Of a DNA stretch of 64,000 nucleotides, positions 1 to 64,000 are shown in pieces (positions within the stretch are counted from its first letter, which is position 1; each line of letters opens with the position of its first letter). The stretch lies in the NCBI GenBank assembly GCA_030055515.1, contig JASFYI010000001.1:558001-622000 (forward strand), read 5' to 3'. Below the pieces are notes generated by a model. That model made no database searches. It saw nothing but the letters and a program-made list of their open reading frames with translations, and was not told the origin of the DNA. Made by a program: the position numbers and the translations under genes. The stretch comes from Methanolinea sp. Lineage in GTDB: Archaea; Halobacteriota; Methanomicrobia; Methanomicrobiales; Methanospirillaceae.

Positions 1-1284
1 CCCGAGCGCGCCGCCCCTCGCGACGATGTCCTCCACCGTGGTCCAGCGGAACTCGTTGATCGCCCTCCGGCCGAGGATGGTCCGGGCGAGTTCCTCCCCG
101 CTATTTGGCACTTCCACAAAGTACCCTTCCTCCCTCATCCGCGCGAGGATCCGCGCCACCGACTCGAGGGCATCGAGGTGCGCTGCCGCGCCCACGTTCG
201 CCTCGACCGAGGCACAGGCAGAGCTGTTCAGGACGAAGGCTACCCTCTTTTCGCTGTTGGGCTTCTCCCGCAGCCTCAGGATGGCCCTCGCGCGCGCGGC
301 GAGGGTGCGGACCCTCTCGGGGATGGGGTCGTGCCATTCCTGCCCGGAACCCTCCGGCCCGTCCCCCCTCGCGCACCCTACCGGGATCATCCCCGTCATC
401 CCGTACATCTCCGGGAGGATCACGGACCACGCGAGTTCCGTGCTGGAGAGGCCGTCCTGCTTCTCCCTCCACTCATCTCCTGTCCTGTAGTAGACGACGA
501 GTGGGTGGATGACGGGGACATCCAGTTCCGCAAAGACCCTCTCGGGTTCCGCGGCGTCGTGGGAGAGGGCAGAAGACTGGAGGCAGACGAGGAGGTCGAC
601 CCCCCTGAAGTAATCCCTGATGACGGCAGTCGAATCCCGGATACCGACCGCGGCATCGCCGGTCCCGGGCGAGAAGACGGCGATGACATCGCAGTCACGT
701 TCGAGTTCCCTGATGAGCCCGTCGACCACGGCGAGATCCCCGTTTGCCCAGTAGATGCGGGAGAAGAGGATCCCGACCGCGTGCGCGTGGTGCCTCCCCC
801 TCCACGCCCAGTACTCGTCGGCAGAGGAGAAGACGCGGGGGGCATCGGGATGGTACGCGCCCTCCCAGAGCTCCGGCGAGGGTTCCGCGAAGGAGATTTG
901 CCTGCCGAGGACCTCCGAGGCGAGGTACCGGAGGAGGTTGACCATGTTTCCCTCGCCGCCGCACGAGAAGTACGCGCTCACCCTCGCGACGACCGCCGGG
1001 GGCTGGTTTGAGACGCGCCAGAGGGAGGGATCCTGCCCGAACGAGATGACGGGGACACCCTCGGGGAGGGCGGCGACGACCGTGTCCCAGTAGCTGTCCT
1101 GCGTCGGGTGGAGGAGGATGACGTCCGAGCCGGCGAGCGAATCGATGCAGGCGGAGAGGACCTCTCCATCCCGCAACCGGAACGTCGCCCACGCGTTCAG
1201 CGCGACCCCCTCCCTCTCGGCAGCCTCGCGGAGCAGCGGGAGTTCGCTCCCCCAGACGATGGCCGAAACGCGCACCTTTCTCAC
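1..1284 (-). CDS. cobN: Cobaltochelatase CobN-like protein, N-terminal part (runs off left edge)
   Basis: The reading frame is open from a GTG at 1284 to the window edge (428 codons) and is therefore incomplete at its 3' end. The visible part matches the N-terminal half of the large CobN/Mg-chelatase H family, which inserts Co (or Mg) into tetrapyrroles with ATP-driven partners. A stretch reading KPNSEKRVAFVLNSS, followed by a small-residue region and LDALESVARIL, is the typical CobN core. The GTG start overlaps the TGA of the upstream ATPase gene by four bases, so it is the last visible gene of a metal or corrinoid transport operon. CobN-like proteins in methanogens often sit beside such transporters without CobS/CobT. 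True cobalt chelation versus a metal-handling role cannot be decided here. Confidence 0.88.
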   Translation of the reverse strand, partial: MRKVRVSAIVWGSELPLLREAAEREGVALNAWATFRLRDGEVLSACIDSLAGSDVILLHPTQDSYWDTVVAALPEGVPVISFGQDPSLWRVSNQPPAVVARVSAYFSCGGEGNMVNLLRYLASEVLGRQISFAEPSPELWEGAYHPDAPRVFSSADEYWAWRGRHHAHAVGILFSRIYWANGDLAVVDGLIRELERDCDVIAVFSPGTGDAAVGIRDSTAVIRDYFRGVDLLVCLQSSALSHDAAEPERVFAELDVPVIHPLVVYYRTGDEWREKQDGLSSTELAWSVILPEMYGMTGMIPVGCARGDGPEGSGQEWHDPIPERVRTLAARARAILRLREKPNSEKRVAFVLNSSACASVEANVGAAAHLDALESVARILARMREEGYFVEVPNSGEELARTILGRRAINEFRWTTVEDIVARGGALG

Positions 1285-2051
1285 GCTCCCACGGGTTCCA
1301 CGGGGACGATGACGGGGATCCCGTCCACCTTCGCGGTCGCGACCCTCACGCCGTAGACATCCCTTATTGTCTCCCCTGTGAGTATCTCTTCCGGCGGGCC
1401 GTCCCCCAAGATGCGGCCGTCCTTCAGGAGAATCACCCTGTCGCAGCAACGGGCCGCGATGTTGAGGTCGTGGATGGCCATCAGGACACCCATCTCCCCT
1501 TTCTTCGCGCGCGACCTGAGTATCGCCATGATCTCGAGCTGGTGGCGGAGGTCAAGGGCGCTCGTGGGTTCGTCGAGGAGGAGGAGGGCGGGTTCCTGCA
1601 CGAGCGCCCGCGCGATCGTCACCTTCTGCCGCTCCCCGCCACTTATCTGCGTCACCTTCCGGAACGCGAGGTCCTGGAGCCCGAGGCTCGCCATCGTCGA
1701 GGTGACGACCTCGATGTCCCGGTCCGCGACCCCCCACGAGACGTAGGGCCGCCTCCCCATCAGGACAGCCTCGAAGACCGTCATCGCCATCCCGACGGAG
1801 AACGCCTGGGGTACGTAGGCGATCAGCCGCGCACGTTCCACCGGTCCCATCGAGGAGACGTCCTTCCCGTCGAGCGTGACCTTCCCCACGGGGGCGAGGA
1901 TGTAATCGATGCACTTGATCAGGGTCGTCTTCCCGCTCCCGTTCGGCCCGAGGACTCCCACGATCTCCCCGTCGCGGACCGCAAGGTCGATTCCAATGAG
2001 GACCTGCCTCTCGCCGTAAGAGAAGGACAGGTTTTCGACTTCGAGCCTCAC
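1281..2051 (-). CDS. FecE/BtuD-type ABC transporter ATPase
   Basis: This 256-residue ATPase powers uptake of a metal chelate, siderophore or corrinoid through the adjacent FecCD-type permease. Walker A (GPNGSGKTT, residues 35-43), the signature ISGGERQ and Walker B (LLLLDEPTSALD) are intact. The frame stays open far upstream, but that extension is the antisense of the permease gene. The GTG at 2051 is chosen because it overlaps the permease stop as GTGA and starts exactly at the conserved first beta strand. Its own stop overlaps the CobN start by GTGA. The order binding protein, permease, ATPase, CobN suggests import of a metal substrate linked to tetrapyrrole metallation. Confidence 0.92.
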   Translation of the reverse strand: MRLEVENLSFSYGERQVLIGIDLAVRDGEIVGVLGPNGSGKTTLIKCIDYILAPVGKVTLDGKDVSSMGPVERARLIAYVPQAFSVGMAMTVFEAVLMGRRPYVSWGVADRDIEVVTSTMASLGLQDLAFRKVTQISGGERQKVTIARALVQEPALLLLDEPTSALDLRHQLEIMAILRSRAKKGEMGVLMAIHDLNIAARCCDRVILLKDGRILGDGPPEEILTGETIRDVYGVRVATAKVDGIPVIVPVEPVGA

Positions 2052-3109
2052 CAGTACTCCTCCTTCCTGCGCACGAAGAGGTAGAGGAAGAACGGGATGC
2101 CGATGAATGATGTCATGATCCCGACCGGGATGATCTGGGGGGCGAGGATGGTCCTCCCGAGCGTGTCGGACGAGAGGAGGATGAGCGATCCCACGAGCCC
2201 GGACGCAACGATGAGGTACCGGTGGTCGCCGCCGATGGCGAGCCGGGTGATGTGGGGTGAAACGAGGCCGATGAAGCCGATGGTCCCCGTGAAGGAGATC
2301 ACGGACGCCGTGACGAGCGAGGCAGCGACCATGTAGAACGTCCTCGTGTGCTCCACCTTCACGCCGAGGCTGTGGGCGACGTGGTCCCCCATGGAGAGGG
2401 AATTGAGGTCCCACGACCTCCACACGAGGAGGGGGGTGATGGCACCGACGACGAGCGTCACGAGCGCGAGCTTCTCCCACGACGTCCGCTGGAGGCTCCC
2501 GAACATCCAGAAGACGACCGCCTGGAGCTGCTCTGTCGATCCCATGTACTGGAGGAAGGATGTCATCGCGCCGAAGAGGTACATGATGATGATGCCCGCG
2601 AGGACCATGCTCTCGGAGGATATCCCCCGGTACCTCGAGAGCCCGTAGATCGCCCCTGCCGCGAGCACACTCATCGAGAACGCGCTCGCGACCACGAGGG
2701 TGTCGGAGTAGACCACCGCGGGGAGCACCACGATCGCGAGGGCCGCGCCGAACGATGCGGCGGAGGCGATCCCGAGGGTGAAGGGGCTCGCGAGGGGATT
2801 CCGCAGGACCCCCTGCATGACGGCCCCGGCGGTCGCAAGGCCGAATCCCGCCACGATGGCAAAGAGGACGCGGTGGAGCCGGAGGTCCCAGACGATGGTG
2901 GATACCACGGGGTTGGATTCGAAGGCTGCGGGCGCGAACCTCGACGCGATCGCTCCTGCCACGTCCCCTATCCCGAACCCCGCAGAACCGGTCGTCACCG
3001 CGACGAGGGAGAGGAGGAAGGTGACGAGGATGAGGGCGACGATGAAGAGGACCCTCCGGGCCTGCACGCTGCGGAATGCGTGGATCAGCCCCTTCTCCCC
3101 TTTTCCCAT
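2048..3109 (-). CDS. FecCD/BtuC-type ABC transporter permease
   Basis: This is a polytopic membrane protein of about 353 residues in the FecCD family, the channel of a cobalamin, siderophore or metal-chelate importer. It shows the usual eight to ten hydrophobic segments, the conserved GAVMQGVLRNPLASP region after the second segment and the FIGLVSPHITR motif near the C-terminus. The ATG at 3109 is preferred because a GGAGAGG Shine-Dalgarno lies about eight bases upstream. An ATG at 3133 would add eight residues and sit closer to the preceding gene. The stop overlaps the ATPase start. Substrate identity is inferred only from neighbours. Confidence 0.92.
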   Translation of the reverse strand: MGKGEKGLIHAFRSVQARRVLFIVALILVTFLLSLVAVTTGSAGFGIGDVAGAIASRFAPAAFESNPVVSTIVWDLRLHRVLFAIVAGFGLATAGAVMQGVLRNPLASPFTLGIASAASFGAALAIVVLPAVVYSDTLVVASAFSMSVLAAGAIYGLSRYRGISSESMVLAGIIIMYLFGAMTSFLQYMGSTEQLQAVVFWMFGSLQRTSWEKLALVTLVVGAITPLLVWRSWDLNSLSMGDHVAHSLGVKVEHTRTFYMVAASLVTASVISFTGTIGFIGLVSPHITRLAIGGDHRYLIVASGLVGSLILLSSDTLGRTILAPQIIPVGIMTSFIGIPFFLYLFVRRKEEYW

Positions 3110-3141
3110 CGTTTCCGCCTCTCCTTGGTTCATGGGAGTAC

Positions 3142-4350
3142 TCAGTCCGCGGGATACACGAACAGATCTGGCCGCGCGAGCGCGGGGTCGAGTTTCTGGA
3201 ACCTCACCAGGTACTCGCGGTGGAGCCCGGCGGGGTCGAGTCTCCCCGCACTCGCCGGGTGGAACCACCGTGCCATGTAGGTGACCCCGATGATGTACTG
3301 GGGTCCGCCGAGGATCGCGTTGTGGAGGATGTAAATCCTCCCTTCCCTCGCGGCAGGCAGGTCATTCCACCCCGGCCTCGCGAGGAGGGCCCTGTGGATG
3401 TCTGCAAACCGCGTGGCGTTCTGGCCGGAGTACCCCCCGAACACGTACTTCCCGGACCCCGCGAGTTTCACGACAACGTGCGGCCGCCGCGCGACGATGG
3501 ATTCCGGGTCGACCTCGGGGTACTCGGACTGGCTGTCCGAGAATATGTTCGCGCCCCCGGCCATCGCCACCTTGACGTGGTACCCTGACCCGGGTCCCGC
3601 GCTCTTGTAGTCGTTCCACGTCTCGATGTAGACGGGGACGGGCGGCTCTGACCCGACCGCGTCCCTCACGCCCGCGAGTGCGGAGGTGTAGAACCTGTCG
3701 AGCTGGTCGAATTCCGCTTCCTTCCCGAAGATGAGGGCGATATTCCGGGCATCCTCGAGGTACGTCTCCGGGCGGTAGCAGTCGAACCGGAAGACGTGCG
3801 CCCGGGGGAGCGAAGTCCTCACCCTCTTTTCTATCTCGTCGCACTCGGCCGTGCTCACGGAAGCATACAGGAAGAGCGCGTCGGGCTGCAGGGAGACTAT
3901 CTTCTCGAGGTCAGGTGCCCAGATCGAGCCGACGGACGGGTACCCGGCGTACTCGGGGAAAAACTCGGGTTTCTGGGCGTTGTACTTGTCGACGGCCACG
4001 ACGACATCCCTGCCGACGGAGAGCGCCCGCATCGTCTCGAGTGTCTCCCCGTTCATGACGATGATTCTCCGGAGCGGACGGGAGAGGGTGACCGTCCTCC
4101 CCGCTGAATCAGTCACTGTCCTCTCCCTGCCGCCCCAGTGGAGGAAGATCCACGCGGCATCGCGGAGGTCATCGAAATCGCTGCCGGAGACCGGGGTTCC
4201 CGATTCCATCGTGTCGAGGATGCGGGCAGAGATCTCGCCGCGCGAGATCGCGCCGTCACCGTCCGTGTCCAACGGGAGACCCGCGGAGACGTGTGAACAC
4301 CCGAGGAGCAGGGTGAGCAGGAGACAGAGGGCGAGTACTGTTGCTTTCAC
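3142..4350 (-). CDS. BtuF/FecB-type substrate-binding lipoprotein with N-terminal EF-hand
   Basis: This 402-residue periplasmic-type binding protein has a signal peptide ending in a lipobox-like LLLGC (Cys about residue 18), so it may be membrane anchored. Directly after the signal lies a perfect 12-residue EF-hand loop, DTDGDGAISRGE (residues 28-39), inside a dockerin-like segment. The remaining residues form the two-lobed Peripla_BP_2 fold seen in corrinoid and siderophore receptors, with GRTVTLSRPLRRIIVMNG opening the first lobe. The GTG at 4350 overlaps the upstream stop by GTGA. The EF-hand may bind calcium for stability or mediate docking. The ligand is not determined by sequence. Confidence 0.9.
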   Translation of the reverse strand: MKATVLALCLLLTLLLGCSHVSAGLPLDTDGDGAISRGEISARILDTMESGTPVSGSDFDDLRDAAWIFLHWGGRERTVTDSAGRTVTLSRPLRRIIVMNGETLETMRALSVGRDVVVAVDKYNAQKPEFFPEYAGYPSVGSIWAPDLEKIVSLQPDALFLYASVSTAECDEIEKRVRTSLPRAHVFRFDCYRPETYLEDARNIALIFGKEAEFDQLDRFYTSALAGVRDAVGSEPPVPVYIETWNDYKSAGPGSGYHVKVAMAGGANIFSDSQSEYPEVDPESIVARRPHVVVKLAGSGKYVFGGYSGQNATRFADIHRALLARPGWNDLPAAREGRIYILHNAILGGPQYIIGVTYMARWFHPASAGRLDPAGLHREYLVRFQKLDPALARPDLFVYPAD

Positions 4351-4868
4351 GGGATACCACGCCTCCCCCCGCGTATCTTCCCCGCGACTCCGAGTGCACA
4401 CGCCACGGCCGCGAGGGACCCCGCGAGCACCGGACTCGATTTGCGGGTGGAATCGCGGTCCCCCTCTCCCGGTGCCGGGGTGTCATGGGGCTGCACACTG
4501 CCCGCCGGTATGACGCTGCCCGTCTCTCCCGTCTCGAAGTCGGTCCACGACCCGCTGAGGGCTCTCTCGGGATTCTCCGCTGCCGCAAGCACGTACGTCA
4601 CGTTCCGCTCGACGAGCGCAACGAGGAATAGTGTCTTCCCCCTCTCCCTGTACTGGTCCGGAGGGAGGGAGACACCGAGTACCTCGCAGCCGTCCGGGAG
4701 GAATTCCGCGATTCCTGCAACTGTCTCGTCCGACAGGATGAGTGTGACCCTGTACGTGGCATTCCCCTCGTCGGCCACCGTTCTCTCGACGGTCAGGGCA
4801 CACGCCTGCGGGACGAAGAGGAGGAACACAACCGCCGTGAGGACTGTCCCCGCTGACCAGCGCGCCAT
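4347..4868 (-). CDS. Secreted hypothetical protein, first gene of metal-uptake operon
   Basis: This protein of about 173 residues is not recognised as a known family. It has a clear signal peptide (hydrophobic core TVLTAVVFLLFVPQACA), a beta-rich extracellular domain with a segment reading SGSWTDFETGETGSVI, a low-complexity linker and a C-terminal hydrophobic segment followed by basic residues. It therefore looks membrane anchored at its C-terminus. The ATG at 4868 is chosen because it opens the signal peptide; there is no Shine-Dalgarno, so the transcript may be nearly leaderless. It is translationally coupled to the binding-protein gene, suggesting an accessory surface role in metal capture. 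Confidence 0.75.
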   Translation of the reverse strand: MARWSAGTVLTAVVFLLFVPQACALTVERTVADEGNATYRVTLILSDETVAGIAEFLPDGCEVLGVSLPPDQYRERGKTLFLVALVERNVTYVLAAAENPERALSGSWTDFETGETGSVIPAGSVQPHDTPAPGEGDRDSTRKSSPVLAGSLAAVACALGVAGKIRGGRRGIP

Positions 4869-4888
4869 GGCTAGATATGTTCTTGTAC

Positions 4889-4913
4889 TACACAAAAGTG
4901 TAATGGTTTTACA
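4889..4913. promoter_or_regulatory. Candidate operator: two overlapping inverted repeats
   Basis: Two interlocking perfect inverted repeats are visible: TACAC-N4-GTGTA (4889-4902) and TGTAA-N5-TTACA (4899-4913). They lie about 25 bases downstream of an AAATATC TATA-like box (minus strand, 4931-4925), so they would cover the expected transcription start of the leftward metal-uptake operon. A metal-responsive repressor is a reasonable guess; which one is unknown. Confidence 0.5.
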
Positions 4914-5127
4914 TTGTCTTCACAGATATTTCTTGCTGAGTGGAAAGTATGTCAAAATAATAATTTTGTATTAATTCTTGTGATTAATTCCTGTCAGGGT
5001 GTCAGTGACCCCTGCCCGACGCGGTGCAGAAAACCATCCCCGTTGCCTCGTGCACCCCTGTTCGGAAATACTATCTCCATGGAGGGGGAGACTCTCTTCG
5101 TATCCACTCGCGGGGGAAGGAGGACGC

Positions 5128-6084
5128 ATGGTTCCCATCGAGACTTCAGGGCTCACGAAGTACTATGGGGATCTCTGCGCCGTCGACGACCTCGACCTCT
5201 CCGTGGGAAACGAGATATTCGGGCTCCTCGGACCGAACGGGAGCGGGAAGACGACCACGGTACTCATGCTGACGACGCTTCTAGAGCCCACGCGCGGGCA
5301 CGCACGGGTGTGCGGGTACGACGTGCGGGAAGAGGCGCGGGAGGTCCGGAGACAGATAAGCTACGTCCCCCAGGAGATGGCTGTCGACATCAAGCTGACC
5401 GGCAGGGAGAATGTCGCCCTCTTCGCGAAGCTCTACGGGATTTCGCGTCGTGACGAGGCGATCGACAGGGTCCTCGAGATGATGGACCTCTCGGAGCGGG
5501 CAGACGACCTCGTCAAGACGTACTCCGGCGGCATGCGCCGCCGCCTCGAGCTCGCCCAGGCGCTCGTCCACGAGCCCAAGGTCCTCTTCCTCGACGAGCC
5601 CACGATAGGACTGGACGTCGCGGCGAGGAGAAAGATCTGGGAGCATATCAAGGCACTCAGGTCACGGGGGATGACGATCTTCGTGACGACGCACTACATG
5701 GACGAGGCCGATGCATCCTGCGACCGCGTTGCGATCCTCGACCGCGGCCGGGTCGTCGCCGTGGACTCGCCTCCCTCACTCCGGGCCCGCATCGGGAAAG
5801 GCATCATAAGCGCGCGGGTCACGGGGAGAGTCGCGGGGGATCCCCCCCCGGGGATAGAGATCCTCGGGGAGAGGGAGGGTGGCGAGGTCGTCTTCTCCAC
5901 GGACCACGGGTCGGAGAAACTCCCCGAGCTCTTCCGGTGGCTCGAGGGCCGGGGGCACAAGGTCCACTCGCTCAGCCTCCGCGAGCCCACGCTCGATGAC
6001 GTTTTCCTCGCCCTCGTGGGGACGCGGGAGGACGGCTACGGCTTCGACGACCACCGCTTCAGGACGATTCTGCGGAGGAGATGA
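5128..6084 (+). CDS. ABC-2 type exporter ATPase (multidrug/daunorubicin-like)
   Basis: This 318-residue nucleotide-binding subunit belongs to the DrrA/CcmA-like exporter family and works with the membrane protein encoded next to it. Walker A (GPNGSGKTT), the signature YSGGMRRRLELAQAL, Walker B (VLFLDEPTIGLD) and the switch histidine region (TTHYMDEAD) are present. A C-terminal accessory domain typical of this family ends in LREPTLDDVFLALVG. The ATG at 5128 is fixed by an excellent GGAGG Shine-Dalgarno, and frames upstream of it are not conserved in character. The stop overlaps the permease start (ATGA). The exported compound is unknown. It is transcribed divergently from the metal-uptake operon. 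Confidence 0.92.
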   Translation: MVPIETSGLTKYYGDLCAVDDLDLSVGNEIFGLLGPNGSGKTTTVLMLTTLLEPTRGHARVCGYDVREEAREVRRQISYVPQEMAVDIKLTGRENVALFAKLYGISRRDEAIDRVLEMMDLSERADDLVKTYSGGMRRRLELAQALVHEPKVLFLDEPTIGLDVAARRKIWEHIKALRSRGMTIFVTTHYMDEADASCDRVAILDRGRVVAVDSPPSLRARIGKGIISARVTGRVAGDPPPGIEILGEREGGEVVFSTDHGSEKLPELFRWLEGRGHKVHSLSLREPTLDDVFLALVGTREDGYGFDDHRFRTILRRR

Positions 6085-6809
6085 TGAAGGATATCATCTA
6101 CTACTTCGAGCGCGACATGCTCCGGTGGGTGAGGGGAAGGATCTCGGTCGTCTCTGCACTCATCATGCCCGCTGCCTGGCTCGTCTTCGTCGGCCTCGCG
6201 CTCCCGACGACTTTCTCCGAGCATTACATCGACTTCATCACCCCCGGGATACTCGTCCTCACGATGCTCGGCGCTTCCCTTCAGGGGGGCTCGCTCCTCA
6301 TCTTCGACAAGATCCTCGGGTTCCTCAACAAGTTCCTCGCGCTCCCCTCGTCCCGCGAGAGCATCCTCCTCGGGAAGATCCTCTTCATCACCACCCGCGG
6401 GCTCATCCAGGCGACGGTCATCCTCGTGCTCGCGTGGGTGCTCGGCGCTTCCCTCCTCTCCCCCGCGGGAATCCTCCTCTCGTACGGTATCCTCGCGCTC
6501 TTCGGGATACTCCTCTCCGCGTTCTCGACGACGATCGCGCTCTACCTCTCTGACCACGACTCCTACGCCGCGTTCAACGCGATGGTGAGCATGCCCCTCT
6601 TCTTCACGAGCAGTGCGCTCATGCCCTACGACGTCATGCCCCCGTGGCTCTCGATGCTCGCGTACTGGAACCCCGTGAGCTTCGCGATCGACGCGATCCG
6701 GTCTCTCCAAGGGGGGGCGATTGCATGGACGCGCATCGGCGCGCTCGCTCTCCTCGCCGTCCTCGTCGTCGGGTTCTGCATCCACAAGTTCCGCACCATC
6801 ACCATATGA
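6081..6809 (+). CDS. ABC-2 type exporter permease
   Basis: This 242-residue integral membrane protein of the ABC-2 family has about six hydrophobic segments and a cytoplasmic N-terminus. It forms the export channel with the ATPase encoded just upstream; the two genes overlap as ATGA. A second in-frame ATG immediately follows and could be the true start. The segment GFLNKFLALPSSRESILLGK between the second and third membrane spans is the usual conserved loop of this family. Function is inferred as export of a small molecule or lipid. Confidence 0.9.
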   Translation: MMKDIIYYFERDMLRWVRGRISVVSALIMPAAWLVFVGLALPTTFSEHYIDFITPGILVLTMLGASLQGGSLLIFDKILGFLNKFLALPSSRESILLGKILFITTRGLIQATVILVLAWVLGASLLSPAGILLSYGILALFGILLSAFSTTIALYLSDHDSYAAFNAMVSMPLFFTSSALMPYDVMPPWLSMLAYWNPVSFAIDAIRSLQGGAIAWTRIGALALLAVLVVGFCIHKFRTITI

Positions 6810-6885
6810 GGGGAGACGACCTCCTTCCTTCCTCCCCGCGTGGATGCCACTGTCCCGCAGTTGTCGCCCGGGGTAGTCAGAATAA

Positions 6886-6905
6886 AGGTATTTAATATCA
6901 TACCT
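6886..6905. promoter_or_regulatory. Inverted repeat in A+T-rich intergenic promoter region
   Basis: AGGTAT-N8-ATACCT is a perfect 6-bp-arm inverted repeat inside an A+T-rich block (about 6880-6950) between the exporter operon and the small hypothetical gene at 7065. It could be an operator or part of a promoter. A second hairpin, CCTGCC-AAA-GGCAGG, lies at 6980-6994. Confidence 0.3.
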
Positions 6906-7064
6906 AATAACAAAAATATAAAAAAATTTATTACTACATCCATTCCATACTGGTACGGCGGATATCAGTCGCCTGACATCCTGCCAAAGGCAGGAGGATC
7001 CCCGGGGGACCGGGGACTCTGCCGCCTCATGGTCAATGAATCGTTGGAAGGAGGGGGAACCGTG

Positions 7065-7388
7065 ATGCCGGGAACAACTCTGAAGGGTGGTTCCACACTC
7101 GACATAAAGAAAGACCGATGCCTCTACTGGGCGCCACGCGGTCCTCCCGGGAGCGCCTATTCCCGTGGAAAAGACCTCTATGCGCACAAGAGAAAGGGGA
7201 TGACTCCTCTCTACTATCTCCACTACTGGTCGGTGAATCCGGGCGAGAAGGATCGCTTCGTTCCCGTATCGCCGGTAATGGCCGCGCGTTTCCTCGAGGA
7301 GAGGGGACTCGTGTGCCCCGAGATCGGCCATCAGCGGGGGGCAGAGATCCTTCGCCGGTGGGGGTACGGCATCCTCGAGGAATTTTGA
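7065..7388 (+). CDS. Hypothetical protein, 107 residues
   Basis: I do not recognise this family. The ATG at 7065 follows a strong GGAAGGAGGGGG Shine-Dalgarno. The protein is soluble, basic in its first half (KRKGMTPLYYLHYW) and ends in a predicted helical region (RGAEILRRWGYGILEEF). It has no signal peptide and no clear metal motif, with only two cysteines. It stands alone between the exporter operon and the 3' end of the convergent DUF3344 operon. The good ribosome-binding site and coding character argue that it is real. Confidence 0.65.
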   Translation: MPGTTLKGGSTLDIKKDRCLYWAPRGPPGSAYSRGKDLYAHKRKGMTPLYYLHYWSVNPGEKDRFVPVSPVMAARFLEERGLVCPEIGHQRGAEILRRWGYGILEEF

Positions 7389-7572
7389 AAGGAAGGAAAA
7401 AATCCGCCGGTAAAGCCATACTGCCCGTCCCCTCGTGGGGGAGAGATCCCCCACTAGAAACCTTTCACCCATTCTCTCGTTCACGTTTTTTTTGCACTGG
7501 CCACGGAAAGGCAGCCGCACTCCGCGACTCGAGGGATACCACGCCTGCCTTTCCCCCTCGTTTTCCGGACTG

Positions 7573-10500
7573 TCAGTTCCTCCGCGGGGCGGGGGGTGTC
7601 ATCCCGGCCGGACCCTGCACGCGGATCACGACATCCCTCCCGGGGAGGACCTCCCCCTCGAACTCCTTCTCGGCATCCTCCCAGCGGAGTTTCCCCTTCA
7701 CCGTGCCGATCTGGAGGAAGTCGAAGCGGGCCGGGGTCTCCTTGCCCGTGTCCTTCCCGAATACGTATACCCGGGCTCCCTGCGGGTGACTCTCTATCGT
7801 CAGGTTCCCCCACGGGTAAGGCTGGAGGACGAAGTCGACTGTCATGTCGACCGGTTCGCGGGGGAAGTCGACGAGCGTCACGACTTTCCCGGCCGGGACG
7901 AACCCGGGGAGGGAGACCGTCACGCGGTGCTGGCCGGGAGAGAGGTTGCCCACCACCGCGGGCGTGCACGTGCCCGTGGAAAAACCGTCGACCACGATGC
8001 GGGCGCCGGGGGGAGACGAGGTGACCATGATCGCGCCGGATGCCTCGCCCGCCCGCGCGAGAGTGAAGAATGAACCGTCCGGGACCGAGGGGGGGACCGG
8101 TACGGAGTAAAATTTCCCGTCGGAGATAGCCGTCACGAATGGCGTGTGCCCCTCGACCGTGACCCTCGCGGGGAGGGGGAGGAGGGGACCTATCCCGTTG
8201 ACCGAGAGGAGGGCACCTGCGAAGTCCGAAGAATTGAACGTGATGGTCCGGGAGAACGTTCCACCGGTCGAGAACTGGACGGGCGTGATCTCGCCGGCGC
8301 TGACCCATACCTGCCTGCTCTCGGGGGAGAAAGTCGCCTCCTCGAGCTCAACGCGGACGGTGTGCATCCCGGTTTTCAGCCAGTTCGCCACCACGGGCGT
8401 CCTTGCGAGGACTCTCCTCCCGTCGATGGAGACGGTCGCGCCACGCGGGTACGACGTGACGTAGATACCCCCCGTCGCGCGCTTCTCTTCCCCGCCGGGG
8501 ACCAGGTCTCCGGGTGTTTCCAGCCCGCTTCCCGTGCCTTCACCTGTCCCTCGCCCGCCGGGGCTCGAGTCCTCCCCGTCTCCTCCCCGGGGTTCGCCTG
8601 CAGCACCCGGAGCGCCCGGTTCGGTGCGGGGGTGAGTGTCCCCTCCCCCGCCAAGTCCCTCCTCGAGAACGATTCCTTCGGGCTCCGGGGCAGCCGGAGG
8701 AGGTCCGCGGGGCCCGGGTTGGATTCCTCCTCCTGCTGGGTGAGGGACTCCAAGGAGCGTGAAGATGGCCGAGAAGACACCCTCGATGAGGGTTCCGAGG
8801 AACCCATGCCGTTCCCCTGCCCGGGAAAGGTTCTGGGAGGTCCTCGCCCCGTGGGGAGGAGGCACGTTGTCTCTTGCGTACGCGTCCCCACTGCGGGTTG
8901 AAACGGCCCTATCCCCGTACGTGACGATGAGGACCGCATTCCTGTTCTCCATGTAGTCTCCCCTGTCTCTCACGGGGATACTCGCGACCTCCGCGGTATT
9001 GTCCCTCTCTCTCACCCACTGCGTGACGTCGAGATCGGCGATACTGATCCCCGAGGACCCTCCCGAGAGAGGGTTTTCCCACTCCCCCGTGTTGAAACGG
9101 GCCGCGTTCCGGTCATCCCCCTCGCCGGATGCCGCGGTACTCACGAGGACGAGGCGCGCGTGGTCGACCCGCGCGGCGTCCACTTCGCCGGGGAAACGGG
9201 CAGTGGTGACCGCTTCGTCCCCCGCGATCCCCGATCTTTGTTCGGCGAAGACGATGTCAGCACCCTCGCAGATCCAGTACGAGACTTCCGGCGCCCGCGG
9301 GTTCCCGACGAGCGCGACGAGGACGACACCGTACGCTGCAAATTCCCTGCCCTCTTCACCGCCGTTCCTGACGGCGACGACCCCCACCTCGCCGGGGCCG
9401 GCGATCCCCCCGAGGTCGAAGGCGAAGGTCTGGACAGGATAGTCGTACGTGCCCTCGCCTTTCGAATCCGTGTAGACGGCATCAGGCGCGAGCACACGCC
9501 CGTTCCACGTGACCACAGGGCGAGCGGGGACACCCTTTCTCGTCCCCGTCTCGTGGCTCCACGTCGTGTAGAGGTAGAGCCTCGGGTGGACGATCTCCCC
9601 GCCGGCAGGTAACGGGTCGAGGGGGGGGAATGTCCACTCCGTGCCGGAGGGGATCATCCCGGTATATTCCCCCGAGGCCGAGAGGAAGATCGTCCCGCGG
9701 TGGGTTCCCGAACGGTAAAGGGCGAGCTCCGATCCCCTGTACCCGGAACGCTGCCCGGCGGACAGGGGATGGTCCACCCCATCGGCGAGTGTCCCGTTTC
9801 CCGGAACACCTGCGGTTCCCGTCCCGGCTTCTCCCGGGCGGAGGGAGAAATGGAGCGCCGCCGTTTCACCTGCCGCCACGAGGACGGCCCGCAGGCCGGG
9901 CGCGAGGTACCCTTCCCTTCTCACCTCCACGACGTGGTTTCCCGCGGGGATTCCCGGAATCGTCGCGTTCGTCCTTTCCCCCTTTTCTTCCCCGTCGATG
10001 ATGATCCGCGCGCCCGGCGGGTCGGACGTCACCGAAAGAGTCCCTGTCTCGTCCCCGGGAATCCTTGCAGAGAGGACTGCGAGGATGATCTTGAAAAACC
10101 TCGCGGTATTGTCGTACGTCAGGTCCGAGTCCCTCCCCTTCCGGATACTCTCGGTGACGTCGTGCCGGTCCACTCCCGCGTAGGGACTCTGGGGTCTCCC
10201 GCCCGGAAGGGTATCTCCGCAGAAACTGTACTCCGCGTTGCTGCTCGCGAGGTAAACGACGGAAAGCTCGGCCTTTTCACACTCTTCTTTGAGGACCCCC
10301 GTGGGAAAGGTCGTCTCCCCGACGTACGATTCGCCGAGGTTCTCCTCCGAGAGTTCACTGTCCGTATCGTGACCCTGATTGACCCAGTAGTGCACTTCAT
10401 CCTGGTCCCCGTCGTCGTACGCGGCAACGAGGACGATTGCCTTCACCCTTCCATCGAAAGGACCGGTGTACCCCGGTGGCCGCGACGTTTTGACCCTGAC

Positions 10501-10965
10501 CACAATATTCTTCCCGTGTATCCGGTCCGCGACGTCGTACCACAGGAGGTAGTCGCTCGTGACGCGGTTTGCGTGATCGCTGATCCGGACGGGGCCGACC
10601 CCCCCCTCCCCCGGGAATGAGTAGGGAGTGCTGAGGATCTCCGTGGCAAGCCTCGTGGAGCCCTTCCCCCCATTGAATTCGATATCTGCCTGCACCGGAT
10701 AGTTCTTCTGCATGTGCCCGCAGTAGACGACGACGTAGAGGCGCGCCCACAGCACGGCGGTGTGATCCGGGAGGACGAACGTTGCCGTCCCTGTCGTTGC
10801 CATGGGAAACTCGCTCCCGGTATACACCCCTCCCGTCACCAGTCCTCCCTTCACTGTCTCGAGTGGGATCCCACCCAGGTAGGGATCTGCCCACGACGGG
10901 ACGATGCAGGCCACCACGATGATGGTCGCGGCGGCGAGTGCGCGCGGGAACGAACTTTTTTCCAT
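7573..10965 (-). CDS. Large secreted DUF3344 and PEGA repeat protein
   Basis: This 1,130-residue protein has a signal peptide (about residues 1-25, ending near SWADPYLGG). Two DUF3344-like halves follow (about 30-340 and 420-720). A PEGA repeat, recognisable as VTSDPPGARIIIDG, lies between them. After a long Gly/Pro/Glu-rich low-complexity linker come three further PEGA-like repeats (VTSYPRGATVSIDG, VTSSPPGARIVVDG, IESHPQGARVYVFG). PEGA repeats are extracellular beta modules, so the protein is expected at the cell surface. The ATG at 10965 has a GGAGGT Shine-Dalgarno and lies five bases after the permease stop. It is the last gene of the five-gene operon and a likely client or component of the system served by the ABC pair. 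Confidence 0.88.
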   Translation of the reverse strand: MEKSSFPRALAAATIIVVACIVPSWADPYLGGIPLETVKGGLVTGGVYTGSEFPMATTGTATFVLPDHTAVLWARLYVVVYCGHMQKNYPVQADIEFNGGKGSTRLATEILSTPYSFPGEGGVGPVRISDHANRVTSDYLLWYDVADRIHGKNIVVRVKTSRPPGYTGPFDGRVKAIVLVAAYDDGDQDEVHYWVNQGHDTDSELSEENLGESYVGETTFPTGVLKEECEKAELSVVYLASSNAEYSFCGDTLPGGRPQSPYAGVDRHDVTESIRKGRDSDLTYDNTARFFKIILAVLSARIPGDETGTLSVTSDPPGARIIIDGEEKGERTNATIPGIPAGNHVVEVRREGYLAPGLRAVLVAAGETAALHFSLRPGEAGTGTAGVPGNGTLADGVDHPLSAGQRSGYRGSELALYRSGTHRGTIFLSASGEYTGMIPSGTEWTFPPLDPLPAGGEIVHPRLYLYTTWSHETGTRKGVPARPVVTWNGRVLAPDAVYTDSKGEGTYDYPVQTFAFDLGGIAGPGEVGVVAVRNGGEEGREFAAYGVVLVALVGNPRAPEVSYWICEGADIVFAEQRSGIAGDEAVTTARFPGEVDAARVDHARLVLVSTAASGEGDDRNAARFNTGEWENPLSGGSSGISIADLDVTQWVRERDNTAEVASIPVRDRGDYMENRNAVLIVTYGDRAVSTRSGDAYARDNVPPPHGARTSQNLSRAGERHGFLGTLIEGVFSAIFTLLGVPHPAGGGIQPGPRGPPPAAPEPEGIVLEEGLGGGGDTHPRTEPGAPGAAGEPRGGDGEDSSPGGRGTGEGTGSGLETPGDLVPGGEEKRATGGIYVTSYPRGATVSIDGRRVLARTPVVANWLKTGMHTVRVELEEATFSPESRQVWVSAGEITPVQFSTGGTFSRTITFNSSDFAGALLSVNGIGPLLPLPARVTVEGHTPFVTAISDGKFYSVPVPPSVPDGSFFTLARAGEASGAIMVTSSPPGARIVVDGFSTGTCTPAVVGNLSPGQHRVTVSLPGFVPAGKVVTLVDFPREPVDMTVDFVLQPYPWGNLTIESHPQGARVYVFGKDTGKETPARFDFLQIGTVKGKLRWEDAEKEFEGEVLPGRDVVIRVQGPAGMTPPAPRRN

Positions 10966-10970
10966 TCTCC

Positions 10971-12191
10971 CTACCTCCCCGACCGGATTGCATCCACGGG
11001 ATTGAGACGGGACGCCTTCCACGCGGGGTAAAGGCCCGCGACGAGGGAGAGGACCACGGCGAGGGCAAGGCCCCACGCGAGGAGGGGCCACGTCACGAGT
11101 GCGATCTCCCTGTCGAGGAGCCCGGCGAACGCGTCGCCGAACCGCGACGCGATGAACGGACCGCCGACCGTGTTCATCGCGAATGCAAAGGCGATACCGA
11201 GCAGGTCACCGCAGAGTCCCCCGATGCAGCCGATGAGCGCGCATTCCACGAGGAACATCCCCATGATGTCCTCCCCTGATGCCCCGACCGCCATCGCGAT
11301 TCCTATCTCCCTCGTCCTCTCGTAGACGGACGTGATCATCGTGCTCGCGATCATCAGTCCCCCGACGAGGAGGGAGAGCCCCGCGAAGAGCGAGAGGAAA
11401 GCGACACCCGTGTCCATCAGGCGGTTGACTGCCTCTACCTGCTCGAACGGGCCGCGGGGCGAAAGGCCAAGTGCCCGGACGCCCTCTGCGACCGAAAACA
11501 CGCGCTCGAAACCATCCGTCCTCACGAGGACACCGCTGTACCCGCTCTCTTCTCCCCCGAGCGCAACGGCGAGCGAGAGGTCCATGAGGAGGGCCTCGTC
11601 GAACCCGTCACCACGTTCCTCCATTATCCCGACCGGGACGACGCGGAACTCCTTGTCGGACGGGCGGCCCGCCGCGTCGTACGTCCTCTTGACGAGGACG
11701 AGGGGATCGCCGAGGCGCACACCCTCGTACCGCTGGAGTTTGCGGGCGAGCGATGCACCGAGGACGACACCGTCGGAGGAATTGGAAAAACCATTCCCTT
11801 TCTGGTACCGGGCGAGGAGGACCGGTCCGAGCGCTTCCGGGGGCAGTCCCACGACCTGCACGTACGTCTGCCCCCTCGTCGAGAAAGTACCCCTGACGAG
11901 CGGGGCAGAGGCTGAGACGCCGGGGATGGCCCCGACGGCCGATGCCCTCGTGGGCGTGACGAGCTGCACGACGTTCCCCTCCACTCCCGGGACGGCCTCA
12001 AGGAGGGTGAGATCTGCCTGCGCCCTGATCGCCGCGACCGCCTGCGCCCGTATCCCCTCGCCGAGCGCGACAGTCCCCACGAGTGCCGCGACCCCCACGG
12101 CGATGCCTGCAACCGTGAGGGCAACGCGGAGCTTCCGGCGCGAGATTTGGCGGGACGCGAGCCGGATGAACTCGGGGATCCGGGAGATCAC
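10971..12191 (-). CDS. MacB/LolE-like ABC permease (FtsX family)
   Basis: This 406-residue permease has one N-terminal membrane segment, a large extracytoplasmic domain (MacB_PCD-like, about residues 45-260) and three C-terminal membrane segments (FtsX domain). The last runs to the end as LSLVAGLYPAWKASRLNPVDAIRSGR, given here only as a position marker split by LVAGLYPAW and PVDAIRSG. Such permeases act as mechanotransmitters rather than classic channels, extracting or releasing envelope substrates. The GTG start overlaps the ATPase stop by GTGA. It is embedded between genes for secreted DUF3344 proteins, which suggests a role in their release, maturation or surface assembly. Confidence 0.9.
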   Translation of the reverse strand: MISRIPEFIRLASRQISRRKLRVALTVAGIAVGVAALVGTVALGEGIRAQAVAAIRAQADLTLLEAVPGVEGNVVQLVTPTRASAVGAIPGVSASAPLVRGTFSTRGQTYVQVVGLPPEALGPVLLARYQKGNGFSNSSDGVVLGASLARKLQRYEGVRLGDPLVLVKRTYDAAGRPSDKEFRVVPVGIMEERGDGFDEALLMDLSLAVALGGEESGYSGVLVRTDGFERVFSVAEGVRALGLSPRGPFEQVEAVNRLMDTGVAFLSLFAGLSLLVGGLMIASTMITSVYERTREIGIAMAVGASGEDIMGMFLVECALIGCIGGLCGDLLGIAFAFAMNTVGGPFIASRFGDAFAGLLDREIALVTWPLLAWGLALAVVLSLVAGLYPAWKASRLNPVDAIRSGR

Positions 12192-12856
12192 GCGACCACC
12201 CTCCCGTCCCGGAGCTCGACGCCCCTGTCTGCGTACGGCATGAACTCGCGCTCGTGTGTCACGAGGATTACCGATACCCCCTCCTCGAGATTCAGGCGGC
12301 GGAGGAGCGAGAAAATTTCCTCGCTCGTCGATGAGTCGAGGTTCCCCGTCGGCTCGTCGGCGAGGAGGAGGGGTGCGCCGGAGACGAGGGCACGGGCGAT
12401 CGCCACCCTCTGCTGCTCGCCACCGGAGAGCTGGTCCGGGTAATGGGACGCCCTCCCGGAGAGCCCCACAATGGCGAGGAGCTCTCCTGCCCTCCTCCGC
12501 CTCTCCACGGGTGGAACTCCGGAGAATACGAGGGGGAACTCGACGTTCTCAAGGGCCGTGAGCGTGGGGATGAGGTTATACTGCTGGAAGACGAACCCGA
12601 CCATCCCCCTCCTGTGCGCGACGAGGGCCCTCCTGTCAGAGAAATCGAGAGGTCGTCCCCTGATGAGGACAGATCCGGCAGTCGGTGCATCGAGCCCGCC
12701 GATGATATTTAGGAGTGTGCTCTTTCCACTCCCGCTCCTCCCCACGACCGCGACGAATTCGCCCTCTTCCACCGCAAGACTGACACCGCGCAGCGCCTCT
12801 ATCCCGCCGGGGTAAGAGCGGGAGAGGGAGCGGGCCTCGACGACGGGGGGTGTCAT
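12188..12856 (-). CDS. MacB/LolD-like ABC ATPase
   Basis: This 222-residue ATPase of the LolD/MacB/FtsE class shows Walker A (GRSGSGKSTLL), the signature LSGGEQQRVAIARAL and Walker B (LLLADEPTGNLD). These class-specific features distinguish it from import ATPases. Its start overlaps the stop of the preceding DUF3344 gene (ATGA) and its stop overlaps the permease start (GTGA), so the pair is co-translated. It should energise the neighbouring FtsX-family permease. Confidence 0.93.
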   Translation of the reverse strand: MTPPVVEARSLSRSYPGGIEALRGVSLAVEEGEFVAVVGRSGSGKSTLLNIIGGLDAPTAGSVLIRGRPLDFSDRRALVAHRRGMVGFVFQQYNLIPTLTALENVEFPLVFSGVPPVERRRRAGELLAIVGLSGRASHYPDQLSGGEQQRVAIARALVSGAPLLLADEPTGNLDSSTSEEIFSLLRRLNLEEGVSVILVTHEREFMPYADRGVELRDGRVVA

Positions 12857-13839
12857 CCCTCCCCCTCCCCGTACGTCACCGAGAGGACCGCGTTTGAGAG
12901 CATGAGGTAATCACCGTTGTCCCGGACCTCCACGTGATTGTCTGAGTACTTGAGGTACTGCCTGACCTCGAGCTGCGCGGTTCCGACCTGGCGCTCCTCG
13001 TCTGCCACGAAGACATCGCTCCACGACCGGCCGCCGTACCGGGGGAAGAGGATTCGCACCACGTGTCTAAAAAGGGGGGGAAGATCGCCGCGGCCCGGCG
13101 TGTTCAGCATGAGAATGTTCATCTCGGGGACATCCTCGCGGGAAAACCCCGCGGACGGCGCGACGAGGAGGAGGCGTGCGGATCGGACTCGTGGGATATC
13201 CACCCTCCCGGGGAAGTCCACCCTCGTGGTCGCGAGCGCGGGCGGAATCCCGTAGCTCCTGTAGAGGAGGTCGGCCCCCTCCGCGACCCAGAGGGCAGTC
13301 TGCTCCCCGGATGGCTCTTCGTACACCGTGAGGAGTGCGATCCCCTGCACCGCAAACGTCCTCCCGTCCCCCGCGGTGTTCACGATGCACACGGTGAAAT
13401 TACCGGAAACCCGCACTGGCAGGATATAACTGTCCGTGCCGGAGAAGAAATCGTTCCTGCTCGCGAATCCCTTCGAATCGGCGTACCGCGCGGAGAGGGT
13501 GAGCGGGACACCTCCCCTCCCCCCCATCCGGACTTCCATCGTGGGGTACGCGGCTTCGCTGTCGATCCTGCTCCACGTCCAGTACACGTAGAGGCGCTCG
13601 AACCGCACAAGGGCACCACCCGGGATGGAGCGGGAGACGGAGGCCATGTACGCCTCTCCGGGCCCGATGGACCCGCTGTACCCCCCGTCCCCCTGCGAGA
13701 ACGCAAAGCCTCCCGGAAACGTGTCGCGGAAGACGAGGGTGAGCGGCCGATCGCCTGCGTAGCTCGCTGCGACGGGGATGGCGCAGGGCGGAGCGAGGAG
13801 GAGCAGGAGGAGAAAGAGGAGTATTTCACGGGAATTCAT
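12853..13839 (-). CDS. Secreted DUF3344-like protein
   Basis: This 328-residue secreted protein has a strong signal peptide (EILLFLLLLLLAPPCAIPVAAS). The rest resembles a single DUF3344-type domain, with YVYWTWSRIDSEA in the first half and a later NGDYLMLSNAVLSVTYGEG tail that parallels the ends of the two halves of the 1,130-residue protein in the same operon. The shared terminal pattern suggests a duplicated module family. The ATG lies inside the end of the upstream gene (14-bp overlap) and the stop overlaps the ATPase start. No transmembrane anchor is visible, so it may be released or bound to partners. Confidence 0.83.
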   Translation of the reverse strand: MNSREILLFLLLLLLAPPCAIPVAASYAGDRPLTLVFRDTFPGGFAFSQGDGGYSGSIGPGEAYMASVSRSIPGGALVRFERLYVYWTWSRIDSEAAYPTMEVRMGGRGGVPLTLSARYADSKGFASRNDFFSGTDSYILPVRVSGNFTVCIVNTAGDGRTFAVQGIALLTVYEEPSGEQTALWVAEGADLLYRSYGIPPALATTRVDFPGRVDIPRVRSARLLLVAPSAGFSREDVPEMNILMLNTPGRGDLPPLFRHVVRILFPRYGGRSWSDVFVADEERQVGTAQLEVRQYLKYSDNHVEVRDNGDYLMLSNAVLSVTYGEGEG

Positions 13840-15613
13840 ACGTCCCTTCGATCCTGTTGTTCTCCCTGTTCCTCTCTGCGACGCGCTCCTCCTCGTCGGC
13901 GATCACCACGAGTGAATGCCGGCCCGGGACCGCGTGGATCGTAATCGCCTCCCGCACCGTGCCTCCCGACGGGATCCCGGCGACCGTCCACTTCGCGACC
14001 CTCTCCCCGTCGAGGGTGACAGTGACCGAGAACGGTGGGGAATCACTCCCCCCTGTGTTCCTGATCTCGACAGGGAGGATGTACTCGACGAGCGGGCTTC
14101 CGCCCGCCGGTGCGGCCCACGCTGCCGGCACGGGGACGAGGACTGCCACGGTCGCGACCGCGACGAGGAGTGGGACAGGGCGTCCGCGCCGGGTGCAGAG
14201 CCATAGTCCGATTGCTGCCCCGCCGGCGAGCGCGGTGACGGGGAAGGGCGAGGTTGGACGGGCTGCCGCCGCATTCTCCCTGCGCACCGGCTGGCCGAGG
14301 GAGACGGCGAGGTCCGCGGGTGTCCCGACCTTCACCGTCTTCTGCGCGTACGCCGGGGCCGCGCCGGGTGCCGTTGCCTCGAGGGCGATTGTGTGCACTC
14401 CCTCCGCTGCATCCCACGGGAACGCGACATCCGCCCTCCCTGCCGGCGAGAGGGTGGCACGCGCAGTCCCCGCACGCGTCCCGTCGACGAGGAAAGTGAC
14501 CTCCACCGGGCCTCCCGGGCTGCCGCCGGCGTTCCATATCTCTGCCGTTATCTCCGCCCTCTCCCCCGCGTACGCATTCCTCACCTCGAGCGAGCTGAAC
14601 GCGAGTGACGGCGGTGACACTGGTCCCTCCCTCCCCACCGCGAGGACCGCGAGGCACGGGTGGATGTAATCCTCTCCCTCGGGCGCCGCACCCGATGTCA
14701 TGATGGTGCCGTCCCCGTCGGTATCACGCCCGCGCTCGAAGGTGAGGAGGTTGTCCTCCCGCAGGAGGCTGGCCACGTCGAATGTTTCCACGTCGACGTA
14801 CCGGGACGAAAATCCCTCTCCCCCGCACGCGTCCATTGACTGCTCGTTCCCGATGTCACGGGTTCCGGCAGGGAGGATTCCCGCGGGGGGAGGGACGCCG
14901 AGGTCCACGCCGTTGAAGGCAACGTAATCGGGCTGGCCGCGGTTCGTCGCGACGAGTATGACCGAGAGGTTTGCCCACCGCACCCCGCTAGCCGGCATCC
15001 CTTCCAGGGGGATCTCCACCCTGTCCTTCCGCGTCGGGTTCGTGCCGGACCAGCCCTCGCCGTGGAGGTTCTCGTTCCCTTCGAGGACAATGTACCGTGT
15101 CGCGTCCCCGCCGTCCGCTTCGACCACCGCGACGACCGCCACGCAGAAGACCCTGCCGTCGATCTTGCTCCCTGCTTCACCCCTGCTCGTCGCGACGCCG
15201 ATCGTGTTCTCCCCCTGTCTCAAGAGTGCCGTCGCGTCCCGCGCGATCCAGTACACGCCGTGCCCGCTGCAGTACACCCCCTCGGACCGGTCGTCCTGCC
15301 CGTAGAGGGGGATCTGTTCCAGCGTCCTGCCGTTCACGGTGATCCGGGCCCATCCCGTGTACCGCTCCGTGCCACCCCAGACACCGCAGTAAATCCTCGC
15401 CCACCTCGGGGCGCTGTCGAGTGTGACCGTGCATTCCGCGGGAGGGGCGGTCAATCCGTAGTTTCCCGCGACGATCACATTGCCTGCCACCTCCCCCCGG
15501 GCTACCGTCCTGAAGGGAAGTCCCTCGAAGTCGTACACTGCAGAACACGGGAGGACGAGGGTGACGAGGAGAACAACGAGTGCTCCCCGCACCGGACTGG
15601 AACGACGAGACAT
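13826..15613 (-). CDS. Secreted DUF3344 and CARDB-like protein, first gene of operon
   Basis: This protein of about 595 residues has a signal peptide (GALVVLLVTLVLPCSA), a DUF3344 domain (about residues 30-345), a CARDB/Ig-like adhesion module (about 350-430), two closely spaced hydrophobic segments (about 455-505) and a second CARDB-like module after them. The internal membrane segments are unusual and could place the C-terminal module on the same side again as a hairpin. The ATG at 15613 is chosen over upstream in-frame ATGs because it directly precedes the signal peptide. An A+T-rich promoter with a TTTATAAAA box lies 55-65 bases upstream. Confidence 0.82.
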   Translation of the reverse strand: MSRRSSPVRGALVVLLVTLVLPCSAVYDFEGLPFRTVARGEVAGNVIVAGNYGLTAPPAECTVTLDSAPRWARIYCGVWGGTERYTGWARITVNGRTLEQIPLYGQDDRSEGVYCSGHGVYWIARDATALLRQGENTIGVATSRGEAGSKIDGRVFCVAVVAVVEADGGDATRYIVLEGNENLHGEGWSGTNPTRKDRVEIPLEGMPASGVRWANLSVILVATNRGQPDYVAFNGVDLGVPPPAGILPAGTRDIGNEQSMDACGGEGFSSRYVDVETFDVASLLREDNLLTFERGRDTDGDGTIMTSGAAPEGEDYIHPCLAVLAVGREGPVSPPSLAFSSLEVRNAYAGERAEITAEIWNAGGSPGGPVEVTFLVDGTRAGTARATLSPAGRADVAFPWDAAEGVHTIALEATAPGAAPAYAQKTVKVGTPADLAVSLGQPVRRENAAAARPTSPFPVTALAGGAAIGLWLCTRRGRPVPLLVAVATVAVLVPVPAAWAAPAGGSPLVEYILPVEIRNTGGSDSPPFSVTVTLDGERVAKWTVAGIPSGGTVREAITIHAVPGRHSLVVIADEEERVAERNRENNRIEGTYEFP

Positions 15614-15913
15614 GCGAGAGAATTGGGGGGAGTTGCTATTAAAAATACTGCAATACACCTTGGGTATGATTTTATAAAGAGAAATATTCACTTTATTTTA
15701 TTTCATAAATAGATTGCATTTCCGGGTTTTATCCCTCCCGGGTCGGTCCCCGTCATCCCGCCACTTCCAAAAATGTGCACCGCGGGTCCACCTCGTGCCG
15801 CTGCCCCCGCACTGCATCCGCGCCGAATCCCGCAGGAGCCGTCTTTCCCGCGCCTGCCGATCCCGACAGCGGCGCCTTGGGTCCATGATAAATATTTATA
15901 CAGGAGAAGGGAT
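15614..15913. other. Intergenic region with promoter of DUF3344 operon
   Basis: No gene is seen. The part nearest the operon is A+T rich and carries a minus-strand TATA box (CTTTATAAAATC, 15679-15668) that fits transcription of the leftward DUF3344 operon. The remainder (about 15720-15890) is G+C-rich and featureless on both strands, ending in a second A+T-rich patch (ATAAATATTTATAC) next to the insertion sequence. Confidence 0.55.
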
Positions 15914-17169
15914 ATAACCCCCTCCCCAAATCACCATTCAGCCAACCGTTGTAATTGAATCTTATCTCCAAATCCCAGAGAAATTACGAGTCCGAGTAAA
16001 AGTACATTCAGGCAGACCGTCTTTTTCACAGATCGCGTCGTATACTTGTGGATCCTCTTCAAACCGAATGCATTTTTCGCCATTTTAAAGACATCCTCGA
16101 TGAGGGATCTCTTCTCCACGAGTTGGATCTCGTCGCGGAGGTACATCACCAACCGGCGTGCCAGGGAAGTGTATCTCTGGAAGAGCTGTTTCGTATCAGA
16201 CCTCCCGAAAATCCAGAGGGGAAAATTGAGTTTCCTGAGCAGTTTGGACAATGAAAAGTTCTTCTTTGTAAAAATCATCGGGACGATGCTGAACGCGAAG
16301 ATTCCCTCCACGTAGTTATCGTACGCGTCGTATCCCTTGTCGAAAACGACTGTATCTCCAATCCGAACGATTCTGCGCCTTTTCAATTCACTCACGATCT
16401 CCCGGAAAATGGTGGAGTCGTGGGGAGATCCCGGATGGAGCAGGAAACAGACCGGCCGCAGGGAATGTGCATCGAGTGCGAGAGTGAGTTTGTAGCCGAT
16501 ATAGTGGCCGTGGGTGGGACAATACCCCCACGCGTAGTCCCTATTCTCCAGCTGTTTCTTCGTATACTTTTTCCTGAACCAGTTCAAATCGAGGGTAATC
16601 GCGGTTGCATCCACGATAAACGTGTTCCACCCTCGTCTCCTCCTCCTCGTGCAACAGGAATTGAGGATCCCGTTCACGAGGGAGATGAACTGGGTTTCAT
16701 CGAACCTGCTCAGTGTTTTATAGACTGAATCGACCGTGGGAATCGTGCGAATGTCCAGGAATTTACGGAGTCTCCTGCGATTTACCAATTCCTGGATGAC
16801 AAAGGAACAATCACAAGAGAAGAACATCGCGGTGAGAACAATCGCGATTGCATCTAAAGTTGCGGGAATGGGCTCAATCTCATTTCTCGCAAATACCTGT
16901 TGGGCGGGACGACTGGTGATGAGTTCCAGGACTCGTTCGAGGAGAAACCATTTTGGGTCCTTGCGATCCCCTACCAGAGGGGGATGCATCTTATCACCAA
17001 ATATGTATTCCCCTCCGAGTACGATCAATTTTACGATTTAATCTTGCGTATTTTTCGATTTAGGGGTTTTTCGAAATGTACTTTTACACCAGGCGCGTGA
17101 ATCTCCTGTACATTGTGAATTGAAAAGAGTATCATGCGTATCTTTGGTGAGAGAAATGGAGGGGGTTAA
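15914..17169 (-). mobile_element. Insertion sequence, IS4-superfamily-like, about 1.26 kb
   Basis: The element contains one DDE transposase gene and is visibly richer in A+T than its flanks. Near-perfect 12-bp terminal inverted repeats are visible: ATAACCCCCTCC at 15914-15925 and the complement of TTAACCCCCTCC at 17158-17169. No convincing target-site duplication is seen, so the exact ends could differ by a few bases. A separate 13-bp inverted pair (GTAAAAGTACATT) lies at 15996-16008 and 17075-17087. Confidence 0.7.
15931..16989 (-). CDS. DDE transposase
   Basis: This 352-residue transposase of the DDE_Tnp_1 (IS4/IS5-like) type carries candidate catalytic acids in FIVDATAIT, VVFDKGYDAYDNY and RSLIEDVFKMAK. 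The frame has no stops or frameshifts, so the element may still be active. An upstream TTG at 17028 would lengthen the protein by 13 residues; the ATG at 16989 is preferred, with a GGTGA four bases before it. Codon use is more A+T rich than in neighbouring genes, consistent with recent arrival. It fills nearly all of the insertion sequence. Confidence 0.85.
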   Translation of the reverse strand: MHPPLVGDRKDPKWFLLERVLELITSRPAQQVFARNEIEPIPATLDAIAIVLTAMFFSCDCSFVIQELVNRRRLRKFLDIRTIPTVDSVYKTLSRFDETQFISLVNGILNSCCTRRRRRGWNTFIVDATAITLDLNWFRKKYTKKQLENRDYAWGYCPTHGHYIGYKLTLALDAHSLRPVCFLLHPGSPHDSTIFREIVSELKRRRIVRIGDTVVFDKGYDAYDNYVEGIFAFSIVPMIFTKKNFSLSKLLRKLNFPLWIFGRSDTKQLFQRYTSLARRLVMYLRDEIQLVEKRSLIEDVFKMAKNAFGLKRIHKYTTRSVKKTVCLNVLLLGLVISLGFGDKIQLQRLAEW

Positions 17170-17222
17170 CTTATAGTAATACACATCAGATATAATATAA
17201 CACCATATGTTATTACTCCACT

Positions 17223-18056
17223 CTACCTTCGCCAGAGATCCTCCCCTTCCGGAACTGCCCGCCGCCCCCCTCGTGCCGGTAGCGGGGGATCGCCCTGGCC
17301 CCGATCCCCGCCGCGGCGGAAGGGAGTGTGCATTTCCACGTAGGCCAGGCCCTGCTCCACCATCCCGATGTCCGGGACCTCGAGGATCCACGGTACACCC
17401 GCCGGGAGCCTCCCGAGGAGAGAGGGGTAGTCCATGCTGCCTCTCCCTGGCGGGAGATGATCGTCGGTGCTCCCGCAGTTGTCGTGGAGATGGACGATGC
17501 AAGGGGTCGCCAGCGAGAGGAACCTGTCAAGAACGTTGTTGAGGTGGGCGTGGCCCACGTCGAGGCAGAATGAGAGGCCCCTCCCGGCAATTTCCGGCAG
17601 GAGGCCGGTATCCCGAAAGTGGCACATCTCCCACGATCCCATGTTCTCGACCGCGACCCTGACCCCGACCTCCTCCTGGACCCTTGCGAGATCGTCGAGG
17701 GAGCGGGAGAGGGCAGACCGCGACACCTCTTCCTGGCCGGGCCAGGGGGAGATCCCGGGGTGCACGACGACGGCGGAAGCACCGAGGTCTCCCGCGCGCT
17801 CGCAGACCGCGGAGACGAGCGCGACGGAGGCCATCCGGACCGGTTCGCGGGTGCTCGCGAGGTTGATGTCCGCGGTCGGGGCATGGACAGAGAGGGAGAT
17901 GCCGCGGCAAGGAGACAGGCATTCCCCGTAGTCGAGGATATCGTGCGCTGCATCCGCGAATATCTCGACCGTGTCTGTCAGTTCCACGATCAGCCCGAAC
18001 GCCTCCGGGAGTGGCCGGTCAAGGCAGCACCACGTCGAGCAGCCAATTCGCCTCAC
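17223..18056 (-). CDS. Sugar-phosphate isomerase/epimerase-like TIM-barrel protein
   Basis: This 277-residue protein has the AP-endonuclease-2/xylose-isomerase-like TIM barrel. Signature strands carrying likely metal ligands are visible: VVVHPGISPWPG, VAVENMGSW, FCLDVGHAHLN and VHLHDNCGSTDDH. The GTG start overlaps the stop of the upstream ATPase gene as GTGA, so it is a stable part of the BtuCD-like operon. Members act on sugars, inositols or hydroxypyruvate; the substrate here is unknown. Placement with a corrinoid-type transporter suggests processing of an imported ligand or a side-chain sugar, but that is inference. Confidence 0.82.
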   Translation of the reverse strand: MRRIGCSTWCCLDRPLPEAFGLIVELTDTVEIFADAAHDILDYGECLSPCRGISLSVHAPTADINLASTREPVRMASVALVSAVCERAGDLGASAVVVHPGISPWPGQEEVSRSALSRSLDDLARVQEEVGVRVAVENMGSWEMCHFRDTGLLPEIAGRGLSFCLDVGHAHLNNVLDRFLSLATPCIVHLHDNCGSTDDHLPPGRGSMDYPSLLGRLPAGVPWILEVPDIGMVEQGLAYVEMHTPFRRGGDRGQGDPPLPARGGRRAVPEGEDLWRR

Positions 18057-19306
18057 CGTTCTCTCCCCCCTATCGTCCTGATGATACGGAGCGCGGACGG
18101 GAAGTCGGGGACCTCCCGGGCCCCACTTTCTATCAGAGAACGGACGATGCGCTTTGCTTCGCCATCGGTGTAGTCCCATTTTTGGCCGTTCCACGATGAG
18201 AATCCCACCAGCACGACGCGGTGGCAATCCACGCGGGAGAGGACCTCGAGGTTCCCGATATTCCCCTTTCCCCACGGGCCCCGCGTGACGATGACCGCGT
18301 CGGCATCCGCGACGAGCCCTTCCAGTCTCCTTTTCGAATCGTCGGATATGGGACTGAAAGGGGGTTCCGCGATGCACGGGATACCGAGCGTATCTGCCGC
18401 GACGAAGTCGCTGTCGTTGACGGAGAGGACCCCCGCCGTCACGGAAAACCCGAGGGAACGGAGCGCAGAGAGGATACTCGCTCCCTCCCCGCCGCCGCAT
18501 ACGACGTGGACCCTCGTGCTGTCTTCCACGTCACCCGGGAGGGGCGGGATGAGCGAGATAGACGGGCGCCCCGTGAGGGGATCCTCCCGGACGACGGCGC
18601 GGATGCCAAATGCCCTCTCGATGTTCTCCCCGGTGAGGACTTCCCGCGGTTCTCCCAACGCGAGGATCCTGTGGTCGTGGAGGAGGACCAACCTGTCGCA
18701 GAAATGCGCGGCGTGATTGAGGTCGTGGAAGACCCCGATGACCGTGATCCGGCGCGCAAGATCCCTGACGACCTGGAGAATCGCGACCTGGTGCCCGAGG
18801 TCGAGGTGGGCGGTTGCCTCGTCGAGGAGGAGGACTTCCGGTTCCTGCGCGAGTGCCCGGGCGATGATAACCCTCTGCAGTTCGCCCCCGGAGATCTCCC
18901 GGGTGGACCTCTCCGCGAGGTGCGCAATCCCGGTCACCTCCATGACCCGCCGCACGGCCTCACGGTCAGCCGGCCTCTCGGCCCCGAGCATCCCTATGTG
19001 GGGGTACCGCCCCATCATCACCACGTCCTGCACGGGGAAGTCGAATCCCGGCGCCGTTGCCTGCGGGACCATACCCACCATCCGGGCAAGGTCCCTCGCG
19101 GGGTATTCTCCTACCTCCTTCCCTCCGAGGAGGATGGTCCCGCGGGACGGTGCGACGAGCCGGGCGATCGCCTTGAGGAGCGTCGTTTTCCCTGAGCCGT
19201 TCGGGCCGATGATGCCAAGGAATGTCCCCCTCGGGGACTGGAGCGATATACCGGACAGGACGAGGTGCGCGCCGTAGCTGAGGTCCACTCCCGAGATGGC
19301 TAACAC
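18053..19306 (-). CDS. BtuD-type ABC ATPase with extra C-terminal domain
   Basis: This 417-residue protein has an N-terminal FecE/BtuD ATPase domain (Walker A GPNGSGKTT, signature ISGGELQRVIIARAL, Walker B LLLDEATAHLD). It then has about 150 additional residues opening with VHVVCGGGEGASILSALRSLG, a Rossmann-like glycine-rich strand, followed by ADAVIVTRGPWGKGNIGNL. Ordinary BtuD proteins are about 250 residues, so this is a fusion. The GTG at 19306 overlaps the permease stop by seven bases. It energises the BtuC-like permease upstream; the added domain may sense or handle the ligand. Confidence 0.9.
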   Translation of the reverse strand: MLAISGVDLSYGAHLVLSGISLQSPRGTFLGIIGPNGSGKTTLLKAIARLVAPSRGTILLGGKEVGEYPARDLARMVGMVPQATAPGFDFPVQDVVMMGRYPHIGMLGAERPADREAVRRVMEVTGIAHLAERSTREISGGELQRVIIARALAQEPEVLLLDEATAHLDLGHQVAILQVVRDLARRITVIGVFHDLNHAAHFCDRLVLLHDHRILALGEPREVLTGENIERAFGIRAVVREDPLTGRPSISLIPPLPGDVEDSTRVHVVCGGGEGASILSALRSLGFSVTAGVLSVNDSDFVAADTLGIPCIAEPPFSPISDDSKRRLEGLVADADAVIVTRGPWGKGNIGNLEVLSRVDCHRVVLVGFSSWNGQKWDYTDGEAKRIVRSLIESGAREVPDFPSALRIIRTIGGRER

Positions 19307-20256
19307 GATTCGCGCCTCCTTCGGAGGAGGAAAACGAAGAACGGGGCGCCGAAGAACGCGGTGACCACCCCAACCGGGACCTCGTTTCCCGCGGTCCGTG
19401 CGAGTGCATCGGAGAGGACGAGGAGGATACCCCCCGCCATCATCGACGCGGGGAGGAGGACCCTGTGACCCGGGCCGGAGACGAGCCGCATGATGTGGGG
19501 TGTGATCAGGCCGATGAACCCGATGCTCCCCGCGATCGAGACCGCGACCGCGGTGATGAATGCACTGGTCACGAGGAGGGATCTCTTGAGGAGCTCGGTG
19601 TCGACCCCGAGCGTGATGGCGTCCTCCTCGCCGAGCGAGAGGATATCCTGCTCCCGCGAGAGGAGGAAGAGGGGAACTGCAGCGGGAACGACGAGGAGGC
19701 CGACCCAGACGTCGTTCCACGAGGCCGTCCAGAATCCCCCCATGAGCCACAGGAAGATCTGGTGCAGGGACTCCCCTGCGGTGTACATCGTGAACGAGAG
19801 GACAGCACCGAGGAACATCGATACCGCGATGCCGGTCAAGAGGAGCTGTTCGACCCGTATCCGCCCCGCCCGCCGCGAGATCCCGTAGACGAGGGATGCT
19901 GCCCCGATGCACCCGGCGAATGCGAAGGGCATGGAATACGCGCCGCCGAGCACGATGATTGCCGTTGCGGCGCCGAGCGCACCCCCGGCCGATGTCCCGA
20001 GGAGGTAGGGGTCTGCCATCGGGTTACGGAAGAGCCCCTGCAGCACGACACCCGATGCCGCGAGCCCTGCCCCGACGAGCGCGGCGGAGAGAACCCGCGG
20101 GAGTCGGATGCCGTAGAGGATCGTGTCTCCCGGCACACCATCGGAGAGCGAGAAGAAAGGGATACCCGCGGGGCCGACGAGGGTGCACAAGACGATGCTC
20201 GCACCGAGGAGGGATCCGAGGAGGAGGATCACGGCTCCCGAACTGCACCGCGCCAT
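19300..20256 (-). CDS. BtuC/FecCD-type ABC permease
   Basis: This 318-residue polytopic permease of the FecCD family carries the conserved ASGVVLQGLFRNPMADPYLLG loop, here cited in parts as VVLQGLFRNPMADP, and the C-terminal GFIGLITPHIMRL. It likely imports corrinoid or a related chelate. No binding-protein gene lies in this operon; the best candidate partner is the BtuF-like gene at 21926-23062 on the same strand. The ATG at 20256 is chosen because it opens the first membrane segment. An A+T-rich promoter with a long inverted repeat lies immediately upstream. Confidence 0.92.
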   Translation of the reverse strand: MARCSSGAVILLLGSLLGASIVLCTLVGPAGIPFFSLSDGVPGDTILYGIRLPRVLSAALVGAGLAASGVVLQGLFRNPMADPYLLGTSAGGALGAATAIIVLGGAYSMPFAFAGCIGAASLVYGISRRAGRIRVEQLLLTGIAVSMFLGAVLSFTMYTAGESLHQIFLWLMGGFWTASWNDVWVGLLVVPAAVPLFLLSREQDILSLGEEDAITLGVDTELLKRSLLVTSAFITAVAVSIAGSIGFIGLITPHIMRLVSGPGHRVLLPASMMAGGILLVLSDALARTAGNEVPVGVVTAFFGAPFFVFLLRRRRESC

Positions 20257-20261
20257 TATAG

Positions 20262-20293
20262 AAAAATTATTTGCTTTAAGTAAAATAATTTTT
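20262..20293. promoter_or_regulatory. Perfect 11-bp inverted repeat in btuC promoter
   Basis: AAAAATTATTT (20262-20272) and AAATAATTTTT (20283-20293) form a perfect inverted repeat with a 10-bp spacer. It sits six bases upstream of the BtuC-like start and between two divergent genes. Its geometry suits a dimeric repressor binding at the core promoter, although A+T richness alone makes such repeats more likely. Confidence 0.45.
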
Positions 20294-20327
20294 TCATGTT
20301 GCGGGGTGGAGAGGACTGGACCTGATC

Positions 20328-20993
20328 GTGGGCGGGGGGAGGTACGGCGTGAAGGCAGCACGGTTCCTCGAGGCGGAGGGGACCCAGTACATACTCGTCG
20401 ATGTTGATCCCCGCTGCCCTGCAGCCACTCTCGTGACGTCCAGGGGTAACTTCGCGCATTTCATCTGCGGTGGCCTGGATGAGGCGTACGACGCGTTCGT
20501 CGAGTGCAAACCCCGGCGAATCTTCCCGGCCGCACCCGTCCACGTCGCGGCAGGGATGGTCTCAGCTGCCCTTGGATTCCGGGAATCGGCGCCCGCCCTT
20601 TTCCCCGTCCTCTCCCATGTTCCACCCGGACTCGTGGTGGGGACAAAGAGAGGGTCTCTCTTCCTCTCGCGGAACAGGTCGGGCCGGTGCCTCGCCGACT
20701 GCCCTGAACCGGACGCGTGCCCTGTCACCCGGGATTCACGGCAAATCCCGGTCCACGCCCTCCTCCGGGAGATCCTCCCCGGTGCGCACATCCTCGAGAG
20801 CCGTCAGGTCACGCCCGGACTCGGGGCCATCATGGGCGAGGATCTCGATAGGCTCCTCGCAGAAGTCGGCGACAGGGACCGCGTGGTCATCGGCACAGCG
20901 TGCAGGTGCCACGGTGTCGTGACCGCCCTTGAAAGGCCCGGGCGGGAATGGTCATGCAGTGAAATGCGACTGGATTCCGTGGAGCACCCGTGA
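20328..20993 (+). CDS. Hypothetical protein with Rossmann-like N-terminus and Cys motif
   Basis: This protein of about 221 residues is not assigned to a family. It starts with a nucleotide-binding-like strand and loop (IVGGGRYGVKAARFLE), followed by an acidic strand end (ILVDVD). A Cys-rich segment, GRCLADCPEPDACPVT, and a later TACRCHG could bind a metal or Fe-S cluster. The start is uncertain: GTG 20328 cuts into the first beta strand, and the frame continues upstream through LDLIV without ATG or GTG, so a CTG start near 20316-20322 is possible. It is divergent from the BtuCD-like operon. Confidence 0.6.
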   Translation: MGGGRYGVKAARFLEAEGTQYILVDVDPRCPAATLVTSRGNFAHFICGGLDEAYDAFVECKPRRIFPAAPVHVAAGMVSAALGFRESAPALFPVLSHVPPGLVVGTKRGSLFLSRNRSGRCLADCPEPDACPVTRDSRQIPVHALLREILPGAHILESRQVTPGLGAIMGEDLDRLLAEVGDRDRVVIGTACRCHGVVTALERPGREWSCSEMRLDSVEHP

Positions 20994-21072
20994 AAATTTG
21001 ATTTCCGTATGTAAATACTATTTGAAATAAAATATAAATATAATATTATGAAAAATTCCCATGGTGATTTCC

Positions 21073-21267
21073 ATGGAATGTCCCAGGTACGCGAAGATTA
21101 ACGAGGAACAACTCGCGGAGATAAGGGCACTCGAGAGGAAGTTGAATCTCGTTCTCGTTGCCTACGAGAAGGTGCCGGCTTACAAGAAGCTCACCCCCGG
21201 AGAGCTCGCCCGCATCAGGGCCCTTGAGAGTGAGACGGGGTCGATACTGGTCGCGTACGAGGCCTGA
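21073..21267 (+). CDS. Small helical protein with internal duplication
   Basis: This 64-residue protein contains two copies of a helical unit: EEQLAEIRALERKLNLVLVAYE and ELARIRALESETGSILVAYEA, cited here as LAEIRALE...LVLVAYE and LARIRALE...ILVAYE. A GGTGAT Shine-Dalgarno four bases before ATG 21073 supports this start over the ATG at 21061. A strongly A+T-rich promoter precedes it. No function is recognised; the repeated amphipathic helices suggest a small coiled or helical-hairpin adaptor. Confidence 0.6.
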   Translation: MECPRYAKINEEQLAEIRALERKLNLVLVAYEKVPAYKKLTPGELARIRALESETGSILVAYEA

Positions 21268-21468
21268 CATTCCCTGTGCCGGAAAACGGGGAAACAACGC
21301 GACGGACGAATTTCCGTTCGGACTGAGTGGAGTCTGTACCTTTCCAGTCGCGTGGGTGCGGCACGTGCACTTACCGACGAGACGGCGGATTGGCAGGTCC
21401 CCTCGAGGTATTGTCAAAAACGAATTTACCCTCCCGCGTGCGAGCCGACCAGGGAAGCGAGGGGAGAC

Positions 21469-21837
21469 TCACTCCCCCTTCCTTCCCAGCCGTTCCTTCT
21501 CCTTCTCGATCACCCACACCACGAAGTCGTCGACTGATGAGAAGGGACCCCCGGGAACAGGGACCGGATCTCCCCTCCTCGTGTCGAGGAACGAGAGGGC
21601 TGCACTGTCCCCCGGCCGGTAGGAATACCTGACTTCGAAGGCGGGTTCCGGCCCCCTTATCGTCGGGTGCCTCGCCCTCCCGAACGCGAGGGCGACGGCC
21701 CATTCCTCCTCGCGGATGTCCACGTACACCGTCGCGAGGATGACGCCGCCGGGGGCTGTCACCGCGGTTGCCGACTCGAACGATTCCACGGCACTCTTCA
21801 CTTTGCCTTTCGGTACGTATCCATAGTAACGTGACAT
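21469..21837 (-). CDS. Hypothetical cytoplasmic protein, 122 residues
   Basis: This protein has no recognised family. It looks like a compact alpha/beta protein with several beta strands (GGVILATVYVDI, EVRYSYRPGDSAALSFLD) and a charged C-terminal helix ending in EKEKERLGRKGE. No signal peptide or metal motif is seen. It follows the BtuF-like gene on the same strand after an 88-bp gap, so it might be cotranscribed. Confidence 0.6.
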   Translation of the reverse strand: MSRYYGYVPKGKVKSAVESFESATAVTAPGGVILATVYVDIREEEWAVALAFGRARHPTIRGPEPAFEVRYSYRPGDSAALSFLDTRRGDPVPVPGGPFSSVDDFVVWVIEKEKERLGRKGE

Positions 21838-21925
21838 GGTGCATCACTCCGGTTCATTCGCGGGAGTATCCCTCCTTTCTCATGACCGCTGGGGTTTTTC
21901 CCATCTCTCATGCGATAATCCCACC

Positions 21926-23062
21926 TCACTCCCTGTTGCCCCGACCACTCCCCATCCGCAGGGAAATTGCCGCGATTGCTACCAGTGCGCAGACGGGCGC
22001 GAGGAACGGGAGGGAGAGGGTTCGTGTCGCCTCCGACGCCGGATCCCCACGGGCATCCTGCTCCTCGTCCACCGAACTGATGCCGGATGCGAACAATTCG
22101 AGAGCTTCCACGACACGGGGACCCGCACGGTCCACGATGTCCGAATCGACGAGGAAAACCCTGCCGTTCCGGATAGCCGACACCCCCGCGAAACGCGGCT
22201 CTTCCCTGAAGTACCGCGCGATCGCGTCCCCGCCGCCACCCATCCCCGTCCCCGTGTTCACGACGAGCACCTCGGGATCCGCGCTTATGAAGTCTTCTAT
22301 CCCCACATTCTTCCAGCCTTCGAGGTGCGCGAATGCATTTCTCCCGCCCGCGAGCCGGATGAGCTTGTCCTGGAGCGTCCCGTTCCCGCTCACGTAGATG
22401 GGGTTGTTCCATATCACGTGCGCGACGCGCGGGCGGTACTCTGCCCCTCTCGTCCTCACCTCGATCGCGTCGATCCTCCGGCGCAGGTCACCTGTGACTA
22501 CCCTCGCGTTCTCTTTCGCACCCGTTGCCAGCCCGATGAGCTCGATGTCTTTGAGGACGTCGTCGAGGGTCAGGGGGTGGAGGGACACGACGGGGATTCC
22601 GAGGGAACGGATACTCTCCACGACGTCCTTTCCGTTCCCGTACGCCGCGACGACGAGGTCGGGCCGGAGCGCGACTACCTTCTCGATGCTCACCGTGCTG
22701 TAACCCCCGACCTTTTGTTTTCCCTTTGCCTCCGGCGGGAAGTTGCAGTAATCCGTCACGCCGACAACCCTGTCGCCGAGCCCGAGCGCGTAGAGGATCT
22801 CGGTGTTCGACGGGGCAAGGGAGACGATCCTCTGGGGCGGGGACGGGATTACGACCGTCGTTCCCGTGTCGTCGGTGACGGAGACCGCCGTGCACGGGGG
22901 TGACACGGCAAGCAGGAGGAGAGCGAGGTGGAGAATCAGCAGTGAAGTGTGCTTCCTGGACCCTCCGTGCACATTGTTCCGCGTGCTGCCCGGCCTTGCC
23001 ATGGTGGCCGGGAGTGCCCTCCCACGCGGGGATGAAGAGGTGGGTTGTTGGAGTTTTCTCAT
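21926..23062 (-). CDS. btuF: BtuF-type corrinoid/chelate-binding protein with C-terminal anchor
   Basis: This binding protein of up to 378 residues has a Peripla_BP_2 fold. The first lobe includes RIVSLAPSNTEILYALGLGDRVVGVT and VALRPDLVVAAYG, read here as the short motifs SLAPSNTEILYALG and LRPDLVVA typical of BtuF. A C-terminal hydrophobic segment followed by basic residues suggests membrane anchoring. The ATG at 23062 overlaps the pilin-like gene stop (ATGA), giving an unusually long N-region; ATG 23002 or a later GTG would give a more normal signal peptide. It is the likely receptor for the nearby BtuCD-like proteins. Confidence 0.87.
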   Translation of the reverse strand: MRKLQQPTSSSPRGRALPATMARPGSTRNNVHGGSRKHTSLLILHLALLLLAVSPPCTAVSVTDDTGTTVVIPSPPQRIVSLAPSNTEILYALGLGDRVVGVTDYCNFPPEAKGKQKVGGYSTVSIEKVVALRPDLVVAAYGNGKDVVESIRSLGIPVVSLHPLTLDDVLKDIELIGLATGAKENARVVTGDLRRRIDAIEVRTRGAEYRPRVAHVIWNNPIYVSGNGTLQDKLIRLAGGRNAFAHLEGWKNVGIEDFISADPEVLVVNTGTGMGGGGDAIARYFREEPRFAGVSAIRNGRVFLVDSDIVDRAGPRVVEALELFASGISSVDEEQDARGDPASEATRTLSLPFLAPVCALVAIAAISLRMGSGRGNRE

Positions 23063-23643
23063 TGCAGGACGAACTCTCCCTTCTGGATGACCTTCTGGCT
23101 CGCCTTGTCGATGATCGCGTACTCGCACCGCGTGTTCAGGTACGCTGCCTCGCCACCGGCCGCCCCTTTCGGTTTCCACGATATCTGGGAACCGAGCGGG
23201 TCGATGCGGCAGTTGTCAGCGTAGAGCATGAACTTGTCCCCCGACGCGATGAAGCCGTCACCCGATCCCACCTCGACGAGGTACTTCGTGGTCCCGGCGG
23301 GGAGGCACGTCGAGTCGGGGACGTCGTCTGCGAGCGAGATCGTGTACTTCGCGTCCTGGCTCTGTATCTGCACCGCGATCTCGTTCAGTGCGAAACCGTC
23401 ACCGCCGGCATGCTCGAAGAGGAGCCCGTTCTTCGCCGTGAAATTGGCGGGGTAATCCGGCTGCCAGTTCGCCGTGTTCGTGTCCTTTATCGATTCGATC
23501 GCGGGGCTGACCTTGATGGACGCCTGCGGGGCTTTCCTGCTCTCTCCCGCGAGTCCACCGGCAAACCCGCTGACCACGGCGGCGATGATGATCGTCACCA
23601 CGAGCATCAGCATCACGCCGACCACGGGCGAGACGGCATCCAC
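23059..23643 (-). CDS. Archaeal type IV pilin-like protein
   Basis: This 194-residue protein opens with the class III signal/pilin core DAVSPVVGVMLMLVVTIIIAAVVSGF, recognisable by SPVVGVMLMLVVTIIIAA, the archaeal pilin N-terminal family. The remainder is a beta-rich head domain. The only in-frame start is GTG 23643, which gives almost no charged prepeptide. A well-placed Shine-Dalgarno and ATGs (23663, 23657) lie just upstream in another frame, so an indel or altered start is possible. It is coupled to the BtuF-like gene, suggesting a surface pilin-like partner for substrate capture. Confidence 0.78.
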   Translation of the reverse strand: MDAVSPVVGVMLMLVVTIIIAAVVSGFAGGLAGESRKAPQASIKVSPAIESIKDTNTANWQPDYPANFTAKNGLLFEHAGGDGFALNEIAVQIQSQDAKYTISLADDVPDSTCLPAGTTKYLVEVGSGDGFIASGDKFMLYADNCRIDPLGSQISWKPKGAAGGEAAYLNTRCEYAIIDKASQKVIQKGEFVLQ

Positions 23644-23707
23644 ATTCCAATCTTCATTCTCATTCCTCCGCTCCGCTGCGTTGTGAAGGGCGGGCCCCTC
23701 CCCTCAC

Positions 23708-23770
23708 AACAAAATTTTGTTTGTTCTAAAACTATATAAATTGATCAAATTTTTTTGTTGAAAAACAAAA
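23708..23770. promoter_or_regulatory. Pilin-operon promoter with paired inverted repeats
   Basis: A minus-strand TATA box (TTTATATAGT, 23740-23731) is flanked by two related palindromes: AACAAAATTTTGTT (23708-23721) at the expected transcription start and TTTTGTT-N4-AACAAAA (23753-23770) upstream. They share the same AACAAAA/TTTTGTT arms. This looks like a two-site repressor arrangement for the pilin-BtuF operon. Confidence 0.5.
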
Positions 23771-23903
23771 TTATTTTTTTAATCCGCGACGAGTGATCCC
23801 GCGGGAGACTGCTCCACTGCTTCGTCAGCCTTGCGGGGGGTTTCCAGTCGCCGCTCGGAGTTCATCATGGAATGGCGGATATGCCAAAAGAGAGGAATGT
23901 ACC

Positions 23904-24482
23904 ATGAATTTCCGGTGTTCGCCCACGACTCTCGTCATCGAGGGAGATTTCCTCGCCGCGTCCACCGGGATAGGAGGGGGGATTTCAAGGGTCTCCGCGC
24001 TCTTCAACCGGACCGTCCCGCGGGACTGGGACGACCCGGACCCCCTCTCTTTCGTCATGAGGGTCGCTGCGGCGGAGGGTATAAGGGGGCCGTTCTTTGG
24101 TCTCCTCACCGCGGTCCCGATGGAGAGGCTCGTCGTGTGCCGGTCAGGTCTCCTCGACCTCTTCGTCACGGCGGGAACCTCGGGAGACACGATCAACATC
24201 ATCGTCGTGTCCCGCGGGGGGATGGCAGAACATGCGCTCCTCGAATCCATCGCGACGATCAGCAGCGCGAAGACCGCCGCGCTCCTCCGTTCGGGGCGGG
24301 ACTTCATCGCGACCCCGACCGACGCGGTGATCGTGGCGTGCGAGGGGCAGCCCGTCCACAATTACGCGGGGATCGTGACCCCTCTCGGGAGGGGCCTCGT
24401 GGAGGGCGTGAAGAGGGGTGTCCCCCTCGCACTCGCCGCCTACGAGCAGAAAATGAGAGGCCCCGTGGAGATCACGCTGTGA
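23904..24482 (+). CDS. cbiZ: Adenosylcobinamide amidohydrolase CbiZ-like
   Basis: This 192-residue protein matches the CbiZ family, which removes the aminopropanol side chain of (pseudo)cobinamides to allow corrinoid salvage in archaea. Visible family motifs are FLAASTGIGGGISRV near the start, TAGTSGDTINIIVVS in the middle and TPTDAVIVAC near the end. The ATG at 23904 follows an AGAGGAA Shine-Dalgarno. It lies next to the BtuF-like gene but is divergent from it, fitting a salvage cluster with the BtuCD-like operon. Confidence 0.85.
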   Translation: MNFRCSPTTLVIEGDFLAASTGIGGGISRVSALFNRTVPRDWDDPDPLSFVMRVAAAEGIRGPFFGLLTAVPMERLVVCRSGLLDLFVTAGTSGDTINIIVVSRGGMAEHALLESIATISSAKTAALLRSGRDFIATPTDAVIVACEGQPVHNYAGIVTPLGRGLVEGVKRGVPLALAAYEQKMRGPVEITL

Positions 24483-24591
24483 AGCGGCTCCATCGCAGCG
24501 CGAAAGTCCCGGTCGTGTTTTCCCCTGCTGTGTCCCTTTTTTTGAAATTCCAAATACCTTGCCTCGCACCGGGGAAGTGTGAATACAAAAA

Positions 24592-25389
24592 ATGAAAAAA
24601 ATATTACCAGCCCCGGGAAATGGGGGTACAGGGAATATGACAGTGGGAGGGGCAGGGTGCCGCGGGGCGATCGCAATTTTCCTCGCACTTTTTGCCTTCG
24701 CGGCCATCTGCTGCTGCATCGAGGTCGGGACAGTCGGAGATGAGAGCCAGCCACCCGCTGCACCCCAATCCCCGGGGGGATGGATGCCACCCACACCCGC
24801 GGCTCCCCCAGTCCCCGGGAATCCCGGTTTTGCCCCTGCGCCTCCTCTCCCCGCGGCAACACCGCAACAGACCGCCGCCGGCGCGGGCATGGCGGTCTAC
24901 ACGGACCCGATCCCCCCGAGGATCGCCACGAATTTCAGTTTCCGCCCGCTCCCCTCTTACCCCGATTTCTTCCCGCGCCCGTTCGCCTATCCCACCGCGC
25001 CGTTTTTCACGAGTACTTACCGGTTGAACTGGGAGAACGTGGGGATACTCGCCCGGCCTTCCGAACCCCCGTTCGTGATCGAGATGGCATTCGAGGCCGA
25101 AACGAAGAACCCTTACGATGCCCGGGCAGTCGTGACGGTCCGGAACAACCAGACCGGGGAAATCGTCGCGGAAGAAGGGTACAACGGGGAATACAGCTCC
25201 GAGCCGGAGAAGAGGATCGCAATCAGGGAGGCAGGGGAGTACCACGTCAACATCTACGGCTACCAGACCACCCTCACCATCGTCCTCCGCGAGGGCGTCG
25301 CGGCGGAAAAAGCCGTTCCCTACGGGATCATTCGGAAACCTACGGCGCCGCAACAGACGGCACAGGTACCGGAGGAAGAATACTGGTGA
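24592..25389 (+). CDS. Secreted proline-rich hypothetical protein
   Basis: This 265-residue protein has a signal sequence with a hydrophobic core (AIAIFLALFAFAAICCC); the three cysteines could act as a lipobox. A long Pro/Ala linker (about residues 50-100) precedes a compact domain of about 150 residues rich in aromatic and beta-forming residues, ending in EEYW. No family is recognised. A downstream ATG at 24637 is an alternative start that keeps the signal peptide. It is monocistronic by spacing. Confidence 0.7.
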   Translation: MKKILPAPGNGGTGNMTVGGAGCRGAIAIFLALFAFAAICCCIEVGTVGDESQPPAAPQSPGGWMPPTPAAPPVPGNPGFAPAPPLPAATPQQTAAGAGMAVYTDPIPPRIATNFSFRPLPSYPDFFPRPFAYPTAPFFTSTYRLNWENVGILARPSEPPFVIEMAFEAETKNPYDARAVVTVRNNQTGEIVAEEGYNGEYSSEPEKRIAIREAGEYHVNIYGYQTTLTIVLREGVAAEKAVPYGIIRKPTAPQQTAQVPEEEYW

Positions 25390-25450
25390 ATGGTTACCTT
25401 CCCCTTGAGGGTGCGCGGCGGCCCATGCCCCGGGCTGGTATCGAGGGCGA

Positions 25451-25735
25451 CTACGGGCACGGGACTGTGCAGAGCTCGAGGAGGACCGAGGTATTGTGGA
25501 GGATGACGATCGAGTACCAGCCGATGATGACGAGGAGCATCGTGAGACCCGAACCGGGGATCTTCCCCTCGGCCCACATCCCCGCAGTCCCCGCGAGCAC
25601 GAGCACGAGCCCCTTGAGGAAGAGGTGGAGGTAGTAATTTCCCACGAAAGGTGCCATCACCATGTTGATCTCGTGTCCCCCGAGCGAGAGGATTACCGTC
25701 GTCGTTGCGATATCCAGCAAGAAGAGGATGTACAC
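25451..25735 (-). CDS. Small membrane protein, DUF5658-like
   Basis: This protein of about 94 residues has three hydrophobic segments. The pattern LLDIATTTVILSLGGHEINM near the start resembles DUF5658, a small membrane family of unknown function. The only usual start is GTG 25735, which falls inside the first hydrophobic segment. The frame remains open upstream to a stop at 25829 and encodes a matching continuation (TRIKETFFFCIFF) but has no ATG or GTG. The start is therefore doubtful, and a weak or unusual start codon is possible. Confidence 0.6.
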   Translation of the reverse strand: MYILFLLDIATTTVILSLGGHEINMVMAPFVGNYYLHLFLKGLVLVLAGTAGMWAEGKIPGSGLTMLLVIIGWYSIVILHNTSVLLELCTVPCP

Positions 25736-25992
25736 GAAGAAAATGCAAAAAAAGAACGTCTCTTTTATTCTGGTCTCGAGAAAAGACCGGAGAAGGGTAT
25801 CCCCCGGCCTGGATTCCGCACGCAGAAATCAAGTCCCCCAAGGGATATTGGGGGTACATCCTCGATAAAAATTACTGCCCGCCGCGGGACGCTTCCACCT
25901 TTCTCCCCGCGGCAGAACGGTAATTCCCCTCCCGCCGGGAAAAGAAAGTATTTTTTGCATTCATCGTCAATCTGGATAAAAGAAGGGATTTC

Positions 25993-26595
25993 ATGACGAG
26001 ACTACCTGTCCTTGTTCTCGCGCTCTGCATCCTCTGTGCACTCACCGCCCTCGCGTGTGCAGCCCCGCCCCTCGACGCGATATCTGCCTACAACAGCGGT
26101 GTCGACCTCGCGATGGAAGGGAAATTCGACGAGGCCCTCGCATCCATCGACCGGGCACTCTCGATCGAACCGAACTTCACCCTCGCGTGGATCACGAAAT
26201 CCGGGATACTGAACGTGAAAGGAGAGTTCAACGAGTCACTCGAGGCATCGGGGAGGGCACTCGCACTCGACGAAAACCAGGCCGATGCGTGGACCAACAG
26301 GGCGAGTGCGCTCATCGCGCTGGGACGACTCGAGGAAGGTCTCGAGGCGGCCAACAGGGCCATCGAACTCGACCCGCGGCACTCCGAGGCCTGGATAGAC
26401 AGGGCGACAGCCCTCTCGGGCCTCGGGAGGACGAAGGAAGCAGAAGAGGCGATGCAGATGGCGATGTTCCTCGTGGGAACGCCGGTTACCACTCCCCCGG
26501 CACCACCGACCCCCTCGCAAGCCGCACCGCTCCATGTCGCCGCGGTTCTCCTCGCGATGGTTGCCGCGGTACTCCTCGCCCGCGTGGCACGGTAG
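25993..26595 (+). CDS. Membrane-anchored TPR protein
   Basis: This 200-residue protein has a signal peptide (LALCILCALTALACAAPP), three tetratricopeptide repeats (about residues 30-135, each with the W/N..G..L..A..A pattern) and a C-terminal hydrophobic segment. TPR units mediate protein-protein contacts, here outside the cell. ATG 25993 opens the signal peptide, with an AGAAGGG element upstream. The partner is unknown. Confidence 0.82.
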   Translation: MTRLPVLVLALCILCALTALACAAPPLDAISAYNSGVDLAMEGKFDEALASIDRALSIEPNFTLAWITKSGILNVKGEFNESLEASGRALALDENQADAWTNRASALIALGRLEEGLEAANRAIELDPRHSEAWIDRATALSGLGRTKEAEEAMQMAMFLVGTPVTTPPAPPTPSQAAPLHVAAVLLAMVAAVLLARVAR

Positions 26596-26872
26596 AGGCA
26601 GGACGCGTCGCTCCCCAATACATCTTTTCATTTGCCACTTTCTCCACGCGGTGGACCTTCTCATCCCGTCGTTCCCGGGGGAATCCCTACGGAGAAGGCC
26701 AGTCACGATCGGGCAATGAGGCCGCGCATTCTCCCGTGACAGGGCGGGGTGCACACGGGATGTACCCGCGCGCACCAGAAGTGATGCTGAGAGTATCGGT
26801 AATCCATACTCCGGACCTGCTTATAAAATTGTATGATGGTCGGGGTTCAATGCACCCCGCGGGGAATCCGGT

Positions 26873-27349
26873 TCATGCGCGATCCTCCTTCCCCCGGAGC
26901 AACCTGCCGTGCTCGTCGATCTCTCCCCTGTAAATACGCGTGCTGGATATCCACTTCCCGTCCTCGGCAAGGACACAGGTGATCTGGTGGATATCGACTT
27001 TCGGGAGCCCCCTCTCGTGCCGGAGCACGTTGATCTCCCGGGCGACGGGGAGTGTCTCCTCGCTCACGACGAGCGCGTCGAAGTCGGCATCGAGCGCCGA
27101 TCCGTACCGGTCATTCAGCGGCTCGATGGAGTACGGCGTGGAGAACCCGCTCGTGCGGATGAAATTCTCGAGGGCATCCTTCCGCTCCTCGTACGGGCGG
27201 ACGGGGTGTGCCTTCCGCGACGCGAAGGCATCGGTCGTCAGCCCGATGACGACCACCCCGTCACGCCCCGCGAGTTCGAAAGACCGGGTGAGGAGCCTCT
27301 TGTGGCCGTCGTGGAGGGGGTCAAAGGTGCCCCCGACCATAACCTTCAT
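26873..27349 (-). CDS. coaD: Phosphopantetheine adenylyltransferase, archaeal type
   Basis: This 158-residue nucleotidyltransferase catalyses the adenylation of 4'-phosphopantetheine in coenzyme A synthesis. The family signature GGTFDPLHDGH (with the HxGH-like motif) lies at residues 6-16 and the second motif ISSTRI near the C-terminus. The ATG at 27349 starts right at the first beta strand; the longer upstream frame is antisense to the divergent gene. It is transcribed divergently from the carbonic-anhydrase-like gene, with 30 bp between starts. Confidence 0.92.
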   Translation of the reverse strand: MKVMVGGTFDPLHDGHKRLLTRSFELAGRDGVVVIGLTTDAFASRKAHPVRPYEERKDALENFIRTSGFSTPYSIEPLNDRYGSALDADFDALVVSEETLPVAREINVLRHERGLPKVDIHQITCVLAEDGKWISSTRIYRGEIDEHGRLLRGKEDRA

Positions 27350-27379
27350 TGTCGGGGATTGTGAACTTTTAATGTTATT

Positions 27380-27871
27380 ATGGCTGTTGGTGGGGCCGGG
27401 AAAGGCGGGAAGTTCATCGCGCCGACCGCGACGGTTCTCGGCGACGTGGAGATAGGGGAATGCGTCGGGATCTGGTTCGGCGCTGTCGTCCGCGGCGACC
27501 GCGACAGGATCTCCATCGGTGATCTCTCCAATATCCAGGACAACGCCGTCATCCACACGAGTGCGGGATACCCTGTCCGCATCGGGAGGGAAGTCTCGGT
27601 GGGACACGGCGCCATCCTCCACGGGTGCACGATAAGTGACAGGGTCCTCGTGGGCATGGGCGCGATCGTCCTTAACGGGGCGGTCGTCGGCGAAGATACA
27701 CTCATCGGTGCGGGAGCCGTCGTCACCGAGGGGGCGTCGATCCCGCCGGGATCGGTCGTCGTGGGCGTGCCGGGGAAGGTCATCAAGCAGGTCACCGAGG
27801 AACAGAAGAGGCTGATCGTCCAGAACGCCGCGACATATTGGGAACTCGCGGGGATGTACCGGAATGCCTGA
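27380..27871 (+). CDS. Gamma-carbonic-anhydrase-like hexapeptide-repeat protein
   Basis: This 163-residue left-handed beta-helix protein resembles the YrdA/Cam family. Three potential zinc-binding histidines are seen in VIH, VGH and ILH (QDNAVIH... VGHGAILHGC). Many family members are active carbonic anhydrases, others are not. It begins at ATG 27380 and its end overlaps the HdrA-like gene by eight bases. The operon partners suggest a redox or C1-metabolism setting. Confidence 0.85.
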   Translation: MAVGGAGKGGKFIAPTATVLGDVEIGECVGIWFGAVVRGDRDRISIGDLSNIQDNAVIHTSAGYPVRIGREVSVGHGAILHGCTISDRVLVGMGAIVLNGAVVGEDTLIGAGAVVTEGASIPPGSVVVGVPGKVIKQVTEEQKRLIVQNAATYWELAGMYRNA

Positions 27872-29147
27872 GGTTGTCGTCATCGGCGGCGGCGTGGCAG
27901 GTATCCAGGCCGCACTGGACCTCGCGGGCCACGGCATCGATGTCTGCCTCGTGGAGAAGGAACCGTCCATCGGAGGTCACATGGCGATGCTCGACAAGAC
28001 CTTCCCGACGAATGACTGCTCGATGTGCATCCTCTCCCCCAAGATGATGGACGTCGCCCGCCACCCCCGGATACGCCTCATGACATGCGCGAGGGTGATC
28101 TCGGTCAGCGGGGAACCCGGCCATTACAAAGTCACGATAAGGAAGATGCCCCGCTACGTCGACGCGGAGAAGTGCAACGGGTGCGGGGACTGCATCGCGG
28201 TATGCCCCGTCGAGGTCTACAACAGGTTCGACGCGGGCATCGGTGTCCGGAAGGCGATCTACAAGCCGCACAGCCAGTCCGTGCCGGACATCGTCGTGAG
28301 GGATACCGCCCACTGCATCGAGTGCGGGCTCTGCTACGACGTCTGCGGCAGGGACGCGATCCTGAAAGAGGACCGCGAGGAGGACGTCACCGTCGAAGCG
28401 GGGAGCATCATCGTCGCGTGCGGGTACGACCTCTTCGACGCGAGGAGGAAGGAACAGTACAGGTACCTCGAACTCCCGGATGTGGTCACGGCCCTCGAGT
28501 TCGAGAGGATGATGAACGCGAGCGGCCCGACGGGAGGGGAGATAAGACGCCTCTCGACGGGGAAAGTGCCGCGGTCGGTCGTCTTCGTCCAGTGCGTCGG
28601 GTCGAGGGACATTTCGGTAGGCAGGCCCTACTGCTCGGGGATATGCTGCATGTACGCGATAAAGAACGCGATCCTCCTGAAGGAGAAGTATCCCGGGACC
28701 GACGTGACCATCCTCTACATGGACATCAGGGCCTATGGGAAAGGGTACGAGGAGTACTACCAGCGGGCGATTGAGGCCGGCGTGAGATTCATCCGCGGGA
28801 TGCCCGGCGAGATCCTCGGGGAGGGCGAAGAACTCCTCCTCCGCGTGGAGAACACCGAGACGGGGGAGATAGAGGATCTCCGGCCGGAACTCGTCGTCCT
28901 CTCGACGGGCCTTGAGCCCGCGGCGGATTCCGGCGCGATCGGGGAAATGCTCGGGCTGCCGAGGGAACCGACAGGGTTTTTCAAGCCGCTCGACGAGAAG
29001 GTCGACACCGTGGCAACCGTCCGGCCGGGCATCTACCTCGCCGGGACCGTCACGGCCCCGCGGGACATCCCGGACTGCGTCGCGCAGTCGGGGGCCGCTG
29101 CCATGCGTGCATTCATCGACGCGGTGAGAGACAGGACGTCCCGATGA
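27864..29147 (+). CDS. HdrA-like FAD/iron-sulfur protein (short form)
   Basis: This 427-residue flavoprotein is related to the heterodisulfide reductase subunit HdrA. It has an N-terminal FAD motif (VVIGGGVAGIQAALDLA), a conserved Cys segment (TNDCSMCILSPKMM) and two 4Fe-4S motifs (CNGCGDCIAVCP and CIECGLCYDVC). It is shorter than canonical HdrA (about 650 residues), so it lacks parts of the usual N- and C-terminal regions. No HdrB/C or MvhD is adjacent. It overlaps both neighbours (ATGCCTGA upstream, ATGA downstream with mtnA). It likely transfers electrons to an unidentified partner. Confidence 0.87.
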   Translation: MPEVVVIGGGVAGIQAALDLAGHGIDVCLVEKEPSIGGHMAMLDKTFPTNDCSMCILSPKMMDVARHPRIRLMTCARVISVSGEPGHYKVTIRKMPRYVDAEKCNGCGDCIAVCPVEVYNRFDAGIGVRKAIYKPHSQSVPDIVVRDTAHCIECGLCYDVCGRDAILKEDREEDVTVEAGSIIVACGYDLFDARRKEQYRYLELPDVVTALEFERMMNASGPTGGEIRRLSTGKVPRSVVFVQCVGSRDISVGRPYCSGICCMYAIKNAILLKEKYPGTDVTILYMDIRAYGKGYEEYYQRAIEAGVRFIRGMPGEILGEGEELLLRVENTETGEIEDLRPELVVLSTGLEPAADSGAIGEMLGLPREPTGFFKPLDEKVDTVATVRPGIYLAGTVTAPRDIPDCVAQSGAAAMRAFIDAVRDRTSR

Positions 29148-30205
29148 GAACCGTGAAGGCACTCTGGTGGGACGCTACCACCGGCGCCATCGCCCTGATC
29201 GACCAGACAAAGCTCCCGGGCCACTGCCGGGTCGTGAGGTGCAGGACCGTCGACCGTCTCGTGTCCGCGATCGAGAACCTCGAGGTCCGCGGTGCTCCTG
29301 CCCTCGGGATCGCGGGGGCCTATGGAGTCGCCCTCGCGGCACGGCGCATCCGGCTTCCGGACCTCGGTCCCTTCCTGCGGGAGCTTGGCCGCGAGGCCGA
29401 GCGGATAGCGGCGTCGAGACCCACCGCCGTGAACCTCTCGGTGGGGGTGAGCGTGGCCATGGAGGCCGCCCTGCAGTCTGGTTCGGTGCGGGAGGCAAGG
29501 GAGCGGACTCTCGCCGCCGCGGACGCGTTCGCGGAATCGGAGAGCCGCGCCTGCCACCTGATCGGGGACCACGGGGCACCGCTCGTCCCGGACGATTGCT
29601 CGCTCCTCACGCACTGCAACGCGGGCGCGCTCGCGTGCGGGGAGTGGGGGACCGCCCTCGGTGTCGTCCGGTCAGCGGTCGCCCAAAAAAAGAGAGTCTC
29701 CGTGATCGCGTGCGAGACCCGCCCGCTCCTGCAGGGAGCCCGCCTGACTGCCTGGGAACTCGTGTCGGACGGGATTCCCGTGACCGTGATTCCCGACTCG
29801 GCGGCCGCGCTCATGATGCAGCGCGGCGAGGTCGACCTCGTCGTCGTGGGGGCAGACAGGATCACCCGCGATGCCGTCTTCAACAAGGTGGGCACGTACA
29901 TGCACGCCATCTGCGCCCGGTTCCACGGGATCCCATTTTACGTCGCCGCTCCGGTCTCCACGTTCGACCCGGAGAGGTCTTTTCGGGAGGTGACCATCGA
30001 GGAGAGGCCGCGGCAAGAGGTGTCGACGTGCGGGGGGAAGGTCACCGTCCCCGATGGCGCCGCGGTGAGGAACTACGCGTTCGATCGAACCCCGCACGAC
30101 CTCGTCACCGCGTTCATCACCGACATCGGGATACTCGAACCTCCCCTTGACTGGGGAAAGATCGCGAGGGCAAGGGCCACGGCGAGAGGGACCGCGCGGG
30201 AATGA
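29144..30205 (+). CDS. mtnA: S-methyl-5-thioribose-1-phosphate isomerase MtnA-like
   Basis: This 353-residue protein belongs to the aIF2B/MtnA family. Key MtnA features are RGAPALGIAGAYGVALAA, THCNAGALACGEWGTALG (catalytic Cys), ETRPLLQGARLTAWEL and GADRITRDAVFNKVGTY (catalytic Asp). The enzyme isomerises methylthioribose-1-phosphate (or 5-deoxyribose-1-phosphate) in purine-thioether salvage. Its ATG overlaps the HdrA-like stop and its stop overlaps the DUF116 start. Confidence 0.9.
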   Translation: MRTVKALWWDATTGAIALIDQTKLPGHCRVVRCRTVDRLVSAIENLEVRGAPALGIAGAYGVALAARRIRLPDLGPFLRELGREAERIAASRPTAVNLSVGVSVAMEAALQSGSVREARERTLAAADAFAESESRACHLIGDHGAPLVPDDCSLLTHCNAGALACGEWGTALGVVRSAVAQKKRVSVIACETRPLLQGARLTAWELVSDGIPVTVIPDSAAALMMQRGEVDLVVVGADRITRDAVFNKVGTYMHAICARFHGIPFYVAAPVSTFDPERSFREVTIEERPRQEVSTCGGKVTVPDGAAVRNYAFDRTPHDLVTAFITDIGILEPPLDWGKIARARATARGTARE

Positions 30206-30951
30206 ACGTCGCACGCGTGACGCTGGAGGGCATCGTCTTCCTCGTGGGGGAGATCACGCTCGTCATCCTCTTCGGCATCTTCGTCCTCTCCCTCGTCCTC
30301 GTCTGGATATCCATCATCTCCATCAACACCGGCAAACTCATATTCCCCCGTTTCGTGAAGGCGGGGATGGCCCTCGTCGAGGGGCTCGCAAAGGCCCTCT
30401 TCCGTCTCTTCGGCCTCGAGGACAGCGAGATCCTCACGTTCTTCATCTCGCTGCACAACAACATGCAGAAGAAGAATTTCGCGGAGATCCCCCCCGAGGA
30501 GAGGGCGATATTCCTCCCCCAGTGCCTCCGGTCCTCCCGCTGTCCCGCGCACCTCTCGCCGGAAGGTCTCTCCTGCCGGAGCTGCGGCGCGTGCAGCATC
30601 GGTTACTGGAAGAAAATCCTCTCCGCGCTGGGTTACCGCGTGTTCATCGTGCCGGGATCGTCGTTCATCAAGAGGATGGTCAGGGCATACCGCCCGCGGG
30701 CCATCATCGGCGTCGGGTGCCTCATGGAAGTCAAGGACGGGCTCGAGATGTCCGACAAGATGGGTCTTACCTCCATGGGTGTCGTCACGCAGAAGGACGG
30801 GTGCGTGGAGACGAGCGTGGACTGGGACAAGGTCATGGAGGTCGCGATGCTCGGGATCGATCCCGGGAAAGTACCCCCCGAGGTGAGGGAGGCGCTCTTC
30901 TCGCTCTCGGTGTCAAAGGAAAAGGGCAGAGGCGGTGAAGACCGCGAGTGA
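30202..30951 (+). CDS. DUF116 membrane protein with cysteine motifs
   Basis: This 249-residue DUF116 protein has two N-terminal hydrophobic segments (about residues 8-50) and a soluble Cys-rich domain. Visible cysteine motifs are LPQCLRSSRCPAHL and LSCRSCGACSIGYW, plausible iron-sulfur or zinc ligands, plus GVGCLMEV. DUF116 proteins are of unknown function but recur in methanogens. It is the last gene of the carbonic-anhydrase/HdrA/MtnA operon and overlaps the convergent prenyltransferase gene by 39 bp at its 3' end. Confidence 0.85.
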   Translation: MNVARVTLEGIVFLVGEITLVILFGIFVLSLVLVWISIISINTGKLIFPRFVKAGMALVEGLAKALFRLFGLEDSEILTFFISLHNNMQKKNFAEIPPEERAIFLPQCLRSSRCPAHLSPEGLSCRSCGACSIGYWKKILSALGYRVFIVPGSSFIKRMVRAYRPRAIIGVGCLMEVKDGLEMSDKMGLTSMGVVTQKDGCVETSVDWDKVMEVAMLGIDPGKVPPEVREALFSLSVSKEKGRGGEDRE

Positions 30952-31749
30952 GGCGAACATCGCGTACTTCACGAGTGCCGTTGCATTGGATTGCCTGATG
31001 CAACCGGGCGTCCCGCAGGGGAGGGCACGGAGTGCCGCCCAGAGGATGGCGGTATCGACGGCCGCGATCCCGGCAAGGTAAGGCAACCCCCACCAGAGCG
31101 CGGGCAGGAGGCTCGCGGCTATCGCCCCGGCGAGGAACGCAAACCCGAGCCGCACGACGGGCTTTATGCCCATCCTCACGGGGAGCGTGGAGGCACCGGC
31201 AGCCGCGTCTCCCTCGAGGTCCTCGGCGTCCTTCCAGAGTTCCCGCGCGAGCATAGCGAGGAACGTCACGACCGCGAGGGGGATAACCCGGACGACGGCC
31301 CCCGCGCCCGCGCTGGCTGCCCCGAAGACGAAGATCGATGCGGTGAGGTACGATATCGCAGCATTTCCCGCGCCGGCAGTCCTCTTCAGGCTGACCGCGT
31401 ACCAGACGAGCAGGGCGGAATTCAGCGCAGCGATTGCCACGCAAAGGTAATTCATCGCGAATGACGCGGCGATCCCCGAGAGGAAGAGGGCCGCGGAGTA
31501 CACCGGGACCGAGGCCCTGTTCACTTCCCCGGATGGAATCGGGCGGTCCGGCCGGTTTATCCTGTCGATCTCCACGTCGCAGTAGTCGTTGATCGCGTTG
31601 CCCCCCGCGGTGACGAGGAAGACGACGAGGAAGATCCAGATGTTGGTGGGCTCGAGCGAGCCGGTCGCAATGATGTACCCGATTATCCCGGCAATGCCCG
31701 CGACCACGGCATTGAGCGGGCGGACGAGCCTCACGTAACCCGGGAGCAA
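30913..31749 (-). CDS. UbiA prenyltransferase (DGGGP synthase-like)
   Basis: This 278-residue integral membrane prenyltransferase very likely acts as digeranylgeranylglyceryl phosphate synthase in archaeal ether-lipid synthesis. Its aspartate motifs NDYCDVEIDRINRPDRP and LWKDAEDLEGDAAAG bind the Mg-diphosphate. About eight membrane spans are visible. The TTG at 31749 is supported by GGAGGAGATT eight bases upstream. The gene converges with and overlaps the DUF116 gene. Confidence 0.9.
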   Translation of the reverse strand: MLPGYVRLVRPLNAVVAGIAGIIGYIIATGSLEPTNIWIFLVVFLVTAGGNAINDYCDVEIDRINRPDRPIPSGEVNRASVPVYSAALFLSGIAASFAMNYLCVAIAALNSALLVWYAVSLKRTAGAGNAAISYLTASIFVFGAASAGAGAVVRVIPLAVVTFLAMLARELWKDAEDLEGDAAAGASTLPVRMGIKPVVRLGFAFLAGAIAASLLPALWWGLPYLAGIAAVDTAILWAALRALPCGTPGCIRQSNATALVKYAMFASLAVFTASALFL

Positions 31750-31839
31750 GTGGATAGAATCTCCTCCTTTACCATTCGTTTCGTCCCCCGAGGGAAAAGG
31801 ATAATCTTCCCGCGTGGATGACCACGGGAATGGAGGGAG

Positions 31840-31914
31840 CGGGCGTGGGGGGATTTGAACCCCCGACCTACAGCTTAGGAGGCTGCCGCCCTGTCCTGAC
31901 TAGGCCACACGCCC
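31840..31914 (-). tRNA. tRNA-Arg (CCT)
   Basis: The minus strand folds as a 75-nt tRNA: acceptor GGGCGTG pairs with CACGCCC, and the anticodon loop CTCCTAA gives anticodon CCT (Arg, AGG codons). The T arm contains GGTTCAAATCC. No intron and no encoded CCA are seen. Confidence 0.95.
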
Positions 31915-31974
31915 TGCCAATACTCATTGCCGATGGGAAGGTATAAGGGTGTCGAACCGCCACGATCACCCGAT

Positions 31975-33099
31975 ATGGAATTTACGTGGGCAGAAGAGGG
32001 AAATCTGAAATTTTTGATACCTGTCACCGATCCCCGCCACTCCTTCCCACCGGCATCGGCTCCCGTCTTCTACAACCCGCGTATGGAATTCTCCCGAGAC
32101 GCGACGGTCCTCCTCTGCAAGGTCCTCCCCGTCACCCGGTACCTCGACCTCATGGGTGCGACCGGGATCCGGGGACTCCGCGTCGCGAGGGAGTGCGGGA
32201 TACCGGTCACGATCAACGACCGGGACCCCGAGGCAGTCTCCCTCATCAGGATGAACAGGGATCTCCTCGGGTTACCCGCCGAGGTCACCCAGTCCGACGC
32301 GCACGCGCTCCTCGCCTCGAGGACGTTCGAGACGGTCGACCTCGACCCTTTCGGGAGTCCCGCGCCCTTCCTCGATTCCGCCGTGAGGGGTTGCGGCAGG
32401 TTCCTCTTCGTGACCGCGACGGACACGGCCCCCCTCTGCGGGGCGCACAGGAACGCCGGGATCCGCCGTTACTTCGCGTTGGGGAGGAACACCGAGTATC
32501 ACGCCGAGGCGGGTTTGCGGATACTCGTGGGATTCATCGCGAGGGAGGCGGCACGGTACGACCGCGGGATCCACCCCCTCTTCTGCTACTCGCGGGAACA
32601 CCATTTCCGCGTCCACGTGCGCCTGCTCCGGGGTACAAAGCAGGCCGACAAGTCCTGCGGGATGGTGGGGTACGTCATGCAGTGTCCCCGCTGCATCTTT
32701 CGCACGCACGAAAGCGGGGTTCTCCCGCCACCGGGGGAGTGCCCCTCCTGCAGGGTCCCCCTCGTTCCCGTCGGGCCCCTCTGGACCGGGCCCCTCCACG
32801 ACGGGGAGGTTCTCGACTCGTTCCGCGCGGCAATTGCCGGGAGCGGGTACAGGCTCGCCCGGGAACTCCAGGCGCTCGCCGCGACGTGCGCGGGAGAGAT
32901 CGATATCCCGTTCCACTACGAGTACCACCACCTCGCCCGCCACTTCCGCGTCTCGCCGCCCCCCATCGGAGAGGTCATGGACTCCCTCAGGAGAAGGGGC
33001 TACAGTGCCTCGCGGGCTCACTTCAGCGGGACAGCACTCAAGACGGATGCCCCCCTCCCGGCCATCCGCGAGGCCATTGCCGGGCGGCACAGGGAGTGA
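31975..33099 (+). CDS. trm1: tRNA (guanine26-N2)-dimethyltransferase Trm1
   Basis: This 374-residue enzyme methylates G26 of tRNA with S-adenosylmethionine. Visible features are VFYNPRMEFSRDATVLL and LDLMGATGIRGLRVA (SAM-binding), VDLDPFGSPAPFLD (catalytic DPFG) and a C-terminal zinc-ribbon-like CPRCIFRTHESG...CPSC. The ATG at 31975 is chosen because the family begins at the motif following it; a further 16 residues upstream look non-conserved. It is convergent with the tRNA-Arg gene end and is likely monocistronic. Confidence 0.93.
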   Translation: MEFTWAEEGNLKFLIPVTDPRHSFPPASAPVFYNPRMEFSRDATVLLCKVLPVTRYLDLMGATGIRGLRVARECGIPVTINDRDPEAVSLIRMNRDLLGLPAEVTQSDAHALLASRTFETVDLDPFGSPAPFLDSAVRGCGRFLFVTATDTAPLCGAHRNAGIRRYFALGRNTEYHAEAGLRILVGFIAREAARYDRGIHPLFCYSREHHFRVHVRLLRGTKQADKSCGMVGYVMQCPRCIFRTHESGVLPPPGECPSCRVPLVPVGPLWTGPLHDGEVLDSFRAAIAGSGYRLARELQALAATCAGEIDIPFHYEYHHLARHFRVSPPPIGEVMDSLRRRGYSASRAHFSGTALKTDAPLPAIREAIAGRHRE

Positions 33100-33214
33100 C
33101 CGCGGCGGCGATGCGGGGGGTCCCGGGAAAGGGACCGGTCCCGATGCCCGCACGGGTTAGGGGTCGCGTGGCGCAACAATACCATTATATCGGGCCGGGG
33201 AATCTCTTACATTT

Positions 33215-33730
33215 ATGAAAGTCCTTCTCGTGATCCCCCCGGAGAATTTCCGCGACGAGGAACTCGCGAGACCAGTCGAACTTTTCGAAAAGGAAAAGAT
33301 CCAATACGATATCGCCTCCACGAGGAGGGGCGAGTGCAAGGGCATGCTCGGCGCCCGCGCGAGGGCGACGCTCACGCTCGAGGAGGTCGATCCCTCTGCG
33401 TACGCGGGGATCGTCATCGTCGGCGGGACGGGATCGCCGGTCCACCTCTGGGACAACGAGATGCTCGCCCAGCTCGTGAAATACTTCGCAAAGAACAGCA
33501 GGCTGGTTGCCGCGATATGCCTCTCGCCCGTCGTGTTGGCCCGCGCCGGGGTCCTGCAGGGGAAGAGGGCAACATGCTACGATACTCCCCTCTCCACGAA
33601 GGAGATGCGAAAGGGCGGCGTCAACCTCTCGGGCGACGCGGTGGTCACCGACGGGAATGTCATCACGGCAAACGGGCCTGCCGCCGCGGGTGAGTTCGCC
33701 GCTGCAATCGTCCGCGCCCTGAAGGGCTAG
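33215..33730 (+). CDS. DJ-1/PfpI-family protein
   Basis: This 171-residue protein is a DJ-1/PfpI-like class I glutamine-amidotransferase-fold protein. The nucleophile elbow with a cysteine is seen in LVAAICLSPVVLARAG, and the preceding acidic residue in IPPENFRDEEL. Family members act as deglycases, chaperones or proteases; the role here is open. The ATG at 33215 starts at the first strand. It is isolated by spacing. Confidence 0.88.
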   Translation: MKVLLVIPPENFRDEELARPVELFEKEKIQYDIASTRRGECKGMLGARARATLTLEEVDPSAYAGIVIVGGTGSPVHLWDNEMLAQLVKYFAKNSRLVAAICLSPVVLARAGVLQGKRATCYDTPLSTKEMRKGGVNLSGDAVVTDGNVITANGPAAAGEFAAAIVRALKG

Positions 33731-33921
33731 CCTGAACTTCCTCTTTTTCCGTTGCACGGGTTGGATATCGCCGAAGTGGACGGCCTCTCGGTTTTTCTCC
33801 CGGAAAGCGTTCGCCTTTTGCACGGGCGTTCCTGCACGCGGCACGGGCACGTCGCGGCAAGCAAAAGGCACCGATGGAAAACCCCGGGGCTCTCCGTGCC
33901 GGGAAAACAGGCCGGGTATTT

Positions 33922-35034
33922 TCAGTGCTCGATGATGATGGAGAGCAGGTCTCCTTCCTTCAGCGTGTGGGAGAGCCCGACCCTCTGGCCAGGATGTTTC
34001 ACGGAACTCCCCCAGACCCGCGCGTACCTGAACCTGTCCACGAAGTCACGGTGGAGACGGCGGCACACGTCTGCGACGGTGCTCCCCTTCCTGACGATGA
34101 GGGGTTCCTCGAGGTCGGCTGCCTCGTTCTGGGGCTTGAGGAAGACCCTGATGAACCCCAGCGTGTCGAATATCATGTCCTTGAGCTCCTCCATGTGGTA
34201 TCCCGTCTGGGCGGAGATGAGGAGGGGGGGCGAGCCGAACTTTCGCGTGATCTCTTGACTGATGGCCCTGCGTGTCGCCTCGTCGACGAGGTCCACCTTG
34301 TTGACCGCCACGAACGCGGGGATGTACACCCTGTTCCCGAGCATCGCGTCGATGATGTCCTCCTGTGTCGCGTTCCCCCGGATGAGGACATCGGCATTCA
34401 CGATCCTGTTCTCCTGGAGGATTGCCCGGATCTCCTCGATGTCGAGGTCCAGTGCACCGACGTGGTTCATCCTTATCCCGCCGTGCGCGGTCTTCTTGAT
34501 GGTGATGTCGGGTCTCTCGCGGTTGATGCGTATCCCCGCGTCGTACAGCTCCGAGAGGAGGACGTCGACGTGGGAGGCGTTGTAGATGTCGAGGAGGATC
34601 ACGATGAGGTCCGCGCTCCTCACGACCCCGATCACCTCCTTCCCCCTCCCCTTGCCCATCGCCGCACCCGCGATCAGCCCGGGGATATCGAGGATCTGGA
34701 TGCGTGCGCCGCGGTGTTCGAGTGCGCCGGGGATGACCGAGACCGTGGTGAACGCGTAGGCCCCCACCTCGCTCTTCGCGCCGGTCAGGGCATTGAGGAG
34801 GGTACTCTTCCCCGTCGAGGGGAACCCCACGAGGACGACTGTCGCATCCCCCGACTTCTTCACCGAGTACCCTTCGCCCCCGCCACCTGCACGCATCGCG
34901 CGGGAGACTGCCTCGTCCTTGAGGCGGGCGATCTTGGCCTTCAGCCTCCCGATGTGCTTTGAGGTTGCCTTGTTGTAGGGCGTCCTCTTCAGTTCTTCCT
35001 CGAGTTCCCTTATCTGGTCCTCAAGCCCGCTCAT
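33922..35034 (-). CDS. DRG-family GTPase with TGS domain
   Basis: This 370-residue translational GTPase is the archaeal counterpart of eukaryotic DRG1/2. It shows an N-terminal helical region, G1 GFPSTGKS, a G2/effector threonine region (YAFTTVSVIPG), G3 DIPG, G4 NKVD and a C-terminal TGS domain (about residues 290-370). DRG proteins associate with ribosomes and are thought to rescue paused translation. ATG 35034 is the only suitable start. It is single-gene and lies beside tRNA-Glu in divergent orientation. Confidence 0.93.
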   Translation of the reverse strand: MSGLEDQIRELEEELKRTPYNKATSKHIGRLKAKIARLKDEAVSRAMRAGGGGEGYSVKKSGDATVVLVGFPSTGKSTLLNALTGAKSEVGAYAFTTVSVIPGALEHRGARIQILDIPGLIAGAAMGKGRGKEVIGVVRSADLIVILLDIYNASHVDVLLSELYDAGIRINRERPDITIKKTAHGGIRMNHVGALDLDIEEIRAILQENRIVNADVLIRGNATQEDIIDAMLGNRVYIPAFVAVNKVDLVDEATRRAISQEITRKFGSPPLLISAQTGYHMEELKDMIFDTLGFIRVFLKPQNEAADLEEPLIVRKGSTVADVCRRLHRDFVDRFRYARVWGSSVKHPGQRVGLSHTLKEGDLLSIIIEH

Positions 35035-35223
35035 CCACCATTCCTATATCAGTGACCCCGCGGCAGGAATATAATTGTGGTTCCCTCCACCCGCGAAATG
35101 ACACCGGCGGAACGATTCGCGCGGCAAGACCTGGACGAGAGGATGGTGGGAGATTCCCGTGCTCTGCCCTCTGGCCCCCAGCAACAATTTTATGTGTCCA
35201 AAAAACCCATGTATTTGGCAGTT

Positions 35224-35298
35224 GCTGCTATAGTGTAGTCCGGCCAATCATGCGGGCCTCTCACGCCCGCGACTGGGGTTCAAATCCCCATAGCAGCA
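35224..35298 (+). tRNA. tRNA-Glu (CTC)
   Basis: A 75-nt plus-strand tRNA: acceptor GCTGCTA pairs with TAGCAGC, discriminator A. The anticodon loop CTCTCAC gives CTC (Glu, GAG). GGTTCAAATCC forms the T arm. No intron, no encoded CCA. Confidence 0.95.
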
Positions 35299-35372
35299 TG
35301 GCGACTTCAATTTTCACGTCGATCGTTTTTTCCACGTGCCGGTCATCCACGCGAGCACGCTGGAAACGGGCT

Positions 35373-35828
35373 TCACGGCACTCCCGTCCCGCTTGCCCGG
35401 GAAAATTCCCAACGGAACGGACCGGGGACGAAATCACTGCCGACGAAGATGCCCGACTCGCTGTCTGCCGTCACTTCGAGAGTGTCCGCGGACGCGTTGT
35501 AGCGCACGTCGAGGTGTTCCCTCTCGGCCGACGACCCTATCCATAACCTGTCATTCCTCGATTCCCACGAGAATGCCATCGACGTCGCGTAAGGGGGGTC
35601 GAGCGACGGTGCGACGAGGTCGAACTGGCCTGTCCCGTTCTCGAGGAAGACGAACCGCATGGCAACCTTTTCCGTGCCTATCACCCCGAAATGCTGCCAC
35701 GTGCCCACGAAGGGGTTTCGTTCCGCCGGGCCGGGAACGGGGGTGTTGGTGCACCCCGCTGCGATGACGAGGCCGGCGAGGAGGAACGTCGCGGGAAGGA
35801 GAGGCACGCGCGATTCCCTGATTTCCAT
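35373..35828 (-). CDS. Secreted lipoprotein, hypothetical
   Basis: This 151-residue protein has a signal peptide with a lipobox (LVIAAGC). The mature domain starts with a linker (TNTPVPGPAERN) and has FVGTWQHFGV and DRLWIGSSAE, suggesting a lipocalin-like beta barrel that binds a small molecule; this is only a resemblance. ATG 35828 is chosen as it opens the signal peptide. Its 3' end is 75 bp from tRNA-Glu. Confidence 0.7.
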   Translation of the reverse strand: MEIRESRVPLLPATFLLAGLVIAAGCTNTPVPGPAERNPFVGTWQHFGVIGTEKVAMRFVFLENGTGQFDLVAPSLDPPYATSMAFSWESRNDRLWIGSSAEREHLDVRYNASADTLEVTADSESGIFVGSDFVPGPFRWEFSRASGTGVP

Positions 35829-36155
35829 GGATGTACAAGTAATGCACCACGCCCACATAAAACCAGGTGGGGCAGGGAAATCACTCTGGTGGAGGAAAAC
35901 TGCCACTTGGCCATCTCCAGGTCACCCTGTCCCCCGCGGCGCTGATTGCACACCCGGGGATTAAGTGTCCCGGCGTGAGGCTCCCGGGAAAGAATATCTC
36001 GGGCTACCGTGATGTTATATCGTCCGGGGAAGACCGGCCTGCCCGCCGGGCAGGGACGAGCGCACGGAGCGCCCCTGTCCCGGTAGTCACGGTTCCACGT
36101 TCTTTCCCGAAAAGGACCGTTCCACCCGCGGTCGAACCGGGAGGGGAAACCGAGC
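35829..36155. other. Intergenic region upstream of pitA
   Basis: No gene is supported. A perfect hairpin (CCTGCCCG-C-CGGGCAGG, 36038-36054) and a weak TATA-like GTTATATCG (about 36014-36022) lie in the last 150 bp before the phosphate transporter. The rest is G+C-rich and without clear motifs. Confidence 0.45.
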
Positions 36156-37181
36156 ATGCACGAGTTCGTCCTTCTCACAGTCCTCATATCCCTCGTCTTC
36201 TGCGCGACGAACGGTTTCCAGGATGCAAGTACCATCGCAGCGACGTTCATCGCCTCCCGGTCGGCAACGCCGCGGCAGGGAATCGTGTTCGTCGCGCTGT
36301 GCAACGTTGCCGGGGCGCTCCTCGGGGGGAGCGCCGTCGCGCTCACGGTATCCGGCATCCTCTCGCCGCGCGAGGGCCAGGGGATGGTCCTCGTCATATT
36401 CTCCGGTGTCCTCTCGGCGACCCTGTGGAACGTCGTGACATGGTGGCACGGGCTCCCTTCTTCCTCGACACACGGCCTCATCGGGGGCCTCATCGGGGCG
36501 GGCCTTGCGAGCGGTGGGCCGGGCTCCATCAACTGGGGGACTTGTGACCTTTTCTCCCCGTCCCCGCGTCTCTCTGGCGTGTGCATGGTCATTCTCTTCC
36601 TCTTCGGCTCGGTCCTCCTCGGTTTCGCGGGGGGTTATTCTTCCCGTTCGGCCAGTCGCCTGGCCCTCAGGAACGCGAGGCGGGATGTCAACCGGGCAAT
36701 AGTCCGCGCGAACTGGTGCGCCGCGGCCGTCATGTCGTTTGCGAACGGTGCGAACGACACGCAGAAACAGATGGGAATCATAGCCCTCGTCCTCTTCTTC
36801 TCGGGCATCTCCCCCGTCCTCTCCGTTCCACCGTGGGCGCGGATTTCCTGCGCGCTCCTCATCGGCGGGGGGACGCTCCTTGGCGGGTGGCGCATCATGA
36901 AGACTATCGGGCAGAGAATCTTCCGGATCGAGCCCGTCCACTCGCTCGATTCACAGGTATCCTCGGGGGCGATACTCGCCCTGTCCACGTTCCTCGGTGC
37001 CCCCGTCTCCTCCAACCACGTCATATCCATGTCCGTTGTCGGCGTGGGAGCGGCGGAGAACCCAAGGAAAGTGAGGTGGACAGTGTGCGGGGATATCATC
37101 GCGGTGATGGCGCTGACGATTCCCGCGACGATCGTCCTTTCATTTGCCGTCACGACCGTATTCATTACCCTCGCGGGGTGA
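36156..37181 (+). CDS. pitA: PitA-family inorganic phosphate transporter
   Basis: This 341-residue membrane protein belongs to the PiT (PHO4) family of cation-coupled low-affinity phosphate permeases. The two inverted family signatures are seen as ATNGFQDAST near the N-terminus and FANGANDTQKQMG near the middle. About ten membrane spans fit the family. The next gene follows after four bases, encoding the usual DUF47/PhoU-like partner. Confidence 0.93.
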   Translation: MHEFVLLTVLISLVFCATNGFQDASTIAATFIASRSATPRQGIVFVALCNVAGALLGGSAVALTVSGILSPREGQGMVLVIFSGVLSATLWNVVTWWHGLPSSSTHGLIGGLIGAGLASGGPGSINWGTCDLFSPSPRLSGVCMVILFLFGSVLLGFAGGYSSRSASRLALRNARRDVNRAIVRANWCAAAVMSFANGANDTQKQMGIIALVLFFSGISPVLSVPPWARISCALLIGGGTLLGGWRIMKTIGQRIFRIEPVHSLDSQVSSGAILALSTFLGAPVSSNHVISMSVVGVGAAENPRKVRWTVCGDIIAVMALTIPATIVLSFAVTTVFITLAG

Positions 37182-37185
37182 GTGC

Positions 37186-37836
37186 ATGGAGACGAGGAGA
37201 GGTGCAGGGAAGAGGAAAAACAAGGGGATATTCGAGTTCATATTCCCCGTGGAGCATGACTTTTGCGCGATGCTCTCGGAACAGGCGGAAAAGACGGTCG
37301 AGTGCGTGGAGAAATTTGTCCATTGGCTGGAGGCTGGCGGGGGCGTGCACCCCCGTGAACTAGGGGAACTGGCACGGATGGTGGACGCGATGCGCTACGA
37401 CATGGAGGAGAAGCTCATGGAATCTTTCTCCACGCCATTTGACCGGCAGGACATCTACAGCCTCTCGCGGCAGATGGACTACATCGTGAACTATTCCTTC
37501 GAGACCGCACGCGAGATGTGCGCGTTCGGGGTGGAACCGGACAGCGCGATGGTGGGGATGGCCCGGGAACTCCTGCGGGGAACGCGCTTCGTGGCATCCG
37601 GCGTCGCCCTGATCGGCTCCGACCGGAAATCCATCGAGGCGATGATAAGGTCCGCGAGGCAGTCCATCCACGCACTCGACGATACCTACATCGAGAGCAT
37701 GGCACGCCTGTTCCGGGAAGGTGATCCCATGAATGCCCTCCGAAAGAGAGAGGTGTACCACCACATGCGGGACGCGGGGAGGGCACTCCGGGCGACCGTG
37801 GACATCCTGCACCACGTGGTCGTGGGAATCAGCTGA
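37186..37836 (+). CDS. DUF47/PhoU-like phosphate transport regulator
   Basis: This 216-residue all-helical protein is of the DUF47 (PhoU-like, Pit accessory) family. The conserved core runs from FEFIFPVEHDFCAMLSEQAE through helical repeats ending in HHMRDAGRALRATVDILHHV. Such proteins are thought to tune PiT activity to intracellular phosphate. The ATG at 37186 has a four-base gap from pitA; a longer upstream reading is in the pitA overlap and is not needed. Confidence 0.9.
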   Translation: METRRGAGKRKNKGIFEFIFPVEHDFCAMLSEQAEKTVECVEKFVHWLEAGGGVHPRELGELARMVDAMRYDMEEKLMESFSTPFDRQDIYSLSRQMDYIVNYSFETAREMCAFGVEPDSAMVGMARELLRGTRFVASGVALIGSDRKSIEAMIRSARQSIHALDDTYIESMARLFREGDPMNALRKREVYHHMRDAGRALRATVDILHHVVVGIS

Positions 37837-38004
37837 TGCACGCGTGGGGGATTCCCGCGCCGGACTGGAGTCGACGGTGTCCCGCGATGTCCCGGTGACG
37901 TTGTGCCGGAAAAGCACCGGCCGGCCGTTCCAATTCCGCCCTGTATACGCGGGATCTTCCTCCGGGTGCAAATACGGGAGTTTTGAACCCTCCCTATCAA
38001 TCAA

Positions 38005-38013
38005 TTTATATAC
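38005..38013 (+). promoter_or_regulatory. TATA box of histone gene
   Basis: TTTATATAC sits about 34-42 bases before the histone ATG at 38047, in the expected position for a short leader, within an A+T-rich patch. Confidence 0.6.
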
Positions 38014-38046
38014 TTCCATCCCTATGGTTTTTTGAGGCACGTGTAT

Positions 38047-38301
38047 ATGCCAAAGACTGCCAAGAAAGCACCAGCAAAGAAGAAGGCAAAGGCCCCTCGG
38101 AGCAAGACGTTTGATCTCCCCATCGCACCCGTGGTGAGGATCGCGAAGAGCACCGGTGCCGAGAGGATAAGTTCAGGCGGCACGAGGGCAATAGTCGAGA
38201 AAACAGAGAAATACATCGCGAGTATTGCCCGGAAAGCCGTCGACGCAGCCGCGTCCGAGGGCAGGAAGACGATTCGGGCCGAGGACGTGGAGAAATTCTA
38301 G
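38047..38301 (+). CDS. Archaeal histone with lysine-rich N-terminal tail
   Basis: This 84-residue protein has one histone fold from FDLPIAPVVRIAKSTGAERIS to GRKTIRAEDVEKF, matching the HMfB type, including the LPIAP start and the TIxAED end. Unusually, it carries about 20 extra residues before the fold, rich in Lys and Ala (PKTAKKAPAKKKAKAPRSK). The C-terminal helix is shorter than in HMfB. ATG 38047 follows a GAGG; an upstream frame-internal start would only add a few residues. It packages DNA, and the tail could contact DNA or neighbours. Confidence 0.92.
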   Translation: MPKTAKKAPAKKKAKAPRSKTFDLPIAPVVRIAKSTGAERISSGGTRAIVEKTEKYIASIARKAVDAAASEGRKTIRAEDVEKF

Positions 38302-38426
38302 AGGTCGACTCCAAAAATTATTTTTCCATCCGCGGTTCCCCGCGGAACCCGCAGGATCTCCTGCCGTTATAGATAGTTTTCTCCCCCGTGGGAGCACGGG
38401 AGCGTGGAGAAATTCCCTGCGCTCGT

Positions 38427-39383
38427 TCACACGACGACGTACTCCCTCTTGACAGAGAAACTCTCGATTATCCTCTGCGCGTCGGCCTTGTTGCGGGAGT
38501 ACACGTTCTCCTTCGTCGAGTAAGGGCCCGAGTAGGTGATGATGTACACTTTCCTGTCGAGGAGCGCGTAGTACTGCATGAACCGCTTCGACGGGTTCCC
38601 CCTCGAGTCCCTCGTGTAGTACTCTATCCAGTAGGCCTTCTCGCCCGAGAGGACCGTCTGCGCGCTCTTGCTCGTCGCGGTGATCCCGAGCTGCTGTTGG
38701 AGTGCCGCGATTTTCCTCGTGAAGTACTCCTCGAGGCCCCCCGTGCCCACGTTGGTATCGACCGAGACCGTGACCGTCGCGGTGTACTCGTAGCACTGGA
38801 GGGTCTCGGGGCTGCACGAAGTCTCGACCGGCGCGGTGATGACCGTCACCGACGCGGGGGATGCACCCTCCTTCAGCGTCCAGTTCGGGGGATACTGGAG
38901 CGAGAACCGCCACTTCGCGTTCTCGTAGGTCTTCCATGCAGCCCCGCCGGGTTCGGGGGGAGCGGAGACGGCATCTCCCCCCGTCTCTCCCGCCTCCTCG
39001 CCCTGCGGGACCTCCCCGAGATCGTCCGTGAGGAGTCCGACCGGGAGCGTTTCGTTCGATACTCCGCTCTCCTCGAGGGCCCGCGCGATCTCGTCGGCGG
39101 TGAATTCCCCGCTCCTCTCCGTTTCAGGAGGGGCTGTCCCACTCGTGGTCTCGTTATGACCCGCGTCGGGGAGGGGTGCGGTCGCGTTTCCTCCCGGCAG
39201 GGTCTCTCCTTCCTCCAGGAGGGGAGTCACGTTTCCGGGTGGCGGGAATGCCTGGTGGTACGCGTAGAGGAGAGCACGCCTGATATCTTCCCTGTAGGGA
39301 TCGCTTCCCCCTGCAAGGAGGAAGAAAACGTTTCCGCACAGGGAGATCGCGAGGAGGATTACCAGTAATTTCGTCCTGTCCAT
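38427..39383 (-). CDS. Secreted protein with PsbP-like C-terminal domain
   Basis: This 318-residue protein has an N-terminal membrane anchor or signal (LLVILLAISLCGNVFFLLAGG), a long acidic, Thr/Pro-rich linker (about residues 45-150) and a C-terminal domain of about 165 residues. That domain begins with YENAKWRFSLQYPPNW, a pattern typical of PsbP-like domains seen in several methanogen surface proteins. Function unknown; it probably sits outside the membrane. Confidence 0.78.
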   Translation of the reverse strand: MDRTKLLVILLAISLCGNVFFLLAGGSDPYREDIRRALLYAYHQAFPPPGNVTPLLEEGETLPGGNATAPLPDAGHNETTSGTAPPETERSGEFTADEIARALEESGVSNETLPVGLLTDDLGEVPQGEEAGETGGDAVSAPPEPGGAAWKTYENAKWRFSLQYPPNWTLKEGASPASVTVITAPVETSCSPETLQCYEYTATVTVSVDTNVGTGGLEEYFTRKIAALQQQLGITATSKSAQTVLSGEKAYWIEYYTRDSRGNPSKRFMQYYALLDRKVYIITYSGPYSTKENVYSRNKADAQRIIESFSVKREYVVV

Positions 39384-39527
39384 GTACCTGCCCGCCGGGG
39401 TTGGATCGTCTCGCCGGGAGTGTGGGTACTCCCCCGGTTTTTCACGGTTTCAAGTGTCCCGGGATCAATTCCACGCGACGCGGTAAATGATTTTTGAATG
39501 GGAAACCCCTTTTCGGGAAAAAAAGGT

Positions 39528-39707
39528 TCAATCCTTGATGAGGATGATCCCGAACACGACGAGGAAGAGCCCGAATAGAATCGCGAGTATTCCCACCACA
39601 CCCTTCAAAAACAGGATGACGTCAGGGAGAAACACCCACACGCCATATACTCCGAGAATCAGGAGGACAATTCCCGCAATGAGACTTGCGATGCCAGTTT
39701 TATCCAT
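39528..39707 (-). CDS. Small two-span membrane protein
   Basis: This 59-residue hydrophobic protein has two predicted membrane helices (IASLIAGIVLLILGVYGVWVF and FLKGVVGILAILFGLFLVVFG, only described here) and a short charged end. ATG 39707 is preferred to an upstream ATG at 39764 because it directly precedes the first span. No family is recognised; small membrane proteins of this shape are often regulators of larger membrane proteins. Confidence 0.6.
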   Translation of the reverse strand: MDKTGIASLIAGIVLLILGVYGVWVFLPDVILFLKGVVGILAILFGLFLVVFGIILIKD

Positions 39708-40030
39708 TTTCCACACGTCCTCTCCTTTGTACAGGAAATTTTCACGGTGGAAGGAGATAAGCATATTCCCCTCGCATCGCCGGGGGCCGTGGAGCCGACC
39801 CGGGTTTCACCTGTCTTTGTGAACCCTCTGCAACCCCCCGGGTTTCGGGGGAGTGTTGGGGAAACGGGGTCCCCCGCTCCCCTGTCCCCTTCCCGGCCTC
39901 CCCTAGACCACGTTTCCCGGAACCGATTCCCCGCGCGGAATCTCCCGCGATCCCGCAACATTCCGCGGCGGATTCCCGCGGGTACCGGCGTGGTTCAAAA
40001 AAAACCAAAAAGGTGGTGAAAGGAACCCGG
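39708..40030. other. Intergenic region, G+C-rich hairpins
   Basis: No gene is seen between the small membrane protein and hypC. The stretch 39830-39885 can form several short G/C hairpins (for example CCCCG-N5-CGGGG at 39836-39850). A T-run follows hypC on the minus strand. Confidence 0.4.
39997..40011 (-). terminator. T-rich terminator after hypC
   Basis: Read on the minus strand, the region just after the hypC stop is CTTTTTGGTTTTTTTTG. Archaeal transcription ends at such T-tracts, so this is a good terminator candidate. Confidence 0.55.
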
Positions 40031-40282
40031 TTACTGGTCCTGTTTTTCCGCGCACTCCGCGTCCTCGAGCGCGGCGTAAACCTGGCGAAAGATCTCGCGC
40101 GTCTCGAGGCCTTCCTCACGCGACAATTTCTGGATTGCAAACCCCACGTGCACGAGGACGAAGTCTCCCACCTTTGCGTCCACGAGGTCGAGGCGGATCT
40201 CCTGCTTGAGATCCCCGTAGTCAACCACCCCGATATTCCCGTCGCGGATCTCGATTACCTCAGCAGGAACTGCGATGCACAT
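40031..40282 (-). CDS. hypC: Hydrogenase maturation chaperone HypC
   Basis: This 83-residue HypC/HupF-family protein starts with the required MCIAVPAEV; the N-terminal Cys holds the iron intermediate while NiFe hydrogenase is built. The core GVVDYGDLKQEIRL and VGDFVLVHVGFAIQKL match the family. The ATG at 40282 is fixed by the Cys-2 requirement. No other hyp genes are adjacent in this window. Confidence 0.95.
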   Translation of the reverse strand: MCIAVPAEVIEIRDGNIGVVDYGDLKQEIRLDLVDAKVGDFVLVHVGFAIQKLSREEGLETREIFRQVYAALEDAECAEKQDQ

Positions 40283-40469
40283 GAGCAGTGACCCTCCCGG
40301 TACATTGTCTCCGATTCATGATAAATGGTGGCCATCCTGAGAATTCTCCGCACCACCGGGATTCCGCATCCCGAAAGGAAGGTTACGGGAATATGCGGGG
40401 GATATCCCACGGGTTGCACGCGGAGCAACAGGCTGCACGGGAGAAAGTGGAGGGAATGGCGACCAAGAG

Positions 40470-40554
40470 CGCCGGGGAAGAGATTTGAACTCTTGAGGTG
40501 CCGAGCACCAGTGGCTTTCAAGGCCACCGCCTTTCCGGACTAGACTACCCCGGC
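40470..40554 (-). tRNA. tRNA-Ser (TGA)
   Basis: An 85-nt minus-strand class II tRNA: acceptor GCCGGGG pairs with CCCCGGC. The anticodon stem GTGGC/GCCAC and loop CTTGAAA give TGA (Ser, UCA). A long variable arm (GGTGCTCGGCACC) is present. No intron, no encoded CCA. Confidence 0.95.
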
Positions 40555-40699
40555 ATACGTACCATTATTGGGTTCTGTCGTGTAAAAAAACCTGGCCCCA
40601 ATCCCGCGTGCAAAAAAGGATGCGTTCACGCGTCCCGGGTGCAGCTGCAGAGGAGGGGGGACTTCGCGGGATTCTCGGTAGTCACTCCAAAAATAGGTA

Positions 40700-41794
40700 T
40701 TACCGGGTCACTTTCCGCAGGGGGAACAGGAGAAGAGCAGTGAGCAGGGCGGCGAGGGGGAACGGGGACTTCTGCGTGGGTGTCTTCGTGGGTGCAAAGA
40801 CCGGGGGGATTTCCCTTGCCACGCCGATCTTCTCTGCGCCCTCGACGAAGACCGTCACTTCGCCCCTGTCTGAGAGGAGGTACGGGTAAACCTTCAGGTA
40901 CACGACGTTCCCCGGCGACTCCACCGTCACTTCCTCCGGTTCGAGCTGCCCCCGCGAATTGACCTTCTGCACGGCTCCACCCTCCCCCGCGTACTCGACG
41001 ACCCAGTCTATGCCCGGGGAGGTCGCGACCTTCACCCTCCCTTTTATGCCCGTGACGGTGAAGTACGCGGGATTCTCCCCGCTTGCTGCCGCGGTCGCGG
41101 AGAGGGGGAGCTCGGTGGGGGCGGGGGTTGCCGGCGTTGCGGGAGCCTCTGCCTTCCTCGTCACATTGAACGTGTATGTCCCTATGTAGCCCTTGTTGTC
41201 CGTGAAGCTCACCTCGTACGTGCCCGGCTCGCGGACCTGCACGCTCTGCGAGAAGGACCCGTCAGACGACGTGGGGATGTACAGGGGGCCGAAGACGACT
41301 TCGTTCCCGGGTCCTATGACCTCCATCTGCACGCCCGTCCCACGGTTCTTCTGGATCGTTCCCGCGATCACGAGCGGTCCGTCCAGCTCCTGCGTGCGCG
41401 GTGACCGGATCGTCACCTCGTCCGACCTGTCGATGACCTGCACGACGCGGAGCGTGACGGAACCCCCGAGGAACGCGTATCCCTGGATGCTCGGAACCTC
41501 CACCTTGTACTGGCCCTTCCGAAGGTCTTTCGTGTCGAATACCACGGAAAATTCCTTGTCGGACTGGATCGTGACCGTCTTCCTCTCGATCTCCTCGGTC
41601 GTGTACTCCGAGCGGGAGAGGACGATGTCGACGGATATACCCGCGGGAATATTCGATGTCCCGTTCACGACGAGTGGCTTTCCTTTCTGGACGGTCGGGG
41701 GTGCGTAGATGCTCAATTCGTACGCCGATGCGACGCCGGCAATGACCATCAGGAATATGCACGCGAACGCGAGGGGACGGGAGACCGTGACCAT
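40700..41794 (-). CDS. Secreted Ig-like surface protein with C-terminal anchor
   Basis: This 364-residue protein has a signal peptide (LAFACIFLMVIAGVASAYELS), about two Ig-like beta domains, a Thr/Pro/Ala linker (about residues 210-235), a further beta domain and a C-terminal hydrophobic segment with basic end (SPFPLAALLTALLLFPLRK). It resembles MEMAR/S-layer-like proteins of Methanomicrobiales but is not a certain match. ATG 41794 or GTG 41800 is the start. Confidence 0.78.
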   Translation of the reverse strand: MVTVSRPLAFACIFLMVIAGVASAYELSIYAPPTVQKGKPLVVNGTSNIPAGISVDIVLSRSEYTTEEIERKTVTIQSDKEFSVVFDTKDLRKGQYKVEVPSIQGYAFLGGSVTLRVVQVIDRSDEVTIRSPRTQELDGPLVIAGTIQKNRGTGVQMEVIGPGNEVVFGPLYIPTSSDGSFSQSVQVREPGTYEVSFTDNKGYIGTYTFNVTRKAEAPATPATPAPTELPLSATAAASGENPAYFTVTGIKGRVKVATSPGIDWVVEYAGEGGAVQKVNSRGQLEPEEVTVESPGNVVYLKVYPYLLSDRGEVTVFVEGAEKIGVAREIPPVFAPTKTPTQKSPFPLAALLTALLLFPLRKVTR

Positions 41795-42005
41795 CTTCAC
41801 ACCGCTCACTCTCGGGTTTTCCCCCTCCACCCGGGTTTACCCAGGGCTTCGACCCTTCTTCCCCCTGAAACGGGGAAACGGGCAGGAAGGTATCCTTCCA
41901 TTATTCGCGGGGTGGATAGAATAGCCTTCTGGTTCCCGGCACTAATCCCCCCCATGTCACCAGGGAGCACGAGGGGAACGTTCAAGGGGATCGGTCGCCT
42001 TAGTT

Positions 42006-43004
42006 ATGAGTCGCGTGACAGTACAGGTTTACGCGGGCAGGCCCTACGCGGCGTGGATATCGCAGGAGAATATCGGGGGGCGTATCCTCCCCACGCTCAC
42101 CGTCATCCTGAAGACAGGTGGGTGCAGGTGGAACCGGTGCCGGATGTGCAGCTACCGGCACGTGAGACTCTGCAATACCGGGGAGAGGGAACTCGTCGAT
42201 GCACTCGTGGCACAGGCGCGGTGGGTCGAGGGCACTTACAGGCTGGACGGTATCGAGTGCGTGAAGGTCTACACGTCGGGGAGTTTCTTCGATCCGCGGG
42301 AGGTCCCCCCCGCCGCGAGGGATGCGATCGGGCGCATGTTCAGGGGGAAGATCGTCATCGCCGAGACCCGCCCGGAATTCGTGGAGGAGGAGAGCGTCGC
42401 CTCGTTCATGGAGACCATCGATGACGGGCGCCATGACACGCCGCTCTACGTCGCGATGGGCCTCGAGACTTCCGACGACTTCGTGAGGGAGAAGTGCATC
42501 GACAAGGGGTTCACGTGGGAGGATTTCATCTCTGCCGCCGGCAGGGCGCGGTCCGCGGGGGCGGGCGTGAAGGCATACCTCCTCGGCAAGCCCCCCTTCC
42601 TCACCGAAAAAGAGGCAATGGAGGATAACCTCGCCTCCGAGAAGGCCCTCCGGGGCATCGCGGACATGGTCTCGCTCAACCCGTGTTCCGTCCAGAACGG
42701 GACCGAGCTCGAGAGGTACTGGCGGCGCGGGGAGTACCGGCCCGCGTACCTCTGGACCGTCCTCTCCGTTCTCTCGAGGGCTGGGGGCCATGTGCTGTGC
42801 GACCCGCTCCACGGGGGGAGGGAGAGGGGGGCGCACAACTGCGGGAGGTGCGATCCCACGATCCTCCGCGGGATAAGGGACTACTCGCTCTCGGGGGACA
42901 AGGACCTCTTGGGGGATCTCCTCCGCATGGAATGCCCCTGCAGGCAGGAGTGGGAGTTCGTCCTTTCGCGGGAAAGGCCCTACTGCATGCCGCTCACCCG
43001 GTGA
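42006..43004 (+). CDS. raSEA: Archaeosine biosynthesis radical SAM enzyme RaSEA
   Basis: This 332-residue radical SAM protein is RaSEA, which works with ArcS to convert preQ0-lysine-tRNA to archaeosine at tRNA position 15. The cluster motif is GGCRWNRCRMCSY (C-x4-C-x2-C). A second Cys-rich region near the C-terminus (HNCGRCDP and CPCRQEW) fits the family. The ArcS gene lies at the right edge of the window. The 3' end overlaps the convergent TIGR00300 gene by 11 bp. Confidence 0.9.
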   Translation: MSRVTVQVYAGRPYAAWISQENIGGRILPTLTVILKTGGCRWNRCRMCSYRHVRLCNTGERELVDALVAQARWVEGTYRLDGIECVKVYTSGSFFDPREVPPAARDAIGRMFRGKIVIAETRPEFVEEESVASFMETIDDGRHDTPLYVAMGLETSDDFVREKCIDKGFTWEDFISAAGRARSAGAGVKAYLLGKPPFLTEKEAMEDNLASEKALRGIADMVSLNPCSVQNGTELERYWRRGEYRPAYLWTVLSVLSRAGGHVLCDPLHGGRERGAHNCGRCDPTILRGIRDYSLSGDKDLLGDLLRMECPCRQEWEFVLSRERPYCMPLTR

Positions 43005-44232
43005 GTGCCTGTCCCTGCGCCTCCAGCTGTTTCTCGAGGAGGGGGAAGAAAGTCCCCGCATCGCTGACGACGCCGATAGCCTGCATGGTCCCGCGGTCCA
43101 TCAGCTTCGTCACCGACGAGGGATTGATGTCGACGCAGATCGTCTTCACGTACGACGGGAGGAAATTGCCGACAGCGACCGAGTGGAGGAGCGTTGCCAC
43201 CATGAGGACCATGTCGCAGTCCCTGACGAGCTCGCGCATGCGGTCCTGGGCGACCATCACGTCCGTGATGACATCCGGGAGGGGCCCGTCGTCCCGGATG
43301 GATCCCGCGAGCACGAACGGCACGCCCCGCCGCACGCACTCGTACATGATACCCCCCGTGACAATCCCCTTCTCCACGGCTGCCGCGATGGATCCCGCGC
43401 GGATCACTTCAGATATCGCGTAGAGGTGGTTCTTGTGGCCACCCGTGACGGGCTTGCCCGTCGCGAGGTCCATCCCAAGCGACGTCCCGAAGAGGTTGTA
43501 CTCGATATCGTGTGTCGCGAGTGCATTTCCCGCGAGGAGGACGTCGATGTAACCGTTGCGGATGATCCGGGCAACGGAGCCTGCAGCACCCGTGTGGATG
43601 ATCGCCGGTCCGGCGACGAGTGCGATCTTGCCCCCCTTCTTCCTCACCCCGATGATCTCCTGCGCGATCCGCGCGATGATCGTCTCGCTCGGCCTCTCGG
43701 GGGAGACAGTCCCGTGCATGAACTCGAACGTGGAGACGTTGCGGGGTCTCTCCGGCGGATTCACCCTCACGCCGTCCTCGCCGACGACGACGAGGTCTCC
43801 CTTCCTCAGCTTGGAGATGGGGGTGCAGAGCGCCGCTTTCCTTTCAGGATCGACCACGATGAGGCAATCCATCTCGATGTGCTGGACAGGGATCCATTCC
43901 CCCCCGTATTTCACGAACGTGGGGTGGTTCGTCGTCGAGTAGAATCCCTTCGGGACCACACGGTCCCCCTCGGCCGGCACGGTCGTCACGTCGCGGATCT
44001 CCCGGAGGCGGGCACCGTACCTGTGGATCTCGGAGAGTATCGCGTTCAGCTGTTGTTCGGTATCGGCGTTCACCTTCAGGTGGGCATAACTCGGGTCCGT
44101 CTTCCTCTTGCCCACGTCGAAAACGATGATCTCGAAGTTGCCACCCATGTCCATGATGGTGTCAAAGACGCGGGTCATGATCCCCGAATCGATGATGTGG
44201 CCCTCGAGCTCCACTTCCCGCGATACCTGCAT
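42994..44232 (-). CDS. TIGR00300-family ornithine cyclodeaminase-like protein
   Basis: This 412-residue protein belongs to the TIGR00300 (LOR/SDH bifunctional-like) family, members of which are archaeal ornithine cyclodeaminases converting ornithine to proline and ammonia. An N-terminal LOR-like domain (about residues 1-110) is followed by a NAD-binding region with GGKIALVAGPAIIHTGAAGS and DVLLAGNALATHDIEY, read here as VAGPAIIHTGA and LLAGNALATHDIE. ATG 44232 is chosen over four extra upstream residues. It is probably involved in proline synthesis. Confidence 0.88.
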   Translation of the reverse strand: MQVSREVELEGHIIDSGIMTRVFDTIMDMGGNFEIIVFDVGKRKTDPSYAHLKVNADTEQQLNAILSEIHRYGARLREIRDVTTVPAEGDRVVPKGFYSTTNHPTFVKYGGEWIPVQHIEMDCLIVVDPERKAALCTPISKLRKGDLVVVGEDGVRVNPPERPRNVSTFEFMHGTVSPERPSETIIARIAQEIIGVRKKGGKIALVAGPAIIHTGAAGSVARIIRNGYIDVLLAGNALATHDIEYNLFGTSLGMDLATGKPVTGGHKNHLYAISEVIRAGSIAAAVEKGIVTGGIMYECVRRGVPFVLAGSIRDDGPLPDVITDVMVAQDRMRELVRDCDMVLMVATLLHSVAVGNFLPSYVKTICVDINPSSVTKLMDRGTMQAIGVVSDAGTFFPLLEKQLEAQGQALTG

Positions 44233-44337
44233 ACGACTGTACAATGGTCAGGATTGCATTATATGATTTTCCTGGTAAATGGGCTCGAAAAGCAAGACAA
44301 ATCCGGAAAAAAAGGGTAGCGGAGGCGACGGGTGGGT

Positions 44338-44943
44338 CTACGGTCCCGGGAACGACGTCGGGACGAACCGGTTGGCCCTCTCGAGTGCATCCCGCGTGTT
44401 GACGTGGCAGGCGAGTCGCGGATCCCGGAAGAGAACGCGCAGTTCATCCTGGGGCACGGAGATCGCGTCACCCCGCAGGATATTCACTCCCGCCGGGCAG
44501 GCCTCGACACCGGAGACGACCTCCACGCAGGGCGCGTGGAAACGGTATTCATCCGCGAGGTCTTTTGGAACCCACGCGGAGAGTGCATCCTTTCCGCACC
44601 CCGCGTAGATTCCCGCGAGGTCGGCGACGATGTCGGCCGAGATGAAAGGGAGGTCTGTCACGCACGTGAACACCGGCGACGATATCTCCATCGCGGTGAC
44701 CGCTTCGACGAGGTCTTCCACGTATCCTTTTCCCGCAGCCGTGTAGTGCGGGATGCCGTTTGCCCTGCACCAGTTGTGCGTGTACGGTGTCCGGGGGGAG
44801 AGGACCGCGACCACCTCGCACCCCGCGCGGAGGAACGCGTCGGTGACCCTCCGGATCATGGGAATTCCGCCGACGGAAACGAGCGGCTTTTCCCCCAGGC
44901 CAAGGCGGCTCCCCTCGCCGCCGGCGAGAATCAGCGCATACAT
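44338..44943 (-). CDS. cobY: GTP:adenosylcobinamide-phosphate guanylyltransferase CobY
   Basis: This 201-residue nucleotidyltransferase attaches GMP to adenosylcobinamide phosphate in archaeal cobamide synthesis. The GTP-binding signature LILAGGEGSRLGLGEKPL opens the protein, and the TDLPF and acidic motifs follow. The ATG at 44943 lies inside the end of cobD (13-bp overlap), so the two are coupled. The longer upstream frame is an artefact of the overlapping gene. Confidence 0.92.
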   Translation of the reverse strand: MYALILAGGEGSRLGLGEKPLVSVGGIPMIRRVTDAFLRAGCEVVAVLSPRTPYTHNWCRANGIPHYTAAGKGYVEDLVEAVTAMEISSPVFTCVTDLPFISADIVADLAGIYAGCGKDALSAWVPKDLADEYRFHAPCVEVVSGVEACPAGVNILRGDAISVPQDELRVLFRDPRLACHVNTRDALERANRFVPTSFPGP

Positions 44944-45929
44944 GCGGGGAGTTCCTCCACGAGTCGTTCGTTCTCCTCGCGCGTCCGGACCGCGATCCTG
45001 ATCGCTTCGGGCAACCCGAAAGAATGGCAATCCCTCACGAGGATTCCCCTCCGGAGAAGGTCGGCGCAGAGGTCCGCGACATCCCTGCCCGTGTGGACGA
45101 GGAGGAAGTTTGCCCTCGATGGCTCGATGGATACCGGGAGGTCTCTCAAGGCCGAACTGAGGAAATCCCTCTCCCTCGCGATCTTCGCCCTCGATGCTGC
45201 GAGTTCCCCGAGACGGGCGAACGCCTCGATTGCTACTTTCTCCGCGACTGCACTCACGTTCCACGGCGGCCGGAATTCCTCGAGGCGCGCGACGATGTCC
45301 GCGTGCCCTATCCCGTACCCGAACCTGACGCCGGGCACGGAAAAGCTCTTTGTGAGGGAACGCAGGACGAAGAGATTCGGGTGGATGGTCCCCGCGACGC
45401 TCTGGGATGGGTCGTCGGAGATCTCCATGAAGGCCTCGTCGACGAAGAGTAACGTGCCCGTCTCCTCGCATTCCCCGAGGAGGGAGAGGACTTCCTCGCG
45501 GGCGAAGAGGTGACCCGTCGGGTTATTGGGATTGCAGAGGAACCTGACTTTCACGTCCCTGCCGTTTCCGGGGACTGCACCGGCAAGGCGGGACGAGAAC
45601 TCGTACTCCCCGAACGTGGGCGAGTGGATCGCGACCCTGTCTCCCGGCGAGAGGAACGCGTGGCAGAAAAGCCGGATGATCTCGACGGAGCCGTTCCCGA
45701 GCGCGATCTCCCCGGGCGCCACGTGGAATTCTCTTGCGATCGTCTCCCTGAGGACGGAGTAGCTGTCGTCCGGGTAATGTGCGAGATCCTCGGGTGTGAC
45801 GGAGACAGAAACCTGCGGCGGGTAAGGATTGATGCACGCGGAGAAGTCGAGGACAGGCCTCCCCGTCTCCCTGACCACCCTGACCACGTCGCCGCCGTGG
45901 ACTGCCCTCTTTGCTCCCATTCCTCTCAT
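44931..45929 (-). CDS. cobD: CobD-like threonine-phosphate decarboxylase
   Basis: This 332-residue PLP enzyme is of the aminotransferase I family, CobD/HisC branch. The strand FSACINPYPPQ and PLP lysine region RSLTKSFSVPGVRFGYG are diagnostic. In cobamide synthesis it makes aminopropanol phosphate. The pairing with cobY supports CobD rather than HisC. ATG 45929 or ATG 45920 may be used. Confidence 0.87.
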   Translation of the reverse strand: MRGMGAKRAVHGGDVVRVVRETGRPVLDFSACINPYPPQVSVSVTPEDLAHYPDDSYSVLRETIAREFHVAPGEIALGNGSVEIIRLFCHAFLSPGDRVAIHSPTFGEYEFSSRLAGAVPGNGRDVKVRFLCNPNNPTGHLFAREEVLSLLGECEETGTLLFVDEAFMEISDDPSQSVAGTIHPNLFVLRSLTKSFSVPGVRFGYGIGHADIVARLEEFRPPWNVSAVAEKVAIEAFARLGELAASRAKIARERDFLSSALRDLPVSIEPSRANFLLVHTGRDVADLCADLLRRGILVRDCHSFGLPEAIRIAVRTREENERLVEELPACMR

Positions 45930-46030
45930 CTGAAAACCCGGAAAGGAGATAATGAGAGTTGGTGCAGGATTCACATAAATAAGATGCCACGGTGCACGCG
46001 GGCACGGGGCCGGAAAATCAGATAAAAAAA

Positions 46031-46040
46031 TTTATATATT
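46031..46040 (+). promoter_or_regulatory. TATA box of cdrS-ftsZ operon
   Basis: TTTATATATT within an A+T-rich stretch. The transcript is expected to start near 46060, just before the phased repeat array. Confidence 0.6.
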
Positions 46041-46068
46041 ATTTGATACAAGTAGGATTCATCTGCAT

Positions 46069-46134
46069 AGTCAGACATAAGAATGCTAAATGACAGACAA
46101 ATGTCTGACAAATGTCAGACAATTGTCATACTAG
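46069..46134 (+). promoter_or_regulatory. 11-bp-phased operator array before cdrS
   Basis: Units matching TGTCAGACA recur exactly every 11 bases: 46069 (AGTCAGACA), a degenerate position 46080, 46091 (TGACAGACA), 46102 (TGTCTGACA), 46113 (TGTCAGACA) and 46124 (TGTCATACT). Units 46102 and 46113 are perfect inverse complements separated by AA. The last unit abuts the GGTGA Shine-Dalgarno (46134-46138). One site per helical turn is what a ribbon-helix-helix repressor array would need. Confidence 0.7.
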
Positions 46135-46143
46135 GTGAAATCA

Positions 46144-46320
46144 ATGAAACGGATCACCCTCAGGTTGCCGGACCAGCAGATCGAGATGCTCGAGAAGATG
46201 GTGGCGATTGGGGAGTTTCCCACCGTCTCCGAGGCAGTGCGGGCTGCGGTACGCCAGCTGATCGAACAGCGAGGCGGGCGTGTGCTCCAGGAGAGTGACC
46301 AGGTTTCACTCAAGGTTTAA
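46144..46320 (+). CDS. cdrS: Ribbon-helix-helix regulator, CdrS-like
   Basis: This 58-residue ribbon-helix-helix protein has the DNA-contacting strand [11 protein letters not shown] and helix region [23 protein letters not shown]. Its placement 12 bases before ftsZ matches CdrS, the archaeal cell-division regulator known from haloarchaea. ATG 46144 has a GGTGA Shine-Dalgarno; an upstream ATG at 46135 lacks one. It probably autoregulates through the adjacent repeat array. Confidence 0.88.
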
Positions 46321-46332
46321 GGAGGGTCAAAA

Positions 46333-47490
46333 ATGCAGAGTATCATCAACGAAGCCCTGAAAAATGCTGAAATCGAAAAGGAAATGGCAAAATCCTCGAA
46401 TTCAGCGGACGACGATTTCATAGGGCAACCCCGGATCGTGATCATCGGCTGCGGTGGCGCCGGGAACAACACCATCAACAGGCTGCACCACATGGGTGTT
46501 TCGGGCGCTGAAACGATTGCAATCAACACCGACAAGCAACACCTCGACATGATCCAGGCCGACAAGCGGGTCCTCATCGGGAAATCGCTGACGAAGGGAC
46601 TCGGCGCGGGAGGCTACCCCGAGATCGGGAAGAGAGCCGCCGAGATGGCAAGGCCCACGCTCGAGGCCCTCCTCGAGAATGCCGACCTCTGCTTCATCAC
46701 CGCGGGGATGGGGGGCGGGACGGGGACCGGTTCCGCGCCGGTTGTCGCCCAGATCGCGAAGGAACAGGGTGCGATCGTGGTGGGAATGGTCAGCTACCCG
46801 TTCCAGGTCGAGAAAGCACGTCTCATCCGCGCCGAGGAGGGTCTCGAGGCGCTCGCGGCTGCCGCCGACTCGGTCATCGTCCTCGACAACAACAGGCTCA
46901 AAAATTTTGTGCCAAACCTCCCTCTCGGGCAGGCGTTCTCGGTGATGGACCAGCTCATCGGCGAGACGGTGAAGGGGATCAGCGAGACGATCACCCAGCC
47001 GTCGTTGATCAACATTGATTACGCCGATGTCAGGGCAATCATGAGCAAGGGAGGTGTCGCGGTGATGCTGGTCGGGGAGAGCAAGCAGCAGAACAAGGCA
47101 GAGAGCGTTGTCCGCGAGTGCCTGAGCAATCCCATGCTCGACATCGACTACCGCGGCGCCACGGGCAGCCTGATCCACATCACGGGCGGCGGGGATCTCA
47201 CGCTCCAGGATGCCGAGGAGATCGCCACGTCCCTCACCTACGAGCTCGATCCCCACGCGGACGTCATATGGGGTGCCCGCGTGAGGAACGACATGGAAGG
47301 CAAGGTGAGGGTACTGGCCATCATGACGGGTGTCCAGACGGGAAAGATCATGGGGAGCAGGGTCTCCTACAAGACAATCCTTGAGGACCTCGAGCAGAAG
47401 AAGGGGAACCCCAAGGCACCCCAGCTCCCGAAGAACAGGAAGGCACGCGACCAGGCGGCAGGAGGTACATTGCTCGAGTGGGTAGGATAG
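46333..47490 (+). CDS. ftsZ: Cell division GTPase FtsZ
   Basis: This 385-residue tubulin homologue forms the division ring. The GTP-binding GGGTGTG lies at residues 127-133 and the catalytic T7 loop NIDYAD at 227-232. The N-terminal extension (about 30 residues) and C-terminal tail ([19 protein letters not shown], short) fit archaeal FtsZ. A GGAGGG Shine-Dalgarno lies nine bases upstream. It is co-transcribed with cdrS and followed by a hairpin terminator. Confidence 0.97.
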
Positions 47491-47968
47491 CGGTCTAGGA
47501 TAGCCACAAGCCACCTTGATTCACACAACTGCATGGGAATCTCACGGGGGTTGCCCGCGCCACCTGGCAACCCCCCGATATTTTCTTGAAATTCGAAATT
47601 TTGTCGGGTTACGGCCTCTCCACTTTCCTTCGAAACCATTAATAGGGTCCATATCATCTAAATAATGGACAAATCATCCATATCCGGGATGACCAGGAGA
47701 AGGGCAGGAAAGGACTTCCTTTTCGCGTACCCTTCTGGAATCGGGAGTTGAACATGATGGTGAGCCGTGTGAACAAGGGCAGTGCCTGTTGGCCCTGCGC
47801 TTTTCTCGGGGGATTCTTCGATTCCGGGATGAGTTCCCATCCCACCCAGATACACCGGACTTGGGCAAGATCTCTGCATCCGCGCCACATCGATCTGTCC
47901 TCTCTTCCCGATCGTCACCCGGATCGTGGGCGAATGCGTGCCGATTGCATGACCGAGGATGGAGCAGT
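47491..47968. other. Intergenic region after ftsZ
   Basis: Apart from the hairpin at 47546-47575, this 478-bp region has no supported gene. Short open frames on both strands look non-coding. The last 300 bases include the leader of the coiled-coil gene and a weak A+T patch (about 47638-47680) with ATTAATAG, which may be its promoter. Confidence 0.45.
47546..47575 (+). terminator. Hairpin terminator after ftsZ
   Basis: GGGGGTTGCC (47546-47555) and GGCAACCCCC (47566-47575) form a perfect 10-bp stem with a 10-nt loop, followed by GATATTTTCTTG. A likely end for the cdrS-ftsZ transcript. Confidence 0.6.
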
Positions 47969-48829
47969 ATGTTGAACGAACTGATCGAGAAGAGGAAGAA
48001 GATACTTGCCGAGTCTGAACAGCACAAGAACAGGAGGAACGAGCTGAACGCGCTTGCCAGCAAGTGGGCGAGGGAGCGGAATGCGCTGAATAACCAGACG
48101 AGGGAGTACGTCGAGGAAGCCCAGAAAAACAAGGAACTGCGGGACAAGTACAACGCCGAGGTTCAGGCTCTCAAGGAGGAGAGGAACCGCATAAACGAGG
48201 AGGCCAATGCACTCTTCGAGGAGATAGAGGCCTACAAGAAAGAACACGGCGGCATCAGGAACAGGGGGCTGAAGGAACTTCAACGGCAGATAGAGCACCT
48301 CGAGTTCCGGCAACAGACGGAGGTCTTCTCGGTCGACAAGGAGAGGGAGCTGATCGAGAAGATCAAGCAGATGAAGGAGGCCATGAGGGAGCAGGAGGCC
48401 GAGCTCGAGCAGAACAAGGAGATCAAGGCAAAGATAGCCCGCGCGAGGGAACTGCGCAAGAAGGCCTCCGAGCTCCACGCCAAGGTCACCGAGATGGCAG
48501 AACTCGCGCAGAAGCACCACGACCTCATGGTCGAGTTCTACAGGAAGGCCGACAAGTCGAGGGAAGAGGCCGATGCCGCCCACAAGAACTTCGTCGAGGC
48601 GCAGGAAGCTGCAGACGCGGAACACAAGCACTTCATCGCCTGCCAGAAGGAACTTCGTGACTACGACAAGGTGATCTCGGGACTGCGCAAGAAATCGAAG
48701 AAGGCAAAGGTGACGAAGGAACAGAAGGCCGTGAGGAAGGAGGCAGAGCACCTCTTCAAGATGTTCCGCGCCGGCGAGAAGCTCACGACGGACGACATCC
48801 TCCTCCTGCAGCGTTCAAAACTCATCTGA
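47969..48829 (+). CDS. Long coiled-coil protein (COG1340-like)
   Basis: This 286-residue protein is almost entirely alpha-helical coiled coil (charged heptads from about residue 5 to 260), with no membrane segment. It matches the archaeal coiled-coil family COG1340, whose function is unknown. ATG 47969 follows GGATGGAG and starts at MLNELIEKRKK; the longer upstream reading is not helical. It lies between ftsZ and the DUF373 gene, so a structural or division-related role is possible. Confidence 0.82.
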   Translation: MLNELIEKRKKILAESEQHKNRRNELNALASKWARERNALNNQTREYVEEAQKNKELRDKYNAEVQALKEERNRINEEANALFEEIEAYKKEHGGIRNRGLKELQRQIEHLEFRQQTEVFSVDKERELIEKIKQMKEAMREQEAELEQNKEIKAKIARARELRKKASELHAKVTEMAELAQKHHDLMVEFYRKADKSREEADAAHKNFVEAQEAADAEHKHFIACQKELRDYDKVISGLRKKSKKAKVTKEQKAVRKEAEHLFKMFRAGEKLTTDDILLLQRSKLI

Positions 48830-48887
48830 TCCTTTTTTTCGCGGAAAAGGCAACCATTTAATAGATTTAGCCGCACCTTCTATAGTG

Positions 48888-50003
48888 ATGCAGGAAGGGC
48901 GTACACTCATCCTTTCCGTTGACCGCGACGACGACATCGGTTTCAAGGCACACGTCGCGAGCCCCGTGGTGGGGCGCGAGGCGTGCCTCCAGGCTGCAAA
49001 CGCCCTCGCACTCGCGGATCCCGAGGACTCCGATATCAACGCGATATTCCAGGCCATCTCACTCTACGACGAGCTGAAGAACAAGGGGGAAGACGTCGAG
49101 GTGGCAATCGTTGCCGGGAACCACATGCACATGATCGAGGGTGACCGCCGGATCGCCGCGTCGCTCGAGAGCGTCATCGCTGCAACCGGGGTCACCAACT
49201 GCATCGTCGTCACGGACGGGGCAGAGGACGAGTTCGTGCTCCCCATCGTCCAGTCAAGGCTCCCGGTCTCCAGCGTGAGGAGGGTGATCGTCAGTCAGAT
49301 CCCGAATCTCGAGGGGACCTACTACATCGTCAAGAAACTCCTGAACGACCCGAAGATCGCCCGGCTGGTTCTCGTCCCGCTCGGCCTCGCGATGCTCCTC
49401 TGGGCGGTCGCCTATATCCTCGACAGACCGCAGATAGCGACCATCATCGTGGTGGGGGCGATCGGGATCTACCTCCTCTACCGGGGTCTTGGCATAGACG
49501 AGGTGTTCTCGGGGTTCATGACGGCGGTCAGGACGTCGCTCACGAGGGGGAAGGTCTCCTTCACCACGTACGTCGCGGGGATACTCCTGATCGTCGTCGG
49601 CATCATCATGGGCCTCATGAGCCTCCTCGTGTACTACGCGGAGGTCGGGATCCTCCTCTACCTCCTCATATTCATGTACGGGGCGGTTCTTTGGTTTGCG
49701 CTCGCGGGGATCGTCTCTTCCATAGGGATCATCATCGACAACTTCTTCTACGACCGAAACAGCCTCGCGAAAGTCATCGTCTTCCCGTTCTTCATCGGCG
49801 CGGTGGGCCTGATCGCCTACGGGGGGTGCATCTACGCGATCTCGATGAACAACATCCCCGATTTCCCGTACGACCCGGGGACCGCGCTCGAGTACATATT
49901 CTACGGGACGCTGGGGGGACTCCTCTGCGCGTTCCTCGGGATAGGGATACAGCACTACCTCTCGAAGTACCTCTCCGCGGCGCAGAAACCCGGGGCATCG
50001 TGA
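48888..50003 (+). CDS. DUF373 membrane protein
   Basis: This 371-residue protein is of the archaeal DUF373 family. The N-terminal cytoplasmic domain (about residues 1-150) has TLILSVDRDDDIGFKA and AIVAGNHMHM motifs. The C-terminal half carries about six membrane spans. Function unknown; recurrent near division genes in methanogens. ATG 48888 is preferred to GTG 48885. Confidence 0.87.
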   Translation: MQEGRTLILSVDRDDDIGFKAHVASPVVGREACLQAANALALADPEDSDINAIFQAISLYDELKNKGEDVEVAIVAGNHMHMIEGDRRIAASLESVIAATGVTNCIVVTDGAEDEFVLPIVQSRLPVSSVRRVIVSQIPNLEGTYYIVKKLLNDPKIARLVLVPLGLAMLLWAVAYILDRPQIATIIVVGAIGIYLLYRGLGIDEVFSGFMTAVRTSLTRGKVSFTTYVAGILLIVVGIIMGLMSLLVYYAEVGILLYLLIFMYGAVLWFALAGIVSSIGIIIDNFFYDRNSLAKVIVFPFFIGAVGLIAYGGCIYAISMNNIPDFPYDPGTALEYIFYGTLGGLLCAFLGIGIQHYLSKYLSAAQKPGAS

Positions 50004-50055
50004 AAAATGGGGCGAGGGACGTCAACAGGTCCCCCTTCCTTTGGAGGCACCATCT

Positions 50056-50511
50056 TCAGGCAGGACTGTCGAAATACCCTATGCCGTTGGGGATCTCCCT
50101 TGCCTGCTCGTATGTCCGCGTGACCTGGGGGGTCGTCACCCGTACCGACGGGATCACGATGTGGAACTTGTGGGCCGGGAACCAGTAGACCCCCCTCCCG
50201 TAATTGTACGAGACGTCCCTCATGACGAGCCTTGCCTCGTCGAGCCCTATGCGGACGAACTCCGCGTCCTCGTAGTTGAGTATCCGGAGGAGCCGGTTCC
50301 GGAGGTCGTGTTTGCCAAGGAGGAGGACTATCAGCCTCGTTGGTTCGTCGAGGGTGTAGCGGACATCGATGGTGGCCTGGCCCTTGTCGAGGGTGATCTC
50401 CACGTCCCGGACGGTGATGTACCCGTATTTTTCCCCGCTCCCCGCGGCCGCGGGTACCGTGAGGAGGAGGAGGAGAACGCCCAAAGTTACGGTGACAGCC
50501 AACCCTCTCAT
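50056..50511 (-). CDS. Secreted hypothetical protein
   Basis: This 151-residue protein has a signal peptide (LAVTVTLGVLLLLLTVPAAAG) and one compact domain of about 120 residues (GYITVRDVEITLDKGQATIDVRY...YFDSPA, described only). No family recognised. ATG 50511 is chosen as it opens the signal peptide. It is convergent with the DUF373 gene, 52 bp apart. Confidence 0.72.
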   Translation of the reverse strand: MRGLAVTVTLGVLLLLLTVPAAAGSGEKYGYITVRDVEITLDKGQATIDVRYTLDEPTRLIVLLLGKHDLRNRLLRILNYEDAEFVRIGLDEARLVMRDVSYNYGRGVYWFPAHKFHIVIPSVRVTTPQVTRTYEQAREIPNGIGYFDSPA

Positions 50512-50736
50512 GGCCCTCGCCTGTACCTGGTGTTGCCCCGCGATACCATTTCCGACCGGCCCTGGGCTGGACGAGCCCCGGTTACCCGCCGTGGAGAGAA
50601 GCGGGTTCCACAGTGACAACTTCTCCCGCGCACCCGGACTCCCTCCCACGCTCCCCGCTCGCGACCGGCCATTTCGCACGAGGGAACCCCCCGCCGTCGC
50701 TCCTTCCCGTAACCACGCCCGCGGCAGGGGGTGCGC

Positions 50737-51012
50737 TCACTTGTTCGCAGCGAGGACGATCTCGATGCTGGAGACGTTCGTCTTCCCGCTGTCGGTGTCG
50801 ATCACTTCGGTGGAGGTCGTGATCTGTTTCTTGGCCACGCCCTCGAGGAACCTGTTCAGCGCGATCTCCGCGGTGTCCACGGCCCTCGATATGGCTTTCC
50901 CACGGGCTTTTATTGAGACTTCCTGCGCTCCGTTATTGAACTGAGTCACCACGGCCAGAACGTAGTTCATGACCGGCTTGTTCCCCACGAACACTGTGTT
51001 GTCCTTCGTCAT
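50737..51012 (-). CDS. albA: DNA/RNA-binding protein Alba
   Basis: This 91-residue chromatin protein belongs to the Alba family, beginning [18 protein letters not shown], with the nucleic-acid-binding region [16 protein letters not shown] and the hairpin [15 protein letters not shown]. It coats DNA and RNA. ATG 51012 is clear. It is the last gene of the lysine operon, 20 bp after asd. Confidence 0.95.
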
Positions 51013-51032
51013 CCAATCCACCCGATTCAGGT

Positions 51033-52049
51033 TCAGAGGTATTTCTCCTTGCAGATCAGTTCCGCATTGAGAACTGATGCTCCCGCTGCTCCACGGATAG
51101 TGTTGTGGCCCAACGCCACGTACCGGATACCCTCCCTGACCCTCCCGACGGTCACGGTCATCCCGTTCCCGCGGTTCCGGTCGAGCCTCGGCTGGGGTCG
51201 GTCCTGCTCGCCGAGGAGCAGGACGGGTTTTTCCGGCAACATGGGGAGTCCACTCACCGGTGGCGAAAACTCCATGAACGCCTTCTTGACCCTTTCGGGA
51301 GTCTCCCCGATGTCGACCCACACTGCCATCGTGTGCCCGTCCAGCACGGGTACCCTGTGGCAGCTCGCGCTGACCCTGAAGGGTGCGGGCCGCACCGACG
51401 TGCCGTCCAGTGACCCCATAATCTTGAGAGACTCTGTCTCCATCTTCTGCTCTTCGGCGCCGATGAACGGGATCACGTTGTCGTATATCCCCATCGCGGG
51501 GACACCCTGGAACCCCGCACCCGATATCGCCTGCATCGTGGCCACCCTCACGTCGGTCCACCCGAACTTGCGGAGCGGCGCGAGGGAGAGGCACATGATG
51601 ATCGTCGAGCAGTTGGGATTCGTCACGATGAACCCATCGCGCCCTGCATCCCTCTGGGCATCTATCAGCGCGAGGTGGTCGGGGTTCACCTCGGGGATGA
51701 CCAGGGGGACGAGGGGGTCCATCCTGTGGGAACTCGCGTTGCTGCACACCGCGAGACCGGCCTGCGCGCAGGCTGTCTCGACCGGCCCGGCGACCTCCGC
51801 GGGGAGCGCGGAGAAGACGAGATCCACGTCGGAGAGGTTCTTCACGTCTGTCGGGCGGACGGGTATGTCGGCGATCTCCTCGGGAAACGGGACGTCGAGC
51901 CGCCAGTTCACGACGTCGCCGTACCGTTTCCCCGCACTCCTCTCAGATGCTGTCAGCGCTGCAATCTCGAACCAGGGATGCCGTGCCAGGAGCTGGACGA
52001 ACCTCTGGCCGACCGCTCCTGTCGCACCGAGCACTCCAACGCGTATCAT
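51033..52049 (-). CDS. asd: Aspartate-semialdehyde dehydrogenase
   Basis: This 338-residue enzyme reduces aspartyl phosphate to the semialdehyde in lysine, threonine and methionine synthesis. It has the NADP motif [12 protein letters not shown] at the N-terminus and catalytic Cys in [11 protein letters not shown]. The C-terminal [17 protein letters not shown] matches the archaeal type. It is downstream of dapA-dapB and the ferredoxin, as part of one operon. Confidence 0.95.
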
Positions 52050-52095
52050 GGTGAAAAGTAGCTAGAGCATTGGAGTAATTAAAGAGTGTGTTTCA

Positions 52096-52269
52096 TTACT
52101 CGAGGTGGATCGCTTCCGACGGGCAGACGTCCACGCAGGACCCGCAATCGACGCAGAGATCCTTGTCGACGTGGGCCTTCCCCTCGTTCATGCTGATGGC
52201 AGCAGCGGGACACTCGTCGACGCACGTCTCGCAACCGGTGCATTTTTCCTTGTCAACAACAGCTGTCAT
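52096..52269 (-). CDS. Small 2x[4Fe-4S] ferredoxin
   Basis: This 57-residue ferredoxin has two motifs, CTGCETCVDECP and CVDCGSCVDVCP, typical of clostridial-type 8Fe-8S electron carriers. ATG 52269 and TAA at 52096 are clear. It sits between dapB and asd in the same direction, which may be chance or reflect coexpression. Its redox partner is unknown. Confidence 0.93.
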   Translation of the reverse strand: MTAVVDKEKCTGCETCVDECPAAAISMNEGKAHVDKDLCVDCGSCVDVCPSEAIHLE

Positions 52270-52335
52270 GCTTGCACTTTCCTCCCTGAAATCTCGGTAT
52301 CGTGAAAAATATAGGTTTCTATTTGGTCATTTTGG

Positions 52336-53103
52336 CTAAATTGCGCCGAGGGCGAGCACGTCGTTCATCCCGTAGATACCGGGTTTTTTTCCGACCACCC
52401 ATCGTGCTGCCTTGAGGGCTCCCTGCGCGAAAACTGACCTGTCGTATGCCCTGTGCGAGAGCTGGATCGACTCGAAGTTGCCGGCGAAGAGGACGGCGTG
52501 GTCCCCGACGATGTCGCCTCCCCTTATCACGTGGACTCCAATCTCGTTGCCCCTCTCGCACGCTCCCTCGCGCCCGTAGACGAGAGGGCGTTTCCCCACC
52601 TCCTCTTCGAGGACCTGCACGATGGTCTTCGCGGTACCGCTGGGAGCATCTTTCTTGTACCGGTGGTGCGCTTCGATCACCTCGATGTCGTACTCGGGGA
52701 GGAGCCGCGCGGCAACCCTCACCAGCTGCCAGAAGATATTCACGCCGATGGCAAAGTTGCTCGATATCACGGCCGGAACGCGCCCCTCTATCGCCCTTGC
52801 CATCGCGGACCTCTGCTCGGGGGTAAAACCCGTCGTCCCCACGACGAGGGCCACGCCGTGCGCCGCTGCCGTCTCGACGTTCTTTACCGCCGCGGACGCG
52901 ACGGTGAAATCGATCACGACGTCGGGGCGCTCCTCCTCGAGGAGGCGGGCCATCTCCCCGGGGGGAACGACGCGCGCCCCGAAGACCTCCCCGGGTTTCA
53001 GGTCGACGCCGCCGGCGAGGGTGAGGTCGGGTGCCGCGTCCACGAGCCGCGCGACCGTCGATCCCATCCTCCCGAGGGCGCCGCAGATGACGACTTTAGT
53101 CAT
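52336..53103 (-). CDS. dapB: 4-hydroxy-tetrahydrodipicolinate reductase
   Basis: This 255-residue NAD(P)H-dependent reductase catalyses the second diaminopimelate-pathway step. It has VVICGALGRMGSTVA at the N-terminus and the EAHHRYKKDAPSGTA catalytic motif. It overlaps dapA by eight bases. Confidence 0.95.
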   Translation of the reverse strand: MTKVVICGALGRMGSTVARLVDAAPDLTLAGGVDLKPGEVFGARVVPPGEMARLLEEERPDVVIDFTVASAAVKNVETAAAHGVALVVGTTGFTPEQRSAMARAIEGRVPAVISSNFAIGVNIFWQLVRVAARLLPEYDIEVIEAHHRYKKDAPSGTAKTIVQVLEEEVGKRPLVYGREGACERGNEIGVHVIRGGDIVGDHAVLFAGNFESIQLSHRAYDRSVFAQGALKAARWVVGKKPGIYGMNDVLALGAI

Positions 53104-53971
53104 ATTTCGCGAGGACCTCCGCGAGCTTCTTCGTCTTTTCCGGGTCGAGCTCGTCGAGGGGGAGGCGCGGGGGCCCGCCCGCCATCCCGCGCAGCTCCAT
53201 CGCTTTCTTCACGGGGATCGGGTTCGTGTCGATGAACATCGCCCGGAACAGGGGGGAGAGGGCATAGTGCAGGTCGAGGGCCTCCTCCATGTCTCCCTCG
53301 CAGAACGCGTCGAACATCGCGACCATGCGGGCGGGTTCCACGTTTGCGGCCACGGAGATGACTCCCGCCCCCCCGAGTGCGAGGATGGGGAGCGTGATGT
53401 TGTCGTCGCCCGAGATGACGACGAAATCCTCGTCCAGTGTCTCCTCGATTATCCTCGAGATCTGCCCTATGTCCCCGCTCGCCTCCTTTATCCCGACGAT
53501 GTTGGGGTGCCGCGCGAGCTCCGCGACGAGGTCGGGCGGGAGGTTCTGCCCCGTCCTCCCGGGAACGTTGTACATGATGATGGGGATATCGAGGTCGGCG
53601 AGGGCCGTGTAGTGCTTGACGAGACCCGACCTGTTCGGCTTGTTGTAGTAGGGACTGATGACGAGCGCGGCGTCTGCACCCATGTCCTTTGCGGCCCTCG
53701 TGAGCCTGATCGCCTCGGCGGTGTTGTTGGACCCCGTCCCGGCGATGACCGGGACCTTCCCCCCTGCAACCTCTATGGCAACCTCGATCACCCTCTCGTG
53801 CTCCTCGAACGTCAGGGTGGCCGACTCCCCTGTGGAACCGCAGGGCACGATCCCGTGGACGCCATTCTCGAGGAGGAACTCGATGTTTGACCGGAGTCCC
53901 TCGAAATCGACATCAAGGGTTGAATTTCGCAGAAAAGGGGTGACGATTGCCGGAATGACTCCCTCGAACAT
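53096..53971 (-). CDS. dapA: 4-hydroxy-tetrahydrodipicolinate synthase
   Basis: This 291-residue TIM-barrel aldolase condenses pyruvate and aspartate semialdehyde. It has the CGSTGES substrate motif, the YNVPGRTG loop and Schiff-base Lys in VGIKEASGD. It is coupled to dapB by an eight-base overlap and follows rps17e by 13 bp. Confidence 0.96.
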   Translation of the reverse strand: MFEGVIPAIVTPFLRNSTLDVDFEGLRSNIEFLLENGVHGIVPCGSTGESATLTFEEHERVIEVAIEVAGGKVPVIAGTGSNNTAEAIRLTRAAKDMGADAALVISPYYNKPNRSGLVKHYTALADLDIPIIMYNVPGRTGQNLPPDLVAELARHPNIVGIKEASGDIGQISRIIEETLDEDFVVISGDDNITLPILALGGAGVISVAANVEPARMVAMFDAFCEGDMEEALDLHYALSPLFRAMFIDTNPIPVKKAMELRGMAGGPPRLPLDELDPEKTKKLAEVLAKYD

Positions 53972-53984
53972 ACGAGAGAGGTAT

Positions 53985-54173
53985 TCACCGTCTCTGTGTA
54001 TTTATCTTTCTGGTGATGTAGCCGGCGACCCGGTTTCTCACCCTTTTGCTCTCGATATTTGTCACTTCTGCAACGATGTGCTTGTTCTCGTCGAAATTAT
54101 TCGTGAACCGGTTGCCGTGGTATGTCAGGAGTTCCGTCCCGATGGCCTTGATGTACGTGGGCTTGATCCCCAT
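53985..54173 (-). CDS. rps17e: Ribosomal protein S17e
   Basis: This 62-residue archaeal/eukaryotic ribosomal protein starts GIKPTYIKAIGTELL and has the family core VTNIESKRVRNRVAGYITRK. ATG 54173 is preferred; GTG 54179 adds two residues. It is co-directional with dapA and thiN, an unusual but recurrent archaeal arrangement. Confidence 0.95.
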   Translation of the reverse strand: MGIKPTYIKAIGTELLTYHGNRFTNNFDENKHIVAEVTNIESKRVRNRVAGYITRKINTQRR

Positions 54174-54189
54174 GGGCACATTCCCTCTG

Positions 54190-54735
54190 TCAGTCTTTAT
54201 TCATACGCGCGGAAAGTTTAAGAATGTTGTTTACGACGACGTCGGGATCTTCCCCGAGGATCCTCACCATCGGTTCCTTCCCGACTGCACCCCTGTCGTA
54301 GATCACGTCCGGAACCCCGTCCCTGCAGCACGACGCGACCCCCCAGTCCATCGTTTGTACCCCCGGGGGCTCCGCGGCGCGGTCGAAGCTGCAGACAGAG
54401 AGGAGCATCTCCTCGCACACCTCCACGATCCTCTCCGAGTACCTGACGTTCGCGGCGCACCTCACGTCCGGATCGAATCTCATTGCCGTAAGGACGATCC
54501 TCGCGACGTGGTCGCTCGCACCGAACGCGACCGGGCCGACGGCGTGGGGCCGTCCCCGCACCCTGACGATCCGCCCCTCGACTGCGGCAACGTCCCCCGG
54601 CGTCCTCGCGCGGGGGATCGCGTACGCGATGTTCGTCCCGACTTCCGGGATGAGCGAGGGGTCCATCCCCGCAACGAGCCTGCGCACGGCTTCCCCGAGG
54701 ACGCGCAGGACCTCTTCCCTCTCGGATCCTGTCAC
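54190..54735 (-). CDS. ThiN-type thiamine-phosphate synthase family protein
   Basis: This 181-residue protein has the ThiN domain, which in archaea makes thiamine phosphate or acts as a sensor when joined to a DNA-binding domain (ThiR). Visible features are LIPEVGTNIAYAIPRA, VGPVAFGASDHVARIV and the C-terminal YDRGAVGKEPMVRILG. No HTH is seen at the N-terminus, so an enzymatic role is more likely than a regulator. It is 16 bp upstream of rps17e. Confidence 0.85.
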   Translation of the reverse strand: MTGSEREEVLRVLGEAVRRLVAGMDPSLIPEVGTNIAYAIPRARTPGDVAAVEGRIVRVRGRPHAVGPVAFGASDHVARIVLTAMRFDPDVRCAANVRYSERIVEVCEEMLLSVCSFDRAAEPPGVQTMDWGVASCCRDGVPDVIYDRGAVGKEPMVRILGEDPDVVVNNILKLSARMNKD

Positions 54736-54877
54736 CGGGCTATTCCCCCCTGGGTATTCCGGGCGGAAATGTCATTAGCCTGCCGGTGGCCGGTAGGGGG
54801 GATGCCGGCGGCAACCGGTCGCACGGGGATGCCCGCAAGGGACAGTGATAAGAACGCGTGGTGACAATACGTACGGC

Positions 54878-55054
54878 ATGGATGCCCGGCTGCTCGATGC
54901 CACTGTCGCACTACTCTGTTTCGCCGTCCTCGTCGCGCTCGTGATCCTCCTCCCCGCAGTGCTCGCCCACGGGACCGCGTACCTGCTTGCCCTCGTCGTA
55001 TTCGTCCTCGCGATGAGCGGTGCGGGTATTCTCGTCAACAGGGCCATCGCCTGA
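54878..55054 (+). CDS. Small two-span membrane protein (antisense to priL 3' end)
   Basis: This 58-residue hydrophobic protein has two membrane helices (DATVALLCFAVLVALVILLPAVLA and LLALVVFVLAMSGAGILV, described only). Its 3' part overlaps the end of priL on the opposite strand for 144 bp (54911-55054). The hydrophobic frame is antisense to a charged one, so only one of them may be real; its own two-helix shape and upstream space favour this gene. Confidence 0.5.
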   Translation: MDARLLDATVALLCFAVLVALVILLPAVLAHGTAYLLALVVFVLAMSGAGILVNRAIA

Positions 55055-56089
55055 TGTGTCGCGCTCTCCTCCCTTCCTCCCCTTCTTCTTCCTCCTGTAG
55101 TACGTGAGGGGGTGCGATACCTTCTCGCAGAGGGTGTCGGGCCTCGCGCAGAGACCGAGCGTGCGCATCGCGGGGCAGGCAGGTGCCGTGTACTCCGTCC
55201 CCTTCCCCCCGCGCCCCGAGATGTGCTCCACCTGGTATTGCGTCTTCCCGATGTCGAAGTCGGGGGCCCTGCTGTAGAGCTGGATGATCTCGGACGTTCC
55301 CATCCCGATGTTGTGGAGGAACGCGGTGAGCGCGAACCTTCCCGCGTGGGTGATGTTGGTGCCGGCCGAGAGCGCAGAGAGGAGCGCCTGCATGCAGGGG
55401 GGGAATGCAGATTCCTCGACTTGCCCGAAATCCGTGAGGATCCTCTTCTGGAACTCGGCCCGGACCTGCGAGATGTAGGGCTCGACGAGCGTGCAGACGG
55501 ATTCGGGGACCTCGAGGGGGAGGGAGGAGAGGAGGATCTTCCGGATGTGCTCCCTGAAGAGCTCCTCCGATTCGGCCGGCTCGACCGTGACTTTCCCCCC
55601 GTAGACCTCCCTGTTGACGAGCCTCCACCGCTCCTCCTGCAATCCCGCGGTGAGGCCGATGTACCTCGGAACGGGGAGGAAAGGCCCGTCGAGCGGGTAG
55701 CCCATCTTCTCCGCGAGGAACTTCCTCTTCCCTTCGTCTTCTGCCTGGAGGAACGCGTGGGCCCTCTGCGCCTCGTAACGGGCGAGGCGTTCCATGAGCG
55801 CCTTCTCCCGCGCGCACGAGACGAGTATTCTCGCCAGCAAAAAGGAAGTGACCTCGCGCTGCACCCCGAGCCTGTCCGAGGGGAGGTCAGGTTTCTCGAG
55901 CGAAGGCGGCACGGGGCCTGTCGCGGCAAGGGCACGTCGCACCCTCTCCACCGCGTGGGAGAGGACGAGCTTCCCGTAATTCCCCTGGATGAATTCCCCG
56001 AGGGATCCGGACTGTGGGAGGATGAATTGGTGCGATTCCTTCAAAAATGGGTATTTCGCGAAGTCTCTCGTCTCGAGGGAGACCCGCAT
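54911..56089 (-). CDS. priL: DNA primase large subunit PriL
   Basis: This protein of up to 392 residues is the regulatory primase subunit with an iron-sulfur domain. Family cysteines are in FPPCMQALL and PACPAMRTLGLCARPDTLCEK. The last about 55 residues are very charged and unlike the family, and overlap the 58-residue membrane protein gene. It starts one base into the PCNA stop (TGATG), so it is coupled to pcn. Confidence 0.93.
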   Translation of the reverse strand: MRVSLETRDFAKYPFLKESHQFILPQSGSLGEFIQGNYGKLVLSHAVERVRRALAATGPVPPSLEKPDLPSDRLGVQREVTSFLLARILVSCAREKALMERLARYEAQRAHAFLQAEDEGKRKFLAEKMGYPLDGPFLPVPRYIGLTAGLQEERWRLVNREVYGGKVTVEPAESEELFREHIRKILLSSLPLEVPESVCTLVEPYISQVRAEFQKRILTDFGQVEESAFPPCMQALLSALSAGTNITHAGRFALTAFLHNIGMGTSEIIQLYSRAPDFDIGKTQYQVEHISGRGGKGTEYTAPACPAMRTLGLCARPDTLCEKVSHPLTYYRRKKKGRKGGERDTSGDGPVDENTRTAHREDEYDEGKQVRGPVGEHCGEEDHERDEDGETE

Positions 56090-56832
56090 CAGTCGGCCTC
56101 GATACGGGGTGCGAGCAGGTATTCCACGTACCCTTTCCCGCCGGCAATGTAGAACGCGAATTTCACCGGGTGGTCGATCCCGAGGGAGATCTCCACCTCC
56201 TCGGCCCTGCCCATGACCTTCCCCATGTCCTTTAAGTAGTCGAGGGAGAAGAGCGAGCGCGCCTCCACGTTGTTCAGGAACGTGACCTCGTTCTTCCCGT
56301 ACTCTTTCCTGATGTGGTCGGTGTCCCCCTCCGCGGCCATGTAGAATACCTGTTGGACCGGGTCGATACCGAGGGCAATCTTGTCGGACACGACGGCTGC
56401 GGCTTTTATGGAGTTGTACAGGTCTGCTCCCGGGATGACGACCTTCCCGGGGAGGTCGATGTTGGGGGGGTTGGGATCCTTGCGGATGGTGTTTGGGTCA
56501 AGCAGGGTGATGGAGTAGCGGTAGCCCTCGAAGCTGACGCGGAGTTTCTGCCCGTTGTCAGGCAGCTCGAGGCTTATCGGTTCGTTTTTTCCCATCATTC
56601 CGAAGATATTTTTCAGCTTCGCGATGTCGAGGCCGAGCTCGTTCTTCGTTGCCTCGAAGACCGTGAAAGCCTCTTTCTTGAGGGAGAGGGAGACCATGGC
56701 CACGTTGGCAGTATCGACCGCCCGGGTCGATATCCCGTTCTCGTTAACGTGGAGCCGGCACTCCGTGACGAGGGCTGAGATGGCGTCGATGGACTCTTTG
56801 AGAATATCTGCATCAATCGTTGCTTTTAACAT
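56089..56832 (-). CDS. pcn: Proliferating cell nuclear antigen (sliding clamp)
   Basis: This 247-residue ring-forming processivity clamp starts MLKATIDADILKESIDAI and ends with YVEYLLAPRIEAD. The interdomain-connector region and the AGGKGYVEYLLAP end match archaeal PCNA. ATG 56832 is clear. It shares a divergent promoter region with rlmE and is co-transcribed with priL. Confidence 0.96.
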   Translation of the reverse strand: MLKATIDADILKESIDAISALVTECRLHVNENGISTRAVDTANVAMVSLSLKKEAFTVFEATKNELGLDIAKLKNIFGMMGKNEPISLELPDNGQKLRVSFEGYRYSITLLDPNTIRKDPNPPNIDLPGKVVIPGADLYNSIKAAAVVSDKIALGIDPVQQVFYMAAEGDTDHIRKEYGKNEVTFLNNVEARSLFSLDYLKDMGKVMGRAEEVEISLGIDHPVKFAFYIAGGKGYVEYLLAPRIEAD

Positions 56833-56929
56833 CGTGCACCCCGAATTATGTAGTATTATAACTATCCCATTAATATTTTAATAATATCTGAACTTGGTTT
56901 TCGCCGGAGGTAATCGGGGCAGGGGAATC

Positions 56930-57538
56930 ATGGGCTCCCAGTGGTCAAAGGATCCCAGTTACGTGCGGGCGGTCCGGGAAGGTTACCGGTCGAGGGCGGC
57001 ATACAAGCTCGTGGAGATCCAGGAGAGGTTCCACGTCATCCGCGAGACCGACAACGTCCTCGACCTCGGTGCTGCCCCGGGGAGCTGGCTCCAGGTCGCA
57101 AGGTCCCTCACGAGGGGCAAGGTCCTCGGGATAGACCTCTCCCCTATCGCACCGCTCGAGGGCGTGTCGACGCTTGTAGGGGATATCTCGGATCCCGCGA
57201 TGCGGACCGAGACGCTGTCCATCCTCGGCACGGTCAACATCGTCCTCTCCGATGCCTCTCCCAAGCTCTCCGGGAACAGGAGTTACGACCAGGCGAGGGC
57301 GATCGGCCTAGGGGAAGATGTCCTCTCCTTTGCCCGGGCCGTTCTCAAGCCCGGCGGGCACCTCGTGATGAAATCGTTCCAGGGAGAGGATTTCTCGTTC
57401 CTCCTGGACCGGGTGAAACAGCATTTCCTGTCGGTGAGAACCTTCCGGAGCAAGGCGTCGCGGAGGGGGAGCAGCGAGATCTACATCGTCGCGAGGAACT
57501 TCGTGGGGGGCAATGGTGAGGCTGAAGGACCCGTTTGA
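56930..57538 (+). CDS. rlmE: Ribosomal RNA 2'-O-methyltransferase RlmE (FtsJ)
   Basis: This 202-residue SAM enzyme of the FtsJ family methylates a uridine of 23S rRNA. It has RSRAAYKLVEIQERF, SAM-binding VLDLGAAPGSWLQVA and the K-D-K-E tetrad region (LSDASPKLSGN, VMKSFQGED). ATG 56930 is selected; an upstream TTG would add 12 residues. It overlaps moaA by 26 bp at its 3' end. Confidence 0.93.
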   Translation: MGSQWSKDPSYVRAVREGYRSRAAYKLVEIQERFHVIRETDNVLDLGAAPGSWLQVARSLTRGKVLGIDLSPIAPLEGVSTLVGDISDPAMRTETLSILGTVNIVLSDASPKLSGNRSYDQARAIGLGEDVLSFARAVLKPGGHLVMKSFQGEDFSFLLDRVKQHFLSVRTFRSKASRRGSSEIYIVARNFVGGNGEAEGPV

Positions 57539-58394
57539 CCGCCCCGTGAGCAACCTGAGGGTGAGCCTGACCTCGCGGTGCAATCTCTCCTGCATCTACT
57601 GCCACGCGGAAGGGGAGAACGACCCGGGCGACCCCCTCGCGACGGACGAGATCGGGGAGATCCTCCGTGTCGCGCGGAAACTGGGGATACAGCACGTGAA
57701 GTTCACGGGCGGGGAACCGTGCCTGCGCGAGGATCTCGCGGAGATCGTGAGCCTCGTCCCTGAGGGGATGGAGAGCTCCCTCACCACGAACGGGACCCTC
57801 TTTGCCGATATCGCCTTTGACCTCGCCGACGCGGGTCTCTCGCGGGTGAACATCAGCATCGACAGCCTCGACAGGGAGACTTACAGGACCATCACGGGGA
57901 GGGACTGCCTCCCCGACGTCCTCGCCGGGATAGAGGCCGCGGTCGACGCGGGACTCACGCCCGTCAAGCTCAACGTGGTCATGCTCTCCGGAATCAATGA
58001 CCACGAGGTCGACGATTTCCTCGCGTTCGTGAGGGGGAAGAGGTCCCTCGTCCTCCAGCTGATCGAACTCCTCGAGTTCAGGAACTGCACGTACCACCGC
58101 GATCTCCATGCCCTCGAGGAGAGGCTCGCGAGGAACGCGAGGGAGATACTCACGCGCAGGATGCACCACAGGAAGAAGTACTGCGTGGACGATGCCGAGG
58201 TCGAGATTGTGAGGCCCCTCCACAACACGGAGTTCTGCGCGTACTGCAACCGGCTCCGCGTCACGTCGGACGGGAAGCTCAAGCCGTGCCTCCTCCGTTC
58301 CGACAACCTCGTGGATATCAGGGGTGCGAAGGGCGAGAGGCTGGAGGAACTCTTCCGGGAAGCAGTCCGGCGGCGGGCCCCCTACTACAGGTGA
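57513..58394 (+). CDS. moaA: GTP 3',8-cyclase MoaA
   Basis: This 293-residue radical SAM enzyme catalyses the first molybdopterin step. The SAM cluster motif is TSRCNLSCIYCHAEG and the C-terminal cluster FCAYCNRLRVTSDGKLKPCL (given in part). The ATG at 57513 overlaps rlmE; GTG 57516 is an alternative. It supplies the cofactor for formate/formylmethanofuran dehydrogenases. Confidence 0.94.
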   Translation: MVRLKDPFDRPVSNLRVSLTSRCNLSCIYCHAEGENDPGDPLATDEIGEILRVARKLGIQHVKFTGGEPCLREDLAEIVSLVPEGMESSLTTNGTLFADIAFDLADAGLSRVNISIDSLDRETYRTITGRDCLPDVLAGIEAAVDAGLTPVKLNVVMLSGINDHEVDDFLAFVRGKRSLVLQLIELLEFRNCTYHRDLHALEERLARNAREILTRRMHHRKKYCVDDAEVEIVRPLHNTEFCAYCNRLRVTSDGKLKPCLLRSDNLVDIRGAKGERLEELFREAVRRRAPYYR

Positions 58395-58483
58395 GGCTTG
58401 GCGTTCCCCGCACGTATAACCATTTAATCCCGAAAAATTCCATTTGCGGAAGGTATTTACTGCGGGCCCTCCGATCTTCTCCC

Positions 58484-59011
58484 ATGCAGGCCGACGAAGA
58501 GTACGTGCGGGTCCTCGAGCACCTCTACGGCAAGTCACTCGTCCTCCACGACATGACCCTCTGGGATCCCGTCCTGCGGTTCTTCTTCCTCGACGCGATC
58601 GCCCACATCGACTACACGCTCGGCATCCTCTCCTACACGTACCAGTCGCCGAAGAACATCATGGCACAGGAGTACATGCGGTGGAGGATCGACGAGGAGA
58701 AGAAAGGGGACCGCCAGTACTTCCCGGCGTTCATGGAATGGCTCGCGGCGAACCATCCCGACAAGTACGGCAGGCTGCCGTCGCTCTGGCAGCGCATCTA
58801 CGATCCACGCGATCCAGCCTCCTACAGGAGTTTCCGGATCGTTCTCGACCCCGATTCCCCGCAGGCCATACGCCCCCACGTCTTCTTCAGGATGATAGAG
58901 GAGTTCTTCGACGGGGAATTCTTAAAGAGCCTCTACCGCGACGAGGGGTCCCTCGCGAGGCTTTTTTCCGAGTTCATGAGAACGCTCGGTGGAAAAACGG
59001 GCACGCAGTGA
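58484..59011 (+). CDS. Hypothetical helical protein, 175 residues
   Basis: This soluble, mostly helical protein has no recognised family. Aromatic-rich segments (DPVLRFFFLDAIAHIDYTLGIL, described only) and an acidic helix are visible. ATG 58484 is the first in-frame start after moaA. It precedes the M20 peptidase gene by seven bases, so the two may be coupled. Confidence 0.65.
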   Translation: MQADEEYVRVLEHLYGKSLVLHDMTLWDPVLRFFFLDAIAHIDYTLGILSYTYQSPKNIMAQEYMRWRIDEEKKGDRQYFPAFMEWLAANHPDKYGRLPSLWQRIYDPRDPASYRSFRIVLDPDSPQAIRPHVFFRMIEEFFDGEFLKSLYRDEGSLARLFSEFMRTLGGKTGTQ

Positions 59012-59018
59012 TGGGAGA

Positions 59019-60242
59019 ATGGGGATAGCGGAACTCTGTGCCTCGCTCGTGAAGATAAGGAGCGAGAATCCTCCCGGCGACACGCGGGACGTCATCGAGT
59101 TCATCCGCGAATTCGCGTCTGGCATCGGCCTCGACGTGAAAGTCATAAGGAGGAAGGGGAGGAGGCACAACCTCGTCTCCGCGAGGCCCAAGGGGAGGCT
59201 CCTCTTCTGCGGGCACGTCGACACCGTCCCCGCTCTCGCCGAGGGATGGACGGTGGATCCCTACGGGGGAGTCATCAGGGACGGGAAGGTCTTCGGGAGG
59301 GGCGCGACCGACATGAAGGGCGGGTGTGCCGCGGTCCTCTGGGCTTGCAAGGAGTGGATGGAGAGGGAGGACGAGATCCCCGCGGACATCGCGTTCGTGT
59401 GCGACGAGGAGACGAGCGGGACGTACGGGGTCCGGACGCTGATCGCGCGGAAAGCCATCTCCCCCTGCGACTGCATCATCGCCGAGCCCACGCTCCCCCT
59501 CTCCCCGAATATCGGCCAGAAGGGGATCATGAGGCTCTGCTGCACGTTCCGCGGGGAACCCGGCCACGGTTCGATCTACCCGGAGAGCGGGGTCAGTGCC
59601 ATCATGGAGGCATACGACCTGCTCGAATACGTAAAAGAGCTCAACGGAATTCCATTCTCCCCCGGGGATGCCGCGGTGTCCCGCCTCGTCGAGGACTCGG
59701 CCGCGATCCTCCGCGAGGCGCTCGGCATGCCCCGCGCCCGGGAGATCCTGACGCGTATCATGTACAACCCGGGGACGATCGTGGGCGGGGAGAAGGCAAA
59801 CATCGTGGCCCAGCACTGCAGGCTCGAGCTCGACCTCCGCATCCCGTGGGGATGCGACCCGGCCGCGCTCCTCGAGGATCTGAGGGCACACGCGCCGCGC
59901 GGCGAGATCGCGGCCACGAACATCGCCGGGCCGAGCCTCACCCCGCCGGACGCCCCCCTCGTCTCTACCCTCCTGCGGGAGATAGAGGGGGTTTACGGCA
60001 TGCCCGCCCGGCCGGTCGTCCAGTGGGCGGCGAGCGACGCGCGGTACCTCAGGAAAGTGGGTTTCTCGGTCGCCGAGTACGGTCCCGGGGAGATCCCCAC
60101 GCTCCACGCGATCGACGAGCACGTCGCGATCGAGTCGCTCGAGAAGGCATCGAGGGTGTACCTCGGGATGATCGCCCACTACGCGGGGAGAGGGGAGGAT
60201 TCCCGGCGCAAAAAGGCCGTGAATCCCGAATGGAGATCTTAA
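59019..60242 (+). CDS. M20-family metallopeptidase (ArgE/DapE-like)
   Basis: This 407-residue di-zinc peptidase/deacylase has metal-site motifs LFCGHVDTVPA, GRGATDMKGG, CDEETSGTYG, IIAEPT and a late HAIDEH. It could be acetylornithine deacetylase or succinyl-diaminopimelate desuccinylase; methanogen lysine synthesis usually uses the aminotransferase route, so the substrate is open. GGGAGA precedes ATG 59019. Confidence 0.87.
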   Translation: MGIAELCASLVKIRSENPPGDTRDVIEFIREFASGIGLDVKVIRRKGRRHNLVSARPKGRLLFCGHVDTVPALAEGWTVDPYGGVIRDGKVFGRGATDMKGGCAAVLWACKEWMEREDEIPADIAFVCDEETSGTYGVRTLIARKAISPCDCIIAEPTLPLSPNIGQKGIMRLCCTFRGEPGHGSIYPESGVSAIMEAYDLLEYVKELNGIPFSPGDAAVSRLVEDSAAILREALGMPRAREILTRIMYNPGTIVGGEKANIVAQHCRLELDLRIPWGCDPAALLEDLRAHAPRGEIAATNIAGPSLTPPDAPLVSTLLREIEGVYGMPARPVVQWAASDARYLRKVGFSVAEYGPGEIPTLHAIDEHVAIESLEKASRVYLGMIAHYAGRGEDSRRKKAVNPEWRS

Positions 60243-60330
60243 ACTCTCCCTTTCGCCACTTTGTGAAGGCACAAGGTATTCCCCGTCGCCCAAGGAATCC
60301 TGATACTGCAAAGGAAAAGGAGTGGGAGAG

Positions 60331-60489
60331 ATGCGAGACGAGAAACAGGGGACGGGGAGGATGCGGAGGGGAAACCCCCCGGTGTCGTGCGTCTGCCCAA
60401 AGTGCGGAAAGGAATACCAAAAAGTGCGCGGGGTTCCCTGCAGGAACCAGACGTGCACGGATTGCGGCGCGACACTCGTCGGGAAGTGA
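60331..60489 (+). CDS. Small zinc-ribbon protein
   Basis: This 52-residue protein has four spaced Cys pairs: CVCPKCGKEY and CRNQTCTDCG, a zinc-ribbon arrangement. A GGGAG lies before ATG 60331. It is short and basic; similar small ribbons bind nucleic acid or act as adaptors in archaea. Orientation is shared with the M20 gene, 88 bp upstream. Confidence 0.65.
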   Translation: MRDEKQGTGRMRRGNPPVSCVCPKCGKEYQKVRGVPCRNQTCTDCGATLVGK

Positions 60490-60632
60490 GGCCAAGACCC
60501 CCGCGCGAGACCCCGGTGGTCTTCGTACGCGTGCCACGTTGCAGGCAGGGGAGGATGCAGGGGATCCCGGGTGGGTCCCGGGGCCCCCGGACAGGGTCAC
60601 GCTTCTCTATTGGAAAAATTCCCCCGTGACAC

Positions 60633-61976
60633 TCACTTGCGCCGGAGCATCCTGTCCATCGCCCTTGCTGCCCTCTTCGCACCTCCCATCGCGAGGATGA
60701 CGGTCGCCGCGCCGGTCGCGATGTCGCCCGCGGCAAAGACCTTCGGGTGGGCCGTCCTGCCCTCGTCGTCCACGAGGACATTCCCGCGCTCGCCCCTCGA
60801 GATACCGGGCAACATCCTCACGAGGAGGGGATTCGGTCCCTGCCCGATCGCGACGATGCACATGTCCGCGTCGATGGTAAACAGGGATCCTTCCACGGGC
60901 ACCGGCTCGGGCCTGCCTGACCCACCGGTGGGGCACATCTCCATCCGCTGGCACACCACACCCTCCACGCACCCGTCCCCGAGGAGGCGGACAGGACTCG
61001 CGCAGAAGATGAATTCCACGCCCTCCTCCTCGGCCCTCCTGACCTCGACCTGACGGGCGGGGAGATCCTCCCTCCGCCTCCTGTAGACCAGTGTCGTCCG
61101 GGCCCCGAGCCGCCGCGCGACCCGCGCCGCGTCCATCGCGACATTTCCTCCCCCCACGACCACGACCCTGCCCGCGTGCCGGACCGGCGTGTCGTACTCG
61201 GGGAACCGGTCGGCGCGCATCAGGTTCACCCTCGTGAGGAACTCGTTTGCCGAGTAGACGCCGGGGAGGTTCTCGCCCGGTATTCCCATGAAGTACGGCA
61301 GTCCCGCGCCGGTCCCGATGAAGACCGCGTCGTGCGAGAGGAGGTCATCGACCGTCACGCTCGACCCGGCGACGTGGTTCGTGAGGATAGTGACGCCCAT
61401 CCTCCTCAAGAGGTCGATCTCGGCCCGGACGACATCCTTCGGGAGCCTGAATTCGGGGATCCCGTAGACGAGGACGCCGCCGGGCTCGTGGAGCGACTCG
61501 TAGACCGTCACCGCGTGCCCCATGCGCGCGAGCTCCGCGGCCGCCGTGATCCCCGCCGGTCCCGACCCGACGACCGCGACCCTCTTGCCCGTCGGTTCAT
61601 CCACCCGTGGGACGGGGATCCCGCTTTCCCTCTCGCGGTCGGCAACGAATCGCTCGAGTGCCCCGATGCGGACGGGCGTTCCCTTTGCGCCGAGGATGCA
61701 CTGCCCCTCGCACTGGACCTCCTGCGGGCAGACTCGGCCGCATATCGCCGGGAGGATGTTATTCTCCCTGATCACGGATGCCGCGCCGTGGAAATCCCTC
61801 TCCGCGACCCGCGCGATGAATGCGGGAATGTCTATCTCCACGGGGCAGCCCTTCACGCACGAGGGCTTGGTGCACTGGAGGCACCGTTCCGCTTCGGCGA
61901 CTGCCTCCTCCTCCGAGAGTCCCGTGTCGACCTCGTCGAAGTCCTTCACCCGTTCTCCCGCGGGACGTTCAGCCAT
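60633..61976 (-). CDS. NAD(P)-linked flavoprotein, GltA/NfnB/SudA-like
   Basis: This 447-residue flavoprotein is of the glutamate-synthase-small-subunit family. It has N-terminal Fe-S cysteines (AERCLQCTKPSCVKGCPVEI, described only), two dinucleotide folds (VAVVGSGPAGITAAAELA and VVVVGGGNVAMDAARVA) and a late AGDIATG FAD site. Next to its SudB/NfnA-like partner it likely forms an electron-bifurcating or sulfide dehydrogenase-type NAD(P)H complex. ATG 61976 overlaps the partner gene stop. Confidence 0.9.
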   Translation of the reverse strand: MAERPAGERVKDFDEVDTGLSEEEAVAEAERCLQCTKPSCVKGCPVEIDIPAFIARVAERDFHGAASVIRENNILPAICGRVCPQEVQCEGQCILGAKGTPVRIGALERFVADRERESGIPVPRVDEPTGKRVAVVGSGPAGITAAAELARMGHAVTVYESLHEPGGVLVYGIPEFRLPKDVVRAEIDLLRRMGVTILTNHVAGSSVTVDDLLSHDAVFIGTGAGLPYFMGIPGENLPGVYSANEFLTRVNLMRADRFPEYDTPVRHAGRVVVVGGGNVAMDAARVARRLGARTTLVYRRRREDLPARQVEVRRAEEEGVEFIFCASPVRLLGDGCVEGVVCQRMEMCPTGGSGRPEPVPVEGSLFTIDADMCIVAIGQGPNPLLVRMLPGISRGERGNVLVDDEGRTAHPKVFAAGDIATGAATVILAMGGAKRAARAMDRMLRRK

Positions 61977-62820
61977 GCGGACCACCCGTGCCGCACCCGC
62001 ACCGCTGCGCCGAGAAACGCTCGAGCGCGACCTTCTCCTCCTCGAGGTAGGCCTTCTGCCGCGCCATCAGCATGTCGAAGTCGACGAGGTGGGCATCGAA
62101 CTCCGGGCCGTCGACACACGCGAAGCGTGTCTCCCCCCCGACCTCCACCCTGCACGACCCGCACATCCCCGTGCCGTCCACCATGATGGGATTGAGCGAG
62201 ACGACGGTGGGGATTGCGGCGGGCCGCGTCACCTCGGACGTGACCTTCATCATGATCGCGGGGCCGACGATCCAGACCCTGTCAGGCCTCTCCCTCTCGA
62301 CGAGTCTTTTCAGGACGTCGGCTGCAAACCCGTGGTAGCCCTTCGACCCGTCGTCGGTCGCGACGAGGAGTTCGTCGCACGCCTCCCTCATCTCGTCCTC
62401 GCAGACGAGGTACGCGGCTGTCCTCGCCCCGATGATCCCCGTGACCCTGTTTCCCGCGGCCCTCGCGGCCCTCGCGATGATCGGGCAGCACGCGATGCCG
62501 ACACCGCCACCGACGACGACGCAGTGCCCGAAATACCGGATCTCGCTCGGCCTCCCGAGCGGTCCCGCGACGTCCCTCACCTCGTCCCCCGGCCCGAGCG
62601 TCGCGAGCTGGTACGTCGTCTTCCCGACGGCCATGTAGATGACGCGCACCATGTCACCGTCGACCGCGGATATCGTGAGGGGGATGCGTTCACCCCTCTC
62701 GTCGATGCGGAGGACGAGGAACTGCCCCGCGCGTGCATTCCGGGCGACGTGGGGTGCCTCGATCCACGTCTCGAATATGCGGTCGGCTAGCTGCGCGGCA
62801 CGCTTCACCCTGTATCCCAC
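61969..62820 (-). CDS. FAD/2Fe-2S subunit, NfnA/SudB-like
   Basis: This 283-residue ferredoxin-NADP reductase-type subunit has an FAD-binding domain, NAD domain (VVVGGGVGIACCPII) and a C-terminal 2Fe-2S cluster in DGTGMCGSCRVEVGGETRFACVDG (given as motif only). GTG 62820 is chosen for its strong GGGGGAGGT Shine-Dalgarno and family-like start VGYRVKRAAQLADRIFE; an ATG at 62856 overlaps arcS by ATGA. Confidence 0.9.
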   Translation of the reverse strand: MGYRVKRAAQLADRIFETWIEAPHVARNARAGQFLVLRIDERGERIPLTISAVDGDMVRVIYMAVGKTTYQLATLGPGDEVRDVAGPLGRPSEIRYFGHCVVVGGGVGIACCPIIARAARAAGNRVTGIIGARTAAYLVCEDEMREACDELLVATDDGSKGYHGFAADVLKRLVERERPDRVWIVGPAIMMKVTSEVTRPAAIPTVVSLNPIMVDGTGMCGSCRVEVGGETRFACVDGPEFDAHLVDFDMLMARQKAYLEEEKVALERFSAQRCGCGTGGPHG

Positions 62821-62852
62821 GGTTACCTCCCCCTCTGCGCGAAATTCCAATG

Positions 62853-64000
62853 TCATACATGTTGCCCGTCGTGGGTCTTTACCTTACGCACTTTCACCGC
62901 GACACCCCGGCGGGACCGGAGCATCTCGGGGCCGGGCATCGCGGCCCTGCCCGTCGCGACCGCGAGCGGACCGACCACGAGGACCTCGTCGCCTTCCCTG
63001 ATCCTTTGGTCGGCGTCGAGCACACCGGGTGCGAGGATGTCTCCAGAGGGGACGAACGCGTCGATCTCGACGCGGTACCCCGGGGAGAGGAGCTGCCATC
63101 CCGCGAGCGTCGGGCGGAGCAGACCGGTCGCCGGATCGAGCGAGAAGAGGGGTTCCCTCCCGCGCGAGACCTTCAGCTCGGGGAACTTCTCTTTCACGGT
63201 GAGCCCTTCGGTGAAGAGATCGCAGTCGAACTGGTACGAGGCGGTCGCCCTGACGACGTCGTGGGTGACGGGGGGTTCCCCCCGCAACGCGTCGGAGAGC
63301 GCGCGGAGTGCGGGTGGAGACGTTGGTCTCTCATCGCCGGTCGTGACCTCGAGGTCGATGGATGCCTCCCTCGCCGCCATGCGCGCGGCCTCGAGTGCAC
63401 CCCCCTCGAGGTGGGCAACCACGCGGCGGAACCGGTGTTTCGCGAGGAACCGCGCGATGACATCGGCGACACGGGCCTTCTCCTCCGCGTCCCAGTAGCC
63501 GGTCACGGGAACGTCGTAGTGCGCGGCAGGGTACACGCGCTCGAGTTCCCTCGGCACGAGGCCGAGCGGGGACGTCACGACGAGTTCGAGGGCCCGCCCA
63601 GATATCGCACTCATGAATTTCCGGTGGCTCTGGGAGCGGGAGTACGGTTTCCTCGCCGAGCAGGGGAGGAGCACTGCTACGTCCGCGCGGGGGGGGCGGT
63701 AGCGGGTGACCACGCGGTCCGCAAACCGCCTGACCTCGGCCCTCGCGAGGGCTTCGCCCGTCGTCGCGCGGAGGGTGCACGGTCTCGCGACCGGGACGCG
63801 GGGTTCGAGGAACCCGTACTCCCCGTCGAGGAACCGGAGGATGGCCACCTGACCGGGGAACAGCCGCGACCTGCTCTCGACGAGGTCCCGCAGCGTCGAC
63901 GCGTGGATGTGCGCCCTCGCGAGGTGGATCTCGCGGACGAGCGCGTCCCTGTTGTGCGCGGAGAGGTCGCCCCGCGCGCAGCCGGGACAGGAACAGACGC
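62853..64000 (-). CDS. arcS: Archaeosine synthase ArcS, 5' end beyond window
   Basis: The gene is open from 62853 to the right edge, so its N-terminus is missing. The visible part begins with the TGT-like zinc site VCSCPGCARGDLSAHNRD, followed by the central ArcS domain (VAVLLPCSARKPYSRSQSHRKF) and a C-terminal PUA domain (DADQRIREGDEVLVVG). ArcS adds lysine to preQ0 in tRNA; RaSEA (42006-43004) completes archaeosine. It is followed by the NfnA-like gene with a possible ATGA overlap. Confidence 0.9.
   Translation of the reverse strand, partial: VCSCPGCARGDLSAHNRDALVREIHLARAHIHASTLRDLVESRSRLFPGQVAILRFLDGEYGFLEPRVPVARPCTLRATTGEALARAEVRRFADRVVTRYRPPRADVAVLLPCSARKPYSRSQSHRKFMSAISGRALELVVTSPLGLVPRELERVYPAAHYDVPVTGYWDAEEKARVADVIARFLAKHRFRRVVAHLEGGALEAARMAAREASIDLEVTTGDERPTSPPALRALSDALRGEPPVTHDVVRATASYQFDCDLFTEGLTVKEKFPELKVSRGREPLFSLDPATGLLRPTLAGWQLLSPGYRVEIDAFVPSGDILAPGVLDADQRIREGDEVLVVGPLAVATGRAAMPGPEMLRSRRGVAVKVRKVKTHDGQHV

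Follow-up and report, generated by a model that had tools for sequence, protein, structure and literature searches.

Neighbouring ribbon-helix-helix (RHH) dimers occupy tandem sites in Arc and MetJ, much as proposed below for a promoter of methanogen cell division, although both systems are bacterial or phage, Arc involving only two dimers and MetJ boxes of 8 bp. Arc dimers are spaced by about one helical turn. The groove geometry of Arc has been described (PMC3325190). Omega/ParB of plasmid pSM19035 places RHH dimers on 7–10 contiguous repeats overlapping promoters, that of its own gene included (PMC9499535), but these are 7-bp non-palindromic repeats serving plasmid partition, and the comparison implies no sequence relation. 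Among archaeal viral RHH proteins, AvtR and SvtR act as autorepressors and have been proposed to spread into degenerate sites by oligomerising along the DNA, and F55 binds two tandem 11-letter repeats; all three are viral, and a conserved lattice of multiple palindromic sites at 11-bp spacing in a cell-division operon is not described there (PMC5569661). Oligomerisation of RHH proteins on tandem sites, combined with autoregulation, is already known (PMC5569661, PMC9499535). In the CdrS regulon of Haloferax volcanii (PMC8406309), a homologous small RHH protein is encoded directly upstream of ftsZ2, as at the locus analysed here, and 11-bp box pairs, as inferred from sequence, stand at the published positions of the ftsZ1, dacZ and threonine ammonia-lyase orthologues. 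In that regulon the pairs stand singly, upstream of TATA and at genes other than cdrS, whereas here five to six boxes (up to nine slots elsewhere) lie downstream of TATA at cdrS itself. In Halobacterium salinarum, an RHH regulator, CdrL, acts at the cdrS-ftsZ2 promoter, as is proposed here, but CdrL is found in Halobacteria only (PMC7439475), and in haloarchaea the cdrS leader contains a GTAAGAC pair instead of a TGTCWGACA array. The literature searched yielded no account of a CdrS site in organisms other than haloarchaea, and a search with the box sequence gave nothing relevant.

The window, i.e., the whole 64,000-nucleotide stretch of Methanolinea sp. DNA analysed here, contains five 9-bp palindromic boxes (TGTCWGACA) set in strict 11-bp register, with one of six slots empty (46069–46132); they lie downstream of the TATA box and ahead of the Shine-Dalgarno sequence of cdrS-ftsZ2 (Table 1). 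This agrees with a preliminary description of the locus, which had reported a phased array, with the same six slots and letters, at this place ahead of an RHH gene directly preceding ftsZ. The linkers between the slots read, in order, TA, AA, AA, AA and AT, and the box at 46113 is the exact reverse complement of that at 46102, the two being the perfect inverse pair already pointed out. The best six-slot 11-bp chain in the window scores 45/54, as compared to a top score of 32 in 100 Markov-shuffled windows and a maximum of 34 in 20,000 local shuffles (none of which reached 45); other spacings (8–10 and 12–15 bp) give chain scores of at most 30 in the window. Chance repeats as the origin of the array are ruled out by these shuffle scores. 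The sites and their register stand as first described, but their designation as half-sites does not: the unit TGTC-W-GACA is itself palindromic and is, therefore, best read as a whole palindrome, the putative full site of one dimer.

Table 1. Features of the cdrS-ftsZ2 promoter region and operon (positions within the window).
Feature	Position	Strand	Evidence
TATA box of cdrS-ftsZ2, TTTATATA	46031..46038	+	letters read; relatives also have a TATA-like sequence ahead of the array
Box 1, AGTCAGACA	46069..46077	none	8/9 match
Slot 2, AGAATGCTA, empty	46080..46088	none	4/9 match
Box 3, TGACAGACA	46091..46099	none	8/9 match
Box 4, TGTCTGACA, 5' arm of putative covarying RNA stem	46102..46110	none	9/9 match; covariation with box 5
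Box 5, TGTCAGACA, 3' arm of putative covarying RNA stem	46113..46121	none	9/9 match; covariation with box 4, RNA fold
Box 6, TGTCATACT	46124..46132	none	7/9 match; directly abuts the Shine-Dalgarno sequence
Shine-Dalgarno sequence of cdrS, AGGTGA	46133..46138	+	letters read
cdrS, 58-aa RHH protein, presumed array binder	46144..46320	+	Pfam RHH_1, E 1.3e-7
ftsZ2, tubulin-like cell-division gene	46333..47490	+	ORF; FtsZ_C (PF12327) match in own genome

Given a transcription start site (TSS) near 46061, as predicted from the TATA box, the array is probably located in the transcribed leader of cdrS-ftsZ2. The conserved start of cdrS is the ATG at 46144, whereas the mechanically called 61-aa ORF begins with a GTG at 46135, and the gene lies directly upstream of ftsZ2 (stop 46320, ftsZ2 ATG 46333). 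Its product consists of a single small RHH domain (Pfam RHH_1, 31.8 bits with a cut-off of 20.5), an assignment supported by additional NikR/ParD matches, and its residues R3, T5 and R7 are invariant among 16 diverse homologues. The NCBIfam CdrS model NF058555 is a haloarchaeal equivalog whose curated cut-off of 100 is missed by the window protein (65 bits), which is, therefore, termed here a CdrS homologue and not a member of NF058555.

Absence of the repeats from close relatives had been named at the outset as grounds for abandoning the proposal; instead, conservation of the array extends over the order and to families outside it, and a repeat private to one genome is ruled out by the arrays in relatives. 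CdrS is present in 146/150 genomes of the order and in 245/393 of the phylum. From 187 cdrS upstream regions gathered, 71 were non-redundant, and 68 remained after leaving out three haloarchaea; at least two in-phase boxes are present in 67 of these 68 leaders, which average 2.84 boxes each vs. 0.07 in Markov sequence, with 191/211 good-box pairs spaced 11, 22, 33, 44, 55 or 66 bp apart. The phase is maintained across degenerate slots, the linkers are A/T-rich, and the centre base of the box is A in 57% and T in 38% (PWM). The dominant plan within the order has six slots, of which 1, 3, 4, 5 and 6 are filled and 2 almost never is: among 49 six-slot leaders, slot 1 is filled (at least 7/9) in 40, slot 6 in 45, and slot 3 in all 49, the latter being required by the leader selection. 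Slot 2 (46080–46088 in the window) is a box in only one of these leaders and empty in 48, despite the lattice phase being kept across it.

Named array-bearing members of the order include Methanolinea, Methanoregula, Methanoculleus, Methanofollis, Methanocalculus and Methanospirillum; beyond the order, arrays are found in families f7, f8, f19, f28, f30, f36 and f37, some with just two or three boxes. The longest arrays have nine slots (in one leader, L108, seven of the nine slots are filled at a match of at least 7/9), and distant CdrS homologues (f9, f31) show two or three boxes by eye, with one step of 10 bp in f9. In some lineages the first box begins 12–25 bp downstream of the first base of the TATA match, and the array there is, therefore, predicted to lie partly upstream of the TSS; like the palindromic form of each box and its A or T centre, this speaks for action at the DNA level. 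Elsewhere in methanogen genomes, box pairs are scarce, and most of them are not shared between genomes. A second pair, common to the genus of the window (L148–L150), lies between a DUF2070 gene and the gene for a protein starting with MRQAPVSV that has no Pfam match, and a further pair is located approximately 140–155 bp upstream of the gene for a conserved 106-aa protein, MGGEIYQAQ... (L152, L157, L158).

The array depends on the presence of cdrS: among 12 leaders of FtsZ2 genes read in genomes without detected CdrS, none has an array, and one has a weak pair approximately 250 bp upstream. This result is only supportive because cdrS itself is missing there; FtsZ2 genes without cdrS have a wholly different leader, and the co-occurrence of array and cdrS is, therefore, partly trivial. 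One genome without CdrS (G166) has two FtsZ2 copies, neither with an array, and in a 98% complete genome of the order (G002) we found no CdrS or FtsZ2 orthologue, only an FtsZ1-like match.

The same box pair is found at CdrS targets in haloarchaea. Upstream of ftsZ1, two boxes of at least 7/9 stand exactly 11 bp apart in 7/12 haloarchaeal genomes, and in the remaining 5/12 a weaker partner at 11 bp is recognisable by eye. With up to one mismatch allowed, eight haloarchaeal genomes contain 46 instances of the pattern GTCWGAC-N4-GTCWGAC vs. 5 of the reversed control, and these pairs include the ones at ftsZ1, dacZ (NF041371 equivalog) and threonine ammonia-lyase (TIGR01127 equivalog). The predicted pair centres at these three genes, −52, −49 and −96 (with the TSS set 27 bp downstream of the centre of a TATA box chosen by eye, and with dacZ and threonine ammonia-lyase taken from one haloarchaeal genome), match the H. 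volcanii CdrS ChIP-seq sites at −50, −47 and −95 (PMC8406309 Table 1). CdrS is, therefore, the likely binder of the array, as had been suggested initially, and from these targets and positions we infer that it binds GTCWGAC pairs. In the genome of the window itself, ftsZ1 has no box of at least 7/9 within 300 bp upstream and was, therefore, rejected as a second target. Other haloarchaeal pairs are located upstream of cdrL (G246, G393), of an orc1/cdc6 gene and of DUF7139-like genes in two genomes (one checked). In three haloarchaea (L339, L346, L369; one checked by Pfam), bactofilin-like genes are preceded by a CdrS-like pair at a distance of approximately 240 bp. A GTCWGAC-type pair directly upstream of the cdrL TATA box (L358, L372, L188) suggests mutual control of cdrS and cdrL.

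Overall, we consider it likely that CdrS itself uses the array as its operator for cooperative autoregulation, probably repression, with one dimer per turn. Direct autoregulation is not simply transferable from the haloarchaeal literature, since the haloarchaeal cdrS promoter is without the array motif and is absent from the H. volcanii CdrS ChIP-seq list (PMC8406309); in place of the TGTCWGACA array, haloarchaeal cdrS leaders (L187–L196) carry GTAAGACNNNNGTCTTAC, a GTAAGAC/GTCTTAC pair with 11-bp spacing. It is conceivable, albeit unlikely, that cdrS-ftsZ2 is controlled through the array by another protein, namely another RHH regulator such as CdrL in haloarchaea. Indeed, binding to the cdrS-ftsZ2 promoter in Hbt. 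salinarum, the only one bound by CdrL, has been shown for CdrL and not for CdrS (PMC7439475). The GTAAGACNNNNGTCTTAC pattern (with at most one mismatch) is present in 10/12 haloarchaeal genomes and its exact copy only at cdrS, with no second site, in 9/12, in agreement with the single site of CdrL; in haloarchaea, CdrL would read the GTAAGAC pair at cdrS and CdrS the pair at cdrL. What speaks against another binder in methanogens is the restriction of CdrL to Halobacteria, the identity of the array's box pair with that at CdrS targets, and, as far as RHH binders are concerned, the presence of only two RHH_1 proteins in the genome of the window, CdrS and a NikR-like one. The NikR operator, GTATGA-N16-TCATAC, bears no resemblance to the TGTCWGACA array.

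We regard as quite improbable that the array works mainly as RNA, with leader stem-loops (boxes 4 and 5 above all) governing the translation or stability of cdrS-ftsZ2, although several observations agree with such a role. Mirror positions of boxes 4 and 5 show compensatory covariation, with 8/8 pairs altered on both sides, 45 double-change cells vs. 22.1 ± 3.3 in shuffled data (reached in 0/500 shuffles) and a covariation of 0.275 vs. 0.137 shuffled; shuffling within families, with four to five rows of unassigned family put in f1, gives P 0.0002. These statistics are shuffles without tree correction, the control box pairs sharing the same phylogeny. In leader L071 boxes 4 and 5 are lost (3/9 each), yet a perfect inverted repeat is kept; together with L045 and L020, it illustrates the stem-like covariation at 46102–46121. 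The cdrS leader folds better than shuffles, by a z-score that is inflated by the palindromes themselves, and post-transcriptional control of cdrS-ftsZ2 has been suggested in Hbt. salinarum (PMC8303175). A known structured RNA family was rejected, as Rfam 15 gave only two leader matches, both far below the gathering score. On the other hand, boxes 3/4 and 5/6, of identical geometry, show no covariation, the single boxes are palindromic, which pairing between boxes does not need, and the isolated pairs at haloarchaeal targets lie upstream of TATA and hence act as DNA. The covariation of boxes 4 and 5 itself speaks for an RNA stem, a preference for a DNA dyad being a possible alternative source. 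Within the reading as a CdrS operator, this conserved stem probably adds a second, post-transcriptional function. The suggestion that the last site blocks translation initiation found no support; the candidate stem is formed by boxes 4 and 5, approximately 12 nt upstream of the Shine-Dalgarno sequence. Activation of cdrS-ftsZ2 by array-bound CdrS (positive feedback) appears highly improbable: a possible activating role of CdrS at ftsZ1 and HVO_1885s has been described for H. volcanii (PMC8406309), but those sites are upstream of TATA, whereas the methanogen array lies between TATA and the Shine-Dalgarno sequence, the usual place of an archaeal repressor.

Repression by CdrS is favoured because the array is downstream of TATA, a position argued to be repressive for archaeal factors (PMC8406309), and the presence of several sites in constant register at the promoter of the presumed regulator matches the layout of an RHH autoregulatory tandem operator. 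In the proposed mechanism, one CdrS dimer would bind each palindrome via paired beta-strands (R3-x-T5-x-R7), and dimers 11 bp (approximately one helical turn) apart would share one face of the DNA and touch each other. Through these contacts degenerate slots would be filled too, yielding a short filament over the initiator and leader of cdrS-ftsZ2, so that abundant CdrS would stop the loading or escape of RNA polymerase and keep CdrS and FtsZ2 at a set level. The exact 11-bp lattice drifts from 10.5 bp per turn over six sites, which counts against this reading of the array. More tentatively, a CdrS filament on DNA and a stem-loop of boxes 4 and 5 in the transcript might possibly form a dual device for two-tier (transcriptional and post-transcriptional) homeostasis of the division operon. 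This arrangement would date back to an ancestor of much of the phylum, and haloarchaea would have rewired it into a loop of two regulators (a CdrS site at cdrL and a GTAAGAC pair, presumably for CdrL, at cdrS).

How the level of FtsZ is set in archaea is largely open, and the phased array provides a base-level prediction of CdrS recognition that ties the published haloarchaeal ChIP sites to methanogens. It also suggests a way in which the circuit was rewired upon the emergence of CdrL, and represents a deeply conserved example of RHH sites arranged along DNA at one per turn, where the same bases apparently also specify an RNA stem.
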